From the NCBI GenBank assembly GCA_021739695.1, contig JAIPBM010000003.1, forward strand, positions 124,001 to 188,000: a stretch of DNA of 64,000 nucleotides, written 5' to 3'. Under the pieces are notes generated by a model that worked only from the letters and a program-made list of their open reading frames with translations, ran no database searches and was not told the DNA's origin. Position numbers and translations under genes: made by a program. Each line of letters starts with the position of its first letter. The first letter of the stretch is position 1. The DNA is from Flavobacteriales bacterium. GTDB lineage: Bacteria; Bacteroidota; Bacteroidia; UBA10329. Below, in pieces: positions 1 to 64,000 of the stretch.

Positions 1-1
1 G

Positions 2-283
2 AAGACCGAAGTGGTCCGATTGGAAGATGCCGGCTCAGAAACGAACTCGAACGACATGTTCATTGAATTGCCTGACAACAGCAGGAAAAAGATTCATTTT
101 GAATTTCCAAACATTGAAGAAACCAATGCCATTCACGAAGAACTTCGGTCGTTCAGAAACTGCATTGAAACGGATACAGAACCAGCCGTTTCTATTCAAG
201 ATGGCTACAACGCGCTTCAGATTGCCCATCAGATCGTAACCAAGTTGCACCTTGGCACCGATCTTCTTACTTCTGAGATATAA
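2..283 (+). CDS. Gfo/Idh/MocA family oxidoreductase, C-terminal fragment
   Basis: The reading frame is open to the left edge, so this is the 3' end of a longer gene. About 94 residues are visible. The stretch ELRSFRNCIETDTEPAVS followed by DGYNALQIAHQI matches the usual end of Gfo/Idh/MocA NAD(P)-dependent sugar or nucleotide-sugar dehydrogenases, where an acidic and proline-containing segment precedes a final helix. The Rossmann NAD-binding domain would lie outside the window. A lipoprotein and a sugar transferase follow at once, which suggests a role in making a nucleotide sugar for surface polysaccharide; that role is inferred from context only. Confidence 0.7.
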   Translation, partial: KTEVVRLEDAGSETNSNDMFIELPDNSRKKIHFEFPNIEETNAIHEELRSFRNCIETDTEPAVSIQDGYNALQIAHQIVTKLHLGTDLLTSEI

Positions 284-323
284 TAAAATTACTTTCGCGT
301 CCGTTCTCGCGCTTTATAATGCA

Positions 324-1199
324 ATGAGAAAACGACTACGACCAACCACATATCTGTTCATCCTTATTGTACTTGCTGCCTCATACAGTTCGTGCGACCT
401 GATCAATCCTGAAGAAACGATTCCTGGTTTTCTGAGAATTGATTCTATTTCTCTTGCGACCACAAGTGTGGAATCGGAAGGACATCCAGTTCCTAATTTG
501 GTAGATGCCTGGGTTTTCGATGATGATCAGTTGGTTGGCATTTATGAACTACCGGCAATCGTTCCTATCCTCCGAAATGGTGATGCCAACATCCGTATTC
601 GAGGTGGTATTAAGCTCAATGGTTTGGTTGGTTCGCGTGTTCCCTTATTGTTTTCTGAAGATTATCAGGCAACATTGGAGATGTTTCCCGATAGCCAACT
701 TCACGTAAACCCAACACTTCATTTTCATGATTGGGTTACATTTTCCTGGTTAGAAGATTTTGACAATGTAGGACTATCAATAGAAGCTTCTGCGGGTAGC
801 GATGGAACAACTGACCGTGTAAGCGGTGTAGAAGCCCTTGATGGAAATTCCTTTAAAATGGCACTCAGCGCTGATGAACTACTAATGGAATGTTCGATGA
901 CCGGAAACATGCTCGAACTTCCATCTGGAGGTGCACCTGTTTTTTTGGATTTCTCCTATAAAAACAACAACCCATTTGTTGTTGGACTATTTAGCAGCGA
1001 TGCTACTGGAACGATTCAAACATCACTCATTGTTCTCAATCCATCAGAAGATTGGAATCATATTTTCGTGAATCTGACGGATGCCGTGTCTGCAAACGCC
1101 TCCTACACCGGCCACCGACCATTCTTCGGATTTGTACGTGATGAAACCGTTTCAGGCGAAGCTTACGTCTATTTGGACAACATCAGGCTGATTCATTGA
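324..1199 (+). CDS. hypothetical lipoprotein in polysaccharide cluster
   Basis: A 291-residue protein. I start it at the ATG at 324, because it is followed by a charged n-region (MRKRLRPT), a hydrophobic stretch and a cysteine in SYSSCDL that fits a loose lipobox; the longer frame from 252 would put 24 extra residues before the signal. The rest is a beta-rich sequence with no motif I recognise. Its stop overlaps the start of the following sugar transferase by one base (TGATG), so the two are probably translated together. A role in export or surface attachment of polysaccharide is possible but not shown by the sequence. Confidence 0.6.
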   Translation: MRKRLRPTTYLFILIVLAASYSSCDLINPEETIPGFLRIDSISLATTSVESEGHPVPNLVDAWVFDDDQLVGIYELPAIVPILRNGDANIRIRGGIKLNGLVGSRVPLLFSEDYQATLEMFPDSQLHVNPTLHFHDWVTFSWLEDFDNVGLSIEASAGSDGTTDRVSGVEALDGNSFKMALSADELLMECSMTGNMLELPSGGAPVFLDFSYKNNNPFVVGLFSSDATGTIQTSLIVLNPSEDWNHIFVNLTDAVSANASYTGHRPFFGFVRDETVSGEAYVYLDNIRLIH

Positions 1200-2614
1200 T
1201 GAACCGAAAACTCCAAACTGCCAAGTATCTGCTGTTTGATTGGTTGGCTGCAACCATTACATGGAGCCTGTTTTTCTACTATCGGAAAACGTTTGTGGAA
1301 AGCAACAAGTTCGGCTATCAGGTAATGGTTAACGTGGACGAGCGATTCATCCTCGGATTGATTCTGATTCCGTTGTTCTGGTTGCTATTTTATACCGTTT
1401 TAGGCAACTACCGCAAGGTTTATCGCAAATCGAGACTGAAAGAATTCTTTCAAACCTTGCTTTCCACGCTTATTGGGGTTACATCCATCTTTTTCTTGCT
1501 TATTCTAGATGATGTGGTGGTAAACCACAAAACCTATTATCAGTCGTATGCGGTGCTTTTCGGAATGCAATTCGCATTCACATTCATATTCCGCTTCATT
1601 CTTTCCTCCATTACGGCTTCAAAAATTCATAGAAGGGTAATCGGTTTTCCTACGCTGATGGTTGGAAGCGATGCCAAAGCATTGGAAGTTTTCAATGAAT
1701 TGGATGGACAACGCCAAGCTTCCGGAAACCTTTTCAAGGGTTTTATCCGTGTTAAGGAGCGCGAACTTTATCCGCTGGAAGGTCGACTTCCATTTCTGGG
1801 AGACATGGAAAACCTAGAACAGGTCATCCGCGAAAATTCCATTGAAGAAGTGATCATTGCGCTTGAATCGAGCGAACACGCGAGTTTGCAGAACATACTT
1901 ACGCGGTTGGAAGACACGAATGTGATCGTGAAGGTGATTCCAGACATGTACGACATCCTTTCGGGTTCTGTGCGCATGGATTCCATTTATGGAACGCCAC
2001 TTATTCAAGTGACCCAAGATATAATGGCGCCTTGGCAACAAGTGACAAAACGGATCGGAGATATTTCTGTGTCCGTTTTTTCGCTTCTTGTGCTTAGTCC
2101 TGTTTACTTGATAACTGCATTTTTGGTAAAGGTTACCAGCCCAGGTCCAATATTCTATGCGCAGGAACGAATTGGAAAAGGCGGCAAACCGTTCTTCATC
2201 TATAAGTTCCGATCAATGGTTGTGAATGCTGAAAAGCTTGGGCCTGCGTTATCAAGCGACAATGACCCACGAATTACACCTTTCGGCAGGTTTATGCGTA
2301 AGGTGCGATTGGATGAAACTCCTCAGTTTTATAATGTATTGATCGGTGATATGAGCCTAGTAGGTCCACGACCAGAGCGCCAACATTTCATCGACCTTAT
2401 TGTAAAGGAAGCCCCTCATTACCGTCATCTTTTGAAGGTGAAACCTGGAATTACATCTTGGGGAATGGTGAAATACGGCTATGCCGAAAACGTGGAGCAA
2501 ATGGTAAGACGGATGAAGTTTGATCTGCTTTATATCGAAAACATGAGTTTGTTAGTGGATCTTAAAATTCTGATCTATACCGTTCAAACCGTGCTTATGG
2601 GAAGAGGAAAATAA
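1199..2614 (+). CDS. polyprenyl-phosphate sugar-1-phosphate transferase (WcaJ/WbaP type)
   Basis: A 471-residue integral membrane enzyme that would transfer a sugar-1-phosphate from a nucleotide sugar to undecaprenyl phosphate, the first step of exopolysaccharide or O-antigen repeat assembly. Four N-terminal membrane helices (about residues 10-140) are followed by a Rossmann-like CoA-binding_3 domain (about 145-260), a fifth helix near 290 and the catalytic bacterial sugar transferase domain to the end. Diagnostic motifs are SPGPIFYAQERIG, YKFRSM, LDETPQFYNV and DMSLVGPRP. Start is the ATG at 1199 rather than the TTG three bases upstream. It overlaps the lipoprotein stop by one base and follows a Gfo/Idh/MocA dehydrogenase, consistent with a glycan cluster whose remainder lies left of the window. 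Confidence 0.9.
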   Translation: MNRKLQTAKYLLFDWLAATITWSLFFYYRKTFVESNKFGYQVMVNVDERFILGLILIPLFWLLFYTVLGNYRKVYRKSRLKEFFQTLLSTLIGVTSIFFLLILDDVVVNHKTYYQSYAVLFGMQFAFTFIFRFILSSITASKIHRRVIGFPTLMVGSDAKALEVFNELDGQRQASGNLFKGFIRVKERELYPLEGRLPFLGDMENLEQVIRENSIEEVIIALESSEHASLQNILTRLEDTNVIVKVIPDMYDILSGSVRMDSIYGTPLIQVTQDIMAPWQQVTKRIGDISVSVFSLLVLSPVYLITAFLVKVTSPGPIFYAQERIGKGGKPFFIYKFRSMVVNAEKLGPALSSDNDPRITPFGRFMRKVRLDETPQFYNVLIGDMSLVGPRPERQHFIDLIVKEAPHYRHLLKVKPGITSWGMVKYGYAENVEQMVRRMKFDLLYIENMSLLVDLKILIYTVQTVLMGRGK

Positions 2615-2691
2615 CCTCAATTTCGAACTTCTGTTCAGTCGAATTTTCCTGACATCATACTATTTCAACAGTTGTTTCGTACTAAGATTAG

Positions 2692-3543
2692 ATGAAACAA
2701 ATACTTGTTCTGTTCTTGACCTTTGCTTTATGCCTTCTCAAGGTGATGGGGCAAAATCCGTTGCACCATTCGGTGTACTTCGAACGAGATAAGGCAGAAA
2801 TCTCAGCATCGGAGATTCAAAAACTGAATAAATTCCTTCAATCAGTTTCAGACACTGCTGCTAAAATTGAATTGATCGGACATGCTGATTATTTGGGTTC
2901 TGAAGCGTATAATCTTCGACTTTCAGAAAACAGGGCTAAAACTGTCGGTTCATTTCTAGAAAATCAGCGGTTGGTTCCTGTAAGAATCATCTTATCGGAT
3001 TTCAAAGGAGAGTCGGAATCAACTCAAACGCCTGATCCAAGCGGCAACCCGCCAGACCGAAAAGTGGAGATTGTACTTCAGCTCCAGCCAAAAAAGTCAC
3101 CAGCGATAAATGAACTCAAACCCATCGCAGAAGAACCTAGTTCAGAAACTGAACTTCTAACAAGAGCAGAGGTTGGTCAAACAGTGGTTCTCAGAAATCT
3201 CAACTTCTTTCCCGGCATGCATTACCTAGTTCCAGAAGCATTGCCAGAATTGGAACGCTTGGCCGAAGTTTTGAAATCCAATCCTAATATGGAGATTGAG
3301 ATCCAAGGCCACATCTGCTGTAAACTGGATTCGCTTGATGGCTTGGACATCAGCACGAGAACGTATAGTCTTTCCTTTAATCGGTCGAAATACATTTATG
3401 ACCAATTGGTATTGGCTGGTGTGGAGCAAGATCAAATGAAATATCGTGGTTTTGCGGGCAGCAGACCGCTGATAAAACCCGAACTGACGGAAACTGACCG
3501 CTTGCGTAACCGAAGGGTTGAGATCCGAATACTTAAGAAGTAG
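2692..3543 (+). CDS. OmpA family protein with two OmpA-like domains
   Basis: A 283-residue secreted protein: signal peptide MKQILVLFLTFALCLLKVMG, then two OmpA/MotB-type peptidoglycan-binding domains at about residues 27-125 and 175-283. The first has the helix signature NLRLSENRAK, the second FNRSKYIYDQL with RLRNRRVEIRIL at the end. A short proline- and serine-rich linker joins them. There is no beta-barrel, so this is probably a periplasmic or lipid-independent wall-binding protein. Its stop codon abuts the stop of the convergent WD40 gene with no spacer and no terminator hairpin. Confidence 0.8.
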   Translation: MKQILVLFLTFALCLLKVMGQNPLHHSVYFERDKAEISASEIQKLNKFLQSVSDTAAKIELIGHADYLGSEAYNLRLSENRAKTVGSFLENQRLVPVRIILSDFKGESESTQTPDPSGNPPDRKVEIVLQLQPKKSPAINELKPIAEEPSSETELLTRAEVGQTVVLRNLNFFPGMHYLVPEALPELERLAEVLKSNPNMEIEIQGHICCKLDSLDGLDISTRTYSLSFNRSKYIYDQLVLAGVEQDQMKYRGFAGSRPLIKPELTETDRLRNRRVEIRILKK

Positions 3544-5112
3544 TTATTCGGTAGGGAATTCGTCTTCAAAATTGAGCTCTACAGCAGAAGAACCTGTCAT
3601 ATCTGAACGCAACTCGATATCGAGTTTCTGAACACCATCCGAAATAGTCATTGTCACCGTATTGGGCGAAATGGTTCCCAGATTGTGTGCGTGCAGATAG
3701 AGATATACCTTCTTATAGGCCGAAGCATCAAAATGAACCACTTTCTTATCTGCTGTAATGCTGTACTCTTCTACAATGCATTTATCATCAATGAAGATGG
3801 AAACGATATCACCATCAATCACCTGTGCATCCCAAATCTCAAACGTTAACTGATGCGATTTCAACAGCAATCTGTGCTCTCTTCTGATCGGCATAACCCT
3901 TCGGCCATTTTTCCTATCAGGCAATTCGCTCACTATAGGATCAGCCACAATCGTATCAACTACAGCTACAACTCCATCCTCGTTCCCGGAAATCACTTTC
4001 GTATCAATTGGCTTGATTTTAACAACCTGAGGCACATCTTGCACAGGCTCTGAATATTGAACGATCTCAACATCTGGTTCTACACTTACTGGCTCTGTTT
4101 GAACTTCTTTCTTCTTCTTTTTGACTTCTTCAGGAACGTCTTCTACTATCTGCCAAAGTTTTATACTCTTGTCCAAACTGCCAGAAAGCAAATACTTTGG
4201 ACCACTTTCAAGATCAAAGGTCATCACCGTTCCTTGTTCAGCCCATTGATCTAAAACAAGTTGCTTGCTGTTCAGGTCCCATACATTGAAACGAGATGCA
4301 TGATCGCCAGTGACCACATATTTCTGGTCTTCTGTAAATGCTAGATTGCTGAACTTCCGAGAACTTGTTCCTGAACGGAAACTCGTTATCAGATAAAAAT
4401 TAGAAGGATCACGCATATCAACACGCGAATTATCGCACCACGAAAGCAATCGCTTTCCGTCACCAGAAAACTCCAAACAATTCACCATACAACTTCCTGT
4501 GTTGTATTCGCGAACAACTTCTCCCGAACTTAGGTCAAGTGCCATCAGGTACTTTCCAGCAGCAAAAATGATTTCCTTGCCATCTGGGCTCAAAACTGCA
4601 CATCTTATTTCTTCCTGTGGATCTGTATAAATAACCTCGGGATCACCCGTACTCTTCAACGGTATTTTGGACAGAAATCGGTTTGAACCACCGAAATAAA
4701 CCGTACCTGTCTTTGACGAAATGAGACAAAAATTAACCTTGTTCAAAGGGCTGCTTTCGGATGTAGGGCTAATTATTTGCTGAATGCCTTTTCCTGATGT
4801 CGCATCCCACACCTTCACTTGTCCATCTTCTCCTGCAGAAACGAGATACTTTCCATCTTCAGAATAGCGAACATCGGTCACCGAACCATAATGACCTTCC
4901 AGTTGCTTCACAGCACCGGTTCCATCTACCTTCCACATAAAAAGTTCCCCACGAGTGCCACCGCTGGCAAAATGAGTTCCATCAGGAGAAAAGGTTACTC
5001 TTCGAACACCATGAGAGTGCCCAGTGAAGGTCCTAATATGCTCTAGCTTCAAATTTTGCGCTTCGCAAAATTCAAAACCAATTAAACTGAGTACGTAAAA
5101 GATGAATCTCAT
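3544..5112 (-). CDS. secreted WD40-repeat protein with C-terminal beta domain
   Basis: A 522-residue protein. I choose the ATG at 5112 because MRFIFYVLSLIGFEFCEA forms a signal peptide; the longer frame adds five polar residues. Residues about 25-325 carry about seven WD40 repeats (for example HSHGVRRVTFSPDGTHFA, SGSLDKSIKLW). A lysine-rich linker (VKKKKKEV) and an acidic valine-rich stretch lead to a C-terminal domain of about 110 residues with DGDIVSIFIDD and HAHNLGTISPNTVTMTI. I have seen that second domain in many Bacteroidota secreted proteins, but I know of no assigned function. The protein is probably a periplasmic or surface beta-propeller scaffold; the partner is unknown. Confidence 0.75.
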   Translation of the reverse strand: MRFIFYVLSLIGFEFCEAQNLKLEHIRTFTGHSHGVRRVTFSPDGTHFASGGTRGELFMWKVDGTGAVKQLEGHYGSVTDVRYSEDGKYLVSAGEDGQVKVWDATSGKGIQQIISPTSESSPLNKVNFCLISSKTGTVYFGGSNRFLSKIPLKSTGDPEVIYTDPQEEIRCAVLSPDGKEIIFAAGKYLMALDLSSGEVVREYNTGSCMVNCLEFSGDGKRLLSWCDNSRVDMRDPSNFYLITSFRSGTSSRKFSNLAFTEDQKYVVTGDHASRFNVWDLNSKQLVLDQWAEQGTVMTFDLESGPKYLLSGSLDKSIKLWQIVEDVPEEVKKKKKEVQTEPVSVEPDVEIVQYSEPVQDVPQVVKIKPIDTKVISGNEDGVVAVVDTIVADPIVSELPDRKNGRRVMPIRREHRLLLKSHQLTFEIWDAQVIDGDIVSIFIDDKCIVEEYSITADKKVVHFDASAYKKVYLYLHAHNLGTISPNTVTMTISDGVQKLDIELRSDMTGSSAVELNFEDEFPTE

Positions 5113-5283
5113 TAGTTTCCCGACCAATCATAAGTAGTCAATTTTTTATACGTGCACAAATATCAGCGTGCAGTTGTCTTTGCAAATACAATTCCTGTTG
5201 CATAAGGGTTAAAACTCACCTTCTATTGTCGCCTTTTGAATGTACTTGCTAAAGTTTCAGTTTTATTTCCACATTTGCTGCTG

Positions 5284-6129
5284 ATGACGAAAGGTATTGG
5301 CTTCATGCTTATCAGCACATTTTCGTTTTCGCTGATGCAGTTATGCGTCAAGTATCTCAACCATTTGCCAACGCACGAGCTCATTCTTTTTCGAAGTGTG
5401 ATCTCGCTCCTTCTCAGCTTAGGCTATCTGTTACCAAAAGGAATTGACCCATTCGGAAACAATCGCAAATTCTTACTTCTTCGAGGAATCTTTGGGGTGA
5501 CAGCGCTGAGTTTATTCTTTCTCACCTTGCAGCATATTCCGCTTGCCAGCGCGGTTACGATTCAATACCTCTCTCCTATTTTCACTGCCATCATTGCCAT
5601 TTTCATGTTAGGTGAAAGGATGAAGACAGTACAATGGATTTTCTTCGGAATTGCATTCATCGGTGTAGCATTACTTAAAGGATTTGATGAACGTGTTTCT
5701 ATCTTCTATTTGGTTTTAGGCGTCATCTCGGCCTTTTTTGCTGGGGCTGCTTACAACTGCATACGTATTGTAAAAGATACCGATCATCCATTGGTAGTGG
5801 TATTCTACTTTCCGCTGGTAGCAACACCAATTATGCTTGTGCTTAGTTATTTTGAATGGATAACACCTGTTGGTTGGGATTGGGTTGCCATCCTTTTGCT
5901 GGGCATTTTTACGCAGATCGGTCAGGTTTTTATGACCAAGGCCTTGCAAGCTGAGAAGGCTAATCTTGTCACTAGCCTCAAATACCTAGGTTCGCTTTAT
6001 GCACTTATTTATGGTTACTTCTTCTTCGATGAAACCTACGGAATAGTCAGTCTATTGGGAATTGCCCTGGTGTTGGCTGGCGTTCTGCTAAACGTTGGAC
6101 TAAGAAATTACTGGGAGAAAAACACATAA
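5284..6129 (+). CDS. EamA/DMT-superfamily transporter
   Basis: A 281-residue protein with about ten hydrophobic helices arranged as two EamA halves (first half through about residue 135, second after it). The N-terminus MTKGIGFMLISTFSFSLMQ and the internal repeat of the fold, such as YLSPIFTAIIAIFMLGERM and the C-terminal LGSLYALIYGYFFFDE, are typical of drug/metabolite transporters of the YdcZ/RhaT group. Start at the ATG 5284 is preferred over the upstream TTG at 5236. The substrate cannot be told from sequence. A strong bidirectional terminator follows. Confidence 0.85.
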   Translation: MTKGIGFMLISTFSFSLMQLCVKYLNHLPTHELILFRSVISLLLSLGYLLPKGIDPFGNNRKFLLLRGIFGVTALSLFFLTLQHIPLASAVTIQYLSPIFTAIIAIFMLGERMKTVQWIFFGIAFIGVALLKGFDERVSIFYLVLGVISAFFAGAAYNCIRIVKDTDHPLVVVFYFPLVATPIMLVLSYFEWITPVGWDWVAILLLGIFTQIGQVFMTKALQAEKANLVTSLKYLGSLYALIYGYFFFDETYGIVSLLGIALVLAGVLLNVGLRNYWEKNT

Positions 6130-6171
6130 AAAGAAACCCCGAAAGCCAGTGTTGTCTTTCGGGGTTTCTTT
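6130..6171. terminator. bidirectional intrinsic terminator
   Basis: A perfect 16-bp inverted repeat (arms 6130-6145 and 6156-6171) with a 10-base loop, GC-rich core CCCCGAAAG and A-rich/T-rich ends on both sides. It lies between the convergent EamA transporter and the T9SS cargo gene and can serve both. Confidence 0.9.
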
Positions 6172-6189
6172 ATCAATTATCACAATCAG

Positions 6190-7131
6190 TTATTTGACCG
6201 TCATTCTTCGCGTTACACGGTCAACGCCATCGGATAACGTATAGACATAGATTCCAGAAGCTAGTCCGTTGGCAGAAAAGTCAATGGTGTTTCTTCCTTT
6301 AGCAGTTGAAACGCTACGAGAAATGATGCGATTTCCTAGCACGTCAAAAACTTCAAACTGAACCATCGAAACTTGCTTTTGCAAGTCGAAAGAAATAAGT
6401 GTTTGTCCTGAGAAAGGATTTGGTTGATTTTGTACTGTTGCAAACTGCTCGCTTGCATCTTGAATGCCAAGTCCACTTTCTATCACCTCCAAAACTGGAC
6501 CTTGATATCTGATTCCATCAGAAGTGAAATTGGTATCGCCAAAGGTCTCCAGTAAAGACCCCATATCCGTTACCCACGTATTGTAGCCAACAATATTGGC
6601 GATTGCACCTGGATCGAACTTGGCTGCGCGAGCATCAAGAAAGATAGTAAGTGGGTAAAGTCCGTCACTGTTCGGCCCTCCATTTGCTGCTGCAGTCCAA
6701 TCGGCCGCAGAACCTGTAATGCTGATGCAACCTGTGGTAGAAGAAAGTCCAACCGTTGTATCTCCTTGATTAACCCAATAACCAAAAGGATTTTCAACTT
6801 CGTCATACGTAGTATCGAGCGCTGCATCAGTGGTATAGCTTAATCCAGATGGAAGTCCTTCAACGGAAATCAATCGGAAAAAATCAGCGTACACAGTCAC
6901 ATCCAACGGAGGATTACCAGGTGCAAGTTCGATGGACAAAACTGTATCTGCTAAGGTGTGAACACTGATAATTCGTTCCTGATCACCGCAATCCAGGCAA
7001 GCATAAACAGGTTCTAATTGAATTGGAAGAAATGCAACTCCTGTTCCAGTGAAGCCAGATACTGGAACACATTGAGCAGATGCATTCAGACCTATAGAAA
7101 TAGTGAAGATTGATAGTAATAGTTTTTTCAT
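6190..7131 (-). CDS. secreted protein with T9SS type A sorting domain
   Basis: A 313-residue protein with signal peptide MKKLLLSIFTISIGLNASA and a C-terminal T9SS type A sorting domain over the last 75 or so residues (NQPNPFSGQTLISFDL, then VFDVLGNRI, SGIYVYTL). The middle has no motif I recognise; it contains two cysteines in CLDCGDQ close to the N-terminus. It is expected to be exported across the inner membrane by Sec and across the outer membrane by the type IX system, then anchored or released. A near-consensus -7 box (TAGATTCG on the minus strand, 7152-7159) lies just upstream. Confidence 0.8.
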   Translation of the reverse strand: MKKLLLSIFTISIGLNASAQCVPVSGFTGTGVAFLPIQLEPVYACLDCGDQERIISVHTLADTVLSIELAPGNPPLDVTVYADFFRLISVEGLPSGLSYTTDAALDTTYDEVENPFGYWVNQGDTTVGLSSTTGCISITGSAADWTAAANGGPNSDGLYPLTIFLDARAAKFDPGAIANIVGYNTWVTDMGSLLETFGDTNFTSDGIRYQGPVLEVIESGLGIQDASEQFATVQNQPNPFSGQTLISFDLQKQVSMVQFEVFDVLGNRIISRSVSTAKGRNTIDFSANGLASGIYVYTLSDGVDRVTRRMTVK

Positions 7132-7237
7132 GTGTTAGATTTAAAGTGCTGCGAATCTAATCTTTCTCACGAATTGCGTTGTTGATGTAATCGGTCAACG
7201 ACATAACCAAAGTTTCACTTTCTACGTTAAGAGTTCG

Positions 7238-8692
7238 GTGAATAGCGTTGGCGAGAAATTATTAATACCATCAAAAGCTACCAAAAATTGGTTTGAAGAG
7301 GCTTGGACACTTGTTTCATCGCTTGGCGTAAAGGAATCGGATTCTCCTTATTTATCGAGAAAGATCGTGCTTACCAATCAGGTAGCGATCATCATTTTTA
7401 CCATTGCCTTACTTCTAACTACAGGCTTTTTAGCCATTGACTCGCCACAAGCAACCATTAACTGGTTCTTGCTTTTACTGATTGCAGTTTGGGCGGTTCC
7501 GTTCTTGAATTTCCTTGGCAACAGAATCCTTTCAAGGCATGTGCTTAGTACGGCACTACCGTTATTCTCAGTCCTATTTGTAGCTCATATTCGTTCCATT
7601 GCTCCAGAGTCAGTGCATGAAGCAAGCTTTTACATCCCTCGCTATTTTCAGATAGCACTTAGCTTCATTCCTGTCATCCTTTTTGGTTTTGAAGAAAGGA
7701 AACACCTGTTCATCTCGTTCACATTTAACGTACTAGTACTTCTCTTTTACAACCAGATAATGGATGCGATGGGTGCAGGGCTAGGCGTGGCAGAACCGAT
7801 TATCAAGGACCCGTTCTTTGTAAGCGTATCTTCTGTTCTTGGTTTGATGATCGTTAGCACCGGATACTTTTTCTTGAACAAGATGAACAGCGAATATGAA
7901 GTTCAGATAGAAAGTCTGTTGCATAAAACTGAGCAACAGAATCGTAGCATGCAAGATGCAATCAACTATGCTAAAAACATACAGCAAGTGGTACTGCCAA
8001 AAGATAATGTGCTTGCCAAGCTAAAAGAGAACCTGTTTGTGCTTTACAAGCCGCTTCACACAGTATCGGGCGATTTTTACATGGTTGAGGAATCTGATGA
8101 CCATCTTATTTTTTCCGTCATAGATTGTACAGGACATGGTGTTCCAGGTGCTTTCATGAGCATCTTGGCAAGTTCATCGCTTCAACGGTCTATCGACCTT
8201 GTGGGTTATAAGCACCCTGAGGTGATACTGAACAATGCCAATCGTCTGTTTCATGAAGACCTCAGCCGCAGTGGAAATCCAGACATTCAGGATGGAATGG
8301 ACATGGTTCTCTGCAGTTTTGATAAACGTACGAATGAACTTCAATTGGCAGGAGCAAACCTTTCTGTACATGTAGTAACCGAAGGAGGAATTGCTGAATA
8401 TCGTACCGATAAAGGAGGAATCAGCATGGGTTCGCCCACACGTAACTTTAAAACCACCAGCGTTAAACTTGAACAGGGGAACCTTGTGTACATCAGTTCC
8501 GATGGCTACTACGACCAATTCGGTGGCGATCGGGATAAACGTTTGGGAAAACGCTCATTCAGAGAAAAACTGGAGACTATTTCGCACCTACCGATGACAG
8601 AACAACACGAAGTACTACTTGCGTTCTTCGAAGAGTGGAAAGGCAGTAGCTTTCAGGTAGATGACGTCTGTCTGATAGGTTTCAAATGTTGA
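7238..8692 (+). CDS. membrane-bound PP2C/SpoIIE-type serine/threonine phosphatase
   Basis: A 484-residue protein. Six hydrophobic helices (about residues 45-215) form a 7TM-like sensor region, followed by a short coiled coil (about 215-250, beginning VQIESLLHKTEQQNRSMQ) and a SpoIIE/PP2C catalytic domain (about 260-484). Metal-binding and core motifs are visible: SGDFYMVEE, IDCTGHGVPGAFMS and SSDGYYDQFGGD. Enzymes of this kind dephosphorylate anti-sigma-factor antagonists or other regulators. No ATG is available near the N-terminus; the GTG at 7238 is the best start. No anti-sigma kinase or STAS antagonist lies beside it. Confidence 0.85.
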   Translation: MNSVGEKLLIPSKATKNWFEEAWTLVSSLGVKESDSPYLSRKIVLTNQVAIIIFTIALLLTTGFLAIDSPQATINWFLLLLIAVWAVPFLNFLGNRILSRHVLSTALPLFSVLFVAHIRSIAPESVHEASFYIPRYFQIALSFIPVILFGFEERKHLFISFTFNVLVLLFYNQIMDAMGAGLGVAEPIIKDPFFVSVSSVLGLMIVSTGYFFLNKMNSEYEVQIESLLHKTEQQNRSMQDAINYAKNIQQVVLPKDNVLAKLKENLFVLYKPLHTVSGDFYMVEESDDHLIFSVIDCTGHGVPGAFMSILASSSLQRSIDLVGYKHPEVILNNANRLFHEDLSRSGNPDIQDGMDMVLCSFDKRTNELQLAGANLSVHVVTEGGIAEYRTDKGGISMGSPTRNFKTTSVKLEQGNLVYISSDGYYDQFGGDRDKRLGKRSFREKLETISHLPMTEQHEVLLAFFEEWKGSSFQVDDVCLIGFKC

Positions 8693-8848
8693 AATAACAC
8701 CCACGAGCAAGTCCCAAACCATCGATTGTCCTTCAAATAAAATGATCGACAAACTGCGCAACTGAAATACGTGTTTTTGGTAATAGGATGACAAAACTTT
8801 TCGTCAAAGTCACGAAATTGGCGTTCATTCTTAACTCTTTCAATATCC

Positions 8849-8956
8849 ATGTCTTTAACATTCGAATTCGCTAGAAAAGCACTTATTGCGTTGGTAATTA
8901 TTTGTGCAACTGCTGGAATGTTATGGATGGCCGCCAACACGGTTAGCGGAATCTGA
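8849..8956 (+). CDS. possible 35-residue single-helix membrane protein
   Basis: A short open frame with ATG start and TGA stop in the 382-base gap between the phosphatase and the S8 protease. The product begins MSLTFEFARKALIALVII and continues CATAGMLWMAANTVSGI: a short amphipathic lead with one Arg-Lys pair and one hydrophobic helix of about 20 residues. This layout is typical of small membrane proteins. No homologue is known to me, and a 36-codon frame can arise by chance, so the call is tentative. The rest of the gap shows no other feature. Confidence 0.35.
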   Translation: MSLTFEFARKALIALVIICATAGMLWMAANTVSGI

Positions 8957-9074
8957 ATCTCTGTTTTCACTCCTCATTTCATACGTTTGATCGGAAGCTC
9001 TGGCCTCCGAGTACGTATTGAACTTCATTGAAGATGAACGTTTGTTAGCTTTATCGCAATCAAACCTTATTCGT

Positions 9075-11699
9075 ATGAAGAAAAGTCTTTACTCGCTTCT
9101 TGTTGTTCTATTGATGCTGAGTTCAGTTGTTACTGCATTCAGTCAGATATCTTCACAGCTACAGCAAGCACTCACGGAAAATGCCGGAGAGTATCATCGT
9201 ATTCGCATTGAATTCAAGAATAATGTGGATTGCTATGCCTTGAATCATGAATTCAAGCAACAGCGGACTCCTGCTTCTGAGCGATCTAAAATGGTGATCA
9301 CTCAGTTGCAAGATCAAGCGAAAACTTCTCAAGCAGATGTTCTTGAATTATTAAACGGTGAGCTTGAAGATCAAGTCAGTCATATACAGCCTTTTTGGGT
9401 TGTGAATATGATTGTTTTGGAAGCCAGCAAAGATGCCATTGAGAAGATTGCGGACATACCTGAAGTGGCATTGATTGATCTGGAAAACTCGCACATACTT
9501 CCACACGACCCAATAATTCGGGAAGTAGAATCGCATCAACGAACACCAAATGGTGTTGAGTCAGGTCTTGTTGCCATCAATGCTCCTGCCGTGTGGGCTT
9601 TGGGCTATACCGGCCGAGGAAGAATGGTGTACGATTATGACACAGGAGTTTGGCCAACACATCCTGCTTTTTCTGAGCGATTTCTCGCACATCGATATCC
9701 TATTGATCAGTGCTGGTACGGCTATTTCAGTGATGTTCCGAACGGAACAGTTAGCGATCATGGCACGCACACCTTGGGCACCATGACAGGCTTGGTTGAA
9801 GCAACAAACGACACGATAGGAGTGGCTTTCAAAGCTTATTGGATTGCTAACGATTTCGTGACGTCAACGGTGGAAGCACTTCCTCCTCTTACCGATATGA
9901 TCGGTGCTTTTGAATGGGCACTTAATCCTGACGGTGATGTAAATACGACAGAAGATATTCCGGACGTGATCAACAACAGTTGGCGCTGGCGCGATGACCC
10001 TGACACGGTTCAGTGCGGTGGAATAGTTGTGAATCTGATGAATGCCATTGAGGCGGCCGGAATTGCCAATGTTTTCTCTGGCGGAAATTCAGGGCCAAAC
10101 AATACAACGGTAAATGCACCGCAACGAATTAACACATCCGAGGTCAATACATTTTCGGTCGGAAGTGTAAATGGAAACAGCCCTTTCCCCTATCCTATCA
10201 GCAATTTCTCAACCATTGGTCCAACGCAATGCCCAAGCGGAGGCAATTCAGCACTCGAAATTCATCCCGAAGTGGTAGCTCCTGGGCAAAATGTCCGTTC
10301 AGCTTGGGGAACAGATGGATTCAATACAATTTCCGGCACAAGCATGGCTGCGCCTCATGTTTCGGGCGCCATTCTCTTACTGAAAGAAGCATTTCCGTAC
10401 CTCAGTGGCGAAGAGCTACTTTGGGCATTGTATCTTACTGCCGTTGACCTTGGTGATCCAGGAGAAGATAACGTTTACGGAAGAGGTATCATTGATGTTT
10501 ATGCTGCATTTCAGCATCTGGCCCAAACAAATACACCAGTAGATCCACTGAATGTAGCTTGGGATCTGGGATTGAAAATGATCGAGGATCCAAACGAAAA
10601 GGGATTTACCTGCGATGGTACGATGAATCCGCAAGTTTCCATCACCAATTTGGGCGACAGCATCATTACCTCTATCGATTTTGAATACAACATAAACGCA
10701 GGGAATTTGCAATCATTTACATGGACAGGAACACTTTTGCCAGCGCAATCCATTACTGTGAATCTTCCAGCAATTTTAACCTCCGATTATGGTGATCTGG
10801 GATTGAGCATTACGGCCAGTATTTCAGGAATTCCCAGCGAGTACGATCTATACAACAACAAGTGGTACCACACCATCAACAGAAGAGAACCTGTATCACT
10901 TCCGTTCATAGAAGATTTCGAACACGGATTCTCGCAAAATAATTGGTTCGTCAACAATATTGATGGAGATATGACCTGGGAACCATTTCAAACACAAGGC
11001 CTTCCATGGAATGATTATTCCGCTTCAATTCAACTCTTTAAGTATACACCACGCAACAATCAACGTGATGGATTGATCAGCAATGAACTGGTTATTCCAA
11101 ATACGTCTGATCCAGTTTGGCTTCTATTTGATGTGGCCTATCAGAAATGGACAAGCAGTATCTCATCTCAAGATACGTTTACTGTGAGCGTTTCGACCGA
11201 TTGCGGAGCAAATTTTGAGAACGAAGTGTACCGTAAACAAGCGGATGAATTGAGCACTGCAGATACGGTTCAACCAAACTTCATACCCACGTTTGAATGG
11301 GATTGGAGACGCGATTCGGTGAGTTTGGACGATTTTGCAGGACAGAATATTCTTCTGAAGTTTCAAACGGTCAATCGAAAAGGCAACAACCTTTATATAG
11401 ATAATGTGAAAGTGTTTACCGGCAGCACAGAGCCAGCATCAGTCGTTGATCAGATCAAGAACGAACTCAAACTTTTTCCAAACCCAACTGCTGGGCTATT
11501 GAATATCGTTTCCACTCAAACCTTCAATCCGAAAGCAACGGTGCGCATCTATTCCAATGTAGGCGCGGAAATATCGATTGACAGTCAAATCTCTAGCAAC
11601 CGAATTGAGCTACGCACGGAATCCTTAAGCAGTGGAATCTATTTTATCCGAATAAGTGACGGAAAGCTGGATGAACGCCTTCGTTTCGTAAAGCTTTAG
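9075..11699 (+). CDS. secreted S8 (subtilisin-like) peptidase with T9SS type A sorting domain
   Basis: An 874-residue exported protease. The ATG at 9075 starts a clear signal peptide (MKKSLYSLLVVLLMLSS). An inhibitor-I9-like propeptide region precedes the catalytic domain. The triad is intact: Asp in YDYDTGVW (about D189), His in DHGTHTLGT (about H229) and Ser in GTSMAAPH (about S423), with the oxyanion Asn in FSGGNSGP. After the protease domain come a CARDB-like beta region, a MAM/jelly-roll-like domain (about 600-790: FIEDFEHGF to LYIDNVKVF) and a type A sorting domain (LKLFPNPTAGLLNI, SGIYFIRI). It probably digests extracellular protein. A terminator hairpin follows. Confidence 0.92.
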   Translation: MKKSLYSLLVVLLMLSSVVTAFSQISSQLQQALTENAGEYHRIRIEFKNNVDCYALNHEFKQQRTPASERSKMVITQLQDQAKTSQADVLELLNGELEDQVSHIQPFWVVNMIVLEASKDAIEKIADIPEVALIDLENSHILPHDPIIREVESHQRTPNGVESGLVAINAPAVWALGYTGRGRMVYDYDTGVWPTHPAFSERFLAHRYPIDQCWYGYFSDVPNGTVSDHGTHTLGTMTGLVEATNDTIGVAFKAYWIANDFVTSTVEALPPLTDMIGAFEWALNPDGDVNTTEDIPDVINNSWRWRDDPDTVQCGGIVVNLMNAIEAAGIANVFSGGNSGPNNTTVNAPQRINTSEVNTFSVGSVNGNSPFPYPISNFSTIGPTQCPSGGNSALEIHPEVVAPGQNVRSAWGTDGFNTISGTSMAAPHVSGAILLLKEAFPYLSGEELLWALYLTAVDLGDPGEDNVYGRGIIDVYAAFQHLAQTNTPVDPLNVAWDLGLKMIEDPNEKGFTCDGTMNPQVSITNLGDSIITSIDFEYNINAGNLQSFTWTGTLLPAQSITVNLPAILTSDYGDLGLSITASISGIPSEYDLYNNKWYHTINRREPVSLPFIEDFEHGFSQNNWFVNNIDGDMTWEPFQTQGLPWNDYSASIQLFKYTPRNNQRDGLISNELVIPNTSDPVWLLFDVAYQKWTSSISSQDTFTVSVSTDCGANFENEVYRKQADELSTADTVQPNFIPTFEWDWRRDSVSLDDFAGQNILLKFQTVNRKGNNLYIDNVKVFTGSTEPASVVDQIKNELKLFPNPTAGLLNIVSTQTFNPKATVRIYSNVGAEISIDSQISSNRIELRTESLSSGIYFIRISDGKLDERLRFVKL

Positions 11700-11716
11700 G
11701 AATTGCCTTAAACAAA

Positions 11717-11742
11717 AACGGCCCCGATAATTCGGGTCCGTT
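11717..11742 (+). terminator. intrinsic terminator after the S8 peptidase
   Basis: An 11-bp stem with one mismatch (arms 11717-11727 and 11732-11742), a four-base loop and a following T-rich tract. It also faces the convergent small gene that ends at 11763. Confidence 0.75.
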
Positions 11743-11762
11743 TCTATTAAATGCGTTTCGGA

Positions 11763-12041
11763 TTACGGATTAACATGCTCTTCTTTCACTTCAGTCGCTG
11801 CTGCATGTGCAGGACATTTCTTCTCACAAGATGGCGCGCAAGCCTTCTTGTCGCCAGCCGCTTTATCTCCTGCTGCTGCACAGCAAGCTTTCGTGCAACC
11901 TGGTTCGCAGGCATGTTTCTCTGCAGAAACTTCGGTTTTTACTGTTGCTGAGTGGTCTGCATCTGCTTTCTTGTCTTGTGCCATAGTAGCAGTTACGCCA
12001 ACAAACAAGAACATCACGAATGTCAATACAAGGTTTTTCAT
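11763..12041 (-). CDS. small secreted cysteine- and alanine-rich protein
   Basis: A 92-residue protein with signal peptide MKNLVLTFVMFLFVGVTATMA. The mature part is rich in Ala and Lys and holds eight cysteines in a clustered pattern: CEPGCTKACC, then CAPSCEKKC, flanked by histidines near DADHS, EKHAC and PAH. The layout suggests metal binding or a disulphide-tied small domain; I know of no named family. The minus frame is preferred over plus-strand frames here because it has a signal peptide and a start next to a near-consensus -7 box (TATCTTCG on the minus strand, near 12075). Confidence 0.65.
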   Translation of the reverse strand: MKNLVLTFVMFLFVGVTATMAQDKKADADHSATVKTEVSAEKHACEPGCTKACCAAAGDKAAGDKKACAPSCEKKCPAHAAATEVKEEHVNP

Positions 12042-12144
12042 TTGAAATAGATTTAAAGTTGAGGCGAAGATACCTTCGTTTACAGTGAAAGGTTACGTCT
12101 TGGCGACATTACTGACAATTATCAGCACGAAAACTGAAGTTAAA

Positions 12145-13281
12145 TTAATCGTGAATGGCTCTCAGGTACTGCCGTGCATCTTCTATGGAAACCTTTCTTC
12201 CTTCGTTGAAGGCCACGATGAAGGCATCTTTAAAACCCATCAAACGAAGTTCATCTCTGCGTTCAATTGCGTTTCCATAGCTCTTATAATTACCTACGGT
12301 TAGTAGTGTGAGGTCATCGAGCGGAACTTCCGAAATACTATCAATCATCAGGTAGAATCTCGCTGACTCATCTGGCAACGTTTCTCTATATGCGGCCAAT
12401 TGAATTCGATAATTCACTTCTCCCCGTATTTGCGCCTTTGGCGATTTCTGGTCCAATGCAACTACTTCCAATGGATAGCGCTCTTCGTCCGTAATGTTCA
12501 CAACAAACGCATCGGCATAACCAACACCTTTGACTACTTCTAACATTTTCTCGGCTTGAGACTGGAAATTGAAATTGCCAATCACGTACCGATACACTCC
12601 ATTCATATCCACATAAACTTCCACGTTATTCAAGCCATCAAACTTGCGGGTCATTTGAGGCTCGAGCAGCGCAGCCACTTGCACGCCATAAAGTGTCGAT
12701 AAAGTGGAGTACTTGTGCGGTTGGGTTTTTATCCGAAGGTCATGCTTCACTAATCGTTCTGGCACCTCCAGCAATTGGATAGTTGGTTCTTTGCAGAGAT
12801 TGGCCCATTTCCTACCATCGAACAAATAGTATTCATCCGACTTCAAGAAGTCTTCATTGTTCGCAAATGCTTCTTCCAAACGCACCAGACTTTCCTTCGC
12901 CTTGTCGCATGCTCCACTTCGACAATATGCCAAAATCATATAATAGAACAAATGTTCTGGTGGTCCAACGCCAGGATTGTCCCATAGCTCAGCAAAGTTC
13001 TTATCAGCCATTTCGAACAAAGAAGTTGCTCTCTTTGGATCTTTTCCTACAATTATCAACGAAACACCTAATAGATATCCAACATTCGGATTGAGCGTGT
13101 CTTGTTGATGAAGTTCTTCGAGAATTTTAATGGCCCGACCAGCATTATGTTTCGCAATGTAAAGTCGTGCCTGGTCAAATCGATCCCAATACGCTTGGTC
13201 TTTCACATCCTGCGCAGACACAGTAAGTGAACTTACAGTCAGCACCCACAGCGAACAAAAGCTCAGAACATACGATTTCAC
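12145..13281 (-). CDS. TPR protein with two SPOR-like domains
   Basis: A 378-residue secreted protein with signal peptide MKSYVLSFCSLWVLTVSSLTVSA. Residues about 30-150 look like TPR helices (ARLYIAKHNAGRAIKILEELH, LLGVSLIIVGKDPKRATSLF). Two SPOR-like units follow, at about 205-280 (GVQVAALLEPQ to ADAFVVNI) and about 297-370 (YRIQLAAYRET to KDAFIVAF). SPOR domains bind glycan strands stripped of stem peptides, so the protein is probably a periplasmic peptidoglycan-associated factor. The second unit better fits the family than the first. No nearby gene clarifies the role. Confidence 0.7.
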   Translation of the reverse strand: MKSYVLSFCSLWVLTVSSLTVSAQDVKDQAYWDRFDQARLYIAKHNAGRAIKILEELHQQDTLNPNVGYLLGVSLIIVGKDPKRATSLFEMADKNFAELWDNPGVGPPEHLFYYMILAYCRSGACDKAKESLVRLEEAFANNEDFLKSDEYYLFDGRKWANLCKEPTIQLLEVPERLVKHDLRIKTQPHKYSTLSTLYGVQVAALLEPQMTRKFDGLNNVEVYVDMNGVYRYVIGNFNFQSQAEKMLEVVKGVGYADAFVVNITDEERYPLEVVALDQKSPKAQIRGEVNYRIQLAAYRETLPDESARFYLMIDSISEVPLDDLTLLTVGNYKSYGNAIERRDELRLMGFKDAFIVAFNEGRKVSIEDARQYLRAIHD

Positions 13282-13487
13282 AGCATACCGATTTGGTTAC
13301 TATGAATCTAGCCAAGTTCTCAGCCGATTGAAGACACTTTTCTATATCCTATCAAGAATGAAATGTGGATAACCTTAACAATCGAAACCTTCATAATCCA
13401 GTTCGCATGGTAGTTTGTTTGGAATTAAACATTTCTGATGAGTTCAAAACTTTCTTAATTGCCATTTTCCTGCAAAAAGGGAACAAA

Positions 13488-13495
13488 TACCTTTG
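13488..13495 (+). promoter_or_regulatory. Bacteroidota -7 promoter box
   Basis: TACCTTTG, an exact match to TAnnTTTG, 24 bases before the ATG of the AOS-family enzyme. I find no good -33 TTG at the usual spacing, so only the -7 element is supported. Confidence 0.5.
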
Positions 13496-13519
13496 CTTCA
13501 TCCACTAAGCTATAACCAA

Positions 13520-14764
13520 ATGGACATTTTTGAACGCATAAAGAACAACCGCGGCCCGCTAGGAGAGCACGCAAAACAAGCGCACGGATATTTCACTTTC
13601 CCTAAACTGGAAGGAGAGATCAGCAACAAAATGATGTTCAACGGTAGAGAACGTCTGGTTTGGAGTTTGAACAATTACCTCGGACTTGCTAATCATCCAG
13701 AGGTGCGTAAGGCAGATGCCGATGCTGCACGAGATTGGGGAATGGCCTATCCGATGGGCGCACGCATGATGAGCGGACAGACCCAGTATCACGAACAATT
13801 GGAGCGCGAATTGGCCGATTTCGTGATGAAGGAGGATGCCTATCTGCTCAACTTCGGATATCAGGGAATGGTTTCAGCCATTGATGCTCTTGTGAACAGA
13901 CATGATGTGATCGTGTACGATTCCGATTCGCATGCTTGCATTTTGGATGGTGTTCGACTACATATGGGAAAACGTTTTGTGTATCCACACAACAACATCG
14001 AAAATCTTGAGAAACAATTGCAACGTGCCACCAAATTGGCCAACGAGCAAGGAGGTGGTGTATTGGTGATCACCGAAGGTGTGTTCGGTATGAGCGGTGT
14101 GCAAGGAAGCCTGAAAGAGGTCGTTGAGTTAAAGAAAAAATATGCCTTCCGACTGTTTGTAGATGATGCACACGGATTTGGGACACAAGGAAAAACAGGT
14201 GCTGGAACTGGCGAGCAACAAGGCTGTCAAGATGGTATTGATATCTACTTTGGCACCTTTGCCAAAAGCATGGCCAGTATTGGTGGATTTGTAGCTGGAG
14301 AAGCTGACGTGATTGACTTTCTGCGATACAATATGCGTTCGCAGATCTTCGCCAAAAGCTTGCCGATGCCAATTGTGATTGGCGCACTGAAACGCTTAGA
14401 ACTGCTGCGAAAAAGTCCTGAATTGAAGGACAAACTTTGGACAATCGTAAATGCACTACAGGAAGGATTGAAAACTGCAGGCTTCGATATCGGTAATACG
14501 CAATCTTGCGTTACGCCTGTTTACTTGAATGGTACGATACCTGAAGCAACAGCCATGATCGTGGATCTGCGAGAGAATTACGACATCTTCTGCTCCATGG
14601 TTGTTTATCCTGTTGTTCCAAAGGGAATCATTTTGTTAAGACTTATTCCTACCGCTGTTCATACCTTGGAGGACGTGAAATACACCATTGAAACCTTCGG
14701 TAAGATAAGACAGAACCTCACCGCAGGTAAGTACAACACAACTACCATTTCCACCACTATCTAA
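13520..14764 (+). CDS. alpha-oxoamine synthase-family PLP enzyme (KBL/SPT/BioF-like)
   Basis: A 414-residue fold-type I PLP enzyme. It would condense an amino acid with an acyl thioester, releasing CO2, to give an aminoketone. The PLP lysine is K249 in GTFAKSMASIGG, and the cofactor Asp sits in VDDAHGFG; SLNNYLGLANHPEV and PHNNIENLE are also family features. The start at ATG 13520 (MDIFERIKNNRGPLGEHAKQ) matches the N-terminus I recall for flavobacterial members. Candidates are serine palmitoyltransferase-like or cysteate acyltransferase-like activity in sphingolipid or sulfonolipid synthesis, or glycine C-acetyltransferase. Sequence alone does not decide between them. It lies 3 bases before a universal stress protein gene. 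Confidence 0.85.
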   Translation: MDIFERIKNNRGPLGEHAKQAHGYFTFPKLEGEISNKMMFNGRERLVWSLNNYLGLANHPEVRKADADAARDWGMAYPMGARMMSGQTQYHEQLERELADFVMKEDAYLLNFGYQGMVSAIDALVNRHDVIVYDSDSHACILDGVRLHMGKRFVYPHNNIENLEKQLQRATKLANEQGGGVLVITEGVFGMSGVQGSLKEVVELKKKYAFRLFVDDAHGFGTQGKTGAGTGEQQGCQDGIDIYFGTFAKSMASIGGFVAGEADVIDFLRYNMRSQIFAKSLPMPIVIGALKRLELLRKSPELKDKLWTIVNALQEGLKTAGFDIGNTQSCVTPVYLNGTIPEATAMIVDLRENYDIFCSMVVYPVVPKGIILLRLIPTAVHTLEDVKYTIETFGKIRQNLTAGKYNTTTISTTI

Positions 14765-14767
14765 GCC

Positions 14768-15592
14768 ATGGCGCGATTAAAGATCTTAATTCCAACCGAT
14801 TTCTCGATGCTTGCACGCAAGGCAGCAGAATATGCTGTTTCGCTTTCGGCCAATCTTGATGCGGAATTCATCCTATTGCATTGCGATAATGTGCCTCGTC
14901 CTTCCTACTCGTTTGTGAACAAGTTGGATACGATTCTTCGCGATGAAGCTATTAAGACAGGCAACGAACTGGCTGAGTCTATCAGAAAGTCTACGGGTAT
15001 CAATGCCAAAATCACTCCCGATTTTACGTTTGGAGATCCAATCGAAGTATTGGAAGAATACAGCAAAGCCCACAAAATTGATCTGATAGTGATGGGCACC
15101 AAAGGCGAATCGGTTATTCAGAACAAGATATTCGGTTCTACCGCATCTGGCGTGTTGGAGCATATTTCATGTCCTACCATTTTTGTGCCTTCGTCTGCTG
15201 ACGTAAACAGTCCTGAGAATATTGCATTTGCCACCGACCTCACCAATTTGGATGAGGAAATTGGAGAATTGATCTCGTTTGCGCAGTTTTTCAACGCTAC
15301 CATTCATGTCGTGCATGTTTATCCAGATATGATTGACCCAGCGACCTTTGATGAGGAGAGCACCAAGTTGCAGCTAATTGCAGATACGGACTATCCGCAG
15401 ATCACCTTCAATGCGGTGATGGATTCAGACATCATTGCCGGATTGGATCAATTCGTTGCCTCCGACAAACCAGATATGATCGCCATGTTCACCTACAAAT
15501 CAGGAATTCTCGAATACCTGTTCAATACGAGTTACACGGAAAAGATGGCTATGCACAGCCATACGCCATTGCTCATTATGCGTAAAAAGTAA
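14768..15592 (+). CDS. tandem universal stress protein
   Basis: A 274-residue cytoplasmic protein with two UspA domains (about 1-145 and 150-274). The first has an N-terminal strand KILIPTDFSMLARKAAEYA and ends with the ATP-loop-like VMGTKGESVIQNKIFGSTAS and SCPTIFVP. The second is more divergent (NIAFATDLTNL to HTPLLIM) and lacks a clear glycine-rich nucleotide loop. It starts three bases after the AOS-family gene's stop, so the two are probably co-transcribed. Confidence 0.85.
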   Translation: MARLKILIPTDFSMLARKAAEYAVSLSANLDAEFILLHCDNVPRPSYSFVNKLDTILRDEAIKTGNELAESIRKSTGINAKITPDFTFGDPIEVLEEYSKAHKIDLIVMGTKGESVIQNKIFGSTASGVLEHISCPTIFVPSSADVNSPENIAFATDLTNLDEEIGELISFAQFFNATIHVVHVYPDMIDPATFDEESTKLQLIADTDYPQITFNAVMDSDIIAGLDQFVASDKPDMIAMFTYKSGILEYLFNTSYTEKMAMHSHTPLLIMRKK

Positions 15593-15667
15593 ATCGTACA
15601 ATTCGTGACTAAATAAACAAGCTACCATACACTGACGAAAAGCACTTTTATGTGTGGGCGGATATGA

Positions 15668-15675
15668 TAGATTTG
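15668..15675 (+). promoter_or_regulatory. Bacteroidota -7 promoter box
   Basis: TAGATTTG, an exact TAnnTTTG match 21 bases upstream of the ATG of the ferredoxin reductase gene. No clear -33 TTG is visible. Confidence 0.45.
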
Positions 15676-15696
15676 TGAAGATAAAACACTTGAATA

Positions 15697-16776
15697 ATGG
15701 CAAATTTTCATTCACTTGAGGTTGTTGACATAAAGCGGGAAACAGCAGAGGCCGTTTCCATCAAACTTCGGATTCCGGAAGAATTGAAGGAAGAATTCAG
15801 CTTCATTCCTGGTCAATATGTCATGTTTAAGCGCATGATCAATGGCGAAGAATTGAAACGGTCATACTCCATCAGTTCTTCACCTTCAGAAGGTGAACTT
15901 CGAGTTGGGGTGAAAGAAGTGGCAGACGGAAGATTCTCTACCTATGTTAATCAAGAACTGAAAGTAGGCGACACCTTGGATACTTTGCCTCCAAGAGGAC
16001 GATTTGTGGTGAATACCGATGCCATCAACAAGAAGCATTTCGTGAGTTTTTGCGCTGGCAGTGGTGTCACGCCAATCATTAGTATGATGAAGCACGTTTT
16101 GGAAACCGAGCCACAAAGCAAATTCACTTGCTTTTACGGAAATCGCTACGCTTCAACCATCATCTATTTTGATGAGATCAATGCATTGAAGAACCGTTTT
16201 CCAGACCGTTTGGAGGTTCATTTTGTGATGAGTAAGGAAGAAATGGGTTCCGATTTTTTCCGAGGAAGAATTGATGAGGAAAAGATCCGCAAGTTCAGCG
16301 AAGTGCTTTTCGATCCTGCGGAAGTAGACGCATTTTATATGTGTGGACCAGAGCAGATCATTCACGCAGCTAAAAAAGTACTCAGCGAGAAAGGTGTGGA
16401 TGAAACGCGCTTGCATTTCGAATTGTTCGGAACACCGAACCCTACCGCTGGCTTTGCCTTGGATCTGGTTCCGGAAGACACCGAAACGGTCAAGAGTCGC
16501 ATCACGGTTGTGATGGACGGAGACGAATTTGCATTTGATATGGAACCGGGCAACATGACCATTTTGGATGCTGCCGATAAAGAAGGTCTGGACGTTCCTT
16601 ATTCCTGCAAAGGTGGTGTTTGCTGCACCTGTTTGGCCCGTGTGAAGAAAGGTGAGGTTTCTATGGAAAAGAACTACTCTCTAACCGATAAAGAGGTCGC
16701 GTCCGGATTGGTGCTTACCTGTCAGGCTCATCCAAAATCAGATGAGGTGTTGGTAGATTTTGATGATATCTGGTAA
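15697..16776 (+). CDS. PaaE-like ferredoxin-NADP reductase with C-terminal 2Fe-2S domain
   Basis: A 359-residue electron-transfer flavoprotein. It has an N-terminal FAD-binding beta-barrel (RSYSISSSP binds flavin), an NAD(P)-binding domain (FCAGSGVTPIISMMKHV, YMCGPEQII) and a plant-type 2Fe-2S ferredoxin domain at the end (about 270-359). Cluster ligands are in CKGGVCCTC with a final Cys in LTCQAHP. The order FAD-NAD-2Fe2S is that of phenylacetyl-CoA epoxidase reductase PaaE. No paa oxygenase genes are in the window, so the partner is unknown. It may serve a desaturase or hydroxylase such as the one at 30542, but this is inference. Confidence 0.9.
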   Translation: MANFHSLEVVDIKRETAEAVSIKLRIPEELKEEFSFIPGQYVMFKRMINGEELKRSYSISSSPSEGELRVGVKEVADGRFSTYVNQELKVGDTLDTLPPRGRFVVNTDAINKKHFVSFCAGSGVTPIISMMKHVLETEPQSKFTCFYGNRYASTIIYFDEINALKNRFPDRLEVHFVMSKEEMGSDFFRGRIDEEKIRKFSEVLFDPAEVDAFYMCGPEQIIHAAKKVLSEKGVDETRLHFELFGTPNPTAGFALDLVPEDTETVKSRITVVMDGDEFAFDMEPGNMTILDAADKEGLDVPYSCKGGVCCTCLARVKKGEVSMEKNYSLTDKEVASGLVLTCQAHPKSDEVLVDFDDIW

Positions 16777-16779
16777 GAG

Positions 16780-17154
16780 CTAGTCGGCTAAAAGCCACGC
16801 TTTAGCTTGATCCACATCTGTGAATACCTTCGCAATCTTACCTCGATTTACAAGCACCGTTTCAATGAACATCAATTGTTCTAGTGAATCTGGGTTCAAT
16901 TCGAACCAAGCAATCTTGTATCTGTAGTTTATTCCTATCTCGTCAAACAGGTCACCATGCTCGTAGCCTTCCATGGTAGAAAAGGTTTTGGTCGAATTGG
17001 CTAAGCCTAAAACCTTGTAGCAGTTATGTTGCTTGCAGGTTTCCGCAATCATCGACCACATTTTATGAGCCGTTTCATAACTCTTATCTCCATTGGAAAT
17101 AACAAGCACAAACGTTCCTTCAAACGTTACCTTGAGCTCGTATTCAGTATGCAT
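16780..17154 (-). CDS. STAS/SpoIIAA-like small protein
   Basis: A 124-residue cytoplasmic protein with an alternating strand-helix pattern (GTFVLVISNG, then a helix, CYKVLGLANS, then RYKIAWFELN and a C-terminal helix FTDVDQAKAWLLAD). This resembles the SpoIIAA-like/STAS-SEC14 fold found in many Bacteroidota proteins. No phosphorylatable Ser motif is evident. Its stop lies 3 bases from the convergent reductase's stop. A J-domain gene lies upstream on the same strand, 50 bases away. Confidence 0.5.
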   Translation of the reverse strand: MHTEYELKVTFEGTFVLVISNGDKSYETAHKMWSMIAETCKQHNCYKVLGLANSTKTFSTMEGYEHGDLFDEIGINYRYKIAWFELNPDSLEQLMFIETVLVNRGKIAKVFTDVDQAKAWLLAD

Positions 17155-17204
17155 TGACTTTAATTGAGGTTATTCTTGAAAAGAAAGAACTTGAACGCTT
17201 TTGC

Positions 17205-17654
17205 CTATTCCGCTTCAGTCGTTTTCTTAGACTTTCTGTAGAGATATGAGTTGAAGATGCTTCTTCTTCCAAAGCGATATTGCTTGTCAGAATTATGGAA
17301 TTTGATGAAGACTGTCTTCGGAACTCCGAAGTACTCGTAAGTGCTTCCATCCAAGAAGGTCACCTCCAACAACAGACCTTTATGGAAGTAATCTGCAATG
17401 CCTGTTTCAGAAATAGTGATGTTGTATTGTTCCAAATTCGCCTCTCGCGTTTCGGGTGCAATGCTTACCAGAAAATGGTAACCATCAATGATCTTTCTGC
17501 TCACCGCTTCGGCTTCTTCCGCGCGTTCATCGTTTTCCCTGAACTTGTCCGGATGCCACTCTTTTACCAGATTTCTGTAATTGGTTTTCAATTCTTTAAG
17601 CGTGGCCTTCTCTTCCACTCCAAATAATTTCCGGTATTCAGTAACGCGTTTCAT
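17205..17654 (-). CDS. J-domain protein with C-terminal KTSC domain
   Basis: A 149-residue cytoplasmic protein. Residues about 5-60 form a J domain with the essential HPD in LVKEWHPDKF, so it should stimulate a DnaK-type ATPase. Residues about 85-145 (LLLEVTFLDGSTYEYFGVP, then the FGRRSIFNSYLYRK end) match the KTSC domain, a small domain of uncertain, possibly nucleic-acid-linked function. There is no Gly/Phe or zinc-finger region, so this is a class III J protein. The fusion of J and KTSC is worth noting. The gene is divergent from the DUF2797 gene. Confidence 0.75.
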   Translation of the reverse strand: MKRVTEYRKLFGVEEKATLKELKTNYRNLVKEWHPDKFRENDERAEEAEAVSRKIIDGYHFLVSIAPETREANLEQYNITISETGIADYFHKGLLLEVTFLDGSTYEYFGVPKTVFIKFHNSDKQYRFGRRSIFNSYLYRKSKKTTEAE

Positions 17655-17769
17655 AATTCGGTACTCTACTTATTTCAGCGCGCGAAAGTACACTTTACGT
17701 TTAGCTATGGATGATTTTGCGGAACAAAGGACAAAATCATCCATGTATTATCTTGACCATATTTGCAGT

Positions 17770-18570
17770 ATGGACAATCAACTTAGCGGAAACCTATTTA
17801 AAATGCCAGCAACGTTTGGCAATCCAATAACTTACAGACTTCACCTTGGCGAAGATGAGCTTGTTCTGAATGACCTTTTAGGGAAGAAACTGTCGATTGA
17901 GTTTGGAGGTCGAATCAATTGCGTTGCCTGCGGAAGAGCAACGAAAAAGGCGTTCGGTCAAGGATTCTGCTACCCTTGCTTTTCAACTGCGCCTGAAAAT
18001 GCTGAATGTATTTTGCGACCAGAACTTTGCGAAGGTCATTTAGGAAAAGGCCGTGACCCCGAATGGGAATTACAGCACCACGTTCAACCGCATTACGTTT
18101 ATCTGGCGTTGAGCAGTGGATTGAAAGTGGGCATTACGCGAGAAACCCAAATTCCAACCCGTTGGATTGATCAAGGAGCTTCATCGGCCATCATTCTTGC
18201 CAAGGTTCCACATCGAAGATTATCCGGAGAGATTGAGGTTGCTTTGAAAGCGTTTTACAGCGACAAAACGAACTGGCAACGCATGCTTAAGAACGAACTC
18301 CTGGATGCTGACCTCACCCAATGTAAACGAGAAGCCAAAGCGCATCTTCCCGCTGAATTGAAGCAATACGTTTTGGATGATGACGAAATCTGGGATTTGG
18401 AATTCCCATCGTTAGATACGCCTTCGAAGGTCAAAAGCATCCGCTTAGAGAAACAACCCATTTTAGAAGGCGTCCTTACGGGAATAAAAGGGCAATACCT
18501 GATATTGGACAATATCAATGTCATCAACATCCGTAATCACGCTGGCTACTTCGTCCGTTTCTGTTTCTAA
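17770..18570 (+). CDS. DUF2797 domain protein
   Basis: A 266-residue protein. The start at ATG 17770 (MDNQLSGNLFKM) follows the family pattern, while the much longer frame from 17581 would overlap the J-domain gene. It contains a zinc-ribbon-like pair CVACG and CYPC, then HYVYLALSSGLKVGITR, which resembles the GIY-YIG nuclease core, and a following arginine in RWIDQGA. The function of DUF2797 is not established; the fold suggests a nuclease-like or nucleic-acid-binding protein. A TTTG lies four bases before the ATG, suggesting a very short or absent leader. Confidence 0.75.
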   Translation: MDNQLSGNLFKMPATFGNPITYRLHLGEDELVLNDLLGKKLSIEFGGRINCVACGRATKKAFGQGFCYPCFSTAPENAECILRPELCEGHLGKGRDPEWELQHHVQPHYVYLALSSGLKVGITRETQIPTRWIDQGASSAIILAKVPHRRLSGEIEVALKAFYSDKTNWQRMLKNELLDADLTQCKREAKAHLPAELKQYVLDDDEIWDLEFPSLDTPSKVKSIRLEKQPILEGVLTGIKGQYLILDNINVINIRNHAGYFVRFCF

Positions 18571-18685
18571 AACTTCGTTTGTCGAAAGCTTGAATAACTT
18601 GATCTATTGATTTCCGTGTTTCGTCTTCCTTTTTACTATTTTGCGCCACTTATTCCAAAGTTGTACATGTTCTGAATTCGAATTC

Positions 18686-21600
18686 ATGAAAAGACTTTTA
18701 CCTCTACTCTCCATAGCAGCAATTCTAGTATTTACTGGAGAAACTACCGCTCAAACGGCCACTTGCCAAAATTTAACTGTTCAGCTTGACGGAACGGGGA
18801 ATTACAGTTTTGCTATTGGAAGTACCGCTCCGCAAGTTGACGCACAGCAACTTATTCCTGCTGGCATTCAAACTTCGGGTGGATTCGTTTATCAATCATT
18901 CACACCAACGGTTGACGGGGTTCTTCATAGCGTCAGTTTGTCTTTTTCAGCCATTCCTTCTAGTGATATTGACATAATAATACGTCAAGGTCAGGGTTTT
19001 GGTGGCTCTGCTATTGGAGCAGCACAGACCGTTACAGTTGGTGCTACGGGATTGGTGGAATATGAGCTTAACAGTATGATTGAAGTATTGGCTGGAAATG
19101 AATACACTATTGATATTCAACCACTGGTTTCTCCTGTTAGTCTTCAAAAAAACGATGGAGATCCTTATGCTGGTGGAAGAAACAGCGTTAACGCAAGCTC
19201 CGACTTCATCTTTAGCACGAAAATTCTTCGAAGACCTGACATTGACAATGGTTCTACAGCTATGGCTGGTTTAGCTTCATTCGGAGTAGACATCTCTTCG
19301 TTTAACTGCTCTAATATTGGCGCAAACACGGTTACGCTAACGGTAACTGACAACACTAGTTCTAGTACAACATGTACTTCTACAGTTACGGTAGAAGATG
19401 TTGATCTTCCTACAGCAGTTTGTAAAGACATTTCGGTAAACCTTGATGCAAACGGAGATGCAACAATTGTCGCAACCGACATTGACAATGGTAGTTCAGA
19501 TAATTGCTCCATTACTTATTCCGCAGACGTAACCGCATTCAACTGTGGAGATATTGGTACAAATACAGTAACGTTGACGGTTACAGATCCTGCCAGCAAC
19601 TCAGATCAATGTACATCAACCGTTACCGTAAGTGACGTAACTGATCCAACAGCAAGTTGCCAAAATTTCACGCTTGTTCTAGATGGTTCAGGAAGCGGAA
19701 CCCTTCTGGTCAGCAATATCAACAATGGTTCCTCTGATAACTGTGCAATTGCCACAACATCTCTTGACCAGACTTCTTTCAACTGTGGCGATCTAGGAAC
19801 AAATACGGTAACACTGACTGTAACAGATGTTAATGGCTTGGTTTCTTCCTGCACTGCAACTGTTACTGTTGCAGACAACCAAACGCCATCCATCACTTGT
19901 CCATCCGACATAGTCGAATGTGCTGCAGATGCTAGTGGCATGTTGGTGAGCTACTCAGCTGCTATTGGTTCAGATAACTGCGGTTTTACCATCACACAGA
20001 CAGACGGATCTGGACTCACATCTGGAAACACATTTCCGATTGGATCAACCACTCAGGAATGGACGATCACAGATGCTGCTTTGAATGTTTCATCTTGCTC
20101 ATTCACAGTTTCTGTAAACGCAACTCCAGTTGCTGATTACTCATTTTCGCCAGCATGTCTTAGTGAATCAATTTTCTTCACGGACGAATCTACAATTGAT
20201 CCATCTACCAGTATCATTAGTTGGACTTGGAATATGGACGATGGTAGCGGGCCAATTACACTTGTTGACCCAACGCATGTTTTTGCCGCGCTTGGATCGT
20301 ATGACGTAAGCTTACTTGTAGAAACACCTGAAGGTTGTTCCGATGTTGTTACCCAAACAGTAGATGTAACGCCAGTTCCAGTTGCAGGCTTCACCTTCGT
20401 TGAAGGTTGCGAAGGAAATGCAACTGTCTTTACCAACACATCAACCATTGCCAGTGGAACACTAACTTATGCTTGGGATTTTGGAGATACCAATACTTCA
20501 ACAGATGCTTCTCCTAGCAATGTTTACGCCTTGGATGGAACTTACACGGTTACGCTCACAGTAACAAGCAATAATGGCTGCAAGGACGAGATTTCTCATT
20601 CAGTAACAGTCGATAATTCTCCAACAGCACTTTTCACCGCTTCTACAGAATGTGAAGGTTTTGCTACCGAATTCACGAATCTAAGTACAGGAGATGGCGT
20701 GCTTTCTCATTCTTGGGATTTTGGTGATGGAAACAATTCATTTGACCCAAGCCCGACACACACTTATGCATCAGCGGGAAATTACACGGTGGTTTTGAGC
20801 GTTACAAATAGTAATGGATGTGTTAATACTCACACCGTAAACGTGTTGGTAAATGCGCTTCCAACTGTCGACTTCACTTTCAGCAATGTTTGCGAAGGAA
20901 GCACAGCCTCATTTGTGAATGCATCTTCTTCCGGAACCTACACTTGGGATCTTGGCGATGGTTCAAGTTCCAGTTTAACCAATGTCAATCACGATTATAC
21001 CACCTTTGGTTTTTATGACGTTACGTTGACAGTTACCGATGCCAATTTCTGTATCAATACTGGTACGCAGCAAATTGAGATCTATGATCTTCCTGATTTC
21101 ACACTTACTCCAACCGATGTATTGTGCTTCGGAGAATCGACTGGAGCTATCAACACAACTCCAGTAGGAAGTCCAGCATTTCCTTGGACCTTGAGCCTGA
21201 ATGGTGCCACACCAGTTTCCAACGGAAACTTCTCTAACCTTCCTGCTGGTAGTTACGATGTGACCGCTTATGATGTAAACGGATGCGAATTCACAGCGTC
21301 AACTGTTGTTTCTCAACCAAATGAAGCGCTTGGAATCAACGTAATCAGCTTCGATGACATTCTTTGCAACGGAGATAATTCTGGAGCAATTTCGGTTACT
21401 GGAACTGGCGGAACAGGGCCTTACAGCTACAGTTTAGATTCAGGCTCTCCACAAGTAAACGGAACATTCTCAGGCTTAGTAGCAGGAGTTCACGCAGTAC
21501 AGATTACAGACAACAATCTTTGTGTTTTCGATACGGTAATCATACTTTCAGAACCTGCGGTATTGGTTCTTGGATCTGTGAATGCAGAAGACCTCCTTTG

Positions 21601-23476
21601 TAACGGAGACAACTCAGGACTTGTTGAAGTTGCAGCAACAGGTGGTGTGACGCCTTACATGTACAGTATAGATGGTGGTAGCTTCGCTAACCCGAGTACA
21701 TTTAATGGCCTTGCTGCTGGGCTACACATCTTAGGCGTTTTGGATGCCAATGGTTGTACAGATACGGTGCACGTAACGCTTTCGGAGCCAGGCATTCTTC
21801 AACTTTCGATATTGGCAAGTGCTGATGCAAATTGCTTTGGAGAATCAAGCGGAAGTATTGAGACACAAGCAGCATCTGGCACAGCTCCTTATCAATACAG
21901 TTTGGATGGCGTTAGCTTCGTTGGAGGCGGAACATTTGAAGGACTTTCTGCTGGAACGTACACCATCACGGTCAGAGACGCGAATGGCTGTTTAGACAAC
22001 GTGACTGAAACCATTTTCGAGCCTTCAGTACTAACTATCGAAACAAACTCTGCGCCTGTTTCTTGCTTTGGAGATGACAGCGGAATGATTGAGATCATTG
22101 CTACAGGAGGAACTCCGAATTATCAATATTCATCGAACGGAGGTGGTCTTTTTGTTCAGAATGGGGGGCAATTTACTGATGTAGTTGCTGGAACTTATCT
22201 TGCAGTGGTTCTTGATGCAAACGGCTGTTCAGCATCTGAAGGAGTAATTGTTTCGCAGCCAACATCCGTTTTTGTGATAAGTGCAAACGTGACGAATGCT
22301 GCTTGTCTTAATGAAGCTTCAGGTTCTGTTCAATTGATCGGTGCTGGTGGAACGCCTACTTACACCTACTCGAACGATAACACCACTTTCGGAACATCAA
22401 CTGTTTTTGAAGGCTTTGCAGCAGGTGCTTACACGCTTTACGCCAAGGACCTTAACGGTTGTGTTGACAGCGTGAATGTGACCATCAGTCAGCCATCAAC
22501 TGCTGTCTCCATCAACAATACAATTCTAAACAATCCAGCATGTCCTAATTCGCAAACAGGAACTGTAACCGTTCAGGCTGGAGGCGGAACTCCACCGTAC
22601 ATGTATTCTTCCAATGGCGGAGGAACGTACCAGAACGGTCAATTCCTATTTGGAGTTGGTGGCGGAAATCATTTGATCTTTGTAATGGATGACAATGGAT
22701 GTACGGATTCTGATACTGTTACGTTGGTCAGTCCTCCACTTTTAGATTTTATCATCGATACGGTGATCGGTGTTCCATGCGAGAATAATTTCAGTGGCGA
22801 AATTCACGTAACTGCAGTTGGCGGAACCCCATCGTACAACTACACGCTTAACGGTGGCAGTCTTCAATCCAATGGTGATTACGTTAACCTTACAAGCGGC
22901 AACTATGTCGTAGCCATTACGGATGTTAACAGCTGTGTTCATTCTGAGAGCTTCACAATTGTGGCCGATCAGTTGCTTCCAGAGGCAGACTTCAGTTGGT
23001 CAGTGAGTGGAACTGCAGTGCTGTTCAGCAACAATTCAGATTTTGGAGATACCTACTTGTGGTCGTTTGGTGATGATTCTACCAGTACTGAAGAATCTCC
23101 AGTGCACGTATATGCAGAAGATGGTGATTACAACGTGAGCTTGACCGTCTCTAATGCCTGTGGTTCTGCGGTTGTAAGCTATAACGTGTCTACCACTGCT
23201 CTTGGCATTTCAGATTCAGAGCAAATCGCATTTGGAATTTATCCTAACCCGGCTTCTACCCTATTGTTCTTACAGTCATCGAGCACAATGAATGAAAAAC
23301 TGAGCTTAGAGGTTATTTCCATTTCAGGTCAATTGATCAATTCTCTTCAGATTTCAGGCATCGATGCCAACGAAGCAATGAGCGTAGACGTCAGTAGCCT
23401 GTCTAACGGGATGTATTACCTACGAATTGTTGGGCAAGATCAGTCCAGCGTATTGAGATTTGACATTATCAAATAA
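18686..23476 (+). CDS. giant SprB-repeat/PKD surface protein, T9SS type A cargo
   Basis: A 1,596-residue exported protein. The ATG at 18686 gives signal peptide MKRLLPLLSIAAILVFTG. In order: a beta region (about 20-200); three repeats of about 90 residues with SSDNC and GTNTVTLTVTD; a HYR domain (about 405-485); four PKD domains (about 485-830; WDFGDGNNSFDPSPTHTY type); eight SprB repeats of about 70 residues (about 840-1420; each starts like LCNGDNSGAI and ends in an SQP or SEP motif); a last PKD (about 1425-1505); and a type A sorting domain (IYPNPASTLLFLQ, SNGMYYLRI). It is probably an adhesin or motility filament related to SprB, carried by T9SS. It is followed within 13 bases by a type B cargo gene and then a PorP/SprF gene. 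Confidence 0.9.
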   Translation: MKRLLPLLSIAAILVFTGETTAQTATCQNLTVQLDGTGNYSFAIGSTAPQVDAQQLIPAGIQTSGGFVYQSFTPTVDGVLHSVSLSFSAIPSSDIDIIIRQGQGFGGSAIGAAQTVTVGATGLVEYELNSMIEVLAGNEYTIDIQPLVSPVSLQKNDGDPYAGGRNSVNASSDFIFSTKILRRPDIDNGSTAMAGLASFGVDISSFNCSNIGANTVTLTVTDNTSSSTTCTSTVTVEDVDLPTAVCKDISVNLDANGDATIVATDIDNGSSDNCSITYSADVTAFNCGDIGTNTVTLTVTDPASNSDQCTSTVTVSDVTDPTASCQNFTLVLDGSGSGTLLVSNINNGSSDNCAIATTSLDQTSFNCGDLGTNTVTLTVTDVNGLVSSCTATVTVADNQTPSITCPSDIVECAADASGMLVSYSAAIGSDNCGFTITQTDGSGLTSGNTFPIGSTTQEWTITDAALNVSSCSFTVSVNATPVADYSFSPACLSESIFFTDESTIDPSTSIISWTWNMDDGSGPITLVDPTHVFAALGSYDVSLLVETPEGCSDVVTQTVDVTPVPVAGFTFVEGCEGNATVFTNTSTIASGTLTYAWDFGDTNTSTDASPSNVYALDGTYTVTLTVTSNNGCKDEISHSVTVDNSPTALFTASTECEGFATEFTNLSTGDGVLSHSWDFGDGNNSFDPSPTHTYASAGNYTVVLSVTNSNGCVNTHTVNVLVNALPTVDFTFSNVCEGSTASFVNASSSGTYTWDLGDGSSSSLTNVNHDYTTFGFYDVTLTVTDANFCINTGTQQIEIYDLPDFTLTPTDVLCFGESTGAINTTPVGSPAFPWTLSLNGATPVSNGNFSNLPAGSYDVTAYDVNGCEFTASTVVSQPNEALGINVISFDDILCNGDNSGAISVTGTGGTGPYSYSLDSGSPQVNGTFSGLVAGVHAVQITDNNLCVFDTVIILSEPAVLVLGSVNAEDLLCNGDNSGLVEVAATGGVTPYMYSIDGGSFANPSTFNGLAAGLHILGVLDANGCTDTVHVTLSEPGILQLSILASADANCFGESSGSIETQAASGTAPYQYSLDGVSFVGGGTFEGLSAGTYTITVRDANGCLDNVTETIFEPSVLTIETNSAPVSCFGDDSGMIEIIATGGTPNYQYSSNGGGLFVQNGGQFTDVVAGTYLAVVLDANGCSASEGVIVSQPTSVFVISANVTNAACLNEASGSVQLIGAGGTPTYTYSNDNTTFGTSTVFEGFAAGAYTLYAKDLNGCVDSVNVTISQPSTAVSINNTILNNPACPNSQTGTVTVQAGGGTPPYMYSSNGGGTYQNGQFLFGVGGGNHLIFVMDDNGCTDSDTVTLVSPPLLDFIIDTVIGVPCENNFSGEIHVTAVGGTPSYNYTLNGGSLQSNGDYVNLTSGNYVVAITDVNSCVHSESFTIVADQLLPEADFSWSVSGTAVLFSNNSDFGDTYLWSFGDDSTSTEESPVHVYAEDGDYNVSLTVSNACGSAVVSYNVSTTALGISDSEQIAFGIYPNPASTLLFLQSSSTMNEKLSLEVISISGQLINSLQISGIDANEAMSVDVSSLSNGMYYLRIVGQDQSSVLRFDIIK

Positions 23477-23489
23477 GAAATAATCAAGG

Positions 23490-25523
23490 ATGAAAAAGAT
23501 GAGAATCCTATTTTCCATACTTACCCTATTGGCATTTAATGCCAATGCAACCATCGTGTCGGTTGATTACACCACCACTACTGTGTGCGAAGGATCACAA
23601 ACCACCTTTGCCAATGCTTCTGTGGTTTCAGGAGGTGCACAGATCACCAATTGGAATTGGGATTTGGATGCTGATGGGCAGTTTGATGACGCTACTGGAC
23701 CTAGCATCAATTTTCAGTTCAACACACCAGGTGTTTACAACGTAGGACTTCAGATCGTTACTGATATGGATGCTCCCGCAGCGGTATACAAGTTGATTAC
23801 AGTAAATCCAGTTCCAACAGCTAATTTTTCTGGGCCAGATGTCTGCGAAGGTTCTGCTACCGTTCTTCAAGATCAATCAACAATTGCTTCTGGATCTGTT
23901 GTCAGCTGGGAATGGGACCTGAATAATGATGGACTATACGATGATGCTACTGGAACACTGGTTTCACACAACTTCGGCTCTGCTGGAAGCTATGTTGTTG
24001 GTCTGTTGGTCACATCAAATACCGGATGTCAATCAACCACTTCAGCCAACGTTACTGTTGACCCAATGCCAACGGTCGGATTCTCTGTTTCAGATGTTTG
24101 TTTAGGAGACTTGACTCAACTTTCAGGAATTAGCACAGTGAGCTCAGGACAGATTTCCAGCTATGCTTGGGAACTGAATGGAAACGGTTTTTATGATGAT
24201 GCCACTGGGCAGAACATTTCCAACCAATTCATTACAGATGGAAACTACCAGATCGGACTTCAGGTAACATCAGACCAAGGTTGCGTGAACGATACATTCC
24301 AGTTGGTAACGATTGCTCCATTTCCCTACGTGAATTTCAGTTTCGACAATGCTTGTCAAAACACTGCTGTTCAGTTCACCAACCTTACTGGAAATGTGGT
24401 AGGCACGATTTCTTACAATTGGACATTTGGACTTGAAGGAAACTCTGTGCTTGAATCTCCTTCGTTCTCTTTTTCTGGAGCAGGTCCAGCGCAGGTTCAA
24501 CTTATTGGTCTTACATCGTATGGTTGCGCAGATACGCTTGTACAGACCGTTACAGTTCATCCTACTCCAAGAGCCGATTTTTCTGCCACAGAGGTTTGCT
24601 TTGGCAATCCTACCAACTTCACCAATCTTACTGATCCTAAAGGGTCAACGATTGAAAGTTATTTCTGGGACTATTCGGATGGAAACACCGGTGCTGGACC
24701 AAATCCTTTCCACCAGTTTAACACCGCAGATAGCTTCAATGTAAGTTTGGTTGCTTACACTACAGATGGCTGTAGAGATACAATTGAGCATTACGTGCAC
24801 GTTTGGGCACTTCCTACTCCTGAAATAACAGCCGATGGTCCAGTTTTCTTTTGCGAAGGCGAGAACGTTACACTTACAGTAAATCCTATAGGAACACCAA
24901 CGCTTTGGAGCACAGGTGTAATCACCCAATCCATTACCGTAGATACAACAGGCGATTACAGTGTATTGATAACAGATGAGCATGGGTGTGTCGGCACTGG
25001 CTCCATCTTGGTTTACTCTTGGCTTTTGCCTGAGTTGACAATCAGTAATGATACAACGGTCAGTTTAGGAGAAGAAGTTCCGTTATGGGTTGCAGGAGCG
25101 AACTTCTATAATTGGAACCCCGAAACTTACTTGGATGATGCAACGAGCGCTACACCTATCAGTTCTCCGAAAGAAACCATCACTTACTCGGTTTTAGGAA
25201 CAGATCTGAACGGATGTCAATCAACCATTGATGTCAATATCAAAGTTGACGTTGACTACAACCTGAAACCAGTGAACCTCTTTACTCCGAACGGAGATGG
25301 TGCAAACGAACGATTCTACATTGGAAACATCGAATGCTATTCTGATTGTGTTGTAAAGGTTTACAACCGATGGGGATTGGAAGTGTACTCTTCTAACGCA
25401 TACCAAAACGACTGGAAAGGAACGTTCAATAACGATCCACTTCCTGACGGAACCTATTATTATGTTATTGAATGTGATGGCAAGGAAGACCGCTTTGACG
25501 GTGCCGTGACCATCTTACATTAA
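23490..25523 (+). CDS. PKD-repeat protein with T9SS type B (gliding-associated) C-terminal domain
   Basis: A 677-residue exported protein with signal peptide MKKMRILFSILTLLAFNANA and five PKD-like domains of about 85 residues (for example WNWDLDADGQFDDATG and WEWDLNNDGLYDDATG). An Ig-like region follows (about 450-580), and the last 85 residues form the CHU_C/type B sorting domain (VNLFTPNGDGANERFYI, VYNRWGLEVY, DGTYYYVIEC). Type B domains are known to need a cognate SprF-like protein for secretion, and such a gene follows 32 bases downstream. The internal PKD units are close to one another, which suggests recent duplication. Confidence 0.92.
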   Translation: MKKMRILFSILTLLAFNANATIVSVDYTTTTVCEGSQTTFANASVVSGGAQITNWNWDLDADGQFDDATGPSINFQFNTPGVYNVGLQIVTDMDAPAAVYKLITVNPVPTANFSGPDVCEGSATVLQDQSTIASGSVVSWEWDLNNDGLYDDATGTLVSHNFGSAGSYVVGLLVTSNTGCQSTTSANVTVDPMPTVGFSVSDVCLGDLTQLSGISTVSSGQISSYAWELNGNGFYDDATGQNISNQFITDGNYQIGLQVTSDQGCVNDTFQLVTIAPFPYVNFSFDNACQNTAVQFTNLTGNVVGTISYNWTFGLEGNSVLESPSFSFSGAGPAQVQLIGLTSYGCADTLVQTVTVHPTPRADFSATEVCFGNPTNFTNLTDPKGSTIESYFWDYSDGNTGAGPNPFHQFNTADSFNVSLVAYTTDGCRDTIEHYVHVWALPTPEITADGPVFFCEGENVTLTVNPIGTPTLWSTGVITQSITVDTTGDYSVLITDEHGCVGTGSILVYSWLLPELTISNDTTVSLGEEVPLWVAGANFYNWNPETYLDDATSATPISSPKETITYSVLGTDLNGCQSTIDVNIKVDVDYNLKPVNLFTPNGDGANERFYIGNIECYSDCVVKVYNRWGLEVYSSNAYQNDWKGTFNNDPLPDGTYYYVIECDGKEDRFDGAVTILH

Positions 25524-25555
25524 TTAATCTTTTGACCACACGAAATCCTACTCGA

Positions 25556-27040
25556 ATGAGAAAGATATACGTTTCACTTTTCATCCTTGGGCTTATCGCT
25601 CAAAGCTGGTCTGCAATCGCGCAGCAAACACCAATGTCGAGCCTCTACAAGGAAAACCGATTTCTGATAAATCCGGCCAACGCTGGATACAGTGATGGGC
25701 TTGTTGGTTTTGTTAACTACCGAAATCAATGGACAAACGTGCAGGGTTCGCCTACTACCGCGTTGGTGAGTTTACACACTCCGCTTGGAAAGAACACCAA
25801 TATTGGAGGAAACCTGATTTACGATAAGACCAATTTTGTGTCCACGATCAATGCCATGCTTGCTTATGCGCATGACATCAAACTGGCGACCGATCATGAA
25901 CTGAGTTTAGGCGTAGGTTTCGGTATCAATCACACGCAGCTTAACCTGACTGATGCAATTGTGGAAGACCCAACAGATGCGATTTTGGCCAATGGAAATG
26001 TGGGAAGCACCACGTTCGACATGAATGCTGGATTGAAGTATAGCTGGAGAAATCGTCTTGAAATTGGTGCTTCTGCCCCACACGTTTTAGAAACTGTGGC
26101 TGAGATCAGAGCCAAGGACAATTCATACAGCTACGACCTAAGTCGTCACTTTAAGTTCTATGCGGGTTATGATTTCTGGATAAAGAAAGATTGGTTAATC
26201 GCTCCTTCAGCCTTAGTGCGTTGGTTGCCTTACAAGACAAATCTGTCTTACGATGCCACAGTGAAATTCGGCTACAAGCAAATTGTTTGGACCTCATTCA
26301 CTTGGAGAGCGGAAACTGGACCAGTAGCTGCGATTGGCGTTAAAATAGCTGACAAATTCATGCTTGCGTATGCGTACGATTTCACGCTCAATGGAATAGA
26401 CGGTAAACCAGGAGCTCCATGGTCAAACGAGATCATGCTTGGATTCAGTCTTGATGGTTTCAAGAAGAAAATCAAGAAACTGGAAGACGATATGGCCGGA
26501 ATGCAACAGGATAACGAATTGCTCAATTCTAAAATGGATTCGTTGGAAGGTGTGCTGGGTTCTAAAATGGATTCATTGGAAATTGAAGTGGATGGCGTTA
26601 AAAAACGTGTGGATCAACATGATGATGATCTAGAAAGATTGAAGCGTGAGATTGACGGACTGAACAAAGAGATTGAAGATGTAAACAGCCGAATGATCGA
26701 CACTAACAAGTTGAAAGGCATGCTTCAACAGATCACTCCTTACCGACAAGAAGACGGTTCTGTGGGAATGAAAAAGGCTGAACTTGAAAGCGGTTATTAT
26801 GTGGTCATCGAATCGTTCAGAAAAGTGGAGAACGCATGGAAAGCAATCGACATTTGGAAGTCGAAAGGTCGAGACGCCATCATTGTTTACAATGAAGAAA
26901 GAAAGTGGTTCTATGTTTATTCAACGAAGTTTGACAGCCTTAAACCTGCTGTGAAAGAGATGAAGAAAACACGTAAACAGGATGTGCCGGATGCGTGGGT
27001 TCACAAATACAGAATTGACGCGAAAGACCTAGAAAAGTAG
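25556..27040 (+). CDS. PorP/SprF-family T9SS outer-membrane protein with coiled-coil and SPOR-like tail
   Basis: A 494-residue protein. ATG 25556 gives signal peptide MRKIYVSLFILGLIAQSW. Residues about 25-310 are a PorP/SprF beta-barrel with the typical start TPMSSLYKENRFLINPANAG and the motif YRNQWTNVQGSPTT. The family usually ends near there. Here about 90 residues of coiled coil follow (KKKIKKLEDDMAGM, with SKMDSLE repeated and DDLERLKREIDGLNKEIE), then a SPOR-like domain (GYYVVIESFRKVENAWKA to WFYVYSTKFDSLKPA). The added part would sit in the periplasm and could grip peptidoglycan. Context: it closes an operon with type A and type B cargo genes, so it probably serves the type B cargo. Confidence 0.9.
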   Translation: MRKIYVSLFILGLIAQSWSAIAQQTPMSSLYKENRFLINPANAGYSDGLVGFVNYRNQWTNVQGSPTTALVSLHTPLGKNTNIGGNLIYDKTNFVSTINAMLAYAHDIKLATDHELSLGVGFGINHTQLNLTDAIVEDPTDAILANGNVGSTTFDMNAGLKYSWRNRLEIGASAPHVLETVAEIRAKDNSYSYDLSRHFKFYAGYDFWIKKDWLIAPSALVRWLPYKTNLSYDATVKFGYKQIVWTSFTWRAETGPVAAIGVKIADKFMLAYAYDFTLNGIDGKPGAPWSNEIMLGFSLDGFKKKIKKLEDDMAGMQQDNELLNSKMDSLEGVLGSKMDSLEIEVDGVKKRVDQHDDDLERLKREIDGLNKEIEDVNSRMIDTNKLKGMLQQITPYRQEDGSVGMKKAELESGYYVVIESFRKVENAWKAIDIWKSKGRDAIIVYNEERKWFYVYSTKFDSLKPAVKEMKKTRKQDVPDAWVHKYRIDAKDLEK

Positions 27041-27072
27041 TCGGTGATTCTGACTTCTAATAAAGCAGCTCG

Positions 27073-27552
27073 ATGCTAAATCCTATTCAAAAGGCCAACC
27101 TGAGATTCAAACTGGTTGGCCTTTTTAAAATCAGATTGATCGGTTTTGTAAATGCAAAACTGGTTGAATACTCGGACGATAAAACTGTGGTCAGAATTCC
27201 GCTGAACCGGAAAACGCGTAATCATTTAGGCAGTGTCTATTTTGGGGCATTGGCAATTGGTGCCGATGTTACTGGTGCTTGGATTGCATTTGACTATTTA
27301 GCCAAGACAAAAAAGAACGTTTCAGTTGTTTTCAAAGATCTGAACGCGGAGTTCTTGAAGCGCGCAGATGGCGATGTTCATTTTACATGCCTTGATGGAA
27401 AAAAAGTACTGGCCGCATTCAATCAAACGATTGAAGACGGTGAAAGGAAAAACGTAGAAATTCAAGTTATTGCTACAGTTCCAGACAAGTATCAGGACGA
27501 AGCCGTAGCGAAATTCAATATGACTTTAAGCATGCGCTACAACGCGCGTTGA
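27073..27552 (+). CDS. DUF4442 hotdog-fold thioesterase-like protein
   Basis: A 159-residue cytoplasmic protein resembling the DUF4442/YiiD_C thioesterase group: NHLGSVYFGALAIGADVTG is the hotdog central helix region with the conserved N-x-x-G, followed by FKDLNAEFLKRADGDV. The likely substrate is an acyl thioester; none is known. The first 18 codons contain a perfect terminator-like hairpin (27089-27125), so the coding start and the presumed end of the upstream operon overlap. The stop abuts the stop of the convergent gene at 27553. Confidence 0.7.
   Translation: MLNPIQKANLRFKLVGLFKIRLIGFVNAKLVEYSDDKTVVRIPLNRKTRNHLGSVYFGALAIGADVTGAWIAFDYLAKTKKNVSVVFKDLNAEFLKRADGDVHFTCLDGKKVLAAFNQTIEDGERKNVEIQVIATVPDKYQDEAVAKFNMTLSMRYNAR
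27089..27125 (+). terminator. terminator-like hairpin inside the DUF4442 coding start
   Basis: A perfect 12-bp inverted repeat (arms 27089-27100 and 27114-27125) with core GGCCAACC, a 13-base loop and a T-rich 3' arm. It sits 49 bases past the PorP/SprF stop and within codons 6-18 of the next gene, so it could end the T9SS operon transcript or attenuate the DUF4442 gene. Confidence 0.6.
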
Positions 27553-27954
27553 TCACTTATTGTATTCCTGATTGACCTGTTCAATGCTCGGAAATACAAC
27601 GCTCTCATCCCCTGCTCTTCTCCCCCACGAAAGGTACTTTCCAGTTCCAACACAGGCATAGGCTCGTAACGAATCTCCTGGCGCCATGCTCGTATGATGA
27701 AAACGCTTCCATTGCTTATTGTCTTCCTGAACGCAAATCATCACATCAATTGATTCGTCACAGGTGTTTTTGAGATACACCACGTAGCTATCCTTCCAAG
27801 CAGTACACTGAGAACATTCTTCGCCCCAAGAAGACCTATACTTCTCCAGACAATCCGTGTAACTCATCTGGTCAACTTTCTTCGTATCCGGTTTAGGATT
27901 AACAGCGAAAAAAGTAATACTGAATGCAAGCAATAAACTCGATATAAAATTCAT
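27553..27954 (-). CDS. hypothetical secreted protein
   Basis: A 133-residue protein with signal-like N-terminus MNFISSLLLAFSITFFAVNP. The mature part has six cysteines (CLEKY, CSQC, a lone Cys in NTCDES, MICV, YACVG) and many aromatic residues, suggesting a small disulphide-linked beta domain. I recognise no family. Its stop meets the DUF4442 stop head-on with no spacer. It lies 6 bases downstream of a TPR gene on the same strand and is probably co-transcribed with it and the gene before that. Confidence 0.55.
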   Translation of the reverse strand: MNFISSLLLAFSITFFAVNPKPDTKKVDQMSYTDCLEKYRSSWGEECSQCTAWKDSYVVYLKNTCDESIDVMICVQEDNKQWKRFHHTSMAPGDSLRAYACVGTGKYLSWGRRAGDESVVFPSIEQVNQEYNK

Positions 27955-27960
27955 GACGTT

Positions 27961-28467
27961 TTATTTACAGTGATTATTCTTCAAAATCAACTTGGCTTCT
28001 TCATTACCTAGTTTCTTAGACTTATTCCAATCGGCACACGCCTCTTTGTAAAGTCCCATTCCATTCATGGCCCAACCTCTATTGTTGTATGCTTCTTGAT
28101 TATCAGGATCAAGATTCAACGCCTTGTCAAAGTCGATCAACGCACTTTTGTATTCTTCCAACTTATTGTGCGCGCTTCCACGACTTATGTAAGCGAACGG
28201 ATGATTTGGATGCTTGTCAATCACAACACTGAAATCGGAAACGGCTTGATCATATTTTTTCAGAACCGAGAAACAAAATCCTCTTCTTAGATAAGCATTG
28301 TCGTTTTCAGGGTCAGCGGTTATCACCTGAGTATAAAGTGCCGATGCTTGTTCGTATTCTCCAGAAGCGAATAGATTTTCAGCTTGATTGAAAACAGCTT
28401 CTGCATCTTGAGCAATGCTCTGAAAAGCCACACAAAAAAGGAACGCACACAGGATCAACTTTCTCAT
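27961..28467 (-). CDS. secreted TPR protein
   Basis: A 168-residue protein. The ATG at 28467 gives signal peptide MRKLILCAFLFCVAFQSIA. It then has about four tetratricopeptide repeats: AEAVFNQAENLFASGEYEQA, NAYLRRGFCFSVLKKYDQA, FAYISRGSAHNKLEEYKSA and EAYNNRGWAMNGMGLYKEA. It ends in CADWNKSKKLGNEEA, a pattern common in Bacteroidota TPR lipoprotein-like scaffolds. The start lies one base past the stop of the upstream gene on this strand, so the trio 27553-28891 looks like one operon. Confidence 0.75.
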   Translation of the reverse strand: MRKLILCAFLFCVAFQSIAQDAEAVFNQAENLFASGEYEQASALYTQVITADPENDNAYLRRGFCFSVLKKYDQAVSDFSVVIDKHPNHPFAYISRGSAHNKLEEYKSALIDFDKALNLDPDNQEAYNNRGWAMNGMGLYKEACADWNKSKKLGNEEAKLILKNNHCK

Positions 28468-28468
28468 T

Positions 28469-28891
28469 TCAATAAGTTTTAACCATTTCATTCAACATTA
28501 GTCGAAGCTTTTCTACGATTTCAAGGCCAGAAATGCCATCAGACAAACCGAAGACCAAGCGCTTTCTGTAAGTTTTTTTCTTATCCAGAACCAATACCTG
28601 ATCTACACATCCATCAAGATCGGAATGACAATTGACAGAAACGGTGTTATCCGTTTCAGAAAACTTCAGTGTCGCCATGTCCAGATCAAACACATTCACT
28701 TTTTCTGTTTTAACCTGTTTGCCTTCTCGGAAACCATTAACTAACAGAATCTTCCCCTTATTACTCACGTTATATTCTTTCCCGATAGCTTCGTTAAATG
28801 CATCGATACGCGCATCGACATCTTGTCCATAACTGATGGCAGTTACGAACATCAAACTGAAAACAAGAAAAGGTAAAGGAAGGATATGCAA
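28469..28891 (-). CDS. hypothetical secreted protein
   Basis: A 140-residue protein with signal peptide MHILPLPFLVFSLMFVTAIS and a mature beta-rich domain with two cysteines (CHSDLDGCVDQ). I recognise no family. It is first in a three-gene minus-strand run with a TPR protein and another small secreted protein, and it diverges from the coiled-coil gene at 28943, leaving a 51-base shared promoter region. Confidence 0.5.
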   Translation of the reverse strand: MHILPLPFLVFSLMFVTAISYGQDVDARIDAFNEAIGKEYNVSNKGKILLVNGFREGKQVKTEKVNVFDLDMATLKFSETDNTVSVNCHSDLDGCVDQVLVLDKKKTYRKRLVFGLSDGISGLEIVEKLRLMLNEMVKTY

Positions 28892-28942
28892 GTGGTAGGA
28901 TTTTCTACTTTTAAGACTTTCTCAGATACAACTATCTGGCCA

Positions 28943-30541
28943 ATGCCATTTTTGTTTAAACGACTATTACTCTTTTTACTGGTTTTTGTTTCATCAGAGC
29001 TGATGGGACAGAACTTGTCCATCCTCATTAAGTTTGAAGTGAACGGAGGAAATTTCAACGACACCAAGGTCACAATTACCGAAAACGGAAAAGTTAAAGA
29101 GGTTTTTGAGCCCGGAAAAGCCAAGATGGTTCCGGAGCTTGGTTTTGGGAATAGTTATATCGTTACGTTCGAAAAACCGGGGTACATAACTAAACGGGTA
29201 GAAATTAGCACCAAAAATGTACCAGAGGATATTCGAGAAGATGACCTGGACTTTGACTTTGCGGTAGAAATATTTGAACAGTATGAAGGCGTAAACACAG
29301 TCATCTTCAACCAGCCTGTAGCGAAGTGGTTCTACGACACACAGGAAGACGCTTTTACCTACGATACAGATTACACGAAAAGCATTCGATCTGCCCTGAT
29401 CAATTTTGATAAAGAATATGAAGCTGCGAAGGAAAACAAACCTGACCCATCGGCAGAAGCTTTAAAAGCAAAACAAGCTGAGGAAGCACGATTGGCAGCA
29501 GAGGCCAAAGCAAATGCTGCAGAGGAGCAACGACTTCTTGCAGAAGCGAAGGCCGCAGAAGAAGCTAAAAAACGACAAGAACAAGAAGCGCGACTAGCTG
29601 AAGAAGCAAGAAAGAAACAAGAACAGGAACTGGCCGAAAAACAAGCGTTGAAAGAGCAAGAATTGCAAAATGCACAGGTCAAATTGGATGAGGAGCAGAA
29701 ACGATCAGTACAAGAAAAACTAGATCAGGAGCAGCGAGAAGCTCAGCTCAAATCGGAAGAAGAAGCGAGAAAACAACTTGAGGCAAAAGGAGCTGAAGAA
29801 AAGCGGTTGGCGCAGGCCAAAGCTGATGAAGACAAGCGAAATTCAGAAATGCGAGCTGCAGAAGAAGCCAGACAAAAGGCTGAATCCAAAGCCGATGAAG
29901 AAGCTAAGAAACAAGAAGCTGTTAGATTGGCTGAAGAAGAACGAGCCAGAAAGAAGGCTGAGATTGAAGCCGAAATGAAGAAGGCTGAGCAAGAATCTGC
30001 TCAGGAAGCAAAACGAAGAGCACAATTAGAAAAGGAAGAGATTGAAAAACGGCAACGAGATGCCGATGCTCGAATGGCCGAAGAAGCGCGATCAGCTGCA
30101 TTACAAGCTGCAGAAGCTGAGAAAAAGAGAATAACTGAAGAAGCACGACTGGCAGAGGAAACACGGCAAAAAGCGTTGCAAGACCAAGCCTACGAAGAAG
30201 AACGGAAAAAAAGAGCCCAAGCTGATTTTGAAGCAGAGCAAAGACGATTGGCACAAGCAAAGGCCGTTAGCGAATCGCAGCAGCGAGATAGGTCTGAAGC
30301 TGTAGCTAAAATGGAAGAAGAAAGAAAGAGTCTGGCCATAAAAGATGCTGGAAACGTAGTTTCTCGAACGGAAGAATTGATTGAAGAAGTGAATCGGAAG
30401 ATCACACAGATAACCGTGAAGCGTGAGAATATGACCTACGTGTACAAGAAAGTGGTATATAACTGGGGCGGTGTTTACTATTTCCGTGATGACACAGACA
30501 TCACCAAATTCGTATTCGAAAACGAAACCAGCGTCAAATAG
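28943..30541 (+). CDS. secreted protein with long alanine/glutamate/lysine coiled coil
   Basis: A 532-residue protein. The ATG at 28943 (MPFLFKRLLLFLLVFVSSEL) gives a signal peptide; the longer frame would overlap the divergent gene. Residues about 25-105 form a small beta domain like a PEGA or carboxypeptidase-regulatory unit (VTITENGKVKEVFEPGK, GFGNSYIVTFEKPGYITKRV). About residues 160-460 are an almost unbroken charged helix with repeats such as AKAAEEAKKRQEQEARLAEE, resembling TolA domain II. A short C-terminal domain follows (ITVKRENMTYVYKKV, YNWGGVYYFRDD). It may span the periplasm or form a filament. The stop touches the next gene's start with no spacer. Confidence 0.65.
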   Translation: MPFLFKRLLLFLLVFVSSELMGQNLSILIKFEVNGGNFNDTKVTITENGKVKEVFEPGKAKMVPELGFGNSYIVTFEKPGYITKRVEISTKNVPEDIREDDLDFDFAVEIFEQYEGVNTVIFNQPVAKWFYDTQEDAFTYDTDYTKSIRSALINFDKEYEAAKENKPDPSAEALKAKQAEEARLAAEAKANAAEEQRLLAEAKAAEEAKKRQEQEARLAEEARKKQEQELAEKQALKEQELQNAQVKLDEEQKRSVQEKLDQEQREAQLKSEEEARKQLEAKGAEEKRLAQAKADEDKRNSEMRAAEEARQKAESKADEEAKKQEAVRLAEEERARKKAEIEAEMKKAEQESAQEAKRRAQLEKEEIEKRQRDADARMAEEARSAALQAAEAEKKRITEEARLAEETRQKALQDQAYEEERKKRAQADFEAEQRRLAQAKAVSESQQRDRSEAVAKMEEERKSLAIKDAGNVVSRTEELIEEVNRKITQITVKRENMTYVYKKVVYNWGGVYYFRDDTDITKFVFENETSVK

Positions 30542-31489
30542 ATGAACGCCAACGACTATTTAAGCAAAGATGAAATACAACGCTTGCTTAAAAAATCGAA
30601 CGTAAAGGCGGCATTAGAAATATTGGATACATGGTTCTGGATCTGCATTGCTTTTGCCATTTCTGGCATCTGGCCGAATCCGTTCACAATCATTGTTTCG
30701 ATTTGGATCCTTGGCGGTAAGCAGCTTGCCTGCGCCATCATTATGCACGACACATCGCATCATGCGCAATTTGAAACTAAACGGGCAAACGAAATATTCG
30801 GAAACCTGTTCGGTGGCTTCCCCATATTCTTAGATGTTGCTCGTTATCGTCCCTATCATCTCTCCCACCACTCTCATACTGGAAAGGATAATGATCCAGA
30901 CATTGACCTTACGAAAGGCTATCCGGCAGGAACAAAAAGTCTGATACGGAAAATCGCCAGAGACCTAACGGGACTGACTGGTTTGAAAATCCTTGTGGCA
31001 CTGGTCATGATTCAATCCGAGCTATGGAGATTCAATTTAGGAGGACGAGTTGAACGGATTTCTAAATCGGAACGAAAAGGCCTTTGGCACATATTCCTGT
31101 TTTTCAAGAATATGGCCGGTCCAATAGTCGTGAACACCTTAATGTGGTTTGCGCTATGGTCAACAGGAAATGGCTGGCTTTACCTATTGTGGATCGTTGC
31201 CTATTTCACCACTTATCAGTTTTGCTTACGAATTCGATCAATTGCAGAACATAGCGTTGTTCCTGATAGAACTGATAATCATCTGAACACAAGAACAACT
31301 TACGCCAACTTCATTGAGAAAATGCTATCCGCACCGCACCATGTCAATTATCATGCTGAGCACCATTTGCTAATGACAGTTCCGAGCTACAACCTTCCGA
31401 AAATGCACAGGCTTTTAAAGGCTAGAGGATACTTCGACAAAGGCTTGCTAAAGCCGAATTACCTCGAGATAATCAAGTTAGCTGCGTAG
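30542..31489 (+). CDS. fatty acid desaturase/hydroxylase family membrane enzyme
   Basis: A 315-residue integral membrane di-iron enzyme with three histidine boxes: HDTSHH (about 77-82), HLSHHSHTG (about 107) and HHVNYHAEHH (about 265). Four hydrophobic segments lie around them. It would introduce a double bond or hydroxyl into an acyl chain or carotenoid at the cytoplasmic face; the substrate is not set by sequence. It begins at the base after the preceding stop, so it is translated with the coiled-coil gene. Its stop is one base from the convergent TonB receptor stop. Confidence 0.85.
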   Translation: MNANDYLSKDEIQRLLKKSNVKAALEILDTWFWICIAFAISGIWPNPFTIIVSIWILGGKQLACAIIMHDTSHHAQFETKRANEIFGNLFGGFPIFLDVARYRPYHLSHHSHTGKDNDPDIDLTKGYPAGTKSLIRKIARDLTGLTGLKILVALVMIQSELWRFNLGGRVERISKSERKGLWHIFLFFKNMAGPIVVNTLMWFALWSTGNGWLYLLWIVAYFTTYQFCLRIRSIAEHSVVPDRTDNHLNTRTTYANFIEKMLSAPHHVNYHAEHHLLMTVPSYNLPKMHRLLKARGYFDKGLLKPNYLEIIKLAA

Positions 31490-31490
31490 C

Positions 31491-34070
31491 CTAAACTTTT
31501 ACAGTGAACTGAATGGAAGCCGTTCTTGGTTGTTCCATTTTAAGTGGACGCAACGAATAAGAGCTGTTCAACAGATTGTTTACGATGAACGCAGCCTTCA
31601 GCCATCCAGAAACCTGAAAGCTGACTCGAGCATCCATCACGTAATTTCCTTTGTGTTTATCACTGATAACGTAATACGGTGGTGCTGTACCAGACGGCCA
31701 ATCCTGAAGCTCCGTATCTCCGCGTTGTGTAATGATACCTGAATCAAATTGATCATGACCAGTTGCTTCCTTGACATTTGAATCAAGACTGTAAAGCACC
31801 TTATCGATATTCTTCATGTAGCTGTAATACCTGAAAGTATATCCCAAAGACCACTTTCTGTAAGTAAACTCAAGATCAAGATTGACCAAATGCTGAAAAC
31901 GATACTTAAGGATTTTGGTCGAGTCTATTGATGTGCTGTAATGAGTGTGTTGCTGAACGGATCCTCCTCCAGTGGAATCTGAATAGAACACTTTTTCAGG
32001 TTCTACAGATTCAGGAATGGTGTACGTATATCCAACAATTACACTCATTCCCAATGATTTTGTGAACTGGCCACCTCCCATTACAGATGTTTCAATTCCT
32101 CGCACTCGATTCCTGCCTGTATTAAGGAACTTGAACCCAGGAAGCACATCATCCTTGGAATATCGTCCCATTACGAACTGAATGCTGTTGTTGTACTCTT
32201 GCCAGAATCCAACCAGGTCAAAATAGCCCATGAATTTTCCGATCTTGAAACCTTGCTTGAAACCTAGTTCCATGTTCCAGCTGGTTTCAGGCTTCAAATC
32301 TGGGTTTGGAAATACGCCCAAGCCACCAGAACTTGTGAGAATATACTTCTCGGCAATTGTCGGGAAACGATATCCCTGACCATACGAACCTCGAATGTAG
32401 CTCTCTCTGCCAGCCTTCCAACTTAGCCCCGTTCTAAACACAGGTCTAACAACAAATTCTGTTGTATTGATCTGAAAATACTCTCCTCTCACTCCTACCG
32501 AAACATTAACCGCTTTGAAGAACTTCTTGTCCAACTGCATGTACAGGCTGAAATTCTTGGCATTGTTTACGCCAGATGAGTCTCCTCCTACGAAAATGGC
32601 AGATTTTGATTGAGTATAGCTCCCAGATGCACCGACAATCACATTCAGGTCTTTCATTTTCTCGAACGTTCGGTGCAATTGGTATTCGCCAAAATAGACC
32701 GTGCTTTGTACAGATTGGTTGTTCGAATTGTCGCTGTGGTTGTACAATATTCTTGACCGGAAAGTGTGTTGCACGCCAATTGGCGTTACGTAATTCACAA
32801 ATGGATCCAAATAAAAAGTAGTGATCTCCGTAAGCGTCATCGTACCAGGATAAGAACGATACTGTCCTGATTGGTCAAATTCTGTGGATTGCCAAACAAG
32901 CGAAAAATTCTTGCTGCTTCGCATGAAGTTCCCGTTCAATCCGTAATTCAATCCACTCACCTTCTTATTGCGATAGCGCAAATTGAAATTCAATCTTCCT
33001 CTTACCTCCCGCACCTTGTCGTTCGGAATATCAGCAACAGTATCCTTATCAGTATTGAATAGGTCCACATAACCTAAGCCAGCCAAGTCGCTAGGTGCTA
33101 CAGACTTCACGGGCCTTTGCGGTCCGATGTAGCCATAATCATAGAGGAAATTTCCTCCGATCACTACGTCCAATTGTTTGATTTTTCTAGAATGCATGAA
33201 GTTCATGCCTGAAAAATTGGCCACGCCATCCCACCATTTTTTGCCGTTGGCCTTGGAAGCATCCAATCCGAAGAAGTTGGCAATTCGTTTCCCCACTGAA
33301 GCATCGTCTTCTAGAATCGCGCTTCTAAAGCCTGTGAAAATATTGACCTTGGTTAATGGCTTGTCTTTCGGAAATGCCGTTCGAACGTTAATTGCTCCAC
33401 TCAAAGCAGAAGAACCATATAGTACGGATGATGCGCCTTTTATAACTTCAATCTGCTCCACATTTTCCGTAGGAATGAAGCTCCATTCTGCTTTACCGAT
33501 GTCACCATTCAAAACAGGAAGATCATCAACCAGAATGGCAACCCTACTTCCTATTCCAAAACTGTAGCCACTACCACTTCTTATCTGTGGTTCTTCGTCC
33601 ATGATGGTAAGACCTGGAGTTTGTTCCAACGCAGAAGTGATGTTCATGGAATTCCGGTTTTCAATAAGTTCCGGTTTGATCACATTCATAGTGACCGTAA
33701 GTTCTTCCAGCTTCTGTTCAAACCTACCCGCTGAAACCACTACCGTTCCAAGCTGTTCCACATTCATCCCGAGAATAATGTTCCTGTTCGTAATCTTACC
33801 ACTCACGATAACAACCGATATCGTATCTGCTTTCATACCTGTGAACGAACAGATTACCTGATGTTTTCCTGGAGGAAGTGTGAATGAGTAATTACCATCA
33901 ATGTCTGTAGATGCGCCTCTGCCTCTATCTTCCAACATCACCACATTGGCACCTATCAGTGTTTCGTCAGTGGCATCATCCGAAACCGTCCCTGATAAAG
34001 TTCCAAACTCCTGCGCAAAACCAGAGTGAACGGAAATTCCCAAAATGACGGCAAACAACAACTTCTTCAT
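31491..34070 (-). CDS. TonB-dependent outer-membrane receptor
   Basis: An 859-residue receptor. Signal peptide MKKLLFAVILGISVHSGFA is followed by a carboxypeptidase-regulatory-like domain (about 23-105: GTLSGTVSDDATDETLIGAN), a plug (about 110-235: ALEQTPGLTIMDE, VEQIEVIKGASSVLYGSSA) and a 22-stranded barrel to the end, closing with an aromatic-type terminal strand. It is similar to FepA/CirA-type siderophore or vitamin receptors, and no SusD partner follows, so it is less likely a glycan importer. An inverted repeat lies in its leader (34093-34128). Confidence 0.9.
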   Translation of the reverse strand: MKKLLFAVILGISVHSGFAQEFGTLSGTVSDDATDETLIGANVVMLEDRGRGASTDIDGNYSFTLPPGKHQVICSFTGMKADTISVVIVSGKITNRNIILGMNVEQLGTVVVSAGRFEQKLEELTVTMNVIKPELIENRNSMNITSALEQTPGLTIMDEEPQIRSGSGYSFGIGSRVAILVDDLPVLNGDIGKAEWSFIPTENVEQIEVIKGASSVLYGSSALSGAINVRTAFPKDKPLTKVNIFTGFRSAILEDDASVGKRIANFFGLDASKANGKKWWDGVANFSGMNFMHSRKIKQLDVVIGGNFLYDYGYIGPQRPVKSVAPSDLAGLGYVDLFNTDKDTVADIPNDKVREVRGRLNFNLRYRNKKVSGLNYGLNGNFMRSSKNFSLVWQSTEFDQSGQYRSYPGTMTLTEITTFYLDPFVNYVTPIGVQHTFRSRILYNHSDNSNNQSVQSTVYFGEYQLHRTFEKMKDLNVIVGASGSYTQSKSAIFVGGDSSGVNNAKNFSLYMQLDKKFFKAVNVSVGVRGEYFQINTTEFVVRPVFRTGLSWKAGRESYIRGSYGQGYRFPTIAEKYILTSSGGLGVFPNPDLKPETSWNMELGFKQGFKIGKFMGYFDLVGFWQEYNNSIQFVMGRYSKDDVLPGFKFLNTGRNRVRGIETSVMGGGQFTKSLGMSVIVGYTYTIPESVEPEKVFYSDSTGGGSVQQHTHYSTSIDSTKILKYRFQHLVNLDLEFTYRKWSLGYTFRYYSYMKNIDKVLYSLDSNVKEATGHDQFDSGIITQRGDTELQDWPSGTAPPYYVISDKHKGNYVMDARVSFQVSGWLKAAFIVNNLLNSSYSLRPLKMEQPRTASIQFTVKV

Positions 34071-34092
34071 GGGCTGTGCTTTATAACTGAAA

Positions 34093-34128
34093 GAGGGAAA
34101 TCACTTTTATTACTAAAGCGTTTCCCTC
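34093..34128. repeat. inverted repeat in the TonB receptor leader
   Basis: GAGGGAAA at 34093-34100 and TTTCCCTC at 34121-34128, separated by 20 bases that themselves contain a smaller CTTT/AAAG pairing. It lies between the upstream cargo gene and the receptor start and could be an RNA hairpin or an operator; there is no T run to make it a classic terminator. Confidence 0.5.
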
Positions 34129-34149
34129 ATTCAAATAAAAATTATCCTA

Positions 34150-35064
34150 TTAAGGATTTACCAATAATTTTCCTGTTCGTACAGATGTACCATCCATAGA
34201 ACTGATCTGATACAGATATACACCTGCAACTAATTTACTTAAGTCAAGAGAAGACGCTCCTGCTCCTATTCTTTTCAACATCATTCGTTTTCCCGTAATG
34301 TCCAGCAATTCGAAATTTGCTGGTTCCAACGATGAACCTTGAATATTCAATATTCCTGAAACAGGATTTGGATATACATTCCAATCATTCTCATTGGTAA
34401 CAGTATTGATTCCAGTACCGAACGGATAAATGAATTGAACCGCATCTACATACATGATTGAACCAATTTCAGCTTGGCCTTGGGCGCCATCTCCCCAGCT
34501 TGAACTAAAAAACAGACTCAACTTTTCAGGTGTTCCAGTAGCCTGTGTGATCGGTGCTGAAAAACGAGTCCAAGATGAAACGGTGGTTGTAAAATTCACT
34601 CTTGTGTAAGACACCGTATCTTGGTCGTTATTGGCCAAAAACATGATCTGAGAATATGCAGAATCCTGATTTGCCGGAGCATACTTATACCACCCTACAA
34701 TACTATCTGGCATGACTCCAGAAAAATCAGCTCCGCCTTCTTGCCCTCCTGAATTGGCCGAGCAGATCATCTGAGCTGTTGTAACCACACCGTTCATTAC
34801 AATAGTTGGTCCTGGGCCATCAAGCGACTCTAATCTAATAGAGTGTGATCCAGAATGTGCATCAGTAGATTTGGTAACAGGAGTTACGTTCAAGATGGCC
34901 GTACACTCGTTTGCTGTGTTCCAACTTACTGGTTCATCGTATGTATTAGAGATAGGTCCATTCAATGTTTCCCAATCATCGAAGCTTGCGTTGGCTGGCT
35001 GAAATTGAGCGACAGCATTCAATATGAAAGCTGATGATATAAAAGTGAGTAATGATTTTTTCAT
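34150..35064 (-). CDS. secreted protein with T9SS type A sorting domain
   Basis: A 304-residue protein with signal peptide MKKSLLTFISSAFILNAVA. The N-terminal two thirds resemble a carbohydrate-binding PCMD-like or jelly-roll domain (FDDWETLNGPISNTYDEP, then SHSIRLESLDGPG). The end is a type A sorting domain (VYPNPVSGILNIQ, GVYLYQISSMDG). A near-ideal promoter precedes it. It lies 79 bases upstream of the TonB receptor on the same strand; the two may share transcription, suggesting that the receptor imports a product processed at the surface, although that link is inference. Confidence 0.8.
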   Translation of the reverse strand: MKKSLLTFISSAFILNAVAQFQPANASFDDWETLNGPISNTYDEPVSWNTANECTAILNVTPVTKSTDAHSGSHSIRLESLDGPGPTIVMNGVVTTAQMICSANSGGQEGGADFSGVMPDSIVGWYKYAPANQDSAYSQIMFLANNDQDTVSYTRVNFTTTVSSWTRFSAPITQATGTPEKLSLFFSSSWGDGAQGQAEIGSIMYVDAVQFIYPFGTGINTVTNENDWNVYPNPVSGILNIQGSSLEPANFELLDITGKRMMLKRIGAGASSLDLSKLVAGVYLYQISSMDGTSVRTGKLLVNP

Positions 35065-35089
35065 GTCCAGTTAATGTTTGTTAACCCGT

Positions 35090-35118
35090 CAAAGGTAGAG
35101 ATCAACCCTTGTGGACAA
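35090..35118 (-). promoter_or_regulatory. consensus Bacteroidota promoter (-33 TTG and -7 TACCTTTG)
   Basis: On the minus strand, TTG at 35118-35116 and TACCTTTG at 35097-35090 are 18 bases apart, the best promoter match in the window. The start codon of the secreted cargo gene at 35064 is 25 bases downstream. Confidence 0.65.
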
Positions 35119-35135
35119 CTTGATATTTATCCACA
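35110..35135. repeat. inverted pair of DnaA-box-like 9-mers
   Basis: TGTGGACAA at 35110-35118 (reverse complement TTGTCCACA, one mismatch from the TTWTNCACA consensus) and a perfect TTATCCACA at 35127-35135, facing each other across 8 bases. The first overlaps the -33 element of the promoter above. Confidence 0.5.
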
Positions 35136-35208
35136 GGTTTTTATTGAAAACTCATACATTCCGCGCACTTCAAGCTCCATTTTGAACTCAACGCGCATTG
35201 AATTCATT

Positions 35209-36351
35209 TCAATTCAAGGCTTTTTGTTTCTCGAAGAGCACTTTAAGGTTCTTAACGGTCACATCAACTTCATCCTTCGTGTTGTATTTACTGAACGAGA
35301 ACCGAATGGCAGGTCGTTTCTGATCGCGTACCAATGCTGCTAACACGTGCGAGCCGACATTGCTTCCTGACGAACAAGCGCTTCCACCAGAGGCTGAAAT
35401 GCCCATGATATCGAGATTGAAGAGCAGCATTTCTGAAATTGGCGTATCTGGGAAACAGACGTTCAAAACCGTGTAAAGCGAATTTCCCTCAGCATCACCA
35501 TTAAAACGAACGTCAGGAATGTGCTTCCGAAGCTCAGTTATCATGTACGTTTTCAATCCTTGTATGTGCTGATGATGAGCCTCCAATTCGCGATAGGCCA
35601 CTTCCATGGCTTTGGCAAGTCCAACAATACCGTAGATGTTTTCGGTTCCACCGCGCATATTCCGTTCCTGCGCTCCGCCATGTATCATTGGTTTGATGCG
35701 CACATTTGAATTGATATACAGGAAACCGATTCCTTTTGGACCATGGAATTTATGAGCTGATGCCGTTATAAAATCGATATCCAAAGCAGAAAGATCAAAC
35801 GCATAGTGACACATGGTCTGAACTGTATCTGAATGAAAATATGCTCCATATTTCCTGCACAACTCAGAAACTTTCTTCAGCTCTATCAGATTTCCGATCT
35901 CGTTGTTGGCATGCATCAACGAAACCAAGGTGTTCTCGCTCTCGCTAAGCAGTTGTTCCAGATCAGCAAGATCAACATGACCATTTTCGGTCAGTTTCAC
36001 ATAATTCACTTTCACATTATGTTCAGCTTCAGCTGCTTCTACCGAATGTAGAATTGCATGATGCTCAATTTTTGAGGTGATAATATGTTTCACTCCAAGG
36101 TCGCGGATGCTGCAAAGAATGGCCATGTTATCGGCTTCCGTTCCTCCTGAAGTGAAGAAAATCTCGGAAGGAGACACTTTCAATAAAGAGGAAACAGTTC
36201 GTCTTGCCCGTTCAATTTCCGCTCGCGCCTGTCTACCAAAACCGTGCACTGACGAAGGATTACCATAGTTCTCCTGCATCACCTTACACATGGCTTCAAT
36301 CACCTCAGAATCAATCTGAGTAGTTGCCGCGTTATCAAGGTAAATTTTCAT
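35209..36351 (-). CDS. cysteine desulfurase (NifS/IscS family)
   Basis: A 380-residue PLP enzyme that removes sulfur from L-cysteine for Fe-S clusters, thionucleosides or cofactors. Family marks: the N-terminal MKIYLDNAATTQID, PSSVHGFGRQAR, FTSGGTEADNMA, PLP lysine in ITASAHKFHGPKG (about residue 205) and the persulfide cysteine in SGGSACSSGS (about residue 327). The final helix region RFSFSKYNTKDEV is typical. No IscU/SufBCD genes are next to it. It reads toward the T9SS cargo gene, with the DnaA-like boxes and promoter in the space between. Confidence 0.93.
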   Translation of the reverse strand: MKIYLDNAATTQIDSEVIEAMCKVMQENYGNPSSVHGFGRQARAEIERARRTVSSLLKVSPSEIFFTSGGTEADNMAILCSIRDLGVKHIITSKIEHHAILHSVEAAEAEHNVKVNYVKLTENGHVDLADLEQLLSESENTLVSLMHANNEIGNLIELKKVSELCRKYGAYFHSDTVQTMCHYAFDLSALDIDFITASAHKFHGPKGIGFLYINSNVRIKPMIHGGAQERNMRGGTENIYGIVGLAKAMEVAYRELEAHHQHIQGLKTYMITELRKHIPDVRFNGDAEGNSLYTVLNVCFPDTPISEMLLFNLDIMGISASGGSACSSGSNVGSHVLAALVRDQKRPAIRFSFSKYNTKDEVDVTVKNLKVLFEKQKALN

Positions 36352-36430
36352 GGCTAGTTATTTTGGCTGCATAATTAGTTCCAACTAGTTACCAATGTCG
36401 CCTTTCTTTAGACAAATCAGCAATTCTTTC

Positions 36431-37822
36431 TCAACCTTTCATCAACTCTTTGATGTCTCCGATGATCTTATTCGCCAAGTTTTCGGCTGTGCTTTCGTTC
36501 TCACTTTCGCTATAAATACGAATGATCGGCTCTGTGTTCGATTTTCGGAGATGAACCCATTCCTTACCAAACTCGATCTTCACGCCATCAACGGTATTCA
36601 CTGGTTGAGATCTATACTTCTCTGCCATTGAAACAAGAATTCCATCAACATCAGTTTCTGGCGTGAGCGATATTTTGTTCTTGGAAATGTGATAACTCGG
36701 ATAAGACGCTCTAAGCTGACTAGCCGTTTTGCCCGTTTGGGCCAAATGGGTAAGGAAAAGTGCAATTCCAACAAGCGCATCTCGACCGTAATGTAGATCC
36801 GGATAAATGATGCCTCCGTTGCCCTCGCCACCAATAACCGCATTTGTTTCCTTCATCATGCTTACCACATTCACTTCGCCCACGGCACTCGCATTGTAGG
36901 TTCCACCAGCAGCTTCCGTCACATCACGTAGTGCGCGTGTTGATGAAAGATTGGAAACCGTATTTCCTTTCTTGTTTTTGAGAATGAAATCGGCCACAGC
37001 AACAAGCGTATACTCTTCTCCGAACATTTCTCCGTCCTCGCAAACCATCGCCAAACGGTCCACATCTGGATCAACCACAAAACCCACATCTGCCCCGCTC
37101 TTTTTAATGGTTGATGAAAGTTCTGTCAAATGCTCAGGAAGCGGCTCTGGATTGTGCGGAAAATGACCGTTTGGTTCAGTGAATAATTCTGTCACTTTGC
37201 TAACTCCCAAAGCGGAAAGCAGCTTTGGCAATGCTATGCCGCCTGTTGAATTGACACAATCGATGGCAACATGAAAATCTGCTTTTTTGATGGCTTCAAC
37301 ATCCACGAGTGGAAGATCGAGAATCATATTAATATGCCGATCGATGTAATCATCCATTTTTCGGATAGAACCAAGATTATCCACTTCAGCAAAATTGAAA
37401 GCATCGTTTTCAGCGATCTCCAGCAATTGTGTGCCGTCTTCACCAGAAATAAACTCACCTAGTTCGTTCAACAATTTCAGCGCATTCCATTGCTTCGGAT
37501 TGTGACTAGCCGTAAGAATAATGCCGCCATCGGCTTTTTCAGCTGTCACGGCAACTTCCACCGTTGGTGTAGTAGAAAGTCCGAGATCGATCACGTCAAT
37601 TCCGCAGCCGGTCAAGGTTCCCAGAACCAAACTACTGACCATCTCTCCGCTCAATCGCGCATCGCGCCCAACAACCACGGTCAGTTTCTTTTTACTCGAA
37701 CGTTTCTTCAAGAATTCAGCGTAAGCGGAAGTGAATTTTACCACGTCCAACGGAGTCAGACCATCTCCTGTCTTTCCTCCTATTGTTCCCCGAATTCCGG
37801 ATATCGATTTTATTAAGGTCAT
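36431..37822 (-). CDS. glmM: phosphoglucosamine mutase / phosphohexomutase
   Basis: A 463-residue alpha-D-phosphohexomutase. The ATG at 37822 (MTLIKSISGIRGTIGGKTG) matches the family start; the longer frame adds 19 unrelated residues. The phosphoserine loop is TASHNPKQWNALKL (about residue 100), the metal loop is DPDVDRLAM (about 243), the sugar loop is GGEGNGG, and the phosphate loop near the C-terminus is RKSNTEPIIRIYSE. It most likely converts glucosamine-6-phosphate to glucosamine-1-phosphate for wall precursor synthesis; phosphomannomutase or phosphoglucomutase activity cannot be excluded. A consensus -7 box precedes it. Confidence 0.85.
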   Translation of the reverse strand: MTLIKSISGIRGTIGGKTGDGLTPLDVVKFTSAYAEFLKKRSSKKKLTVVVGRDARLSGEMVSSLVLGTLTGCGIDVIDLGLSTTPTVEVAVTAEKADGGIILTASHNPKQWNALKLLNELGEFISGEDGTQLLEIAENDAFNFAEVDNLGSIRKMDDYIDRHINMILDLPLVDVEAIKKADFHVAIDCVNSTGGIALPKLLSALGVSKVTELFTEPNGHFPHNPEPLPEHLTELSSTIKKSGADVGFVVDPDVDRLAMVCEDGEMFGEEYTLVAVADFILKNKKGNTVSNLSSTRALRDVTEAAGGTYNASAVGEVNVVSMMKETNAVIGGEGNGGIIYPDLHYGRDALVGIALFLTHLAQTGKTASQLRASYPSYHISKNKISLTPETDVDGILVSMAEKYRSQPVNTVDGVKIEFGKEWVHLRKSNTEPIIRIYSESENESTAENLANKIIGDIKELMKG

Positions 37823-37838
37823 CGCTGAGTTTATTGCG

Positions 37839-37846
37839 CAAAAGTA
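37839..37846 (-). promoter_or_regulatory. Bacteroidota -7 promoter box
   Basis: TACTTTTG read on the minus strand, an exact TAnnTTTG match 16 bases before the GlmM start at 37822. A -33 TTG is not evident. Confidence 0.5.
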
Positions 37847-37991
37847 CCATTGCAGAAAGACCACTTCCGTGTCATTCACCTATTTTTGCCGCCCTTTTAT
37901 ACTTTTTTTAAACAATTGCTGTTGAAAATAAGCCGCGAACAAACGGATAGAAACGTTCAAATTATTCTTACCCTTGATAAAACCGTAGGCC

Positions 37992-39398
37992 ATGCATTCT
38001 AACTCTGGAGACGAACAGGAAGAAGAACGACTGAACGAGTGCGTTGTGCGTTTCGAGCATATGCTTGCACACGATGATCAATACTATTTTGACGTTGCGG
38101 ACCTCGAGGAGCTGATCGATCATTATATGGATAGGCTCGAGTTGGAAAAAGCGTGGAAGGTGCTTGAATTGGCTTCTAGCCAGCACCCACACAGCAGCGA
38201 ATTTGAACTGAAACGGGCCGATATTCTAGGGCTGAAAGGCGATTATGAAGGCGCCATGAAATCCATTAATCTGTTAGAGGCCATTATGCCCAACAATCCG
38301 GAAATGCTGATTACCAAAGGCAGCATTTTAAGTAAACTTGGCAAGCACGAACAAGCGGTTGAGATTTACAATCGGGCATTGGAAACTGCCGAAAATCCGA
38401 GTGATGTCCGATTGTTGCTTTCCTACGAATATCAATCGCTCGGCAATCAATTGGAAGCTTTAAGCCAACTGAAGATCGGATTAATGGATTCTCCAACCGA
38501 TCAAGCATTGATCTACGAGATCAGTTTCCTGTTCGATATGATGGGCGATAGCGATTCGGCCATTGAATTTTTCACAAAGTATTTGGACGAGCATCCGTAT
38601 CAATACAATGCTTGGTACAACTTATCAACGTTTTATATCAAGCAAAAAGATTTTGAAAAAGCCATTTGGGCACTTGAATTCTGCTTGGCAGTAAGTGACA
38701 AACACTTGATGGCGCTACAGGAAATCGGTGATTGTTTTCTTGAAATTGAAAATTGGGATAAAGCCGAGGAACATTTCGAGGAAGTCCTGTTGCTCGATGA
38801 AGATAACGTGGATGCGCTGATCGGAATTGCCGAATGTTCTGAAGGACGAGAGGATTTCGAACTAGCTTTTGAACGCTACAAGGAAATTGCAGATTCGGAT
38901 GCGTTTCATTCAGAAGCTTGGTATGGAATGGCCGTGGTGAGAGAGAAACAAGAACGCTACAGCGAGTGCTTACCGTACATAGAAAAAGCACTGGAAATTG
39001 ACCCGACCGATCCTGAATATTGGAACTTTCTGGCCGATCTGAAAGAACAATCTGGTGATTACGAAGCGGCCATCGATGCATTGGAAAAAGCCAATTCCAT
39101 CAGCCCTGAAGAAGAACGGTTTTGGATTTCTAAAGCAGAACTCATCTTTCATCATGTTGATCGGGAAATGGGAACTGAAGTGCTGATGGAAGCGTTGAAA
39201 ATTTCTCCAGAAAATGCAGAGTTGCATTATAGACAAGCTGCTTTCCTGCTGGCTTCTGGTCAAATAGTTGAAGGTTTGAACTTTCTACAGAATGGCCTCG
39301 AACTGGATTATCACAAACACCTACTTTTGTTCGAGCAATTTCCTGAAGCCATCAACATACCACGGGTAATGGATCTCATTCAGATCTACGGTCAATAA
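37992..39398 (+). CDS. cytoplasmic tetratricopeptide repeat protein
   Basis: A 468-residue protein with no signal peptide, built of about eleven TPR units (for example AWKVLELASSQHPHSSEFE, AWYNLSTFYIKQKDFEKAIW, AWYGMAVVREKQERYSE, YWNFLADLKEQSGDYEAAI). It begins with an acidic patch (EEERLNECVVRFEHML). It is first in a run of closely spaced forward genes; the stop overlaps the start of the phosphosulfolactate synthase gene by one base (TAATG). It is a likely protein-protein scaffold; the partner is unknown. Confidence 0.8.
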   Translation: MHSNSGDEQEEERLNECVVRFEHMLAHDDQYYFDVADLEELIDHYMDRLELEKAWKVLELASSQHPHSSEFELKRADILGLKGDYEGAMKSINLLEAIMPNNPEMLITKGSILSKLGKHEQAVEIYNRALETAENPSDVRLLLSYEYQSLGNQLEALSQLKIGLMDSPTDQALIYEISFLFDMMGDSDSAIEFFTKYLDEHPYQYNAWYNLSTFYIKQKDFEKAIWALEFCLAVSDKHLMALQEIGDCFLEIENWDKAEEHFEEVLLLDEDNVDALIGIAECSEGREDFELAFERYKEIADSDAFHSEAWYGMAVVREKQERYSECLPYIEKALEIDPTDPEYWNFLADLKEQSGDYEAAIDALEKANSISPEEERFWISKAELIFHHVDREMGTEVLMEALKISPENAELHYRQAAFLLASGQIVEGLNFLQNGLELDYHKHLLLFEQFPEAINIPRVMDLIQIYGQ

Positions 39399-40201
39399 TG
39401 AATTTCGAACTAAGTAACATCCCAGAAAGAGCGTCCAAACCCAGAGAAGCTGGGTTAACCATGGTGATGGACAAAGGTTTGAGCTTGCGTGAAGCTGAAA
39501 ACCTGATTGAATCCAGTGATCATCTCACCGATCTTGTCAAACTCGGTTTTGGCACTTCGCTCATTACCAAGCATCTGGCGGAGAAGATCAAACTGTACCA
39601 AGATGCGGGAATCATGGTCTATTTGGGCGGAACGCTTTTCGAGGCATTTTTGATCCGCGGCCAATTTGACGATTACCGTAAACTGCTACATAAATTAGGA
39701 TTGGATACTGCTGAGGTTTCGGATGGTTCAATTGAATTGAACCACAACACGAAATGCGAGCTTATTCATGAAATGGCCAAAGATTTCAGAACACTTTCTG
39801 AGGTTGGCTCGAAGGAAGCAGGTATCATCATTCATCCAAGCAAATGGAAGAATATGATGAAAGCTGAATTGGAAGCTGGTTCGTGGAAAGTGATTGCTGA
39901 AGCACGAGAAAGTGGAAATGTTGGTATTTATCGCCCAAATGGTTCTGCTCACGTTTCACTCATCAATAAGATATTGGATGTGATTCCGAAGGACAGCATT
40001 CTTTGGGAAGCACCTATAAAGGCACAGCAAGTGTGGTTCATCAATCAGTTGGGCGCTAATGTGAACTTAGGAAACATTGCTCCAAACGAGGTAATTCCGC
40101 TCGAAACGCTTCGCTTAGGTGTACGTGGAGATACGTTCTTCAACTATCTGCCGCAAGACATCGATGTGAATAAAGTGATTGCAAAATCGAAGAAAAAATA
40201 A
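39398..40201 (+). CDS. phosphosulfolactate synthase (ComA family)
   Basis: A 267-residue TIM-barrel protein. Characterised archaeal and bacilli members add sulfite to phosphoenolpyruvate to give (2R)-phosphosulfolactate. Family features seen: REAGLTMVMDKGLSL at the start, DLVKLGFGTSLI, YLGGTLFEAF, DGSIEL, GIYRPNG, LWEAPIKAQQVWFI and LGNIAPNEVIPLETLRLG. In Bacteroidota the product could feed cysteate and sulfonolipid synthesis, or the enzyme may act in another pathway; ComB and ComC are not in the window. Start overlaps the TPR stop, and the rhodanese gene follows after 2 bases. Confidence 0.85.
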   Translation: MNFELSNIPERASKPREAGLTMVMDKGLSLREAENLIESSDHLTDLVKLGFGTSLITKHLAEKIKLYQDAGIMVYLGGTLFEAFLIRGQFDDYRKLLHKLGLDTAEVSDGSIELNHNTKCELIHEMAKDFRTLSEVGSKEAGIIIHPSKWKNMMKAELEAGSWKVIAEARESGNVGIYRPNGSAHVSLINKILDVIPKDSILWEAPIKAQQVWFINQLGANVNLGNIAPNEVIPLETLRLGVRGDTFFNYLPQDIDVNKVIAKSKKK

Positions 40202-40203
40202 AG

Positions 40204-40521
40204 ATGAAAGAACTGTCTGTTCTGCAATTGAAGGAAATGAAAGATGCCAGCAAGGCATTCCAATTGATTGATGTGCGCGAACCTTGGGAAGTGGAGATCT
40301 GCAGTATTGGCGGAGAACATATTCCGATGGGAGAAATTCTGGAACGTGCGTATGAGATCAAAAAAGACATTCCGGTAATAATACATTGCCGAAGTGGAGC
40401 ACGTTCATCCAACGTTATCAATGCTTTAGAAATGCAGCTTGGACTCACCAACCTGCATAACTTGAAGGGAGGAATTTTGGCTTGGGCCGATGAGGTTGAT
40501 CAAAGTTTGGAAAAGTATTAA
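40204..40521 (+). CDS. single-domain rhodanese-like sulfurtransferase
   Basis: A 105-residue cytoplasmic protein with one rhodanese fold. The active-site loop is IIHCRSGARSS (Cys about residue 62), and the N-terminal QLIDVREPWEVEICSI and the C-terminal NLKGGILAWADEVD are typical. It probably moves sulfur as a persulfide; together with the sulfite-using ComA-type enzyme 2 bases upstream this suggests a shared sulfur pathway, by inference. Its stop overlaps the DUF368 start by one base. Confidence 0.9.
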   Translation: MKELSVLQLKEMKDASKAFQLIDVREPWEVEICSIGGEHIPMGEILERAYEIKKDIPVIIHCRSGARSSNVINALEMQLGLTNLHNLKGGILAWADEVDQSLEKY

Positions 40522-41510
40522 TGGCCACTGAAACCAATTCACGGAGCACAAAAGACTTCGTTTTCCTCTATTTGAAAGGCATGTCCATGGGCGCTGCCGA
40601 TGTGGTACCAGGCGTTTCTGGAGGAACCATCGCGTTCATCACCGGTATTTACGAAGAACTGCTCGAAACCATCAAAGGATTCAATCTTTCGGTCTTTAAA
40701 ACACTGAAGGATCAAGGCGTAAAAGCTGCTTGGAAACAGACGAATGCCACTTTTCTCGTGGTGTTGTTGGCAGGCATTTTCACGAGTGTTATAAGTCTGG
40801 CAAAAGGCATTACCTACTTGCTCGATACTTTTCCTGTGTTGCTTTGGGCCTTCTTTTTCGGATTGATCGTTGCCTCAAGTCTCATCATTGGACGCTACAT
40901 CAAAGCCTGGGGGATGAAGGAAATTATTGCCTTGGTGGCAGGAGTGGCCATTGCATTCTATATCACCATTGCCGCACCTTCTCAAATGCCTGAAGGTCTG
41001 ATTTTCATTTTCTTGGCTGGTTGCATTGCTATTTGTGCCATGATATTGCCAGGTATTTCTGGAAGTTTCATTTTGCTTTTACTAGGTGCTTACGGTACTG
41101 TTCTTGGGTCTATCAGTGGTTTAGTTGATGGGTTAAAAGCTGTTGATATTGAGTCAATTATAAAATTCGGAACAAACATCATCGTATTCATTCTTGGTTG
41201 TGTTGTCGGCATCATTTCTTTCTCGAACGTCCTTTCTTGGATGTTCAAAAGAGCTTATAATCTGACCATGGCGTTGCTTACTGGTTTCATGATCGGTTCG
41301 CTGAATAAAGTTTGGCCATGGAAAGAAACGCTCGAATTCAGAATCAACAGTCATGGAGAAGAAGTTCCGTTTCTTCAATCGAACGTTACTCCAATGCGCT
41401 TTGAAGAATTGACAGGAGAAGCATCGCAGCTTTGGCTGGCCCTTGGACTTTGCATTGCAGGATTTCTTCTCGTATTCATCATGGAAAAAATGGCATCGCA
41501 GAAAGGATGA
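40521..41510 (+). CDS. DUF368 (PopT-like) membrane protein
   Basis: A 329-residue protein with about eight to nine membrane helices. The signature GMSMGAADVVPGVSGGTIAFITGIYEE (cited in parts: ADVVPGVSGGTIAF) and its second copy MILPGISGSFILLLLGAYG are the DUF368 hallmark. Members of this family were recently shown to move undecaprenyl phosphate back across the membrane, so a role in lipid-carrier recycling is likely. It overlaps the rhodanese by one base and AroE by four (ATGA). Confidence 0.88.
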   Translation: MATETNSRSTKDFVFLYLKGMSMGAADVVPGVSGGTIAFITGIYEELLETIKGFNLSVFKTLKDQGVKAAWKQTNATFLVVLLAGIFTSVISLAKGITYLLDTFPVLLWAFFFGLIVASSLIIGRYIKAWGMKEIIALVAGVAIAFYITIAAPSQMPEGLIFIFLAGCIAICAMILPGISGSFILLLLGAYGTVLGSISGLVDGLKAVDIESIIKFGTNIIVFILGCVVGIISFSNVLSWMFKRAYNLTMALLTGFMIGSLNKVWPWKETLEFRINSHGEEVPFLQSNVTPMRFEELTGEASQLWLALGLCIAGFLLVFIMEKMASQKG

Positions 41511-42250
41511 GGAAATTCGGACTTATCGGCTACCCACTCTCCCACTCGTTCTCCAAACAATATTTCAACAGGAAGTTCAAATCTGAGGGTTTGGATGCAG
41601 AATACCTGAATTTCCCAATTGAATCCTTGGGCGAGTTGGAGGACATAATCAGTTCAGAACCCGAATTGGTTGGTTTGAATGTGACCCTTCCCTACAAAAC
41701 ATCGGTCATTGCCATGTTGGACGAAATGACCGATTGTGCTAAATCCATTCAATCGGTGAACACCATTTCAATCAATCGTACTGGGAATTCTTGGCGTTTG
41801 CGTGGTTCGAACACAGATGTGATCGGATTCAGAGAAAGTATTGAACCACATGTAAAAGGTCACGATCAAGCTTTGATCCTTGGATCGGGTGGTGCAGCAA
41901 AAGCCGCGTATCACGTTTTGGACGAACTTGGTCTGGAATGCAACGTTGTTTCCAGAACGCATGATGAAGGAGATTTCGTTTATGAAGAATTGACCGCAGC
42001 AGATATTTGGGAACATTCCATCATCGTGAATTGCACGCCAATTGGCATGTATCCGATCATTGATGGCGCTCCTGATATTCCGTACGAATCAATCACGCCA
42101 GAACACGTGTTGTATGATATGATCTACAATCCGGCCGAGACCGTATTTTTAATGAATGGAAGAAAACGAGGCGCCACAACCATTAACGGTCTTGATATGT
42201 TGGAAAGACAGGCTGAGGAAAGCTGGAGAATTTGGAACGCATTAACCTAA
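41507..42250 (+). CDS. aroE: shikimate dehydrogenase
   Basis: A 247-residue NADP-dependent enzyme of aromatic amino acid synthesis, converting 3-dehydroshikimate to shikimate. MRKFGLIGYPLSHSFSKQ is the shikimate-binding start; NVTLPYKTSVIAML contains the catalytic lysine (about K65), SVNTI and the Asp in GSNTDVIGF are substrate contacts, and ILGSGGAAKAAYHVL is the nucleotide loop. ATG 41507 overlaps the DUF368 stop as ATGA; the longer frame from 41432 would cover the DUF368 end. It is shorter than the E. coli enzyme (272) but normal for Bacteroidota. Confidence 0.93.
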   Translation: MRKFGLIGYPLSHSFSKQYFNRKFKSEGLDAEYLNFPIESLGELEDIISSEPELVGLNVTLPYKTSVIAMLDEMTDCAKSIQSVNTISINRTGNSWRLRGSNTDVIGFRESIEPHVKGHDQALILGSGGAAKAAYHVLDELGLECNVVSRTHDEGDFVYEELTAADIWEHSIIVNCTPIGMYPIIDGAPDIPYESITPEHVLYDMIYNPAETVFLMNGRKRGATTINGLDMLERQAEESWRIWNALT

Positions 42251-42255
42251 TTGAA

Positions 42256-43074
42256 ATGAGCTTTACAGGAACTAAAACATACATCGCATCGAACGAACTG
42301 CAGATTGCGGTGAATGCGGCCATTCATTTGCAGAAACCACTTTTGGTGAAAGGCGAACCAGGAACTGGCAAAACGCTTTTGGCGCACGAAATTGCCAACT
42401 CGTTGGGAAAGAAACTCATCACGTGGCACATCAAATCAACCACCAAGGCACAGCAAGGATTGTACGAATACGATGCAGTTTCGCGCTTGCGCGATAGCCA
42501 ATTGGGCAACGAAAAGGTGCACGACATTGCCAACTACATCGTTAAAGGAAAGTTTTGGAAAGCGTTCGATTCGGACGAATCGGTGGTGTTGTTGATTGAT
42601 GAGATTGACAAAGCCGATATCGAATTCCCAAACGATCTGTTGTTGGAATTGGACAAGATGGAATTCTTCTGCTACGAACTGAATGAGACCATTAAAGCCA
42701 AAAAACGACCGATCGTTATCATCACTTCCAATAACGAAAAGGAGTTGCCTGATGCGTTCCTAAGAAGGTGTCTGTTCCATTTTATCCGTTTCCCGGAAGA
42801 AGATCAGATGAAGCAGATCGTAGATGTGCATCATCCAGGATTAAAGGAAGAGTTATTGAACCGTGCGTTGGGCGAGTTCTACCGAATTCGTAAGGTGAAC
42901 GGCATCAAAAAACGCCCAAGCACCAGTGAGTTAGTTGATTGGATCTCTTTGATTCTGAGAGATGATCTTTTGAAAGATGAACCGAACGATGGCGAAAGAA
43001 GACTTCCGCCACATTTAGGTTCGCTCATCAAAAATGAGCAGGATCTGATGTTACTTGAACGAATGTTTGGATAA
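42256..43074 (+). CDS. MoxR-type AAA+ ATPase
   Basis: A 272-residue AAA+ protein. Walker A is GEPGTGKT (about residue 33), Walker B is VVLLIDEIDKADIEF (about 113), sensor 1 is IVIITSNN and the arginine-finger region is LRRCLFHFIRFP. The ATG at 42256 is 5 bases past the AroE stop; an upstream TTG is rejected. MoxR proteins act as chaperones, usually with a VWA-domain partner encoded next to them. Here the partner (43780) is separated by a toxin-antitoxin pair, which is unusual. Confidence 0.9.
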   Translation: MSFTGTKTYIASNELQIAVNAAIHLQKPLLVKGEPGTGKTLLAHEIANSLGKKLITWHIKSTTKAQQGLYEYDAVSRLRDSQLGNEKVHDIANYIVKGKFWKAFDSDESVVLLIDEIDKADIEFPNDLLLELDKMEFFCYELNETIKAKKRPIVIITSNNEKELPDAFLRRCLFHFIRFPEEDQMKQIVDVHHPGLKEELLNRALGEFYRIRKVNGIKKRPSTSELVDWISLILRDDLLKDEPNDGERRLPPHLGSLIKNEQDLMLLERMFG

Positions 43075-43113
43075 AGAGCGACCTGCGATTGGTTAGGTCT
43101 AAAATCTCAATCG

Positions 43114-43121
43114 TATCTTTG
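43114..43121 (+). promoter_or_regulatory. Bacteroidota -7 promoter box of the MntA/HepT unit
   Basis: TATCTTTG, exact TAnnTTTG, ending 5 bases before the MntA ATG; a TTG at 43089-43091 is 22 bases upstream. Transcription would begin at or next to the start codon, giving a leaderless message. Confidence 0.5.
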
Positions 43122-43126
43122 ATTCT

Positions 43127-43420
43127 ATGACAACTTCAAACGAAATATTCGCGAAGCTTAAAGAGCTTAAACCATACCTTAAAAAAGAGTTTGGCGTGAA
43201 CGAAATTGGGGTGTTCGGTTCGTTTTCCAACGAAACTGCTTCGGATTCGAGCGACATTGATATTCTTGTTTCCTTGGACAAGCCTATTGGTTGGAAATTT
43301 TTCGGTTTGGAAATTTTTCTTGAGCAAACTTTCGGTAGGAAGATCGATCTTGTGACTAAGACTGCATTGAAAGAGCAACTGCGTACGCAGATACTTGAAA
43401 CCGTCATTTCCATCGATTGA
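43127..43420 (+). CDS. mntA: MntA-type nucleotidyltransferase antitoxin
   Basis: A 97-residue minimal nucleotidyltransferase. The active site is in GVFGSFSNETASDSSDIDIL: the GSF motif, then two aspartates in DID, with a later Asp in KIDLVTK. In known HEPN/MNT systems the MNT protein adenylylates a tyrosine of the HepT toxin to silence it. It is followed by the HepT gene with a 4-base overlap (TTGA), giving translational coupling. It has its own promoter-like box. Confidence 0.88.
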   Translation: MTTSNEIFAKLKELKPYLKKEFGVNEIGVFGSFSNETASDSSDIDILVSLDKPIGWKFFGLEIFLEQTFGRKIDLVTKTALKEQLRTQILETVISID

Positions 43421-43767
43421 AAAAAGAAAATCGTTCATATTTGCTCTATTTAGATGACATGAAGCTTTCCATGCTTCGTATTGCGGAGTACATTGAGGGT
43501 ATTGACTTTGAAAAATTCAAGCGAGATTATAAAACTGTTGATGCGGTGGTCCGAAACTTTGAGATCATTGGAGAAGCTGCCAAAAAGATTCCTACTGAGA
43601 TCAGGGCAAAATATCCATCCGTTCCTTGGTCAGAAATGTATTATCTGCGGAATCGAATCTCTCACGAATATTTTGGGATTGATTACGAGATACTTTGGGA
43701 CGTGGCAAAAAACCATCTTCCCAATAACCTTCAGGAAGTTGAAAAAATCATCAATCACCAATCATAA
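43417..43767 (+). CDS. hepT: HepT-family HEPN toxin (RNase-like)
   Basis: A 116-residue HEPN (DUF86) protein. The catalytic and modification motif RX4HXY is present as RNRISHEY near residue 88, preceded by VPWSEMYYLRN. The start is the TTG at 43417, overlapping the antitoxin stop; the next ATG would remove YLLYLDDMKLS, which aligns with the conserved first helix. In characterised pairs HepT is an RNase inhibited by MntA. Its stop is followed by the VWA gene in the same frame after only four sense codons. Confidence 0.88.
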   Translation: MKKENRSYLLYLDDMKLSMLRIAEYIEGIDFEKFKRDYKTVDAVVRNFEIIGEAAKKIPTEIRAKYPSVPWSEMYYLRNRISHEYFGIDYEILWDVAKNHLPNNLQEVEKIINHQS

Positions 43768-43779
43768 TTCAACAGTCTG

Positions 43780-44988
43780 TTGTTCCTCCAACTCTTTTAC
43801 AAACTCAAACAAGAAGGCATTCCCGTTAGTCTTAGGGAGTATCTGACCTTGTTGGAAGCTGCAAAAGCAGGTTTGGGCGAGAACGTGGATGATTTCTATT
43901 CGCTGGCGCGAACGATACTTATCAAGCACGAAGAACACCTTGATCGCTTTGATGCCATTTTCAGTCAGTATGTGGCTGGAAGCATGAAATTGTCTGCTCC
44001 TGATCTGGCTAAGATTCAAGAAGATTGGTTGAAATACATGGCTGAGAATAACCTTACAGATGAGGAAAAAGCCATGATTGAGGCGATGGGTGGTTTGGAA
44101 GAATTGGCCAAACGTTTTCAGGAATTGCTGGAAGAACAACAAGAACGCCACCAAGGCGGAAATAAGTGGATCGGTACGGCTGGAACTTCTCCATTTGGAG
44201 CTTATGGTTACAATCCGGCTGGTTATCGTGTTGGACAAGCAGGAAGCCGTAACCGAAGTGCCGTGAAGGTTTGGGACAAACGCGAATTCAAAGACCTAAG
44301 CGACAAAGAGGAACTGAACACGCGGAATCTAAAAATGGCCTTGCGCAGATTGCGCGTTTTCACGCGACAAGGACATGAAGAGGAATTGGACCTGAGTGCC
44401 ACCATCAAGAAGACTTCTAAGAACGCTGGTTTCCTTCAGATTGAAATGCGACCCGAACGGAAGAATAACGTGAAGGTGCTGATGCTGTTCGATATTGGTG
44501 GAACGATGGACGACCACATTGATCTGTGCTCCAAGCTTTTCAGCGCTGCGAAATACGAGTTCAAACATTTGGAATTCTACTACTTCCATAATTGCTTGTA
44601 TGAACGACTTTGGAAGGAAAACAGAAGACGATTCAACAATATCAGCCCAACGTTTGATGTGATGCACAAATTCAATGACGACTATCGGTTGATCATTGTA
44701 GGAGATGCAACCATGTCGCCTTGGGAGATTTTACAACCTGGTGGAAGCGTAGAGCACAATAACCCCGAAGCTGGTTTGGTTTGGATGGAACGGATTACGC
44801 AGAAATTCAAACACCACGTTTGGATCAATCCTAACCCTGAAGACAGTTGGCGCTATTCCGAATCGACTCAGATTCTGAAGCAAGCTATGAATGACCGCAT
44901 GTTTCCGCTGACGATGGAAGGTTTATCGAAAGCGATGAACATGCTGAAAACGGCCAACAAAAGGTCGGTTAACAAGACAGAGGTTTAA
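43780..44988 (+). CDS. VWA-domain protein, partner of the MoxR ATPase
   Basis: A 402-residue cytoplasmic protein. The first 200 residues are a helical region (FYKLKQEGIPVSLREYLTLL), then a von Willebrand factor A domain with a MIDAS-like FDIGGTMDDH, FYYFHNCLYERLW and VGDATMSPWEI. It probably acts with the MoxR ATPase at 42256 in metal or complex assembly. No ATG is available: the frame between the HepT stop and the conserved N-terminus offers only CTG 43777 and TTG 43780, so TTG is chosen. Confidence 0.85.
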   Translation: MFLQLFYKLKQEGIPVSLREYLTLLEAAKAGLGENVDDFYSLARTILIKHEEHLDRFDAIFSQYVAGSMKLSAPDLAKIQEDWLKYMAENNLTDEEKAMIEAMGGLEELAKRFQELLEEQQERHQGGNKWIGTAGTSPFGAYGYNPAGYRVGQAGSRNRSAVKVWDKREFKDLSDKEELNTRNLKMALRRLRVFTRQGHEEELDLSATIKKTSKNAGFLQIEMRPERKNNVKVLMLFDIGGTMDDHIDLCSKLFSAAKYEFKHLEFYYFHNCLYERLWKENRRRFNNISPTFDVMHKFNDDYRLIIVGDATMSPWEILQPGGSVEHNNPEAGLVWMERITQKFKHHVWINPNPEDSWRYSESTQILKQAMNDRMFPLTMEGLSKAMNMLKTANKRSVNKTEV

Positions 44989-45017
44989 CTGCGGACAAGA
45001 ACTTGCAAAGTAAACGT

Positions 45018-45043
45018 GAGGGATGGAAGCGGCATCCTTTTTT
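45018..45043 (+). terminator. probable terminator after the VWA gene
   Basis: GGATG at 45021-45025 and CATCC at 45033-45037 form a short stem followed by a run of six T. A second perfect 7-bp hairpin (CCCCGAT/ATCGGGG, 45107-45125) lies downstream without a T run. Confidence 0.55.
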
Positions 45044-45204
45044 CATTCACTTACATTTCGAGAACCTCAGTGCCCGTGCTGAAAAAAGATACAGCGAACA
45101 GCCCGGCCCCGATTTTTCATCGGGGACACGCCCTATAATCTTTTGAACAATTTTTGAGTTCCAATGCATACATCGGAAATTGATCTTATTTTAGTGCTCT
45201 ACAG

Positions 45205-45987
45205 ATGATGATGACCCGATTTCTTACATTTTTTTCGCTGATGCTGTTATCAACCTTGGTTGTGGCGCAAGGAAATTTTGATGAGGGATTGCGTTGGTAC
45301 AATCAGCGGACTTCGGGTGCCGTTGGTCTGCAGGCAAAACCGGAACACATCGACAAAGCGATTCTTTACTTCAACAAAGCTTTGGCAAGCCACGAAAATG
45401 AGCTGGAAGCGGGTATTTATCTGATGCGCAGCTACATTTTTAAGGCGCGATTTACGCAAGATACAGATAGCGACAAGAGGAAAACGTTTCAGTTAGCGAA
45501 AGAGATCGGAGACCGACTCGTTCCCAGATTTGCGCTGAGTAAGGAACTTCGTTTTGAATACTTGAGTTCTCTTGGTCAGTGGGGCGAAGTGATGGGCGTT
45601 TTTAGAGCTGCAAAGGAAGGCGTGGTTGATAAGGTGAAGCACGAAATGGAAGCGCTGATAAAGCTTGATCCTGAGTTCAGGAAAGGCGTTCCGGAAAGGG
45701 CTTTGGCTGTTTTGAATCTTCGGGTTCCAAAAATTCCGTTCATCCTTAGTTGGCCAGACAAGAAGAAATCACTTGTGATGACACGTAAGGTTGTGGACAA
45801 ATATCCTGACGATATCGGCAACAACTTCTATCATGCTGAAGCCTTAATTGAAAATGGCCATGAAGAAGAAGCAAAGAGCTACTTGATGCGTGCCTTATCC
45901 ATGCAACCTGAGAAAGAGTATCTGTTGGAAGACCGTTCGCTGCACATTCAAGCGAAGAAGATGCTGAATCAGATTCAGGGCAAATAA
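45205..45987 (+). CDS. secreted TPR-like protein
   Basis: A 260-residue protein with signal peptide MMMTRFLTFFSLMLLSTLVV and a helical body with TPR-like pairs (AILYFNKALASHENELEAGI, YLMRSYIFKARF, NFYHAEALIENGHEEEAKSY). Three ATG codons in a row (45205, 45208, 45211) are possible starts. The pattern LGQWGEVMGVF resembles TRAP-like helical periplasmic proteins that track mass of small molecules. No clear partner is encoded nearby. Confidence 0.65.
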   Translation: MMMTRFLTFFSLMLLSTLVVAQGNFDEGLRWYNQRTSGAVGLQAKPEHIDKAILYFNKALASHENELEAGIYLMRSYIFKARFTQDTDSDKRKTFQLAKEIGDRLVPRFALSKELRFEYLSSLGQWGEVMGVFRAAKEGVVDKVKHEMEALIKLDPEFRKGVPERALAVLNLRVPKIPFILSWPDKKKSLVMTRKVVDKYPDDIGNNFYHAEALIENGHEEEAKSYLMRALSMQPEKEYLLEDRSLHIQAKKMLNQIQGK

Positions 45988-46027
45988 GCAATTCATTATT
46001 TCTGAACTCACGGCTAACTTGAAGCCA

Positions 46028-46035
46028 TACATTTG
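46028..46035 (+). promoter_or_regulatory. Bacteroidota -7 promoter box of rlmF
   Basis: TACATTTG, an exact TAnnTTTG match ending 5 bases before the rlmF ATG, so the transcript would have almost no leader. No consensus -33 TTG at the usual distance. Confidence 0.5.
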
Positions 46036-46040
46036 CGGCC

Positions 46041-47027
46041 ATGTCTGGCGAAAAGAAAGTTCATCCTAAAGTAAAGTCGAGTTTGCATCCACGGAATAAG
46101 CACCGTGAACGCTACGATTTCAAACAACTGACCGAAAGCCATCCGGAATTGGGTCCATTCGTGAAATTGAACGCTTATCAGGATGAATCGATTGAGTTCT
46201 CTGACCCGTTGGCAGTAAAAACCTTGAACAAGGCATTACTGAAACACCATTATGGAATTACGTTTTGGGACGTGCCAGAAGGTTACCTCTGCCCTCCTAT
46301 TCCGGGCCGTGCAGATTACTTGCATCACATTGCTGGCCTTTTGGGAGAAAGTAACTACGGAAACATTCCAACGGGAGACAGAGTGCTCTGTTTGGATATT
46401 GGTGTTGGCGCCAATTGCGTGTATCCGATGCTTGGAGCGATTGAATACGGCTGGTCGTTTATTGGAACTGATATTGACCCAACAGCCGTTGCGAATGCCA
46501 AAGTGATTGTAGAACAAAATGAGGTTTTGGAAGGGAAGATTGACATTCGATTACAGTCGAACCCGAAAGATGTGTTGTATGGCGTGATCAGGATTGAAGA
46601 CAGGGTAGATCTGACCATTTGCAATCCACCTTTCCATGCTTCGCTGGAAGAAGCACAAGCAGGAACGCTCCGAAAAGTGAACAATCTGAATCATAAAAAA
46701 GTGGCTATTCCTACCAAGAATTTTGGTGGTCAGAATTCGGAACTATGGTGTGATGGAGGCGAAAAACGCTTCATTAGAAACCTGATTCACGAAAGCAAGA
46801 AATTCTCTACTTCAGTGTTCTGGTTCTCCACGCTCATTTCCAAGCAATCGAACCTGAAAAGTGTGTATGGAGCACTTAAAGCCGCAGAAGTGGTTGAAGT
46901 GAAGACCATTCCAATGGGACAAGGAAACAAAACCAGTCGCATTGTGGCTTGGACATTCTTAAAACCTCACCAGCAGCGTGCTTGGCGAGAAACGAGATGG
47001 AATTTAAGCGAGCCTGAAAAGGCTTAA
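46041..47027 (+). CDS. rlmF: 23S rRNA (adenine(1618)-N6)-methyltransferase
   Basis: A 328-residue SAM-dependent enzyme that methylates A1618 of 23S rRNA. The N-terminal KKVHPKVKSSLHPRNKHRER is characteristic of RlmF, and GRADYLHHIAGLL, the SAM loop LDIGVGANCVYPMLGAIEYG (in part), ICNPPFHASLEEA (the NPPF motif) and FGGQNSELWCDGGE are all conserved. The stop overlaps the stop of the convergent DUF349 gene by four bases. Confidence 0.94.
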   Translation: MSGEKKVHPKVKSSLHPRNKHRERYDFKQLTESHPELGPFVKLNAYQDESIEFSDPLAVKTLNKALLKHHYGITFWDVPEGYLCPPIPGRADYLHHIAGLLGESNYGNIPTGDRVLCLDIGVGANCVYPMLGAIEYGWSFIGTDIDPTAVANAKVIVEQNEVLEGKIDIRLQSNPKDVLYGVIRIEDRVDLTICNPPFHASLEEAQAGTLRKVNNLNHKKVAIPTKNFGGQNSELWCDGGEKRFIRNLIHESKKFSTSVFWFSTLISKQSNLKSVYGALKAAEVVEVKTIPMGQGNKTSRIVAWTFLKPHQQRAWRETRWNLSEPEKA

Positions 47028-48736
47028 GCCAACTTCCTTTCGGAAACATTCAAGAGCTTCAACTTTTCCTCGAAGCTTGCAACTTCTGCTCTAAGCAACT
47101 CGATGCTTTTTTGCGCGCTCACCAACAACGGATTGTCTGGTTTGGCATTCGCAAAAAACGCCATATTGTTCTCGTACTTCATCAGTTCGTCCTTCTTCTC
47201 GCGAAGCATTTTCTGAACGTAATGTCTTTCGCGTTGGATCTGATCGACTCCATTATCGCCAACAGCCATTCGCTCAACCTTATTCTTAAAACGGACCTTT
47301 TCCACTTGGCCTTTGTCCATTTTAAGCTGTGCGTACAGCTTCTGAATGGCATTGTCGTACTCAGTGGCAATTCGATTTACATCCTTCTTAGGCACGTGAT
47401 CAATAGCAGCCCACTCGGCAGCAAGCAATTTTATCGCTTCTAATCCTTCTTCTTTCGATCCTTCCAATTTAGTATTGGCCATTTTGGCAAGCAATTCCTC
47501 TTTGGATTTTAAACAAGCCGCTTCGCGGTCATCTTTTGAATCGAACCACTCTTTCTTTCTGTTGAAGAATTCATCGCAAACGCCTCTGAATTTGCTCCAC
47601 AGTTTGTTTTCATCGCGTGGTCCAGCAGAACCAACACGTTTCCAATCGTTCTGCAAACGTTTGAACTTATCTCCAGCTTCGCGCCATTCCGTGCTATCTT
47701 TCAACTGTTCGGCACGCGCGATCAGCTTTTCCTTCGCCTCTTTATTCTCTTTGAAACCTTCTCTGGCCTCGCCAAGCAATCCTTTTTTCTTCTCGAAAAA
47801 CTTATCTAAAGCTTCTTTGAACTCTTCCCAAACAGCATGATGATGCTTTCGCTCCACCTGACCGATCAACTTCCAGTCTTCGCGCAATTTGTTTACCTCT
47901 TCAGTCAGCTTATTCCACTTCGAGATCGAATTCGAATCAGTTTCTGCCATTTCCAGCACTCGCACAACCATCGCTTTTTTCGCATCCAAGTTGGTTTCCA
48001 TTTCTGATTTTCGTTCAGAATAGAAATCCTGGATCTTCTTGTGCAGCACCTTCACAGCTTCGTAATAGCGTTCGCGAAGCGCCTGAAAAACCTCTGGTTT
48101 CACAGGGCCGGCTTCTTCCCACTCTTCTTTGGCTGCAGCTAAAATGAACTCAATATCCTTGATGATTTCAGCCGTTGAAAGCTCTTCCAATTTCTTAACG
48201 ATGGAATCGCGTATCTCCAAGTTCTTGGCAAGGTCATATTCCTTGAGTTCCTTGTTGATGTTGATGTTGTAGTAGAAACGATCAACCTCTGCTTTGTAAT
48301 CGCTGCTGAGCTCAGCCACTTTCTCTTTCGGAACCGCTCCTACCTTCTTCCATCGATCTTGAAAATCCTTGAAACGATCGAAACTCTTACCGATGTTCTC
48401 TTCGTTATCAATTAGCTCTTTCAGCCCTTTCAGCACTTCCTTTTTCTCCGCAAGGTTCTTCTTTTCGGCTTCTTCCCTTACATGAATGAACTTGGCCTTG
48501 TTGTCGCGATACTTGCTATAAAGCTCTTTGAAGGTATCTTCCAAGGGATTTGGAATTGGAATAAAATCTTCCATTTGAGCACCCAATTCGCGGTGTTCTA
48601 ATTTCTGTTGGTCCAACTTCTGATGGTTCAATACATAAAAAGCCGACTTCAATTCGGTGGCTTCTCGCATTGTTTCATCTATCGGTAGTTCCAACAGTTC
48701 TTCAAGGCGCGCAATGATTTCTTCCTGTGTTTCCAT
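47024..48736 (-). CDS. DUF349-repeat coiled-coil protein
   Basis: A 570-residue cytoplasmic protein, almost all helical and highly charged, with about five DUF349 units of about 70 residues (for example FKDFQDRWKKVGAVPKE, LREDWKLIGQVERKHH, RLQNDWKRVGSAGPRDE). ATG 48736 (METQEEIIARLEEL) is chosen; the longer frame would overlap the divergent gene's promoter. The function of DUF349 proteins is not well known; they are widespread in Bacteroidota and their layout suggests a scaffold. Confidence 0.85.
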   Translation of the reverse strand: METQEEIIARLEELLELPIDETMREATELKSAFYVLNHQKLDQQKLEHRELGAQMEDFIPIPNPLEDTFKELYSKYRDNKAKFIHVREEAEKKNLAEKKEVLKGLKELIDNEENIGKSFDRFKDFQDRWKKVGAVPKEKVAELSSDYKAEVDRFYYNININKELKEYDLAKNLEIRDSIVKKLEELSTAEIIKDIEFILAAAKEEWEEAGPVKPEVFQALRERYYEAVKVLHKKIQDFYSERKSEMETNLDAKKAMVVRVLEMAETDSNSISKWNKLTEEVNKLREDWKLIGQVERKHHHAVWEEFKEALDKFFEKKKGLLGEAREGFKENKEAKEKLIARAEQLKDSTEWREAGDKFKRLQNDWKRVGSAGPRDENKLWSKFRGVCDEFFNRKKEWFDSKDDREAACLKSKEELLAKMANTKLEGSKEEGLEAIKLLAAEWAAIDHVPKKDVNRIATEYDNAIQKLYAQLKMDKGQVEKVRFKNKVERMAVGDNGVDQIQRERHYVQKMLREKKDELMKYENNMAFFANAKPDNPLLVSAQKSIELLRAEVASFEEKLKLLNVSERKLA

Positions 48737-48800
48737 TATCGTAAAAAAGGAGTGCAAAGTAACGGGGCTACGGTTAATATTGCAAAGTTGATATTTGTAC

Positions 48801-49397
48801 ATGGATTACGATCGATTTCCTGATATACCTGAAGAATTTTATAACTCAGACACCAGACAACCCTTCACAAACTGTTTGGTTTGCGAATGCAATTTGATGG
48901 AAGAAACGCAACCTTACGCCATAGAACGGGCCATCAGGCACTATCCGGAAATGGAGTTGAAAAGCGTGGTTTTTGAATATGCCATGTGCGCCAAATGCAT
49001 TGCGCAAATGGAAACCGAACTTTCTTCAGAGACCAAAATGGCCATTATGCGCTATTTCAGCGAGAACTTGGATTTCGGCTCGCGTCCGCGATGGCGACCA
49101 GCAGAAGATGAGGACGGAGAACCGATTCCGTTCAATGTGGCAGAATGGATAGACACGTGTTCTGTGAAAGGCGTACCTCGATCGGAATTGTACGAATACA
49201 CGCTTTGCGCCAGATGCATTGGCGGCAAGATCATTCCAGAAGTGGTTCCTTACATGATCAGCGGTTTGGCCCAAGATGACCTTATCGAACTTTTCTCGAA
49301 CAAATCGTTAGGCTTCTTCGATGATTTTACGGACCGACATTTTTCCGGGCCTCCAGAATTGAAAGAACTTTTCAAAGGCAGACCGATATTGGTTTAG
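48801..49397 (+). CDS. hypothetical protein with paired CxxC motifs
   Basis: A 198-residue cytoplasmic protein, start at ATG 48801 (MDYDRFPDIPEEFYNSD). It carries cysteine pairs in FTNCLVCECNL, YAMCAKCIAQ and YTLCARCIGG, arranged so that the first and second could form one zinc site and the third, with a lone Cys in IDTCSVKG, another. The fragment LFSNKSLGFFDDFTDRHFSGP shows a structured C-terminus. I do not recognise a named family. A TTTG lies three bases before the ATG. Confidence 0.6.
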   Translation: MDYDRFPDIPEEFYNSDTRQPFTNCLVCECNLMEETQPYAIERAIRHYPEMELKSVVFEYAMCAKCIAQMETELSSETKMAIMRYFSENLDFGSRPRWRPAEDEDGEPIPFNVAEWIDTCSVKGVPRSELYEYTLCARCIGGKIIPEVVPYMISGLAQDDLIELFSNKSLGFFDDFTDRHFSGPPELKELFKGRPILV

Positions 49398-49440
49398 ATT
49401 TCTGACATATTCATACCTTGATGTTACCAATTGTAACCTC

Positions 49441-49944
49441 ATGACCAGTATCCGAATTCGCCCGCGCTTTAAGGCCACTTACAACCTCACACCTACCGAA
49501 ATTGAAGAGCTTGTTCGGAAACATCTCGCAGAAATGGACTGCGGCTGTTCTGCAGAAATCATTCCTGGGTTTATTGTTCTTCGAATAAGAATGCAAGACC
49601 GGCATTTCTGGTCGCCTCAACTTAGTTTATCGTTTGAAAAGGATGAGGAAGGCAATGGAACCATCATTCGAGGACATTATGGTCCAAACCCGATGGTTTG
49701 GGCCTTTTTCACGTATGGCTATGCTGCCATTGGTATCCTAAGCGTGTTTTTGGGCATGTATGGTTTTTCTCAGTACTCGCTAAAGCAAGATGCAGGAATC
49801 CTTTGGGTTCTACCTGTATTTGCGGCCGCAGCGGCCATCTTGTACATCATTGCCCAATTCGGTCAGAAATTAGGGGTTGAACAAACCTTTTGGCTTCACC
49901 ACTTCTTCGAAGAATCTATTGGACACCGAATTCACTTAAGTTAA
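49441..49944 (+). CDS. hypothetical membrane protein
   Basis: A 167-residue protein with an N-terminal soluble part (about 1-80) and two membrane helices (about 83-107 and 115-140), then a short cytoplasmic tail (FWLHHFFEESIGHRIHLS). No motif I recognise. It is 43 bases after the CxxC gene and may share its transcript. An inverted repeat GTTAC/GTAAC (about 49423-49437) lies just before its start. Confidence 0.5.
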   Translation: MTSIRIRPRFKATYNLTPTEIEELVRKHLAEMDCGCSAEIIPGFIVLRIRMQDRHFWSPQLSLSFEKDEEGNGTIIRGHYGPNPMVWAFFTYGYAAIGILSVFLGMYGFSQYSLKQDAGILWVLPVFAAAAAILYIIAQFGQKLGVEQTFWLHHFFEESIGHRIHLS

Positions 49945-50037
49945 ATAATGCGCTGAAATCGGTCATAAGGAGATGATTCCGATTTGATTTCGTTCCTTTG
50001 ATAACAACCCTATATTAACCCTTGCCATCAACCCCTT

Positions 50038-50583
50038 ATGGCTTCCATTTTCTCTCACGCAATAGCAGCCACTGCGCTGGGAACGGTTCGATTTCCAAAA
50101 AAGGAGGTCTACAAGTATTTTGCTTTAGGGATTTTCTGTGCCACATTCCCCGATTTTGATGTGATCATGTTCAAATTGGGGATTCCGTATGATCACCCAT
50201 TTGGACATCGGGGCTTTTTCCATTCGCTGCTTTTCGCCTACCTGCAAGGCCTGTTCATCGTTCGTGTGTTCTATTCGAATTTGGCTTTTGCAACCAAGGC
50301 TAGCATGACCATCGGTTTCTACTTCTTCTGCTGTGGTGTTTCTCATAGCTTATTGGATGCCATGACCAACGGAGGAAAAGGAGTTGCCTTCTTTGCTCCT
50401 TTCGACAATACGCGGTATTTCCTACCGTGGCGTCCGATTGAGGTTTCGCCTGTGGATGTGGAATCGTTCTTTGGAGAATGGGGCATGCGCGTGTTGCACA
50501 GCGAACTGTATTACGTAATGATTCCTTCGTTTCTGTTGATGGCTGGAATGTTTGCCATTCAGAAGTTCAGCTCCAAGAAATAG
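50038..50583 (+). CDS. membrane-bound metal-dependent hydrolase (YdjM family)
   Basis: A 181-residue integral membrane protein. Metal-ligand motifs of the YdjM/LexA-regulated hydrolase family are seen: the N-terminal SHAIAATALG, FPDFDVI, HPFGHRGFFHS and a late CGVSHSLLDAM. About four hydrophobic helices. The physiological substrate of the family is unknown. The convergent Crp gene ends 10 bases downstream. Confidence 0.85.
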   Translation: MASIFSHAIAATALGTVRFPKKEVYKYFALGIFCATFPDFDVIMFKLGIPYDHPFGHRGFFHSLLFAYLQGLFIVRVFYSNLAFATKASMTIGFYFFCCGVSHSLLDAMTNGGKGVAFFAPFDNTRYFLPWRPIEVSPVDVESFFGEWGMRVLHSELYYVMIPSFLLMAGMFAIQKFSSKK

Positions 50584-50593
50584 TCTTTAATTG

Positions 50594-51235
50594 CTATTGA
50601 GTTAGGAGTTGAATCTTGTTTCTGCCCAATTTCACCAAGCCTTTGTGCTCCATTTGCTTTAGGATGCGGGAAATGACTTCGCGCGATGAGTTCAGATCGA
50701 CCGCTATTTCCATGTGAGACATTGGAATTTCTTCCGCGTTCAGCGCGTTGGCCTTTTCCTGAAGGTATTTGAGCAAGCGCTCATCCATCCGAAGAAACGC
50801 GATGCTGTCCAAGGCTTCAAGCAATTCTTCAAAGCGCATGCGATAGGTGTTCATCACAAAACTTCTCCAATCTCGAAATTTCATCCACTCATCCATATAC
50901 TCCACCGGAACAACCAACATGGTCACTTTCTCTTGAGCAACGGCCCTGATCTCGCTTCGCTTATACGCCATGCAGCAGGTAAGCGACATGGCGCAGGTTT
51001 CTCCCGATTGCAAGTAATACAGCAACAACTCACGACCTTCCTCATCTTCGCGCATCACTTTCACCGACCCTGAAATGATCATGGGAATGGTTTGGATGTT
51101 GGCGCCAATATCCATCAGCAGATCACCTTCTTCCACCTCTTTATAAGTGGCGTGTTCCTTTATGGCGTTTACAAGATCCGTATCCAAAATGGATGGGAAG
51201 TGATTTTCGAGGATGGTTTCGATACTTTGGTTCAT
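50594..51235 (-). CDS. Crp/Fnr-family transcription regulator
   Basis: A 213-residue regulator with an N-terminal cyclic-nucleotide-binding-like beta roll (about 20-130: MDIGANIQTIPMIISGSVKV) and a C-terminal winged helix (about 145-213), whose recognition helix is in MEIAVDLNSSREVISRILKQ. The cysteines in CAMSLTCCMAYKRS could sense redox or metal, but that is inference. The gene diverges from the FKBP gene, and both share a 57-base control region. Confidence 0.85.
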   Translation of the reverse strand: MNQSIETILENHFPSILDTDLVNAIKEHATYKEVEEGDLLMDIGANIQTIPMIISGSVKVMREDEEGRELLLYYLQSGETCAMSLTCCMAYKRSEIRAVAQEKVTMLVVPVEYMDEWMKFRDWRSFVMNTYRMRFEELLEALDSIAFLRMDERLLKYLQEKANALNAEEIPMSHMEIAVDLNSSREVISRILKQMEHKGLVKLGRNKIQLLTQ

Positions 51236-51244
51236 GGGTTCAAA

Positions 51245-51276
51245 TTGGGTGCTCTGAAGTGCTTTTCCTAAGTTTG
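51245..51276 (+). promoter_or_regulatory. promoter of the FKBP gene (-33 TTG and -7 TAAGTTTG)
   Basis: TTG at 51245-51247 and TAAGTTTG at 51269-51276, spaced 21 bases; the FKBP ATG is 16 bases past the -7 box. Confidence 0.55.
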
Positions 51277-51292
51277 CGGCAAATTAACGTAT

Positions 51293-51784
51293 ATGACGAT
51301 CACAAAGGACAAAGTGGTGTTAATTCACTACACATTAAAAGACAACACTGGAGAAACAATTGATTCTTCGGAAGGTAAGGAACCATTGGCTTACATTCAA
51401 GGAATTGGCAATCTCATTGTTGGTTTAGAGGAAGAATTGGAAGGAAAAGCTGCTGGAGATAAGGTGAAGGCAACCGTTGCACCCGAAAAAGGCTACGGAC
51501 TTCGTCACGAAGAAAATGTACATATCGTTCCGCTTTCTGGATTTCAGGCCGATGGCGATGAACAACTAGAGGTTGGCATGCAGGTTCGTGTTGAAACCAA
51601 CGAAGGAATCAGCATGGCCGATGTGGTGAAAATTGAAGGCGATGAGGTAACACTCGACCTCAATCATCCATTGGCTGGAGAAACACTTCATTTTGATGTG
51701 GAGATCATTGATGTGCGCGATGCGACCAAACAAGAATTGGAGCACGGGCATGCACACGGCCCAGGTGGACATCACCATCATTGA
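51293..51784 (+). CDS. SlyD-type FKBP peptidyl-prolyl isomerase
   Basis: A 163-residue cytoplasmic isomerase. The FKBP half has MTITKDKVVLIHYTLKDNTGE, the inserted-in-flap domain lies at about 70-125 (GLRHEENVHIVPLSGF), and the end is a histidine-rich tail HGHAHGPGGHHHH that would bind nickel or other metals. FKBPs of this group help fold proteins and deliver nickel. A strong terminator follows. Confidence 0.93.
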   Translation: MTITKDKVVLIHYTLKDNTGETIDSSEGKEPLAYIQGIGNLIVGLEEELEGKAAGDKVKATVAPEKGYGLRHEENVHIVPLSGFQADGDEQLEVGMQVRVETNEGISMADVVKIEGDEVTLDLNHPLAGETLHFDVEIIDVRDATKQELEHGHAHGPGGHHHH

Positions 51785-51805
51785 TCAAAAATATCTTTGA
51801 ATCTG

Positions 51806-51834
51806 AAAGGCATCCCGATAAATGGGATGCCTTT
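51806..51834 (+). terminator. intrinsic terminator after the FKBP gene
   Basis: A perfect 11-bp stem (arms 51806-51816 and 51824-51834, core GGCATCCC) with a 7-base loop and a C followed by a T run (from 51836). Confidence 0.9.
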
Positions 51835-51895
51835 CTTTTTTCATTCTGTTTCCAGTCAGTTTAGATTTCCTCCAATTTGTTAACATTGGAGAGAT

Positions 51896-53599
51896 ATGCC
51901 AGAAACATTTGACGTTTGGAAATTACTTGCAGGCCTGGGCATCTTCATGTTTGGCATGTTCCTCATGGAGGAATCGGTCAAGAATTTGGCCGGCCGTTCA
52001 TTCAAGACATTCATCCGTAATTACACCACCGGAAGGATAAAGTCTGTCCTTTCGGGTGCTTTTGTAACGGCCATTCTGCAAAGCTCTTCGGCTGTTTCCC
52101 TCATGGTACTTGCGTTTGTTGGCGCTGGCATCATGGCCATGGAAAACGCCATCGGTGTCATTCTCGGTTCAAACATCGGAACCACAGCAACTGCTTGGCT
52201 TGTGGCCTTTTTCGGTTTCAAGGTGAACATTGAAGATTATTCGCTGCCGTTGATTGGCATCGGAGGATTGGGACTCATCTTCCTCGGACGTTCGGTTCGT
52301 TATTCCAACATCAGCAAGCTCTTGGTAGGATTCGGCTTCCTTTTCATGGGGCTCGATTACATGAAAACGAGTGTCGAGCAACTCACACAGACTTTCGATA
52401 TCACTTCCCTACCCGATTACGGCATACTTCCTTATGCACTTGCCGGTCTGGTTCTCACTGCCGTGATGCAAAGTAGTTCCGCCACCATCGCCATCGTTCT
52501 GACGGCACTGAATGCCAAAGTGATTGCCTTTAACGCTGCTGCCGCCATGGTTGTTGGGGCCAATGTCGGAACTACGGTAACCGTCATTCTGGGAACCATC
52601 GGTGCTTCGCAGATCAAGAAGCGCGTGGCCTTGAGTCATTTCTCCTTCAACTTCATCTCGGCAGTTATTGGCCTTTTGCTGCTTCCTGCCATGGTCTGGC
52701 TCATCAGTCTCTTACTCGGACCGAAAAACAACGATGCGGTGATGGGAATTGCGTTGTATCACACGCTTTTCAATGTGCTTGGCGTACTGTTCTTTATGCC
52801 TTTCATCGGACTGTTTTCCAAACTGCTTATCAAGGTGTTTCCCGATAAAGTGGCAATTAGCACCAAGTACATTCAGAACGTGACGGCTGAAGTGAGCGAT
52901 GCAGCCATCGAAGGACTTCACAAAGAAGTGCTGTACTTCATTTCCAACGCGCTGAAATACAATCTACATGCCCTAAGGATTGATTCCAGTCTCGTATTTG
53001 AGGATGAAAACGTGCATGTGTCAAAGCGGATCAAACATTCGCAGGAAGATGATTATGATGGATTGAAACTTCTGCAATCGGAGATATTCTCCTTTGCCTC
53101 TACCATTCTAATGGCAGAATTGAGCAAGGACGAATCGAAATTGGTAAACAGCCAATTACACGCGGCCCGAATGGCACTTCATTCGACCAAATCGATCAAA
53201 GATGTGATTCACAACTTCGATGAATTTGAATCATCCGATAATGCCGTGCTGAATGAGGAAAATGCGCTTTTTAGAAAGCGAATGATCGAACTTTATTTGA
53301 AGTTGGTTTCGGTGATGGAAGCAACCGACCACTCGGACATTGGAGGAAAACTCGGCAAGATCCTGAAACACCTGAAAAAGGAGGACGAAAAATTCGTGAG
53401 CGTAATAACCACGGCTACCGCACAGGGTAAGATCAAGAACCTCGACATCACGAATATGTTAATGGTGAACAGGGCCTTTGTTCAATCATCTCGACAAGTG
53501 GTGCTTGCACTAAAAGAGATCTTGCTATCAGAATCGGAACTGGCTCTCTTTGAGTCCATGACTGAAAATGACGTGGATGAAGCGGGTGATTTAGATTGA
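51896..53599 (+). CDS. Na+/phosphate cotransporter with PhoU-like tail
   Basis: A 567-residue NptA/PNaS-type membrane transporter. Its two inverted-repeat Na/Pi-cotransporter halves carry LQSSSAVSLMVLAFVGAG and MQSSSATIAIVLTALNA; both QSSS motifs are intact. After about residue 340 the protein is helical and soluble, like PhoU (KEVLYFISNALKYNLHALR, IHNFDEF). It should import phosphate with sodium, which fits a marine lifestyle. It starts at ATG 51896 and ends at a strong terminator. Confidence 0.92.
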   Translation: MPETFDVWKLLAGLGIFMFGMFLMEESVKNLAGRSFKTFIRNYTTGRIKSVLSGAFVTAILQSSSAVSLMVLAFVGAGIMAMENAIGVILGSNIGTTATAWLVAFFGFKVNIEDYSLPLIGIGGLGLIFLGRSVRYSNISKLLVGFGFLFMGLDYMKTSVEQLTQTFDITSLPDYGILPYALAGLVLTAVMQSSSATIAIVLTALNAKVIAFNAAAAMVVGANVGTTVTVILGTIGASQIKKRVALSHFSFNFISAVIGLLLLPAMVWLISLLLGPKNNDAVMGIALYHTLFNVLGVLFFMPFIGLFSKLLIKVFPDKVAISTKYIQNVTAEVSDAAIEGLHKEVLYFISNALKYNLHALRIDSSLVFEDENVHVSKRIKHSQEDDYDGLKLLQSEIFSFASTILMAELSKDESKLVNSQLHAARMALHSTKSIKDVIHNFDEFESSDNAVLNEENALFRKRMIELYLKLVSVMEATDHSDIGGKLGKILKHLKKEDEKFVSVITTATAQGKIKNLDITNMLMVNRAFVQSSRQVVLALKEILLSESELALFESMTENDVDEAGDLD

Positions 53600-53608
53600 A
53601 ACGAATTA

Positions 53609-53638
53609 AAAAGGGCAGTGAAAATTCACTGCCCTTTT
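53609..53638. terminator. bidirectional intrinsic terminator
   Basis: A perfect 14-bp inverted repeat (arms 53609-53622 and 53625-53638, core GGGCAGTG) with A-rich left and T-rich right flanks; it serves the Na/Pi gene and the convergent OYE gene. Confidence 0.9.
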
Positions 53639-53659
53639 CGTTTCCAATTTTGTGAGCGT

Positions 53660-54742
53660 TTACGCTTCAATCAACGCATAATCGGTATAACCTTTCTCTC
53701 CCGGTGTATAGAACGTAGAAAAATCAGGTGCGGTCAATTCGATGCCTTCTTTCATTTTGGTGACCAGATCAGGATTGCCAATGAATGGACGACCGAATGC
53801 CGCCAATTCGCCATTTCCAGCCTGAAGCGCTGCTTCGGCAGCATCTTTATCCAAACCACCGCTGACAATGATCGTTCCTGCAAAACCACTGGCAATTGCC
53901 GCTTTCACATCATCTCCCACTTGCGGAGCACCCATAGAAGAATGATCTACGATATGAACGTAAACGATACCAGTCTTCTTCAATTGAGCAGCCAATTGCG
54001 CGTACTGTTCCTTCACTTCCGGAAATGGTGCTAATCCGTTGAATGCTCCGTTTGGGGAAAGACGGATACCAACTCTATCACCACCAATGGCGGTCACAAC
54101 ACGTTTAGCCACTTCCACCGCAAATCGGTTACGGTTTTCAATTGAACCACCCCATTCGTCTGTTCTTAGGTTAGTAGTTGGATGAAGGAATTGCTCAATC
54201 AAGTATCCATTGGCTGCATGCAATTCAACTCCATCAAAACCTGCGGCAATCGCATTCTTTGAAGCTGTGACGTATTCTTCAATAGCGGCTTCAATATCTG
54301 CCGCAGTCATCGCTTCAGGCTCAGGAAAATCCTGCATTCCGTTGGCATCCGTGTACATCTGCTCTTCCAGTCGTACGGCTGAAGGTGCCACAACCCTTGC
54401 TCCTTCCGGCATGTTATCTGGATGCGAAACACGTCCTGTGTGCATCAATTGCATGAAGATCTTTCCGCCTTTGGCGTGAACCGTATCTGCAACAAGTTTC
54501 CAACATTCCGTTTGTGCTGCGCTAAATGCACCTGGAATACGAGCATAGCCCAATCCGTTGGCAGATGGTGCTACTCCTTCGGTGATGATCAATCCTGCTT
54601 CGGCACGCTGACCGTAATATTCGGCCATCAATTCGTTTGGGATGTTTCCGATGGCGCGGCTACGGGTCATTGGTGCCATTACCACACGGTTATTCAAAGT
54701 GATCGGTCCCAACTTAAATTGGGTAAAAAGTTTTTCAGACAT
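53660..54742 (-). CDS. old yellow enzyme-type NADH:flavin oxidoreductase
   Basis: A 360-residue TIM-barrel flavoprotein (OYE/NemA/xenobiotic reductase type) that reduces activated alkenes using NAD(P)H. ATG 54742 (MSEKLFTQFKLGPITLNNRV) is the family start. Flavin and active-site motifs: MAPMTRSRA, QLMHTGRVSHP, FDGVELHAANGYLIEQFLHP (in part, ELHAANGYLI), RLSPNG and FGRPFIGNPDLV. The His-Ala-Ala-Asn order is that of the classical OYE group. No regulator gene is beside it, but its control region has two strong palindromes. Confidence 0.94.
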   Translation of the reverse strand: MSEKLFTQFKLGPITLNNRVVMAPMTRSRAIGNIPNELMAEYYGQRAEAGLIITEGVAPSANGLGYARIPGAFSAAQTECWKLVADTVHAKGGKIFMQLMHTGRVSHPDNMPEGARVVAPSAVRLEEQMYTDANGMQDFPEPEAMTAADIEAAIEEYVTASKNAIAAGFDGVELHAANGYLIEQFLHPTTNLRTDEWGGSIENRNRFAVEVAKRVVTAIGGDRVGIRLSPNGAFNGLAPFPEVKEQYAQLAAQLKKTGIVYVHIVDHSSMGAPQVGDDVKAAIASGFAGTIIVSGGLDKDAAEAALQAGNGELAAFGRPFIGNPDLVTKMKEGIELTAPDFSTFYTPGEKGYTDYALIEA

Positions 54743-54763
54743 AATTTTTAGGGTTAATGAGTA

Positions 54764-54785
54764 TTTCAATGTTCAAACATTGAAA
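54764..54785. promoter_or_regulatory. operator-like perfect inverted repeat upstream of OYE
   Basis: Two 10-base arms, TTTCAATGTT and AACATTGAAA, with a 2-base spacer, 22 bases upstream of the OYE start codon. It is a plausible TetR- or MarR-type operator. Confidence 0.6.
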
Positions 54786-54812
54786 TTAATGGAATGTTTC
54801 ACTCCTTCTCAA

Positions 54813-54826
54813 CATTTCATGAAATG
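54813..54826. promoter_or_regulatory. second palindrome in the OYE/pntAA control region
   Basis: CATTTCATGAAATG, a perfect 14-base palindrome centred 71 bases above the OYE start and 105 bases before the pntAA start. Confidence 0.5.
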
Positions 54827-54888
54827 ACAGCTTCTTGACAGCAATGAAACTATCTATCACAGTATTCACAACCTTTGGACGAAACGCA

Positions 54889-54896
54889 TACATTTG
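54889..54896 (+). promoter_or_regulatory. Bacteroidota -7 promoter box of the pnt operon
   Basis: TACATTTG, exact TAnnTTTG, 28 bases before the TTG start of the transhydrogenase alpha gene. A -33 TTG is not clear. Confidence 0.5.
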
Positions 54897-54924
54897 AAAT
54901 GCCTTAACACAAACACCACACGTT

Positions 54925-56055
54925 TTGAAAATAGGAGTACCAAAAGAAACACAAGCGCGCGAAACCAGAGTGGCCATTACCCCTACCATCGCGAAACAAC
55001 TGAAAGCCAAAGGATTTGAGATCATCGTAGAGAGCGGAGCGGGCGAAAGTTCCTTCTTCTCGGATGGGGATTATACACAGGCCGGGGCAGTTATCGGTGC
55101 CAAGGCCAATGCCTTTGAATGCGATATCGTAGCTAAGATCAATCCACCGACAGTGGAGGAAGCGCAAAAACTGAAAGCGGGATCAACCCTGATCTCATTG
55201 CTGTTTGCAGCTACCAACCCAGAAGTGGTGAAAGCATTGGCCGAAGCGGGCGTGAATGCTTTCTCAATGGATGCCATTCCGCGCACATCACTGGCACAAA
55301 GCATGGACGTTCTGAGTTCACAGGCCAACTTGGCGGGCTACAAAGCGGTGTTGCTTGGCGGTGCTGAAATGGGTAAGATATTCCCGATGTTGATGACCTC
55401 CGCTGGAACCATCAAACCTTCTACCGTTGTCATTTTTGGAGCTGGCGTAGCAGGATTGCAAGCTATTGCCACGGCAAAAAGGCTTGGAGCAAACGTCTGG
55501 GTTTCGGATATCCGTCCAGAGACGAAAGAACAGGTGCAATCGCTTGGTGGAAAGTTCATTGAAGTGGAAGGAGACGAGAGCGTGGACATGAAAGGCGGTT
55601 ACGTGACCAACGTTTCGCCAGAGTTCTTGAAGAAGCAACAAGAAGTTGTAACGGCAAAAGTTGCCGAAGCCGATCTGGTCATCACCACCGCTCTTATCCC
55701 AGGTAGAAAAGCGCCTCTGTTGATAACCGATGAGATGCTTGCCAAGATGAAACCGGGAGCCGTTATCGTTGATATGGCCGTATCGCAAGGCGGAAACGTC
55801 AGCGCCAGTAAACTGAACGAAACGGTTCGGGTTGGTGGCGTCACCATCCTTGGAGAAGGAAACCTCCCTGCTACGCTGCCGATGAATGCCAGCGAGCTCT
55901 TCGCCAAGAACGTTTCGAACTTCCTGCTTCATCTTACCACGGAAAATCAGTTCAATTGGAACATGGAAGACGAGATCACCGCTGGTTCGCTCATTATCCG
56001 CGATGGCAAACTGGTGCACCTTTCTGTGTTGCCGAAAGAAACAGCTAGCGCTTAA
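54925..56055 (+). CDS. pntAA: NAD(P) transhydrogenase subunit alpha part 1
   Basis: A 376-residue NAD(H)-binding domain I subunit of proton-translocating transhydrogenase. The N-terminus MKIGVPKETQARETRVAITP and the nucleotide loop VVIFGAGVAGLQAIATAKRL match; RPETKEQVQSLGGKF and EGNLPATLPM are conserved. The start is TTG, because the family N-terminus begins at that codon and no ATG is near. With pntAB and pntB it forms the split, three-gene version in which the alpha subunit is divided. It couples proton entry to NADPH formation. Confidence 0.93.
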   Translation: MKIGVPKETQARETRVAITPTIAKQLKAKGFEIIVESGAGESSFFSDGDYTQAGAVIGAKANAFECDIVAKINPPTVEEAQKLKAGSTLISLLFAATNPEVVKALAEAGVNAFSMDAIPRTSLAQSMDVLSSQANLAGYKAVLLGGAEMGKIFPMLMTSAGTIKPSTVVIFGAGVAGLQAIATAKRLGANVWVSDIRPETKEQVQSLGGKFIEVEGDESVDMKGGYVTNVSPEFLKKQQEVVTAKVAEADLVITTALIPGRKAPLLITDEMLAKMKPGAVIVDMAVSQGGNVSASKLNETVRVGGVTILGEGNLPATLPMNASELFAKNVSNFLLHLTTENQFNWNMEDEITAGSLIIRDGKLVHLSVLPKETASA

Positions 56056-56111
56056 TGTTTATTATCCATAAATCCCCCGTCACAAAACGTTCCGCAAGCT
56101 CCACTTTTGTG

Positions 56112-56190
56112 CCACCCCCTTTTGAAGGGGGACTGAGCTCCGTCCTCCTTTGTAAAGGAGGTGCCGAGGAACGAGGCGGAGGATTTTTTT
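56112..56190. repeat. pair of GC-rich hairpins between pntAA and pntAB
   Basis: Two perfect hairpins in a row, CCCCCTT/AAGGGGG (56115-56131) and CCTCCTTT/AAAGGAGG (56144-56161), then a run of seven T near 56184-56190. The composition differs from the neighbouring genes. It resembles the dispersed intergenic hairpin repeats known in many flavobacterial genomes, and would tend to interrupt transcription between the first and later pnt genes. Confidence 0.65.
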
Positions 56191-56244
56191 CAATCACTCA
56201 TCAACAATAACTAACTCCTAATACCTAACAGCTAAAACCCAACC

Positions 56245-56565
56245 ATGGAACCAATCTTAGCATTTGCCTACGAGCACATGGACATGATCTACATCGTCAT
56301 CCTGTCCATCATTCTCGGAATTGAAGTCATTGAAAGCGTACCCACCGTACTGCACACGCCTCTGATGAGCGGTGCCAACGCCATCCACGGGGTTGTTGTG
56401 GTGGGCGCCATCATTGTGATGGGAACCGCATCGCCCGACAACTACGTAGCGCTCATTCTCGGTTTTCTGGCCGTCATTCTCGGCACGGTGAACGTGGTGG
56501 GAGGATTTGTGGTCACCGACCGCATGTTAGAGATGTTCAAGAAGAAACCAGCTAAAAAAGACTAA
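56245..56565 (+). CDS. pntAB: NAD(P) transhydrogenase subunit alpha part 2
   Basis: A 106-residue membrane subunit with three hydrophobic helices; LHTPLMSGANAIHGVVVVGA is the conserved domain II element. It carries part of the proton channel. Start at ATG 56245, 4 bases before pntB on the other side; both lie downstream of the hairpin pair. Confidence 0.92.
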   Translation: MEPILAFAYEHMDMIYIVILSIILGIEVIESVPTVLHTPLMSGANAIHGVVVVGAIIVMGTASPDNYVALILGFLAVILGTVNVVGGFVVTDRMLEMFKKKPAKKD

Positions 56566-56568
56566 GCA

Positions 56569-57984
56569 ATGGGAGCCTATATTTTAGAGATAGCGTACCT
56601 GATCGCATCGGTACTTTACATTTTCGGATTGAAAATGATGAGCGACCCGAAGACCGCCCGTAAGGGAAATCTTTGGGCAGCTGCGGGTATGACCGTAGCG
56701 GTTGCTGCCACCATCGTGCTTTATACAGATCATGAAGGAAGGCACCTACACAACCTTCCGTGGATCATTGCTGGAATTGCCATTGGTTCGGTGCTCGGCT
56801 ACGTGATGGCCAAGCGCGTGCAGATGACCGATATGCCGCAGATGGTTTCGCTCTTCAACGGCATGGGTGGTGCTTGTGCCGCCATTATCGGACTCATTGA
56901 GTTTCCGCATTATGCGCACGACCCGAATGCTTCCATGCTTACTCTTCTCACGATTTATGCAGGATTGGTCATCGGTTCCACCTCGTTTGCAGGTAGTATG
57001 ATTGCCTTCCTGAAGCTGAATGGCAACCTGAACAAGGACATCCGACTGCCTTTCTATAACGTGATGAACACAGGGCTCATCATAGCTGCGGTTGGTCTCA
57101 CCATCTGCTTGGCAGGAGGACACATTGGCGCTGAAAACGTTGACATGTGGGTCTACATCCTTCTTGGTCTGAGTTTGGCCTATGGCGTGCTCTTCGTACT
57201 GCCAATTGGTGGGGCGGATATGCCCGTGGTTATCTCCCTTTTGAACTCCTTTACGGGAATGGCGGCTGCTTTTGGTGGCTTCCTCTATGGCAACATGGCC
57301 ATGCTGACGGGCGGTATTCTCGTTGGTTCGGCAGGAACGATTTTGACGGTGGTGATGTGCAACGCCATGAACCGTTCGCTTTCGGCTGTCATCTTTGGTG
57401 CTTTCGGTACAGGAGGCGGAGCAGCCGCAGCTGCTGGCGATGGCGTTCAGAAATCGTACAAGCAAACGAGCCCAAGCGACTTGGCGGTGTTGCTCAATTA
57501 CTCTTCTAAGGTGATCATTGTTCCTGGGTATGGTTTGGCCGTGGCGCAAGCGCAGCACGTGGTGCATGAGTTGGAAAGCATCCTTGCCAGCCGTGGTGTG
57601 GAAGTGAAATACGCCATTCACCCTGTGGCGGGACGTATGCCCGGACACATGAACGTGCTGCTGGCAGAAAGCAACGTGGAATACGACAAACTGGTGGAGA
57701 TGGAAGACATCAACCCTGAGTTCTCTACCTGCGATGTGGTGCTGGTGCTGGGTGCCAACGATGTGGTGAACCCTGCCGCCAAGGAAGACCCCTCCTCGCC
57801 TATCTACGGCATGCCAATTCTATCTGTGGAAGATGCCAAGCACACGGTCATCAACAAGCGCTCCATGAGCGTGGGCTACGCGGGCATTGACAACGACCTC
57901 TTTTACCGTGATAAGAGCAGCATGCTCTTTGGCGATGCCAAGAAGGTGCTCACGGAGTTGGTGAGTGAGTTGAAGGCGCTTTAG
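56569..57984 (+). CDS. pntB: NAD(P) transhydrogenase subunit beta
   Basis: A 471-residue protein with nine membrane helices (about 1-260) and a soluble NADP(H)-binding domain III at the end. Key segments: MPQMVSLFNGMGGACAA, GADMPVVISLLNSFTGMAAA, VIIVPGYGLAVAQAQH (NADP loop), HPVAGRMPGHMNVLLAE, VLGANDVVNPAA and VGYAGIDNDLFY. It is 3 bases after pntAB, so the two are coupled. Confidence 0.95.
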   Translation: MGAYILEIAYLIASVLYIFGLKMMSDPKTARKGNLWAAAGMTVAVAATIVLYTDHEGRHLHNLPWIIAGIAIGSVLGYVMAKRVQMTDMPQMVSLFNGMGGACAAIIGLIEFPHYAHDPNASMLTLLTIYAGLVIGSTSFAGSMIAFLKLNGNLNKDIRLPFYNVMNTGLIIAAVGLTICLAGGHIGAENVDMWVYILLGLSLAYGVLFVLPIGGADMPVVISLLNSFTGMAAAFGGFLYGNMAMLTGGILVGSAGTILTVVMCNAMNRSLSAVIFGAFGTGGGAAAAAGDGVQKSYKQTSPSDLAVLLNYSSKVIIVPGYGLAVAQAQHVVHELESILASRGVEVKYAIHPVAGRMPGHMNVLLAESNVEYDKLVEMEDINPEFSTCDVVLVLGANDVVNPAAKEDPSSPIYGMPILSVEDAKHTVINKRSMSVGYAGIDNDLFYRDKSSMLFGDAKKVLTELVSELKAL

Positions 57985-57996
57985 AAAAAGAATATT

Positions 57997-58509
57997 ATGG
58001 TCTTAAAAATACTTGCCATTACTCTAAGTTCTGCAATACTGATTGTAAGCAACTGCTTAGGTCAAGAGGAGTTTTACGATCAAAAATTCAATAAAGTTGA
58101 TGCCAAGAATATTTTTTACTTCAAAAAGGCTATCGGATATGAAGATGCCGGAATAGATACCTATTCGATTGGAGACGAAATAGTTATGGAATTTTTAGAC
58201 CCAGTGACTGGAGCATTCTTAGGAGTTTTTGCCGATACTTCGAAAATCAACTTATCTGAATTACACTATCTCAAAAACGACAGTAAGATGAGAAGATTGT
58301 TATCAAAGTATTCAAGCCCTATTGCAATTCGTATTTATGAAGGAAAAGTATTCATTGGCATGTCAAAAGACGAAGCCGAAGAAAGTTGGGGAAAGCCTAA
58401 TGACATCAATCGTACAATAACGGAGAACCTAGTTTCAGAGCAATGGGTCTATCCCAATGGACAGTACCTATATTTTGAGAATGGAGTACTTACCGCAATT
58501 CAAGATTAA
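57997..58509 (+). CDS. small secreted BamE/SmpA-like protein
   Basis: A 170-residue protein with signal peptide MVLKILAITLSSAILIVSNC (the Cys followed by LGQ is a possible lipobox) and a mature domain whose end resembles the BamE/SmpA/OmlA fold (GMSKDEAEESWGKPNDINR, SEQWVYPNGQYLYFENG). Its base composition is more A+T-rich than the pnt genes and marks the start of the accessory stretch. The next gene (DUF4238) reads in the same frame past this stop. Confidence 0.6.
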   Translation: MVLKILAITLSSAILIVSNCLGQEEFYDQKFNKVDAKNIFYFKKAIGYEDAGIDTYSIGDEIVMEFLDPVTGAFLGVFADTSKINLSELHYLKNDSKMRRLLSKYSSPIAIRIYEGKVFIGMSKDEAEESWGKPNDINRTITENLVSEQWVYPNGQYLYFENGVLTAIQD

Positions 58510-58542
58510 AACAGTCCTAAACGATATTCAAAAACTTCTGTC

Positions 58543-59430
58543 ATAGCCTCCAATAAGAAACAACATATTGTACCAAAAACTTACCTCAAGCATTGGAAGG
58601 CAGCTGATAGGAATAGTGAAGTGTACGGAATAAATTTCGGAGACAAATACAAGAAGCTTGTAAGGCCTTTTGGCTTGGAAGACCAAGTCTTTAAGAGGAC
58701 GAATTATTATGACAATAATTATTCCAAGTATCCGAAATTTATTGAGATTGACATACTGAGTCGGGAAGTAGAACCTTATTACGATAAAATCATGTCAGTA
58801 GTGGGCTCTCATGAACCACTTACAGAAGACCTCCTTCAGACTATCGCATTATGGATACTTTTCTCCGACTTGAGAAAACCTAGTTATCGAAACGATGCTC
58901 AGAGAATCTCAGAATTTACGTTGAAAACTATTTCCTTCCAGAGATACGGATCCAGAACGCAAGAACTTGATAAAACGATAGAATCGGTTTCTGTTCAAAT
59001 GGGTAAAAAATCTCAACTCTACGGACTATCCAATCCTAAGATGCTTAAGAATTTGATGGATTTGTTCCTTCGAATTCTTTGTACAAAGCGATGGCGTTTT
59101 CTAAAAGCAGTAGAAGGTTTCACATTTTGGACAAATGATAGTCCTGGATTTTCAGTTAACACAAATCCCCTAACAAACACAAAAACACCATATTTTGATT
59201 GTTTAGAGATGAATAAAAACTCAATTAATTACTATCCATTATCTCCCTATTTATGTTTAGAAATAAGCCCATATCCCGAATCAGGCGAAGAGGGCAACTT
59301 GGGTGCTTACGGTTATTCTCAAGCAAACCTCGAATTGATGAACTTCATTAATGACGGAGTGGTCGCGACACACAATCAGATGGTAATTGCCAATAACAAG
59401 GAGGAGCTTGAAAAGCACATTAAGTGGTAA
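58543..59430 (+). CDS. DUF4238 protein, start codon not canonical
   Basis: Up to 295 residues. The conserved DUF4238 start QHIVPKTYLKHW lies before the first GTG (58621), so the true N-terminus is upstream. The only codon at the right place is ATA at 58543, which would give a natural ASNKKQHIVPKTYL; an in-frame TAA (the end of the preceding gene) lies at 58507. The body matches the family (ETIALWILFSDLRKP-like helical part, FWTNDSPGFSVNT and PLSPYLCLEISPYP). The gene is A+T-rich and hints at transfer. It may be a working gene with a rare start or a decaying one. Confidence 0.6.
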   Translation: MASNKKQHIVPKTYLKHWKAADRNSEVYGINFGDKYKKLVRPFGLEDQVFKRTNYYDNNYSKYPKFIEIDILSREVEPYYDKIMSVVGSHEPLTEDLLQTIALWILFSDLRKPSYRNDAQRISEFTLKTISFQRYGSRTQELDKTIESVSVQMGKKSQLYGLSNPKMLKNLMDLFLRILCTKRWRFLKAVEGFTFWTNDSPGFSVNTNPLTNTKTPYFDCLEMNKNSINYYPLSPYLCLEISPYPESGEEGNLGAYGYSQANLELMNFINDGVVATHNQMVIANNKEELEKHIKW

Positions 59431-59476
59431 ATCCTCGCTGGCGCAAGTTTGCAACTTGTACCTCCAACCCCACCCC

Positions 59477-59540
59477 TTTCTTAGCTACTGAAAAGCGTTC
59501 TTAGCCAAGACCTAAGAGGTTTTGAAAATCTTGAAGGTCT
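59477..59540 (+). repeat. dispersed hairpin repeat, copy 1
   Basis: Contains TTCTTAGC, ACTGAAAAGCG, TTCTTAGCCAAGACCTAAGA and then an imperfect inverted repeat around GGTTTTGAAAATC with AGGTCT at the end. It follows the DUF4238 gene and is preceded by GTTTGCAAC, also seen before copy 2. Confidence 0.65.
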
Positions 59541-59641
59541 ATTCTTCACGTATGTCTGCAAATTAGTCTATATTCAGAATCAGGGTAGCAAGGAATTTGA
59601 TGGTATACATTAAAAAACTAACTTTTAATTTCAATTAATAA

Positions 59642-59953
59642 ATGATCAATAACACTAGGCTTACAAGTTCATTGATTCCAAATGCATTTTTTGCTGCATT
59701 AATTATCCTTTTTTGCTCATGCAATAATGAAGAATCAATAAGATGCTGTCGAAACACGTACGTAGAAAATGGTGAAATCGGTGCTCTAAACCTAACGTCA
59801 CCTATTTGTGATACGAACTACTTGGAAGTAGTTAACGGTGTGAATTTGTTGTATGGCGATTCAGCCCCATGGTTGCATGTAGATACTTGGAACGAGTTCG
59901 TGGAATTAGTCAATGATAACCAACTTGGGTTGGAATGGGTTTGTGATGAATAG
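59642..59953 (+). CDS. hypothetical small lipoprotein
   Basis: A 103-residue protein with a hydrophobic N-terminal helix and a Cys in LILFCSCNNEE that could be a lipobox. The mature part has four further cysteines (RCCRN, ICDTN, WVCDE). No known family. It begins at ATG 59642 and is followed by the second repeat copy. The flanking 59431-59641 and 59954-60020 stretches hold no gene. Confidence 0.5.
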   Translation: MINNTRLTSSLIPNAFFAALIILFCSCNNEESIRCCRNTYVENGEIGALNLTSPICDTNYLEVVNGVNLLYGDSAPWLHVDTWNEFVELVNDNQLGLEWVCDE

Positions 59954-60020
59954 TTAATTCACGCTAACATATGTTTGCAACCTGCGCTCACAACTCATCC
60001 TTCCGCGCCAACACCCTACC

Positions 60021-60087
60021 TATTTCCTAGCCACTGAAATGCGTTCTTAGCCAAGTCCTACGAGGTTTTTAGAAACCTCGTAGGTCT
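60021..60087 (+). repeat. dispersed hairpin repeat, copy 2 (most complete)
   Basis: Same order as copy 1, TTCCTAGCCACTGAAATGCG, TTCTTAGCCAAGTCC, then a perfect 12-bp inverted repeat (CCTACGAGGTTT at 60057-60068 and AAACCTCGTAGG at 60073-60084) and TCT. It directly precedes array 1. Confidence 0.75.
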
Positions 60088-60171
60088 GAGCATTGCGGCT
60101 GTTTCGCTGATGGATTTGAGCACAAACCCATTTTAATATTGGAGCAAAAGGCACTTTTTTGCCGTTTCCAT

Positions 60172-60402
60172 AGCTCTTTCTGTCATCGGAAGAGCTCTTT
60201 TCATCATCGGAAGAGCTATGGCAACCATTTCCTTAGCTCTTTTTGTCGTTGGAAGAGCTATGGCAGTCATTTCCTTAGCTCTTTCTGTCAGTGGAAGAGC
60301 TATGGAAACCATTTCCTTAGCTCTTTTTGTCAGTGGAAGAGCTATGGCAGCCATTTCCTTAGCTCTTTCCCTCTCTTCCTTAGCTCTTTCGGTCACGTGG
60401 AA
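60172..60402. repeat. 21-bp phased AGCT array 1 (11 units)
   Basis: AGCT occurs at 60172, 60193, 60214, 60235, 60256, 60277, 60298, 60319, 60340, 60361 and 60382: eleven copies at exactly 21-bp steps. Alternate units are inverted versions of one another (CCTTAGCTCTTT against GAAGAGCTATGG), so neighbouring units can form hairpins with about 10 of 11 pairs. A minus-strand reading frame runs through it with a 14-residue period (RAKEMVAIALPLTE-like); differences between units are not mostly synonymous, so I treat it as non-coding. Confidence 0.9.
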
Positions 60403-60410
60403 AAACGGTT

Positions 60411-60474
60411 TTTCTTAGCTGTTGAAATCAGTTCTTAGCCAAAACCTTCAAGGTTTTGAAATGCTCGTAGGTCT
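60411..60474 (+). repeat. dispersed hairpin repeat, copy 3
   Basis: TTCTTAGCTGTTGAAATCAG, TTCTTAGCCAAAACCTTCAA, then GGTTTTGAAATG, CTCGTAGGTCTGAC. It separates array 1 from array 2. Confidence 0.7.
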
Positions 60475-60483
60475 GACTGCCGA

Positions 60484-60505
60484 CACAGTTTATTGAACAG
60501 ACTCC
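60484..60505. repeat. 22-base copy of the hydrolase gene's 3' end
   Basis: Identical at 21 of 22 bases to 61550-61571, which covers the stop and last codons of the alpha/beta hydrolase. It sits between dispersed repeat copy 3 and array 2, while the original sits beside copy 4. Confidence 0.6.
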
Positions 60506-60522
60506 TGTTTGGCGATTTCCTA

Positions 60523-60743
60523 AGCTTGTTCTGTGTCTTCCTAAGCTATGGCAGCCTTTGGCATAGCTTGGGCAAAGGTTTTCTAAGCTATGGCGGTCTC
60601 TTCCTAAGCTATGGCAGCCTTCGGCATAGCTTGGGCAAAGGTTTACTAAGCTTGTTTTGTGTCTTCCTAAGCTATGGCAGCCTTTGGCATAGCTTGGGCA
60701 GAGGTTTCCTAAGCTTGTTTTGTGTCTTCCTAAGCTTATTCGC
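60523..60743. repeat. 21-bp phased AGCT array 2 (11 units)
   Basis: AGCT occurs at 60523, 60544, 60565, 60586, 60607, 60628, 60649, 60670, 60691, 60712 and 60733: eleven copies at exactly 21-bp steps, the same number and step as array 1 but with different spacer sequence (CTATGGCAGCCTTTGGCAT, TTGGGCAAAGGTTT and TTGTTTTGTGTCTTCCTA types). Adjacent units often pair as AAGCTATG...CATAGCTT. The plus frame has a 7-residue period (FLSLFCV, FLSYGSL) and no recognisable protein. The stretch 60744-61015 shows no gene. Confidence 0.9.
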
Positions 60744-61015
60744 TCAGAAACGGAAACGCCTTTTTCTTGAATGTGTCAAACTATTTCAAGGAAGGGACAA
60801 AGAGATTAAAGGGATATACTAGGTTTAAAAAACAGGGGTGTCCTAAAAGACCTGGCAATTTCCCATTTGACTTCTCTCAGAACAGGCCGTTCAGAATGAC
60901 AGCTGGGTAGTGCTAAGAGTGAAAGGATCGTTGCTCCAGCAAATACGCTGTTTCACGTAGCCACCACGAATAGGGCGAAGTAATTTGGCGGCCCATAATT
61001 CTAACCGTACTCTAC

Positions 61016-61477
61016 ATGAAATTCAAGTATCTTTCTTTTGTTTCCCTTGCATTGCTCGCATCCTGCGATGATTTTACCAAGCCCCATGAAGCGGCATTCA
61101 CTGCCAACGGCACTGGCTATACCTGTGGCGAAGATGATGTATCTGCCAGTTATTACAACACCACCGAAAATCATTTGCAAGTGGTTGCTTATGCGAATGG
61201 GTCTGAAAAACATTCGCTGGCCATTGTAGTGGATCTGGATAGGGTTAAGGAAGTGGTGGCCTTAGACTCGGCACAGGAAGGATGCTATTTCCTTTGGGCC
61301 AATTCGTCTATTTACTACACGGTGGTGTCTGGTCAATGGGAAATAACCGAATATGAAGAAGGCAATCCTGCTTCGCGCCACACGGAAGGGAATTTTGAAT
61401 TTATTGCAGTTAACCCATACGATAGTGCAGATACGGTGCGAGTAACCAATGGGTCATTCTACGTCAACAATTACTAG
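61016..61477 (+). CDS. hypothetical lipoprotein
   Basis: A 153-residue protein with lipobox LLASC after MKFKYLSFVSLA, then a beta-rich domain (FTANGTGYTCGEDDVSASYY, EGCYFLWANSSIYYTVVSG, NGSFYVNNY). The pattern of starting AAFTANGTGYTC resembles a Bacteroidota outer-membrane lipoprotein family with DUF-type beta-sandwich; I am not sure of the name. It has a weak -7-like TAATTTGG in its leader. Repeat copy 4 follows. Confidence 0.6.
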   Translation: MKFKYLSFVSLALLASCDDFTKPHEAAFTANGTGYTCGEDDVSASYYNTTENHLQVVAYANGSEKHSLAIVVDLDRVKEVVALDSAQEGCYFLWANSSIYYTVVSGQWEITEYEEGNPASRHTEGNFEFIAVNPYDSADTVRVTNGSFYVNNY

Positions 61478-61490
61478 TTGGGCCACTACG

Positions 61491-61548
61491 ATCTTTAACT
61501 GCTGAAATACGTTCTTAGGCCAGACCTTCAAGGAAAAACCTTGAACTG
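61491..61548 (+). repeat. dispersed hairpin repeat, copy 4
   Basis: TTTAACTGCTGAAATACG, TTCTTAGGCCAGACC, then TTCAAGGAAAAACCTTGAA, an intact inverted repeat, next to the 3' end of the hydrolase gene. Confidence 0.65.
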
Positions 61549-61555
61549 TCACAGT

Positions 61556-62212
61556 TTATTGAATAGACTCCATTACTGCGGTCAGATCAACCTTCTCCAA
61601 TGGGTGAGGCTGACCTTCCAACTCCACGTAGCGTGCATTGGGAATATGCTTCTGTGCCCAAAGCGTTTCATCTTTCGAAACCATGGCATCTTCGCTGCCG
61701 CGCAATAGAAGCACTGGGCATTTTACGGCAGCAAGCAGCTCGGCTGTCAGCGTTGGTGAGTTACCTAAGGCAAGCATCATGTCGGCAGTTCTGAACATAA
61801 CGTCCTTCCAATGATCTCCATGCCGTTGTTGAAGCAAGGCAGCAAAGGCTGGCACCTTCTCCTCCACCTTATCTGGGTTCAACATCCGAATCTCTTGCTG
61901 TGCTCCTTCTGGCGTCCAATCGAATTTGGTGGCGAGTGTGGTTACGCTTTTCACCATTTCAGGGTGTTTGGCAGCCAGATATAAGGCCACGTAACCGCCC
62001 ATGCTGTAACCGAACAGATGGACAGGCTTAGTCAACGATTCAAGCACATTTTCTGCCATGGCTTCTATCGAATACGGTTCACCGTTGGAGGACTTCGCTC
62101 CGTGGCCAGGAAGGTCGAGGCACGCGGCATCGGCTTCAATAAAATCGGCAAGTGGCTGCATCTGCTTAGCTGAACCAAGTGCACCGTGCAGAAAAATTGT
62201 TCGAAAAGACAT
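61556..62212 (-). CDS. alpha/beta-fold hydrolase (MenH-like)
   Basis: A 218-residue cytoplasmic enzyme. ATG 62212 (MSFRTIFLHGALGSAKQMQP) is chosen; the longer frame adds 11 residues. The oxyanion HG motif, nucleophile Ser in FGYSMGGYVAL (about S84), acid in GSEDAMVSK (about D172) and His in GQPHPLEKVD (about H198) are all present. This resembles the small hydrolases of the MenH or BioH group. The substrate cannot be told. Confidence 0.85.
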   Translation of the reverse strand: MSFRTIFLHGALGSAKQMQPLADFIEADAACLDLPGHGAKSSNGEPYSIEAMAENVLESLTKPVHLFGYSMGGYVALYLAAKHPEMVKSVTTLATKFDWTPEGAQQEIRMLNPDKVEEKVPAFAALLQQRHGDHWKDVMFRTADMMLALGNSPTLTAELLAAVKCPVLLLRGSEDAMVSKDETLWAQKHIPNARYVELEGQPHPLEKVDLTAVMESIQ

Positions 62213-62324
62213 GCGACAAAGAATGGGAAAAAGTTTCTCTCCCAAAAGCTGAGGTTTACTTTGGTGCTATGGCCTTGGCCAAGTTGCAAGGACTGCCATC
62301 TTCTCCATTCCCTCTAGCAAGCAA

Positions 62325-62356
62325 CCCTACAAGGTTTCTAAAAACCGAGTAGGGCT
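62325..62356 (+). repeat. dispersed hairpin repeat, partial copy 5
   Basis: ACCCTACAAGGTTTCTAAAA, then ACCGAGTAGGGCT: only the inverted-repeat core of the family, with mismatches, upstream of the hydrolase. Confidence 0.5.
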
Positions 62357-62383
62357 ATGGAGTCGCTACAGTATGCTCTTCAA

Positions 62384-62950
62384 TCAATGGCAGATCAGGT
62401 TCTTACCACAGATGCTTTTCCGATTGGTAAGCAGACCACCGTTCATTACCAGCTGCACATCGCTGAAATTGAGCGTCACATTTCCGTTGGCATCAGCCGT
62501 TGCCTCTACGGTTCCGCTGTCGCTATCGCTGAACCAGCTGCTTTGGTCATCCTCTGTTTCTTCGTAAAAGTTCATTCTGAAGGTTGCCAATCCGGCAGGT
62601 GCTGCCGTACTTGCTATTTGCCACATGCCATTATCGAGCTGATACGTGGTGGTCTGCCCCGCTGGAGGAACACTGCTAAGCGTAACGTTGATGGCCGGAA
62701 TGATGAGCGTACTACCTGAACCATAGATCACATCGCGCAGATGGGTGAACCACACCGCTCCGTTTATAGGGGTTTGACCGCAATTGTAAGCGCCTGCCTC
62801 ATGCCAAGGAAAAGCCTTTCCATCAATGATGATGAGGTCATCCGTCAGATCGGCACAGGTAAGTGAGCCTACATCAGTCTTGTCTTTAACACATCCTTGC
62901 AAAATGGCAGCAACGGCCACAAGCAGCACAATTGAGAACTTGGTATTCAT
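62384..62950 (-). CDS. hypothetical lipoprotein
   Basis: A 188-residue protein with signal peptide and lipobox LQGC after MNTKFSIVLLVAVAAI. The mature domain is beta-rich and ends in SICGKNLICH, with two cysteines in the last 8 residues. VYLDNG-like strands (TTTYQLDNGMWQIAST) suggest a beta-sandwich. I recognise no family. It lies opposite to the preceding lipoprotein gene and is part of the accessory region. Confidence 0.55.
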   Translation of the reverse strand: MNTKFSIVLLVAVAAILQGCVKDKTDVGSLTCADLTDDLIIIDGKAFPWHEAGAYNCGQTPINGAVWFTHLRDVIYGSGSTLIIPAINVTLSSVPPAGQTTTYQLDNGMWQIASTAAPAGLATFRMNFYEETEDDQSSWFSDSDSGTVEATADANGNVTLNFSDVQLVMNGGLLTNRKSICGKNLICH

Positions 62951-63208
62951 TTTTAATAAGATAAGTGAAGTTGTTAGACCAAGCGTCAGTGTGGTGCAGC
63001 GTTAAGCGAAATTGTTTCGTTTACCATCCTCCTTGCCCGTTGATCCTTCGGTAAAGGTGATCAATACGTATTCATCTTCTACTACGTAGAAACACTGATT
63101 TCTTCAACATTTACGGTCCTTGACCACAGCACGTGTACCTTAACGCTAGCAGCTACGGTCGTTTCTCAGATACCGTTTGACAAAGGGGCACTACGCCAGC
63201 AATAGCAA

Positions 63209-63525
63209 GCAAATTCCAGCATAGCAATTGGTCCATGGATTACGGTTTTCGGTATTGCTAGTGCCACTTTTGGTTTTCCAATTATCATATTCGGTATTTC
63301 TACATCCACTATTGGTATTTCTAGAGCCTTCCTTGGTTATTCTACAGAGGCTCTTGGTATTGCTAGAACCACTCTCGGTATTTCTAGAGCCACTATCGGT
63401 ATTTAAATAATGAGTATAGAAATACCAACCATCATGCTTGGAATACGAATTGCCGTTCCCGAAATACCAATTATCAGTTCTGAAAGAACAACGGTCGCTT
63501 CCGAAATAGCTTCTGTGGCTTTCCG
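63209..63525. repeat. 21-bp phased GGTATT/AATACC array 3
   Basis: GGTATT or a close variant begins at 63230 (GGTCCA), 63251, 63272, 63293, 63314, 63335, 63356, 63377 and 63398, all at 21-bp steps. After a centre near 63404-63420 the motif inverts: AATACC at 63421, AATACG at 63442, AATACC at 63463, then AAGAAC at 63484 and AATAGC at 63505, again 21 bases apart. A weaker unit may start at 63209. The plus frame 63228-63410 has a leucine-rich 7-residue period but no known match. The stretch 62951-63208 shows no gene. Confidence 0.9.
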
Positions 63526-63557
63526 ATGTACGATTGTCCTTAAAGAGGGTTCTTAGC

Positions 63558-64000
63558 TTAATCCTTCACACAGCGACAGCTGATGCCCGAGTTCTTGTCT
63601 GTATTCCAATTCCAAACATTGTCTTCTCCGAGGTTATACATGAGAAAGATACCGCCATCGGTGGCGCTCATGGGCACGCTCGACCAGAAAGCCGCTTCGT
63701 CATGCGCAAAATTGAAGTCGTAGCGAGAGCCTCCATTAGGGGCATTGAAACCACTGCTACCAGTGGCATTGCCTAAAGTCCATCCTGTGGCAGACTTCAG
63801 TGCAGGTGCTGCTACATTGATACCTCCCAAAGCATCCATCAGGTCGGTCCATTCGGCATCGTTCGGCAAGTGCCAACCGTCTGGGCAAATTCCATTGCTG
63901 CTGGTGGCCGCATACCAATTGTAAAGGCGTCCTAAGGATGTGGCGTAGCTGGCATTATTATCCAAAATGGTGTAGGCTCCGGCTGAGGTATTGACCCAAG
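63558..64000 (-). CDS. FISUMP-domain protein, C-terminal part
   Basis: The frame is open to the right edge, so the gene starts outside the window; about 146 residues are visible (end 63558). They match the Fibrobacter succinogenes major paralogous (FISUMP) domain: LGRLYNWYAAT, CPDGWHLPNDAEWTDLMDAL, GFNAPNGGSRYD, AAFWSSVPMS and the end SGISCRCVKD. Such domains occur in secreted or lipoprotein surface proteins of Bacteroidota. Function is unknown; the two Cys in CRC may pair with Cys elsewhere. Confidence 0.85.
   Translation of the reverse strand, partial: WVNTSAGAYTILDNNASYATSLGRLYNWYAATSSNGICPDGWHLPNDAEWTDLMDALGGINVAAPALKSATGWTLGNATGSSGFNAPNGGSRYDFNFAHDEAAFWSSVPMSATDGGIFLMYNLGEDNVWNWNTDKNSGISCRCVKD

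Follow-up and report, generated by a model that had tools for sequence, protein, structure and literature searches.

The window analysed here, a stretch of 64,000 nucleotides from the genome of a Flavobacteriales bacterium (4.24 Mb in 53 contigs), carries at positions 63209-63525 a tandem array of short repeats with a GGTATT core, which is intergenic and lies between two minus-strand genes, one for a predicted lipoprotein and the other with PKD and Fib_succ_major matches (Table 1). Two sibling arrays with an AGCT core are also present; the first is separated from a PNTB gene by an AT-rich segment with a DUF4238 gene (57997-59953), and the distance between the PNTB gene and this array is much shorter in G003, another genome of the genus. 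A dispersed palindromic element (..CTTAGCCAA..ACCTTCAAGGTTTTGAAA..AGGTCT) recurs among the arrays and genes of the window, at about 59495-59543, 60044-60089, 60436-60478, 61512-61540 and 62322-62350. A long open frame at 28886-30541 contains internal repeats at lags 18, 27, 36 and 69.

Table 1. Features of the GGTATT array and its surroundings (window positions)
Feature	Position	Strand	Description
Sibling array 1, AGCT core	60172-60402		11 units of 21 bp; 42-bp higher order
Solitary IS256-family terminal repeat	60482-60503	+	GACACAGTTTATTGAACAGACT; points into sibling array 2
Sibling array 2, AGCT core	60523-60736		21 bp; 63-bp higher order; related copies on contigs C9 and C41
Flanking gene, predicted lipoprotein	62384-62950	-	188 aa; no Pfam family; start 259 bp from array
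Forward half	63230-63403	+	nine 21-bp steps, GGTATT or variants at unit start; consensus GGTATTTCTAGAGCCACTCTT
Turning point	63398-63426		29 bp, GGTATTTAAATAATGAGTATAGAAATACC; last forward hexamer to first inverted hexamer
Inverted half	63406-63510	-	five 21-bp units on an exact 21-bp grid
Inverted unit 1	63406-63426	-	reads GGTATTTCTATAC..
Inverted unit 2	63427-63447	-	reads CGTATTCCAAG..
Inverted unit 3	63448-63468	-	reads GGTATTTCGGG..
Inverted unit 4	63469-63489	-	reads GTTCTTTCAG..
Inverted unit 5	63490-63510	-	reads GCTATTTCGG..
Flanking gene, PKD and Fib_succ_major	63558-64000, past window end	-	412 aa; ends 32 bp from array

When positions 63209-63525 were compared with themselves, identity was 0.568 for a lag of 21 bases and 0.560 for one of 42, the remaining lags between 10 and 49 giving about 0.35 or lower, whereas 1000 dinucleotide shuffles of the same segment gave 0.261 ± 0.025 at lag 21 and a maximum of 0.363 at any lag. 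The 21-base step also survives other phasing, and the existence of the repeat array is confirmed; no half-unit repeat of 10-11 bases was detected in this segment by the lag test. The nine forward steps of GGTATT or variants placed between 63230 and 63398 in the preliminary description are borne out, with unit starts spaced 21 bases apart at 63230 (a degenerate unit), 63251, 63272, 63293, 63314, 63335, 63356, 63377 and 63398.

The five inverted steps described as following them were scored with a profile built from the forward units and then applied to the right half on both strands. On the minus strand the right half scored 9.5 bits per unit, as opposed to 0.8 on the plus strand, and none of 2000 column-permuted profiles did as well (best, 4.2 bits); the inverted steps are confirmed as well. 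A second GGTATT array, on contig C28, flips with an identical 29-base centre, measured between the initial G of GGTATT and the final C of the inverted counterpart; since the two arrays have a common unit family, the shared turn may reflect common descent. The further claim of a large imperfect inverted repeat holds for the orientation of the units, which does flip, but overstates the base pairing, as the best palindrome arm match of 0.60 is equalled by a period-keeping null that reaches up to 0.60, although aligning the left half without gaps to the reversed right half gave a best score of 21, against a maximum of 15 in 300 shuffles. The finding is thus a change in unit orientation and not a long hairpin, and a long palindrome as the design of the array is rejected.

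A rival reading is that the array is transcribed and acts as a structured or target-binding RNA. Its inverted half is able to base-pair with the forward one, the minus-strand RNA folds somewhat better than shuffles (z -2.0), and bacterial satellites of the 52-nt type are transcribed (PMC8625621). This is improbable, however, because the folding energies are unremarkable overall (z only -1.4 for the plus strand), most other arrays have no inverted half, there is no promoter excess, and no Rfam match was found at the array, the only one in the window being a Flavo-1 RNA at 45008-45112 (RF01705; 47.8 bits, exceeding the gathering score). Since 21 bases correspond to seven codons, the array could also encode a seven-residue repeat, and one minus-strand frame is indeed open for 124 codons. 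The C28 array, however, meets stops in every minus-strand frame, its only open frame lying on the plus strand, so that the two GGTATT arrays lack a common open frame, and the arrays C10, C53b, C8, C14_18k and C5_64k are closed in all six frames; heptad coding is contradicted by these data and retains only the slightest probability. One sampled 42-bp array, C5_16k, sits in a 1081-codon frame and may be coding.

The GGTATT arrays are accompanied in this genome by several families of unrelated sequence. Searches for the two words recovered the C28 array and AGCT arrays on contigs C3, C8, C9, C10, C41 and C53, and a word-independent sample of 800 kb elsewhere in the genome, in which tandem arrays of at least 60 bp outside long open frames were collected, yielded eight non-coding arrays with periods of 21 (two), 42 (four), 41 (one) and 28 (one). 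Seven of these eight therefore have a period of 21, 42 or 41, with unit sequences that differ from one another, and scaling from the sample suggests a few dozen arrays genome-wide. A 41-base-period array, about twice 20.5 bases, is present on contig C4 (L082:462-627). In genomes of the same genus, three of five sampled arrays have periods of 21, 42 or 63, and in other families no arrays outside long ORFs were found in 277 kb sampled, although 21-bp AGCT arrays do occur in G014 and G025. The cores include AGCT, GGTATT, TCCGCAA and others, and inspection by eye revealed no word common to all arrays, the AGCT arrays having been picked by a search for AGCT. Self-complementary units are significant in several AGCT arrays and in C53a, but not in C3c or most others, and are rejected as a general rule.

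The AGCT and GGTATT arrays had been proposed to be linked by their spacing and not by their sequence, a view supported by the arrays on other contigs, which keep 21, 42 or 63 bases with unrelated units. When successive units of 27 arrays were compared (the halves of the GGTATT array counted apart, with shifts of up to 3 bases), 219 unit steps were exact and 11 deviated, and letters differed at 1308 of 5628 positions. The comparison covered the units of the arrays themselves, and the number of deviations is biased low in part because the arrays were picked by their 21-base period. The 11 deviations fall in C48, C52, G003a, G004C26 and G008C40, all of them arrays with roughly drawn limits, and no internal deviation was found in own-genome arrays delimited from printed rows. 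Less exposed to this selection is sibling array 1, for which G003 holds 11 AGCT units at the matching place, with similar flanks and other unit letters. There is good support for spacing as the common feature of the arrays. Isolated two-copy 21-bp duplications were not seen outside arrays, so slippage does not commonly yield 21-bp copies here, and frequent 21-bp slippage across the genome is rejected.

Phased repeats of about 21 bases that occur in both orientations, as here, recall iterons and centromere-like sites. Nevertheless, it is very improbable that the array is an iteron or partition site of plasmid or chromosome type, since no replication or partition gene adjoins the GGTATT array and several dozen arrays of unrelated sequence are estimated for one chromosome-sized genome.

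Beside several arrays lies the motif GACACAGTTYRYTGAACAGACY. Two ends of this type bound a 1.33 kb element in G002 (L148), the decayed open frame of which matches Pfam Transposase_mut, and own-genome contigs break about 115 bases inside such ends; the motif is thus the end of an IS256-family element, and the array lies beyond the element and does not belong to it. With a detector for periods of 21, 42 and 63, an array was found on the outer side of 8 of 15 IS256-family ends in the own genome and of 11 of 35 ends in other genomes of the genus; among random non-ORF positions the corresponding shares were 1.6% and 1.3%. These counts take tandem copies of one end separately, and one match in the relatives is a 14-base repeat, which leaves about 7 of 14 independent sites in this genome and 8 of 32 in the relatives. 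A literature search of partial coverage turned up no previous description of 21-bp arrays adjoining IS256 ends. At 2680-2810 of the G002 locus, the end is repeated 52 and 21 bases past the element and is followed by a 21-bp array, and contig C53 (L034, 8007 bases) has IS256-family ends and different 21-bp arrays at both of its ends. Within the window, a solitary IS256-family-like end with two mismatches (61549-61570) has no adjoining array.

These ends raise the possibility, which is unlikely though by no means negligible, that the arrays are functionless products of an amplification with a fixed step of 21-22 bases, perhaps begun at IS256-family ends and copying the adjacent sequence. Such a process would agree with the excess of arrays at the ends, with array edges at which the end itself is repeated in tandem with 21- and 22-base steps, and with the observation that array centres are often more alike than their edges. 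Most arrays, however, have no such end, which was found beside two of seven arrays sampled without regard to ends and at neither side of the GGTATT array at 63209-63525, and young two-copy 21-bp duplications are missing elsewhere. Moreover, an IS256-family end adjoins array 1 in G003 and is absent in this genome, so that insertion beside an existing array is as likely as the birth of an array at the end. Where present, the end stands on one side only and belongs to a minority of arrays; a conserved leader for every array is accordingly rejected, as is a two-sided MITE with ends of the IS256 type, the type covered by the search.

Among known systems, constant-size, variable-sequence tandem repeats were reportedly described in bacteria by Subirana and Messeguer (J Bacteriol 2020). 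The GGTATT array genuinely belongs to this kind and also switches orientation: its nine forward and five inverted units exceed the minimum of four repeats, and its 21-base period, like the 21, 42, 41 and 63 of other arrays, agrees with a constant unit of 20-23 nt. In the parts of their later account drawn on here (Int J Mol Sci 2021; PMC8161180), the same authors describe variable-sequence repeats whose size is constant (20-21 or 52 nt, and in many groups 20-23 nt), and suggest that a protein polymerises on them, 21 bases being two helical turns. The present arrays share with those repeats the size near 21, the varied sequences within a genome, the mostly non-coding location and the genome-wide distribution; one short word per species occurs in most of the arrays described in those parts of the paper, whereas by eye none was seen to run through all arrays of this genome, and those parts include neither an orientation switch within an array nor adjacency to IS256-family elements (PMC8161180). 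Closer in taxonomy are the BrickBuilt and PgRS MITEs of Porphyromonas gingivalis, also of the Bacteroidota, which are intergenic minisatellites of 23 and 41 bases linked to IS terminal repeats, the 23-base repeats being those of BrickBuilt (PMC4596501). BrickBuilt, however, is one repeat family with IS5-type ends, whereas here the units differ, the end is of IS256 type and one-sided, and the GGTATT array has no end of this type.

Taken together, the reading favored here, tentatively and at somewhat less than even probability, is that the GGTATT array, a non-coding, satellite-like array of constant size and variable sequence, would act as a scaffold for a putative protein reading its spacing. 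The preserved feature would be the geometry of the DNA, with two helical turns per unit: a putative protein with loose sequence preference would contact a single face of the helix at each unit, and adjacent molecules would touch and coat the stretch, giving a nucleoid or architectural scaffold. In such a scaffold the orientation switch would cost little, because the grid and not the letters would be read. Counted in favor of this reading are the period and the flip, which exceed their shuffles, the sampled arrays that keep 21, 42 or 41 bases with different sequences, the 219 exact steps against 11 deviations, the lack of isolated 21-bp pairs, and array 1, whose counterpart in a second species also has 11 units but other letters. 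Selection on the spacing, and its reading by a putative protein, are inferred. The genes on either side of an array may be tandem, divergent or convergent, and this variety speaks against a role as promoter or terminator. Subirana and Messeguer, too, suggest a protein scaffold for such repeats (PMC8161180).

Counted against the scaffold are the lack of a half-unit repeat in this array, the fact that no all-array word was seen, and self-complementarity in only some arrays. The corresponding position in related genomes also fails to keep the array, which is absent beside the orthologous lipoprotein gene in G004 and G007, the two same-genus genomes with the orthologue. The exact unit pattern had no match in the species genome collection, from which the genome of the window may itself be missing. 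A broader proposal, which is rather doubtful, is that the 21-bp arrays of this Flavobacteriales genus, whatever their sequence, would make up a single functional class, a scaffold encoded only in the spacing and tolerant of either orientation, and that IS256-family transposition is drawn to them or helps to build them.

Many bacteria are reported to carry tandem repeats in which the length is fixed and the letters are free, and these have lacked an explanation to date. This genome supplies many arrays with unrelated units, two related arrays with the same 29-base turn and an array matched between two species, to which the statistical link with one transposon family is added; together, these resources make it testable whether the spacing is selected or is a by-product of array formation.
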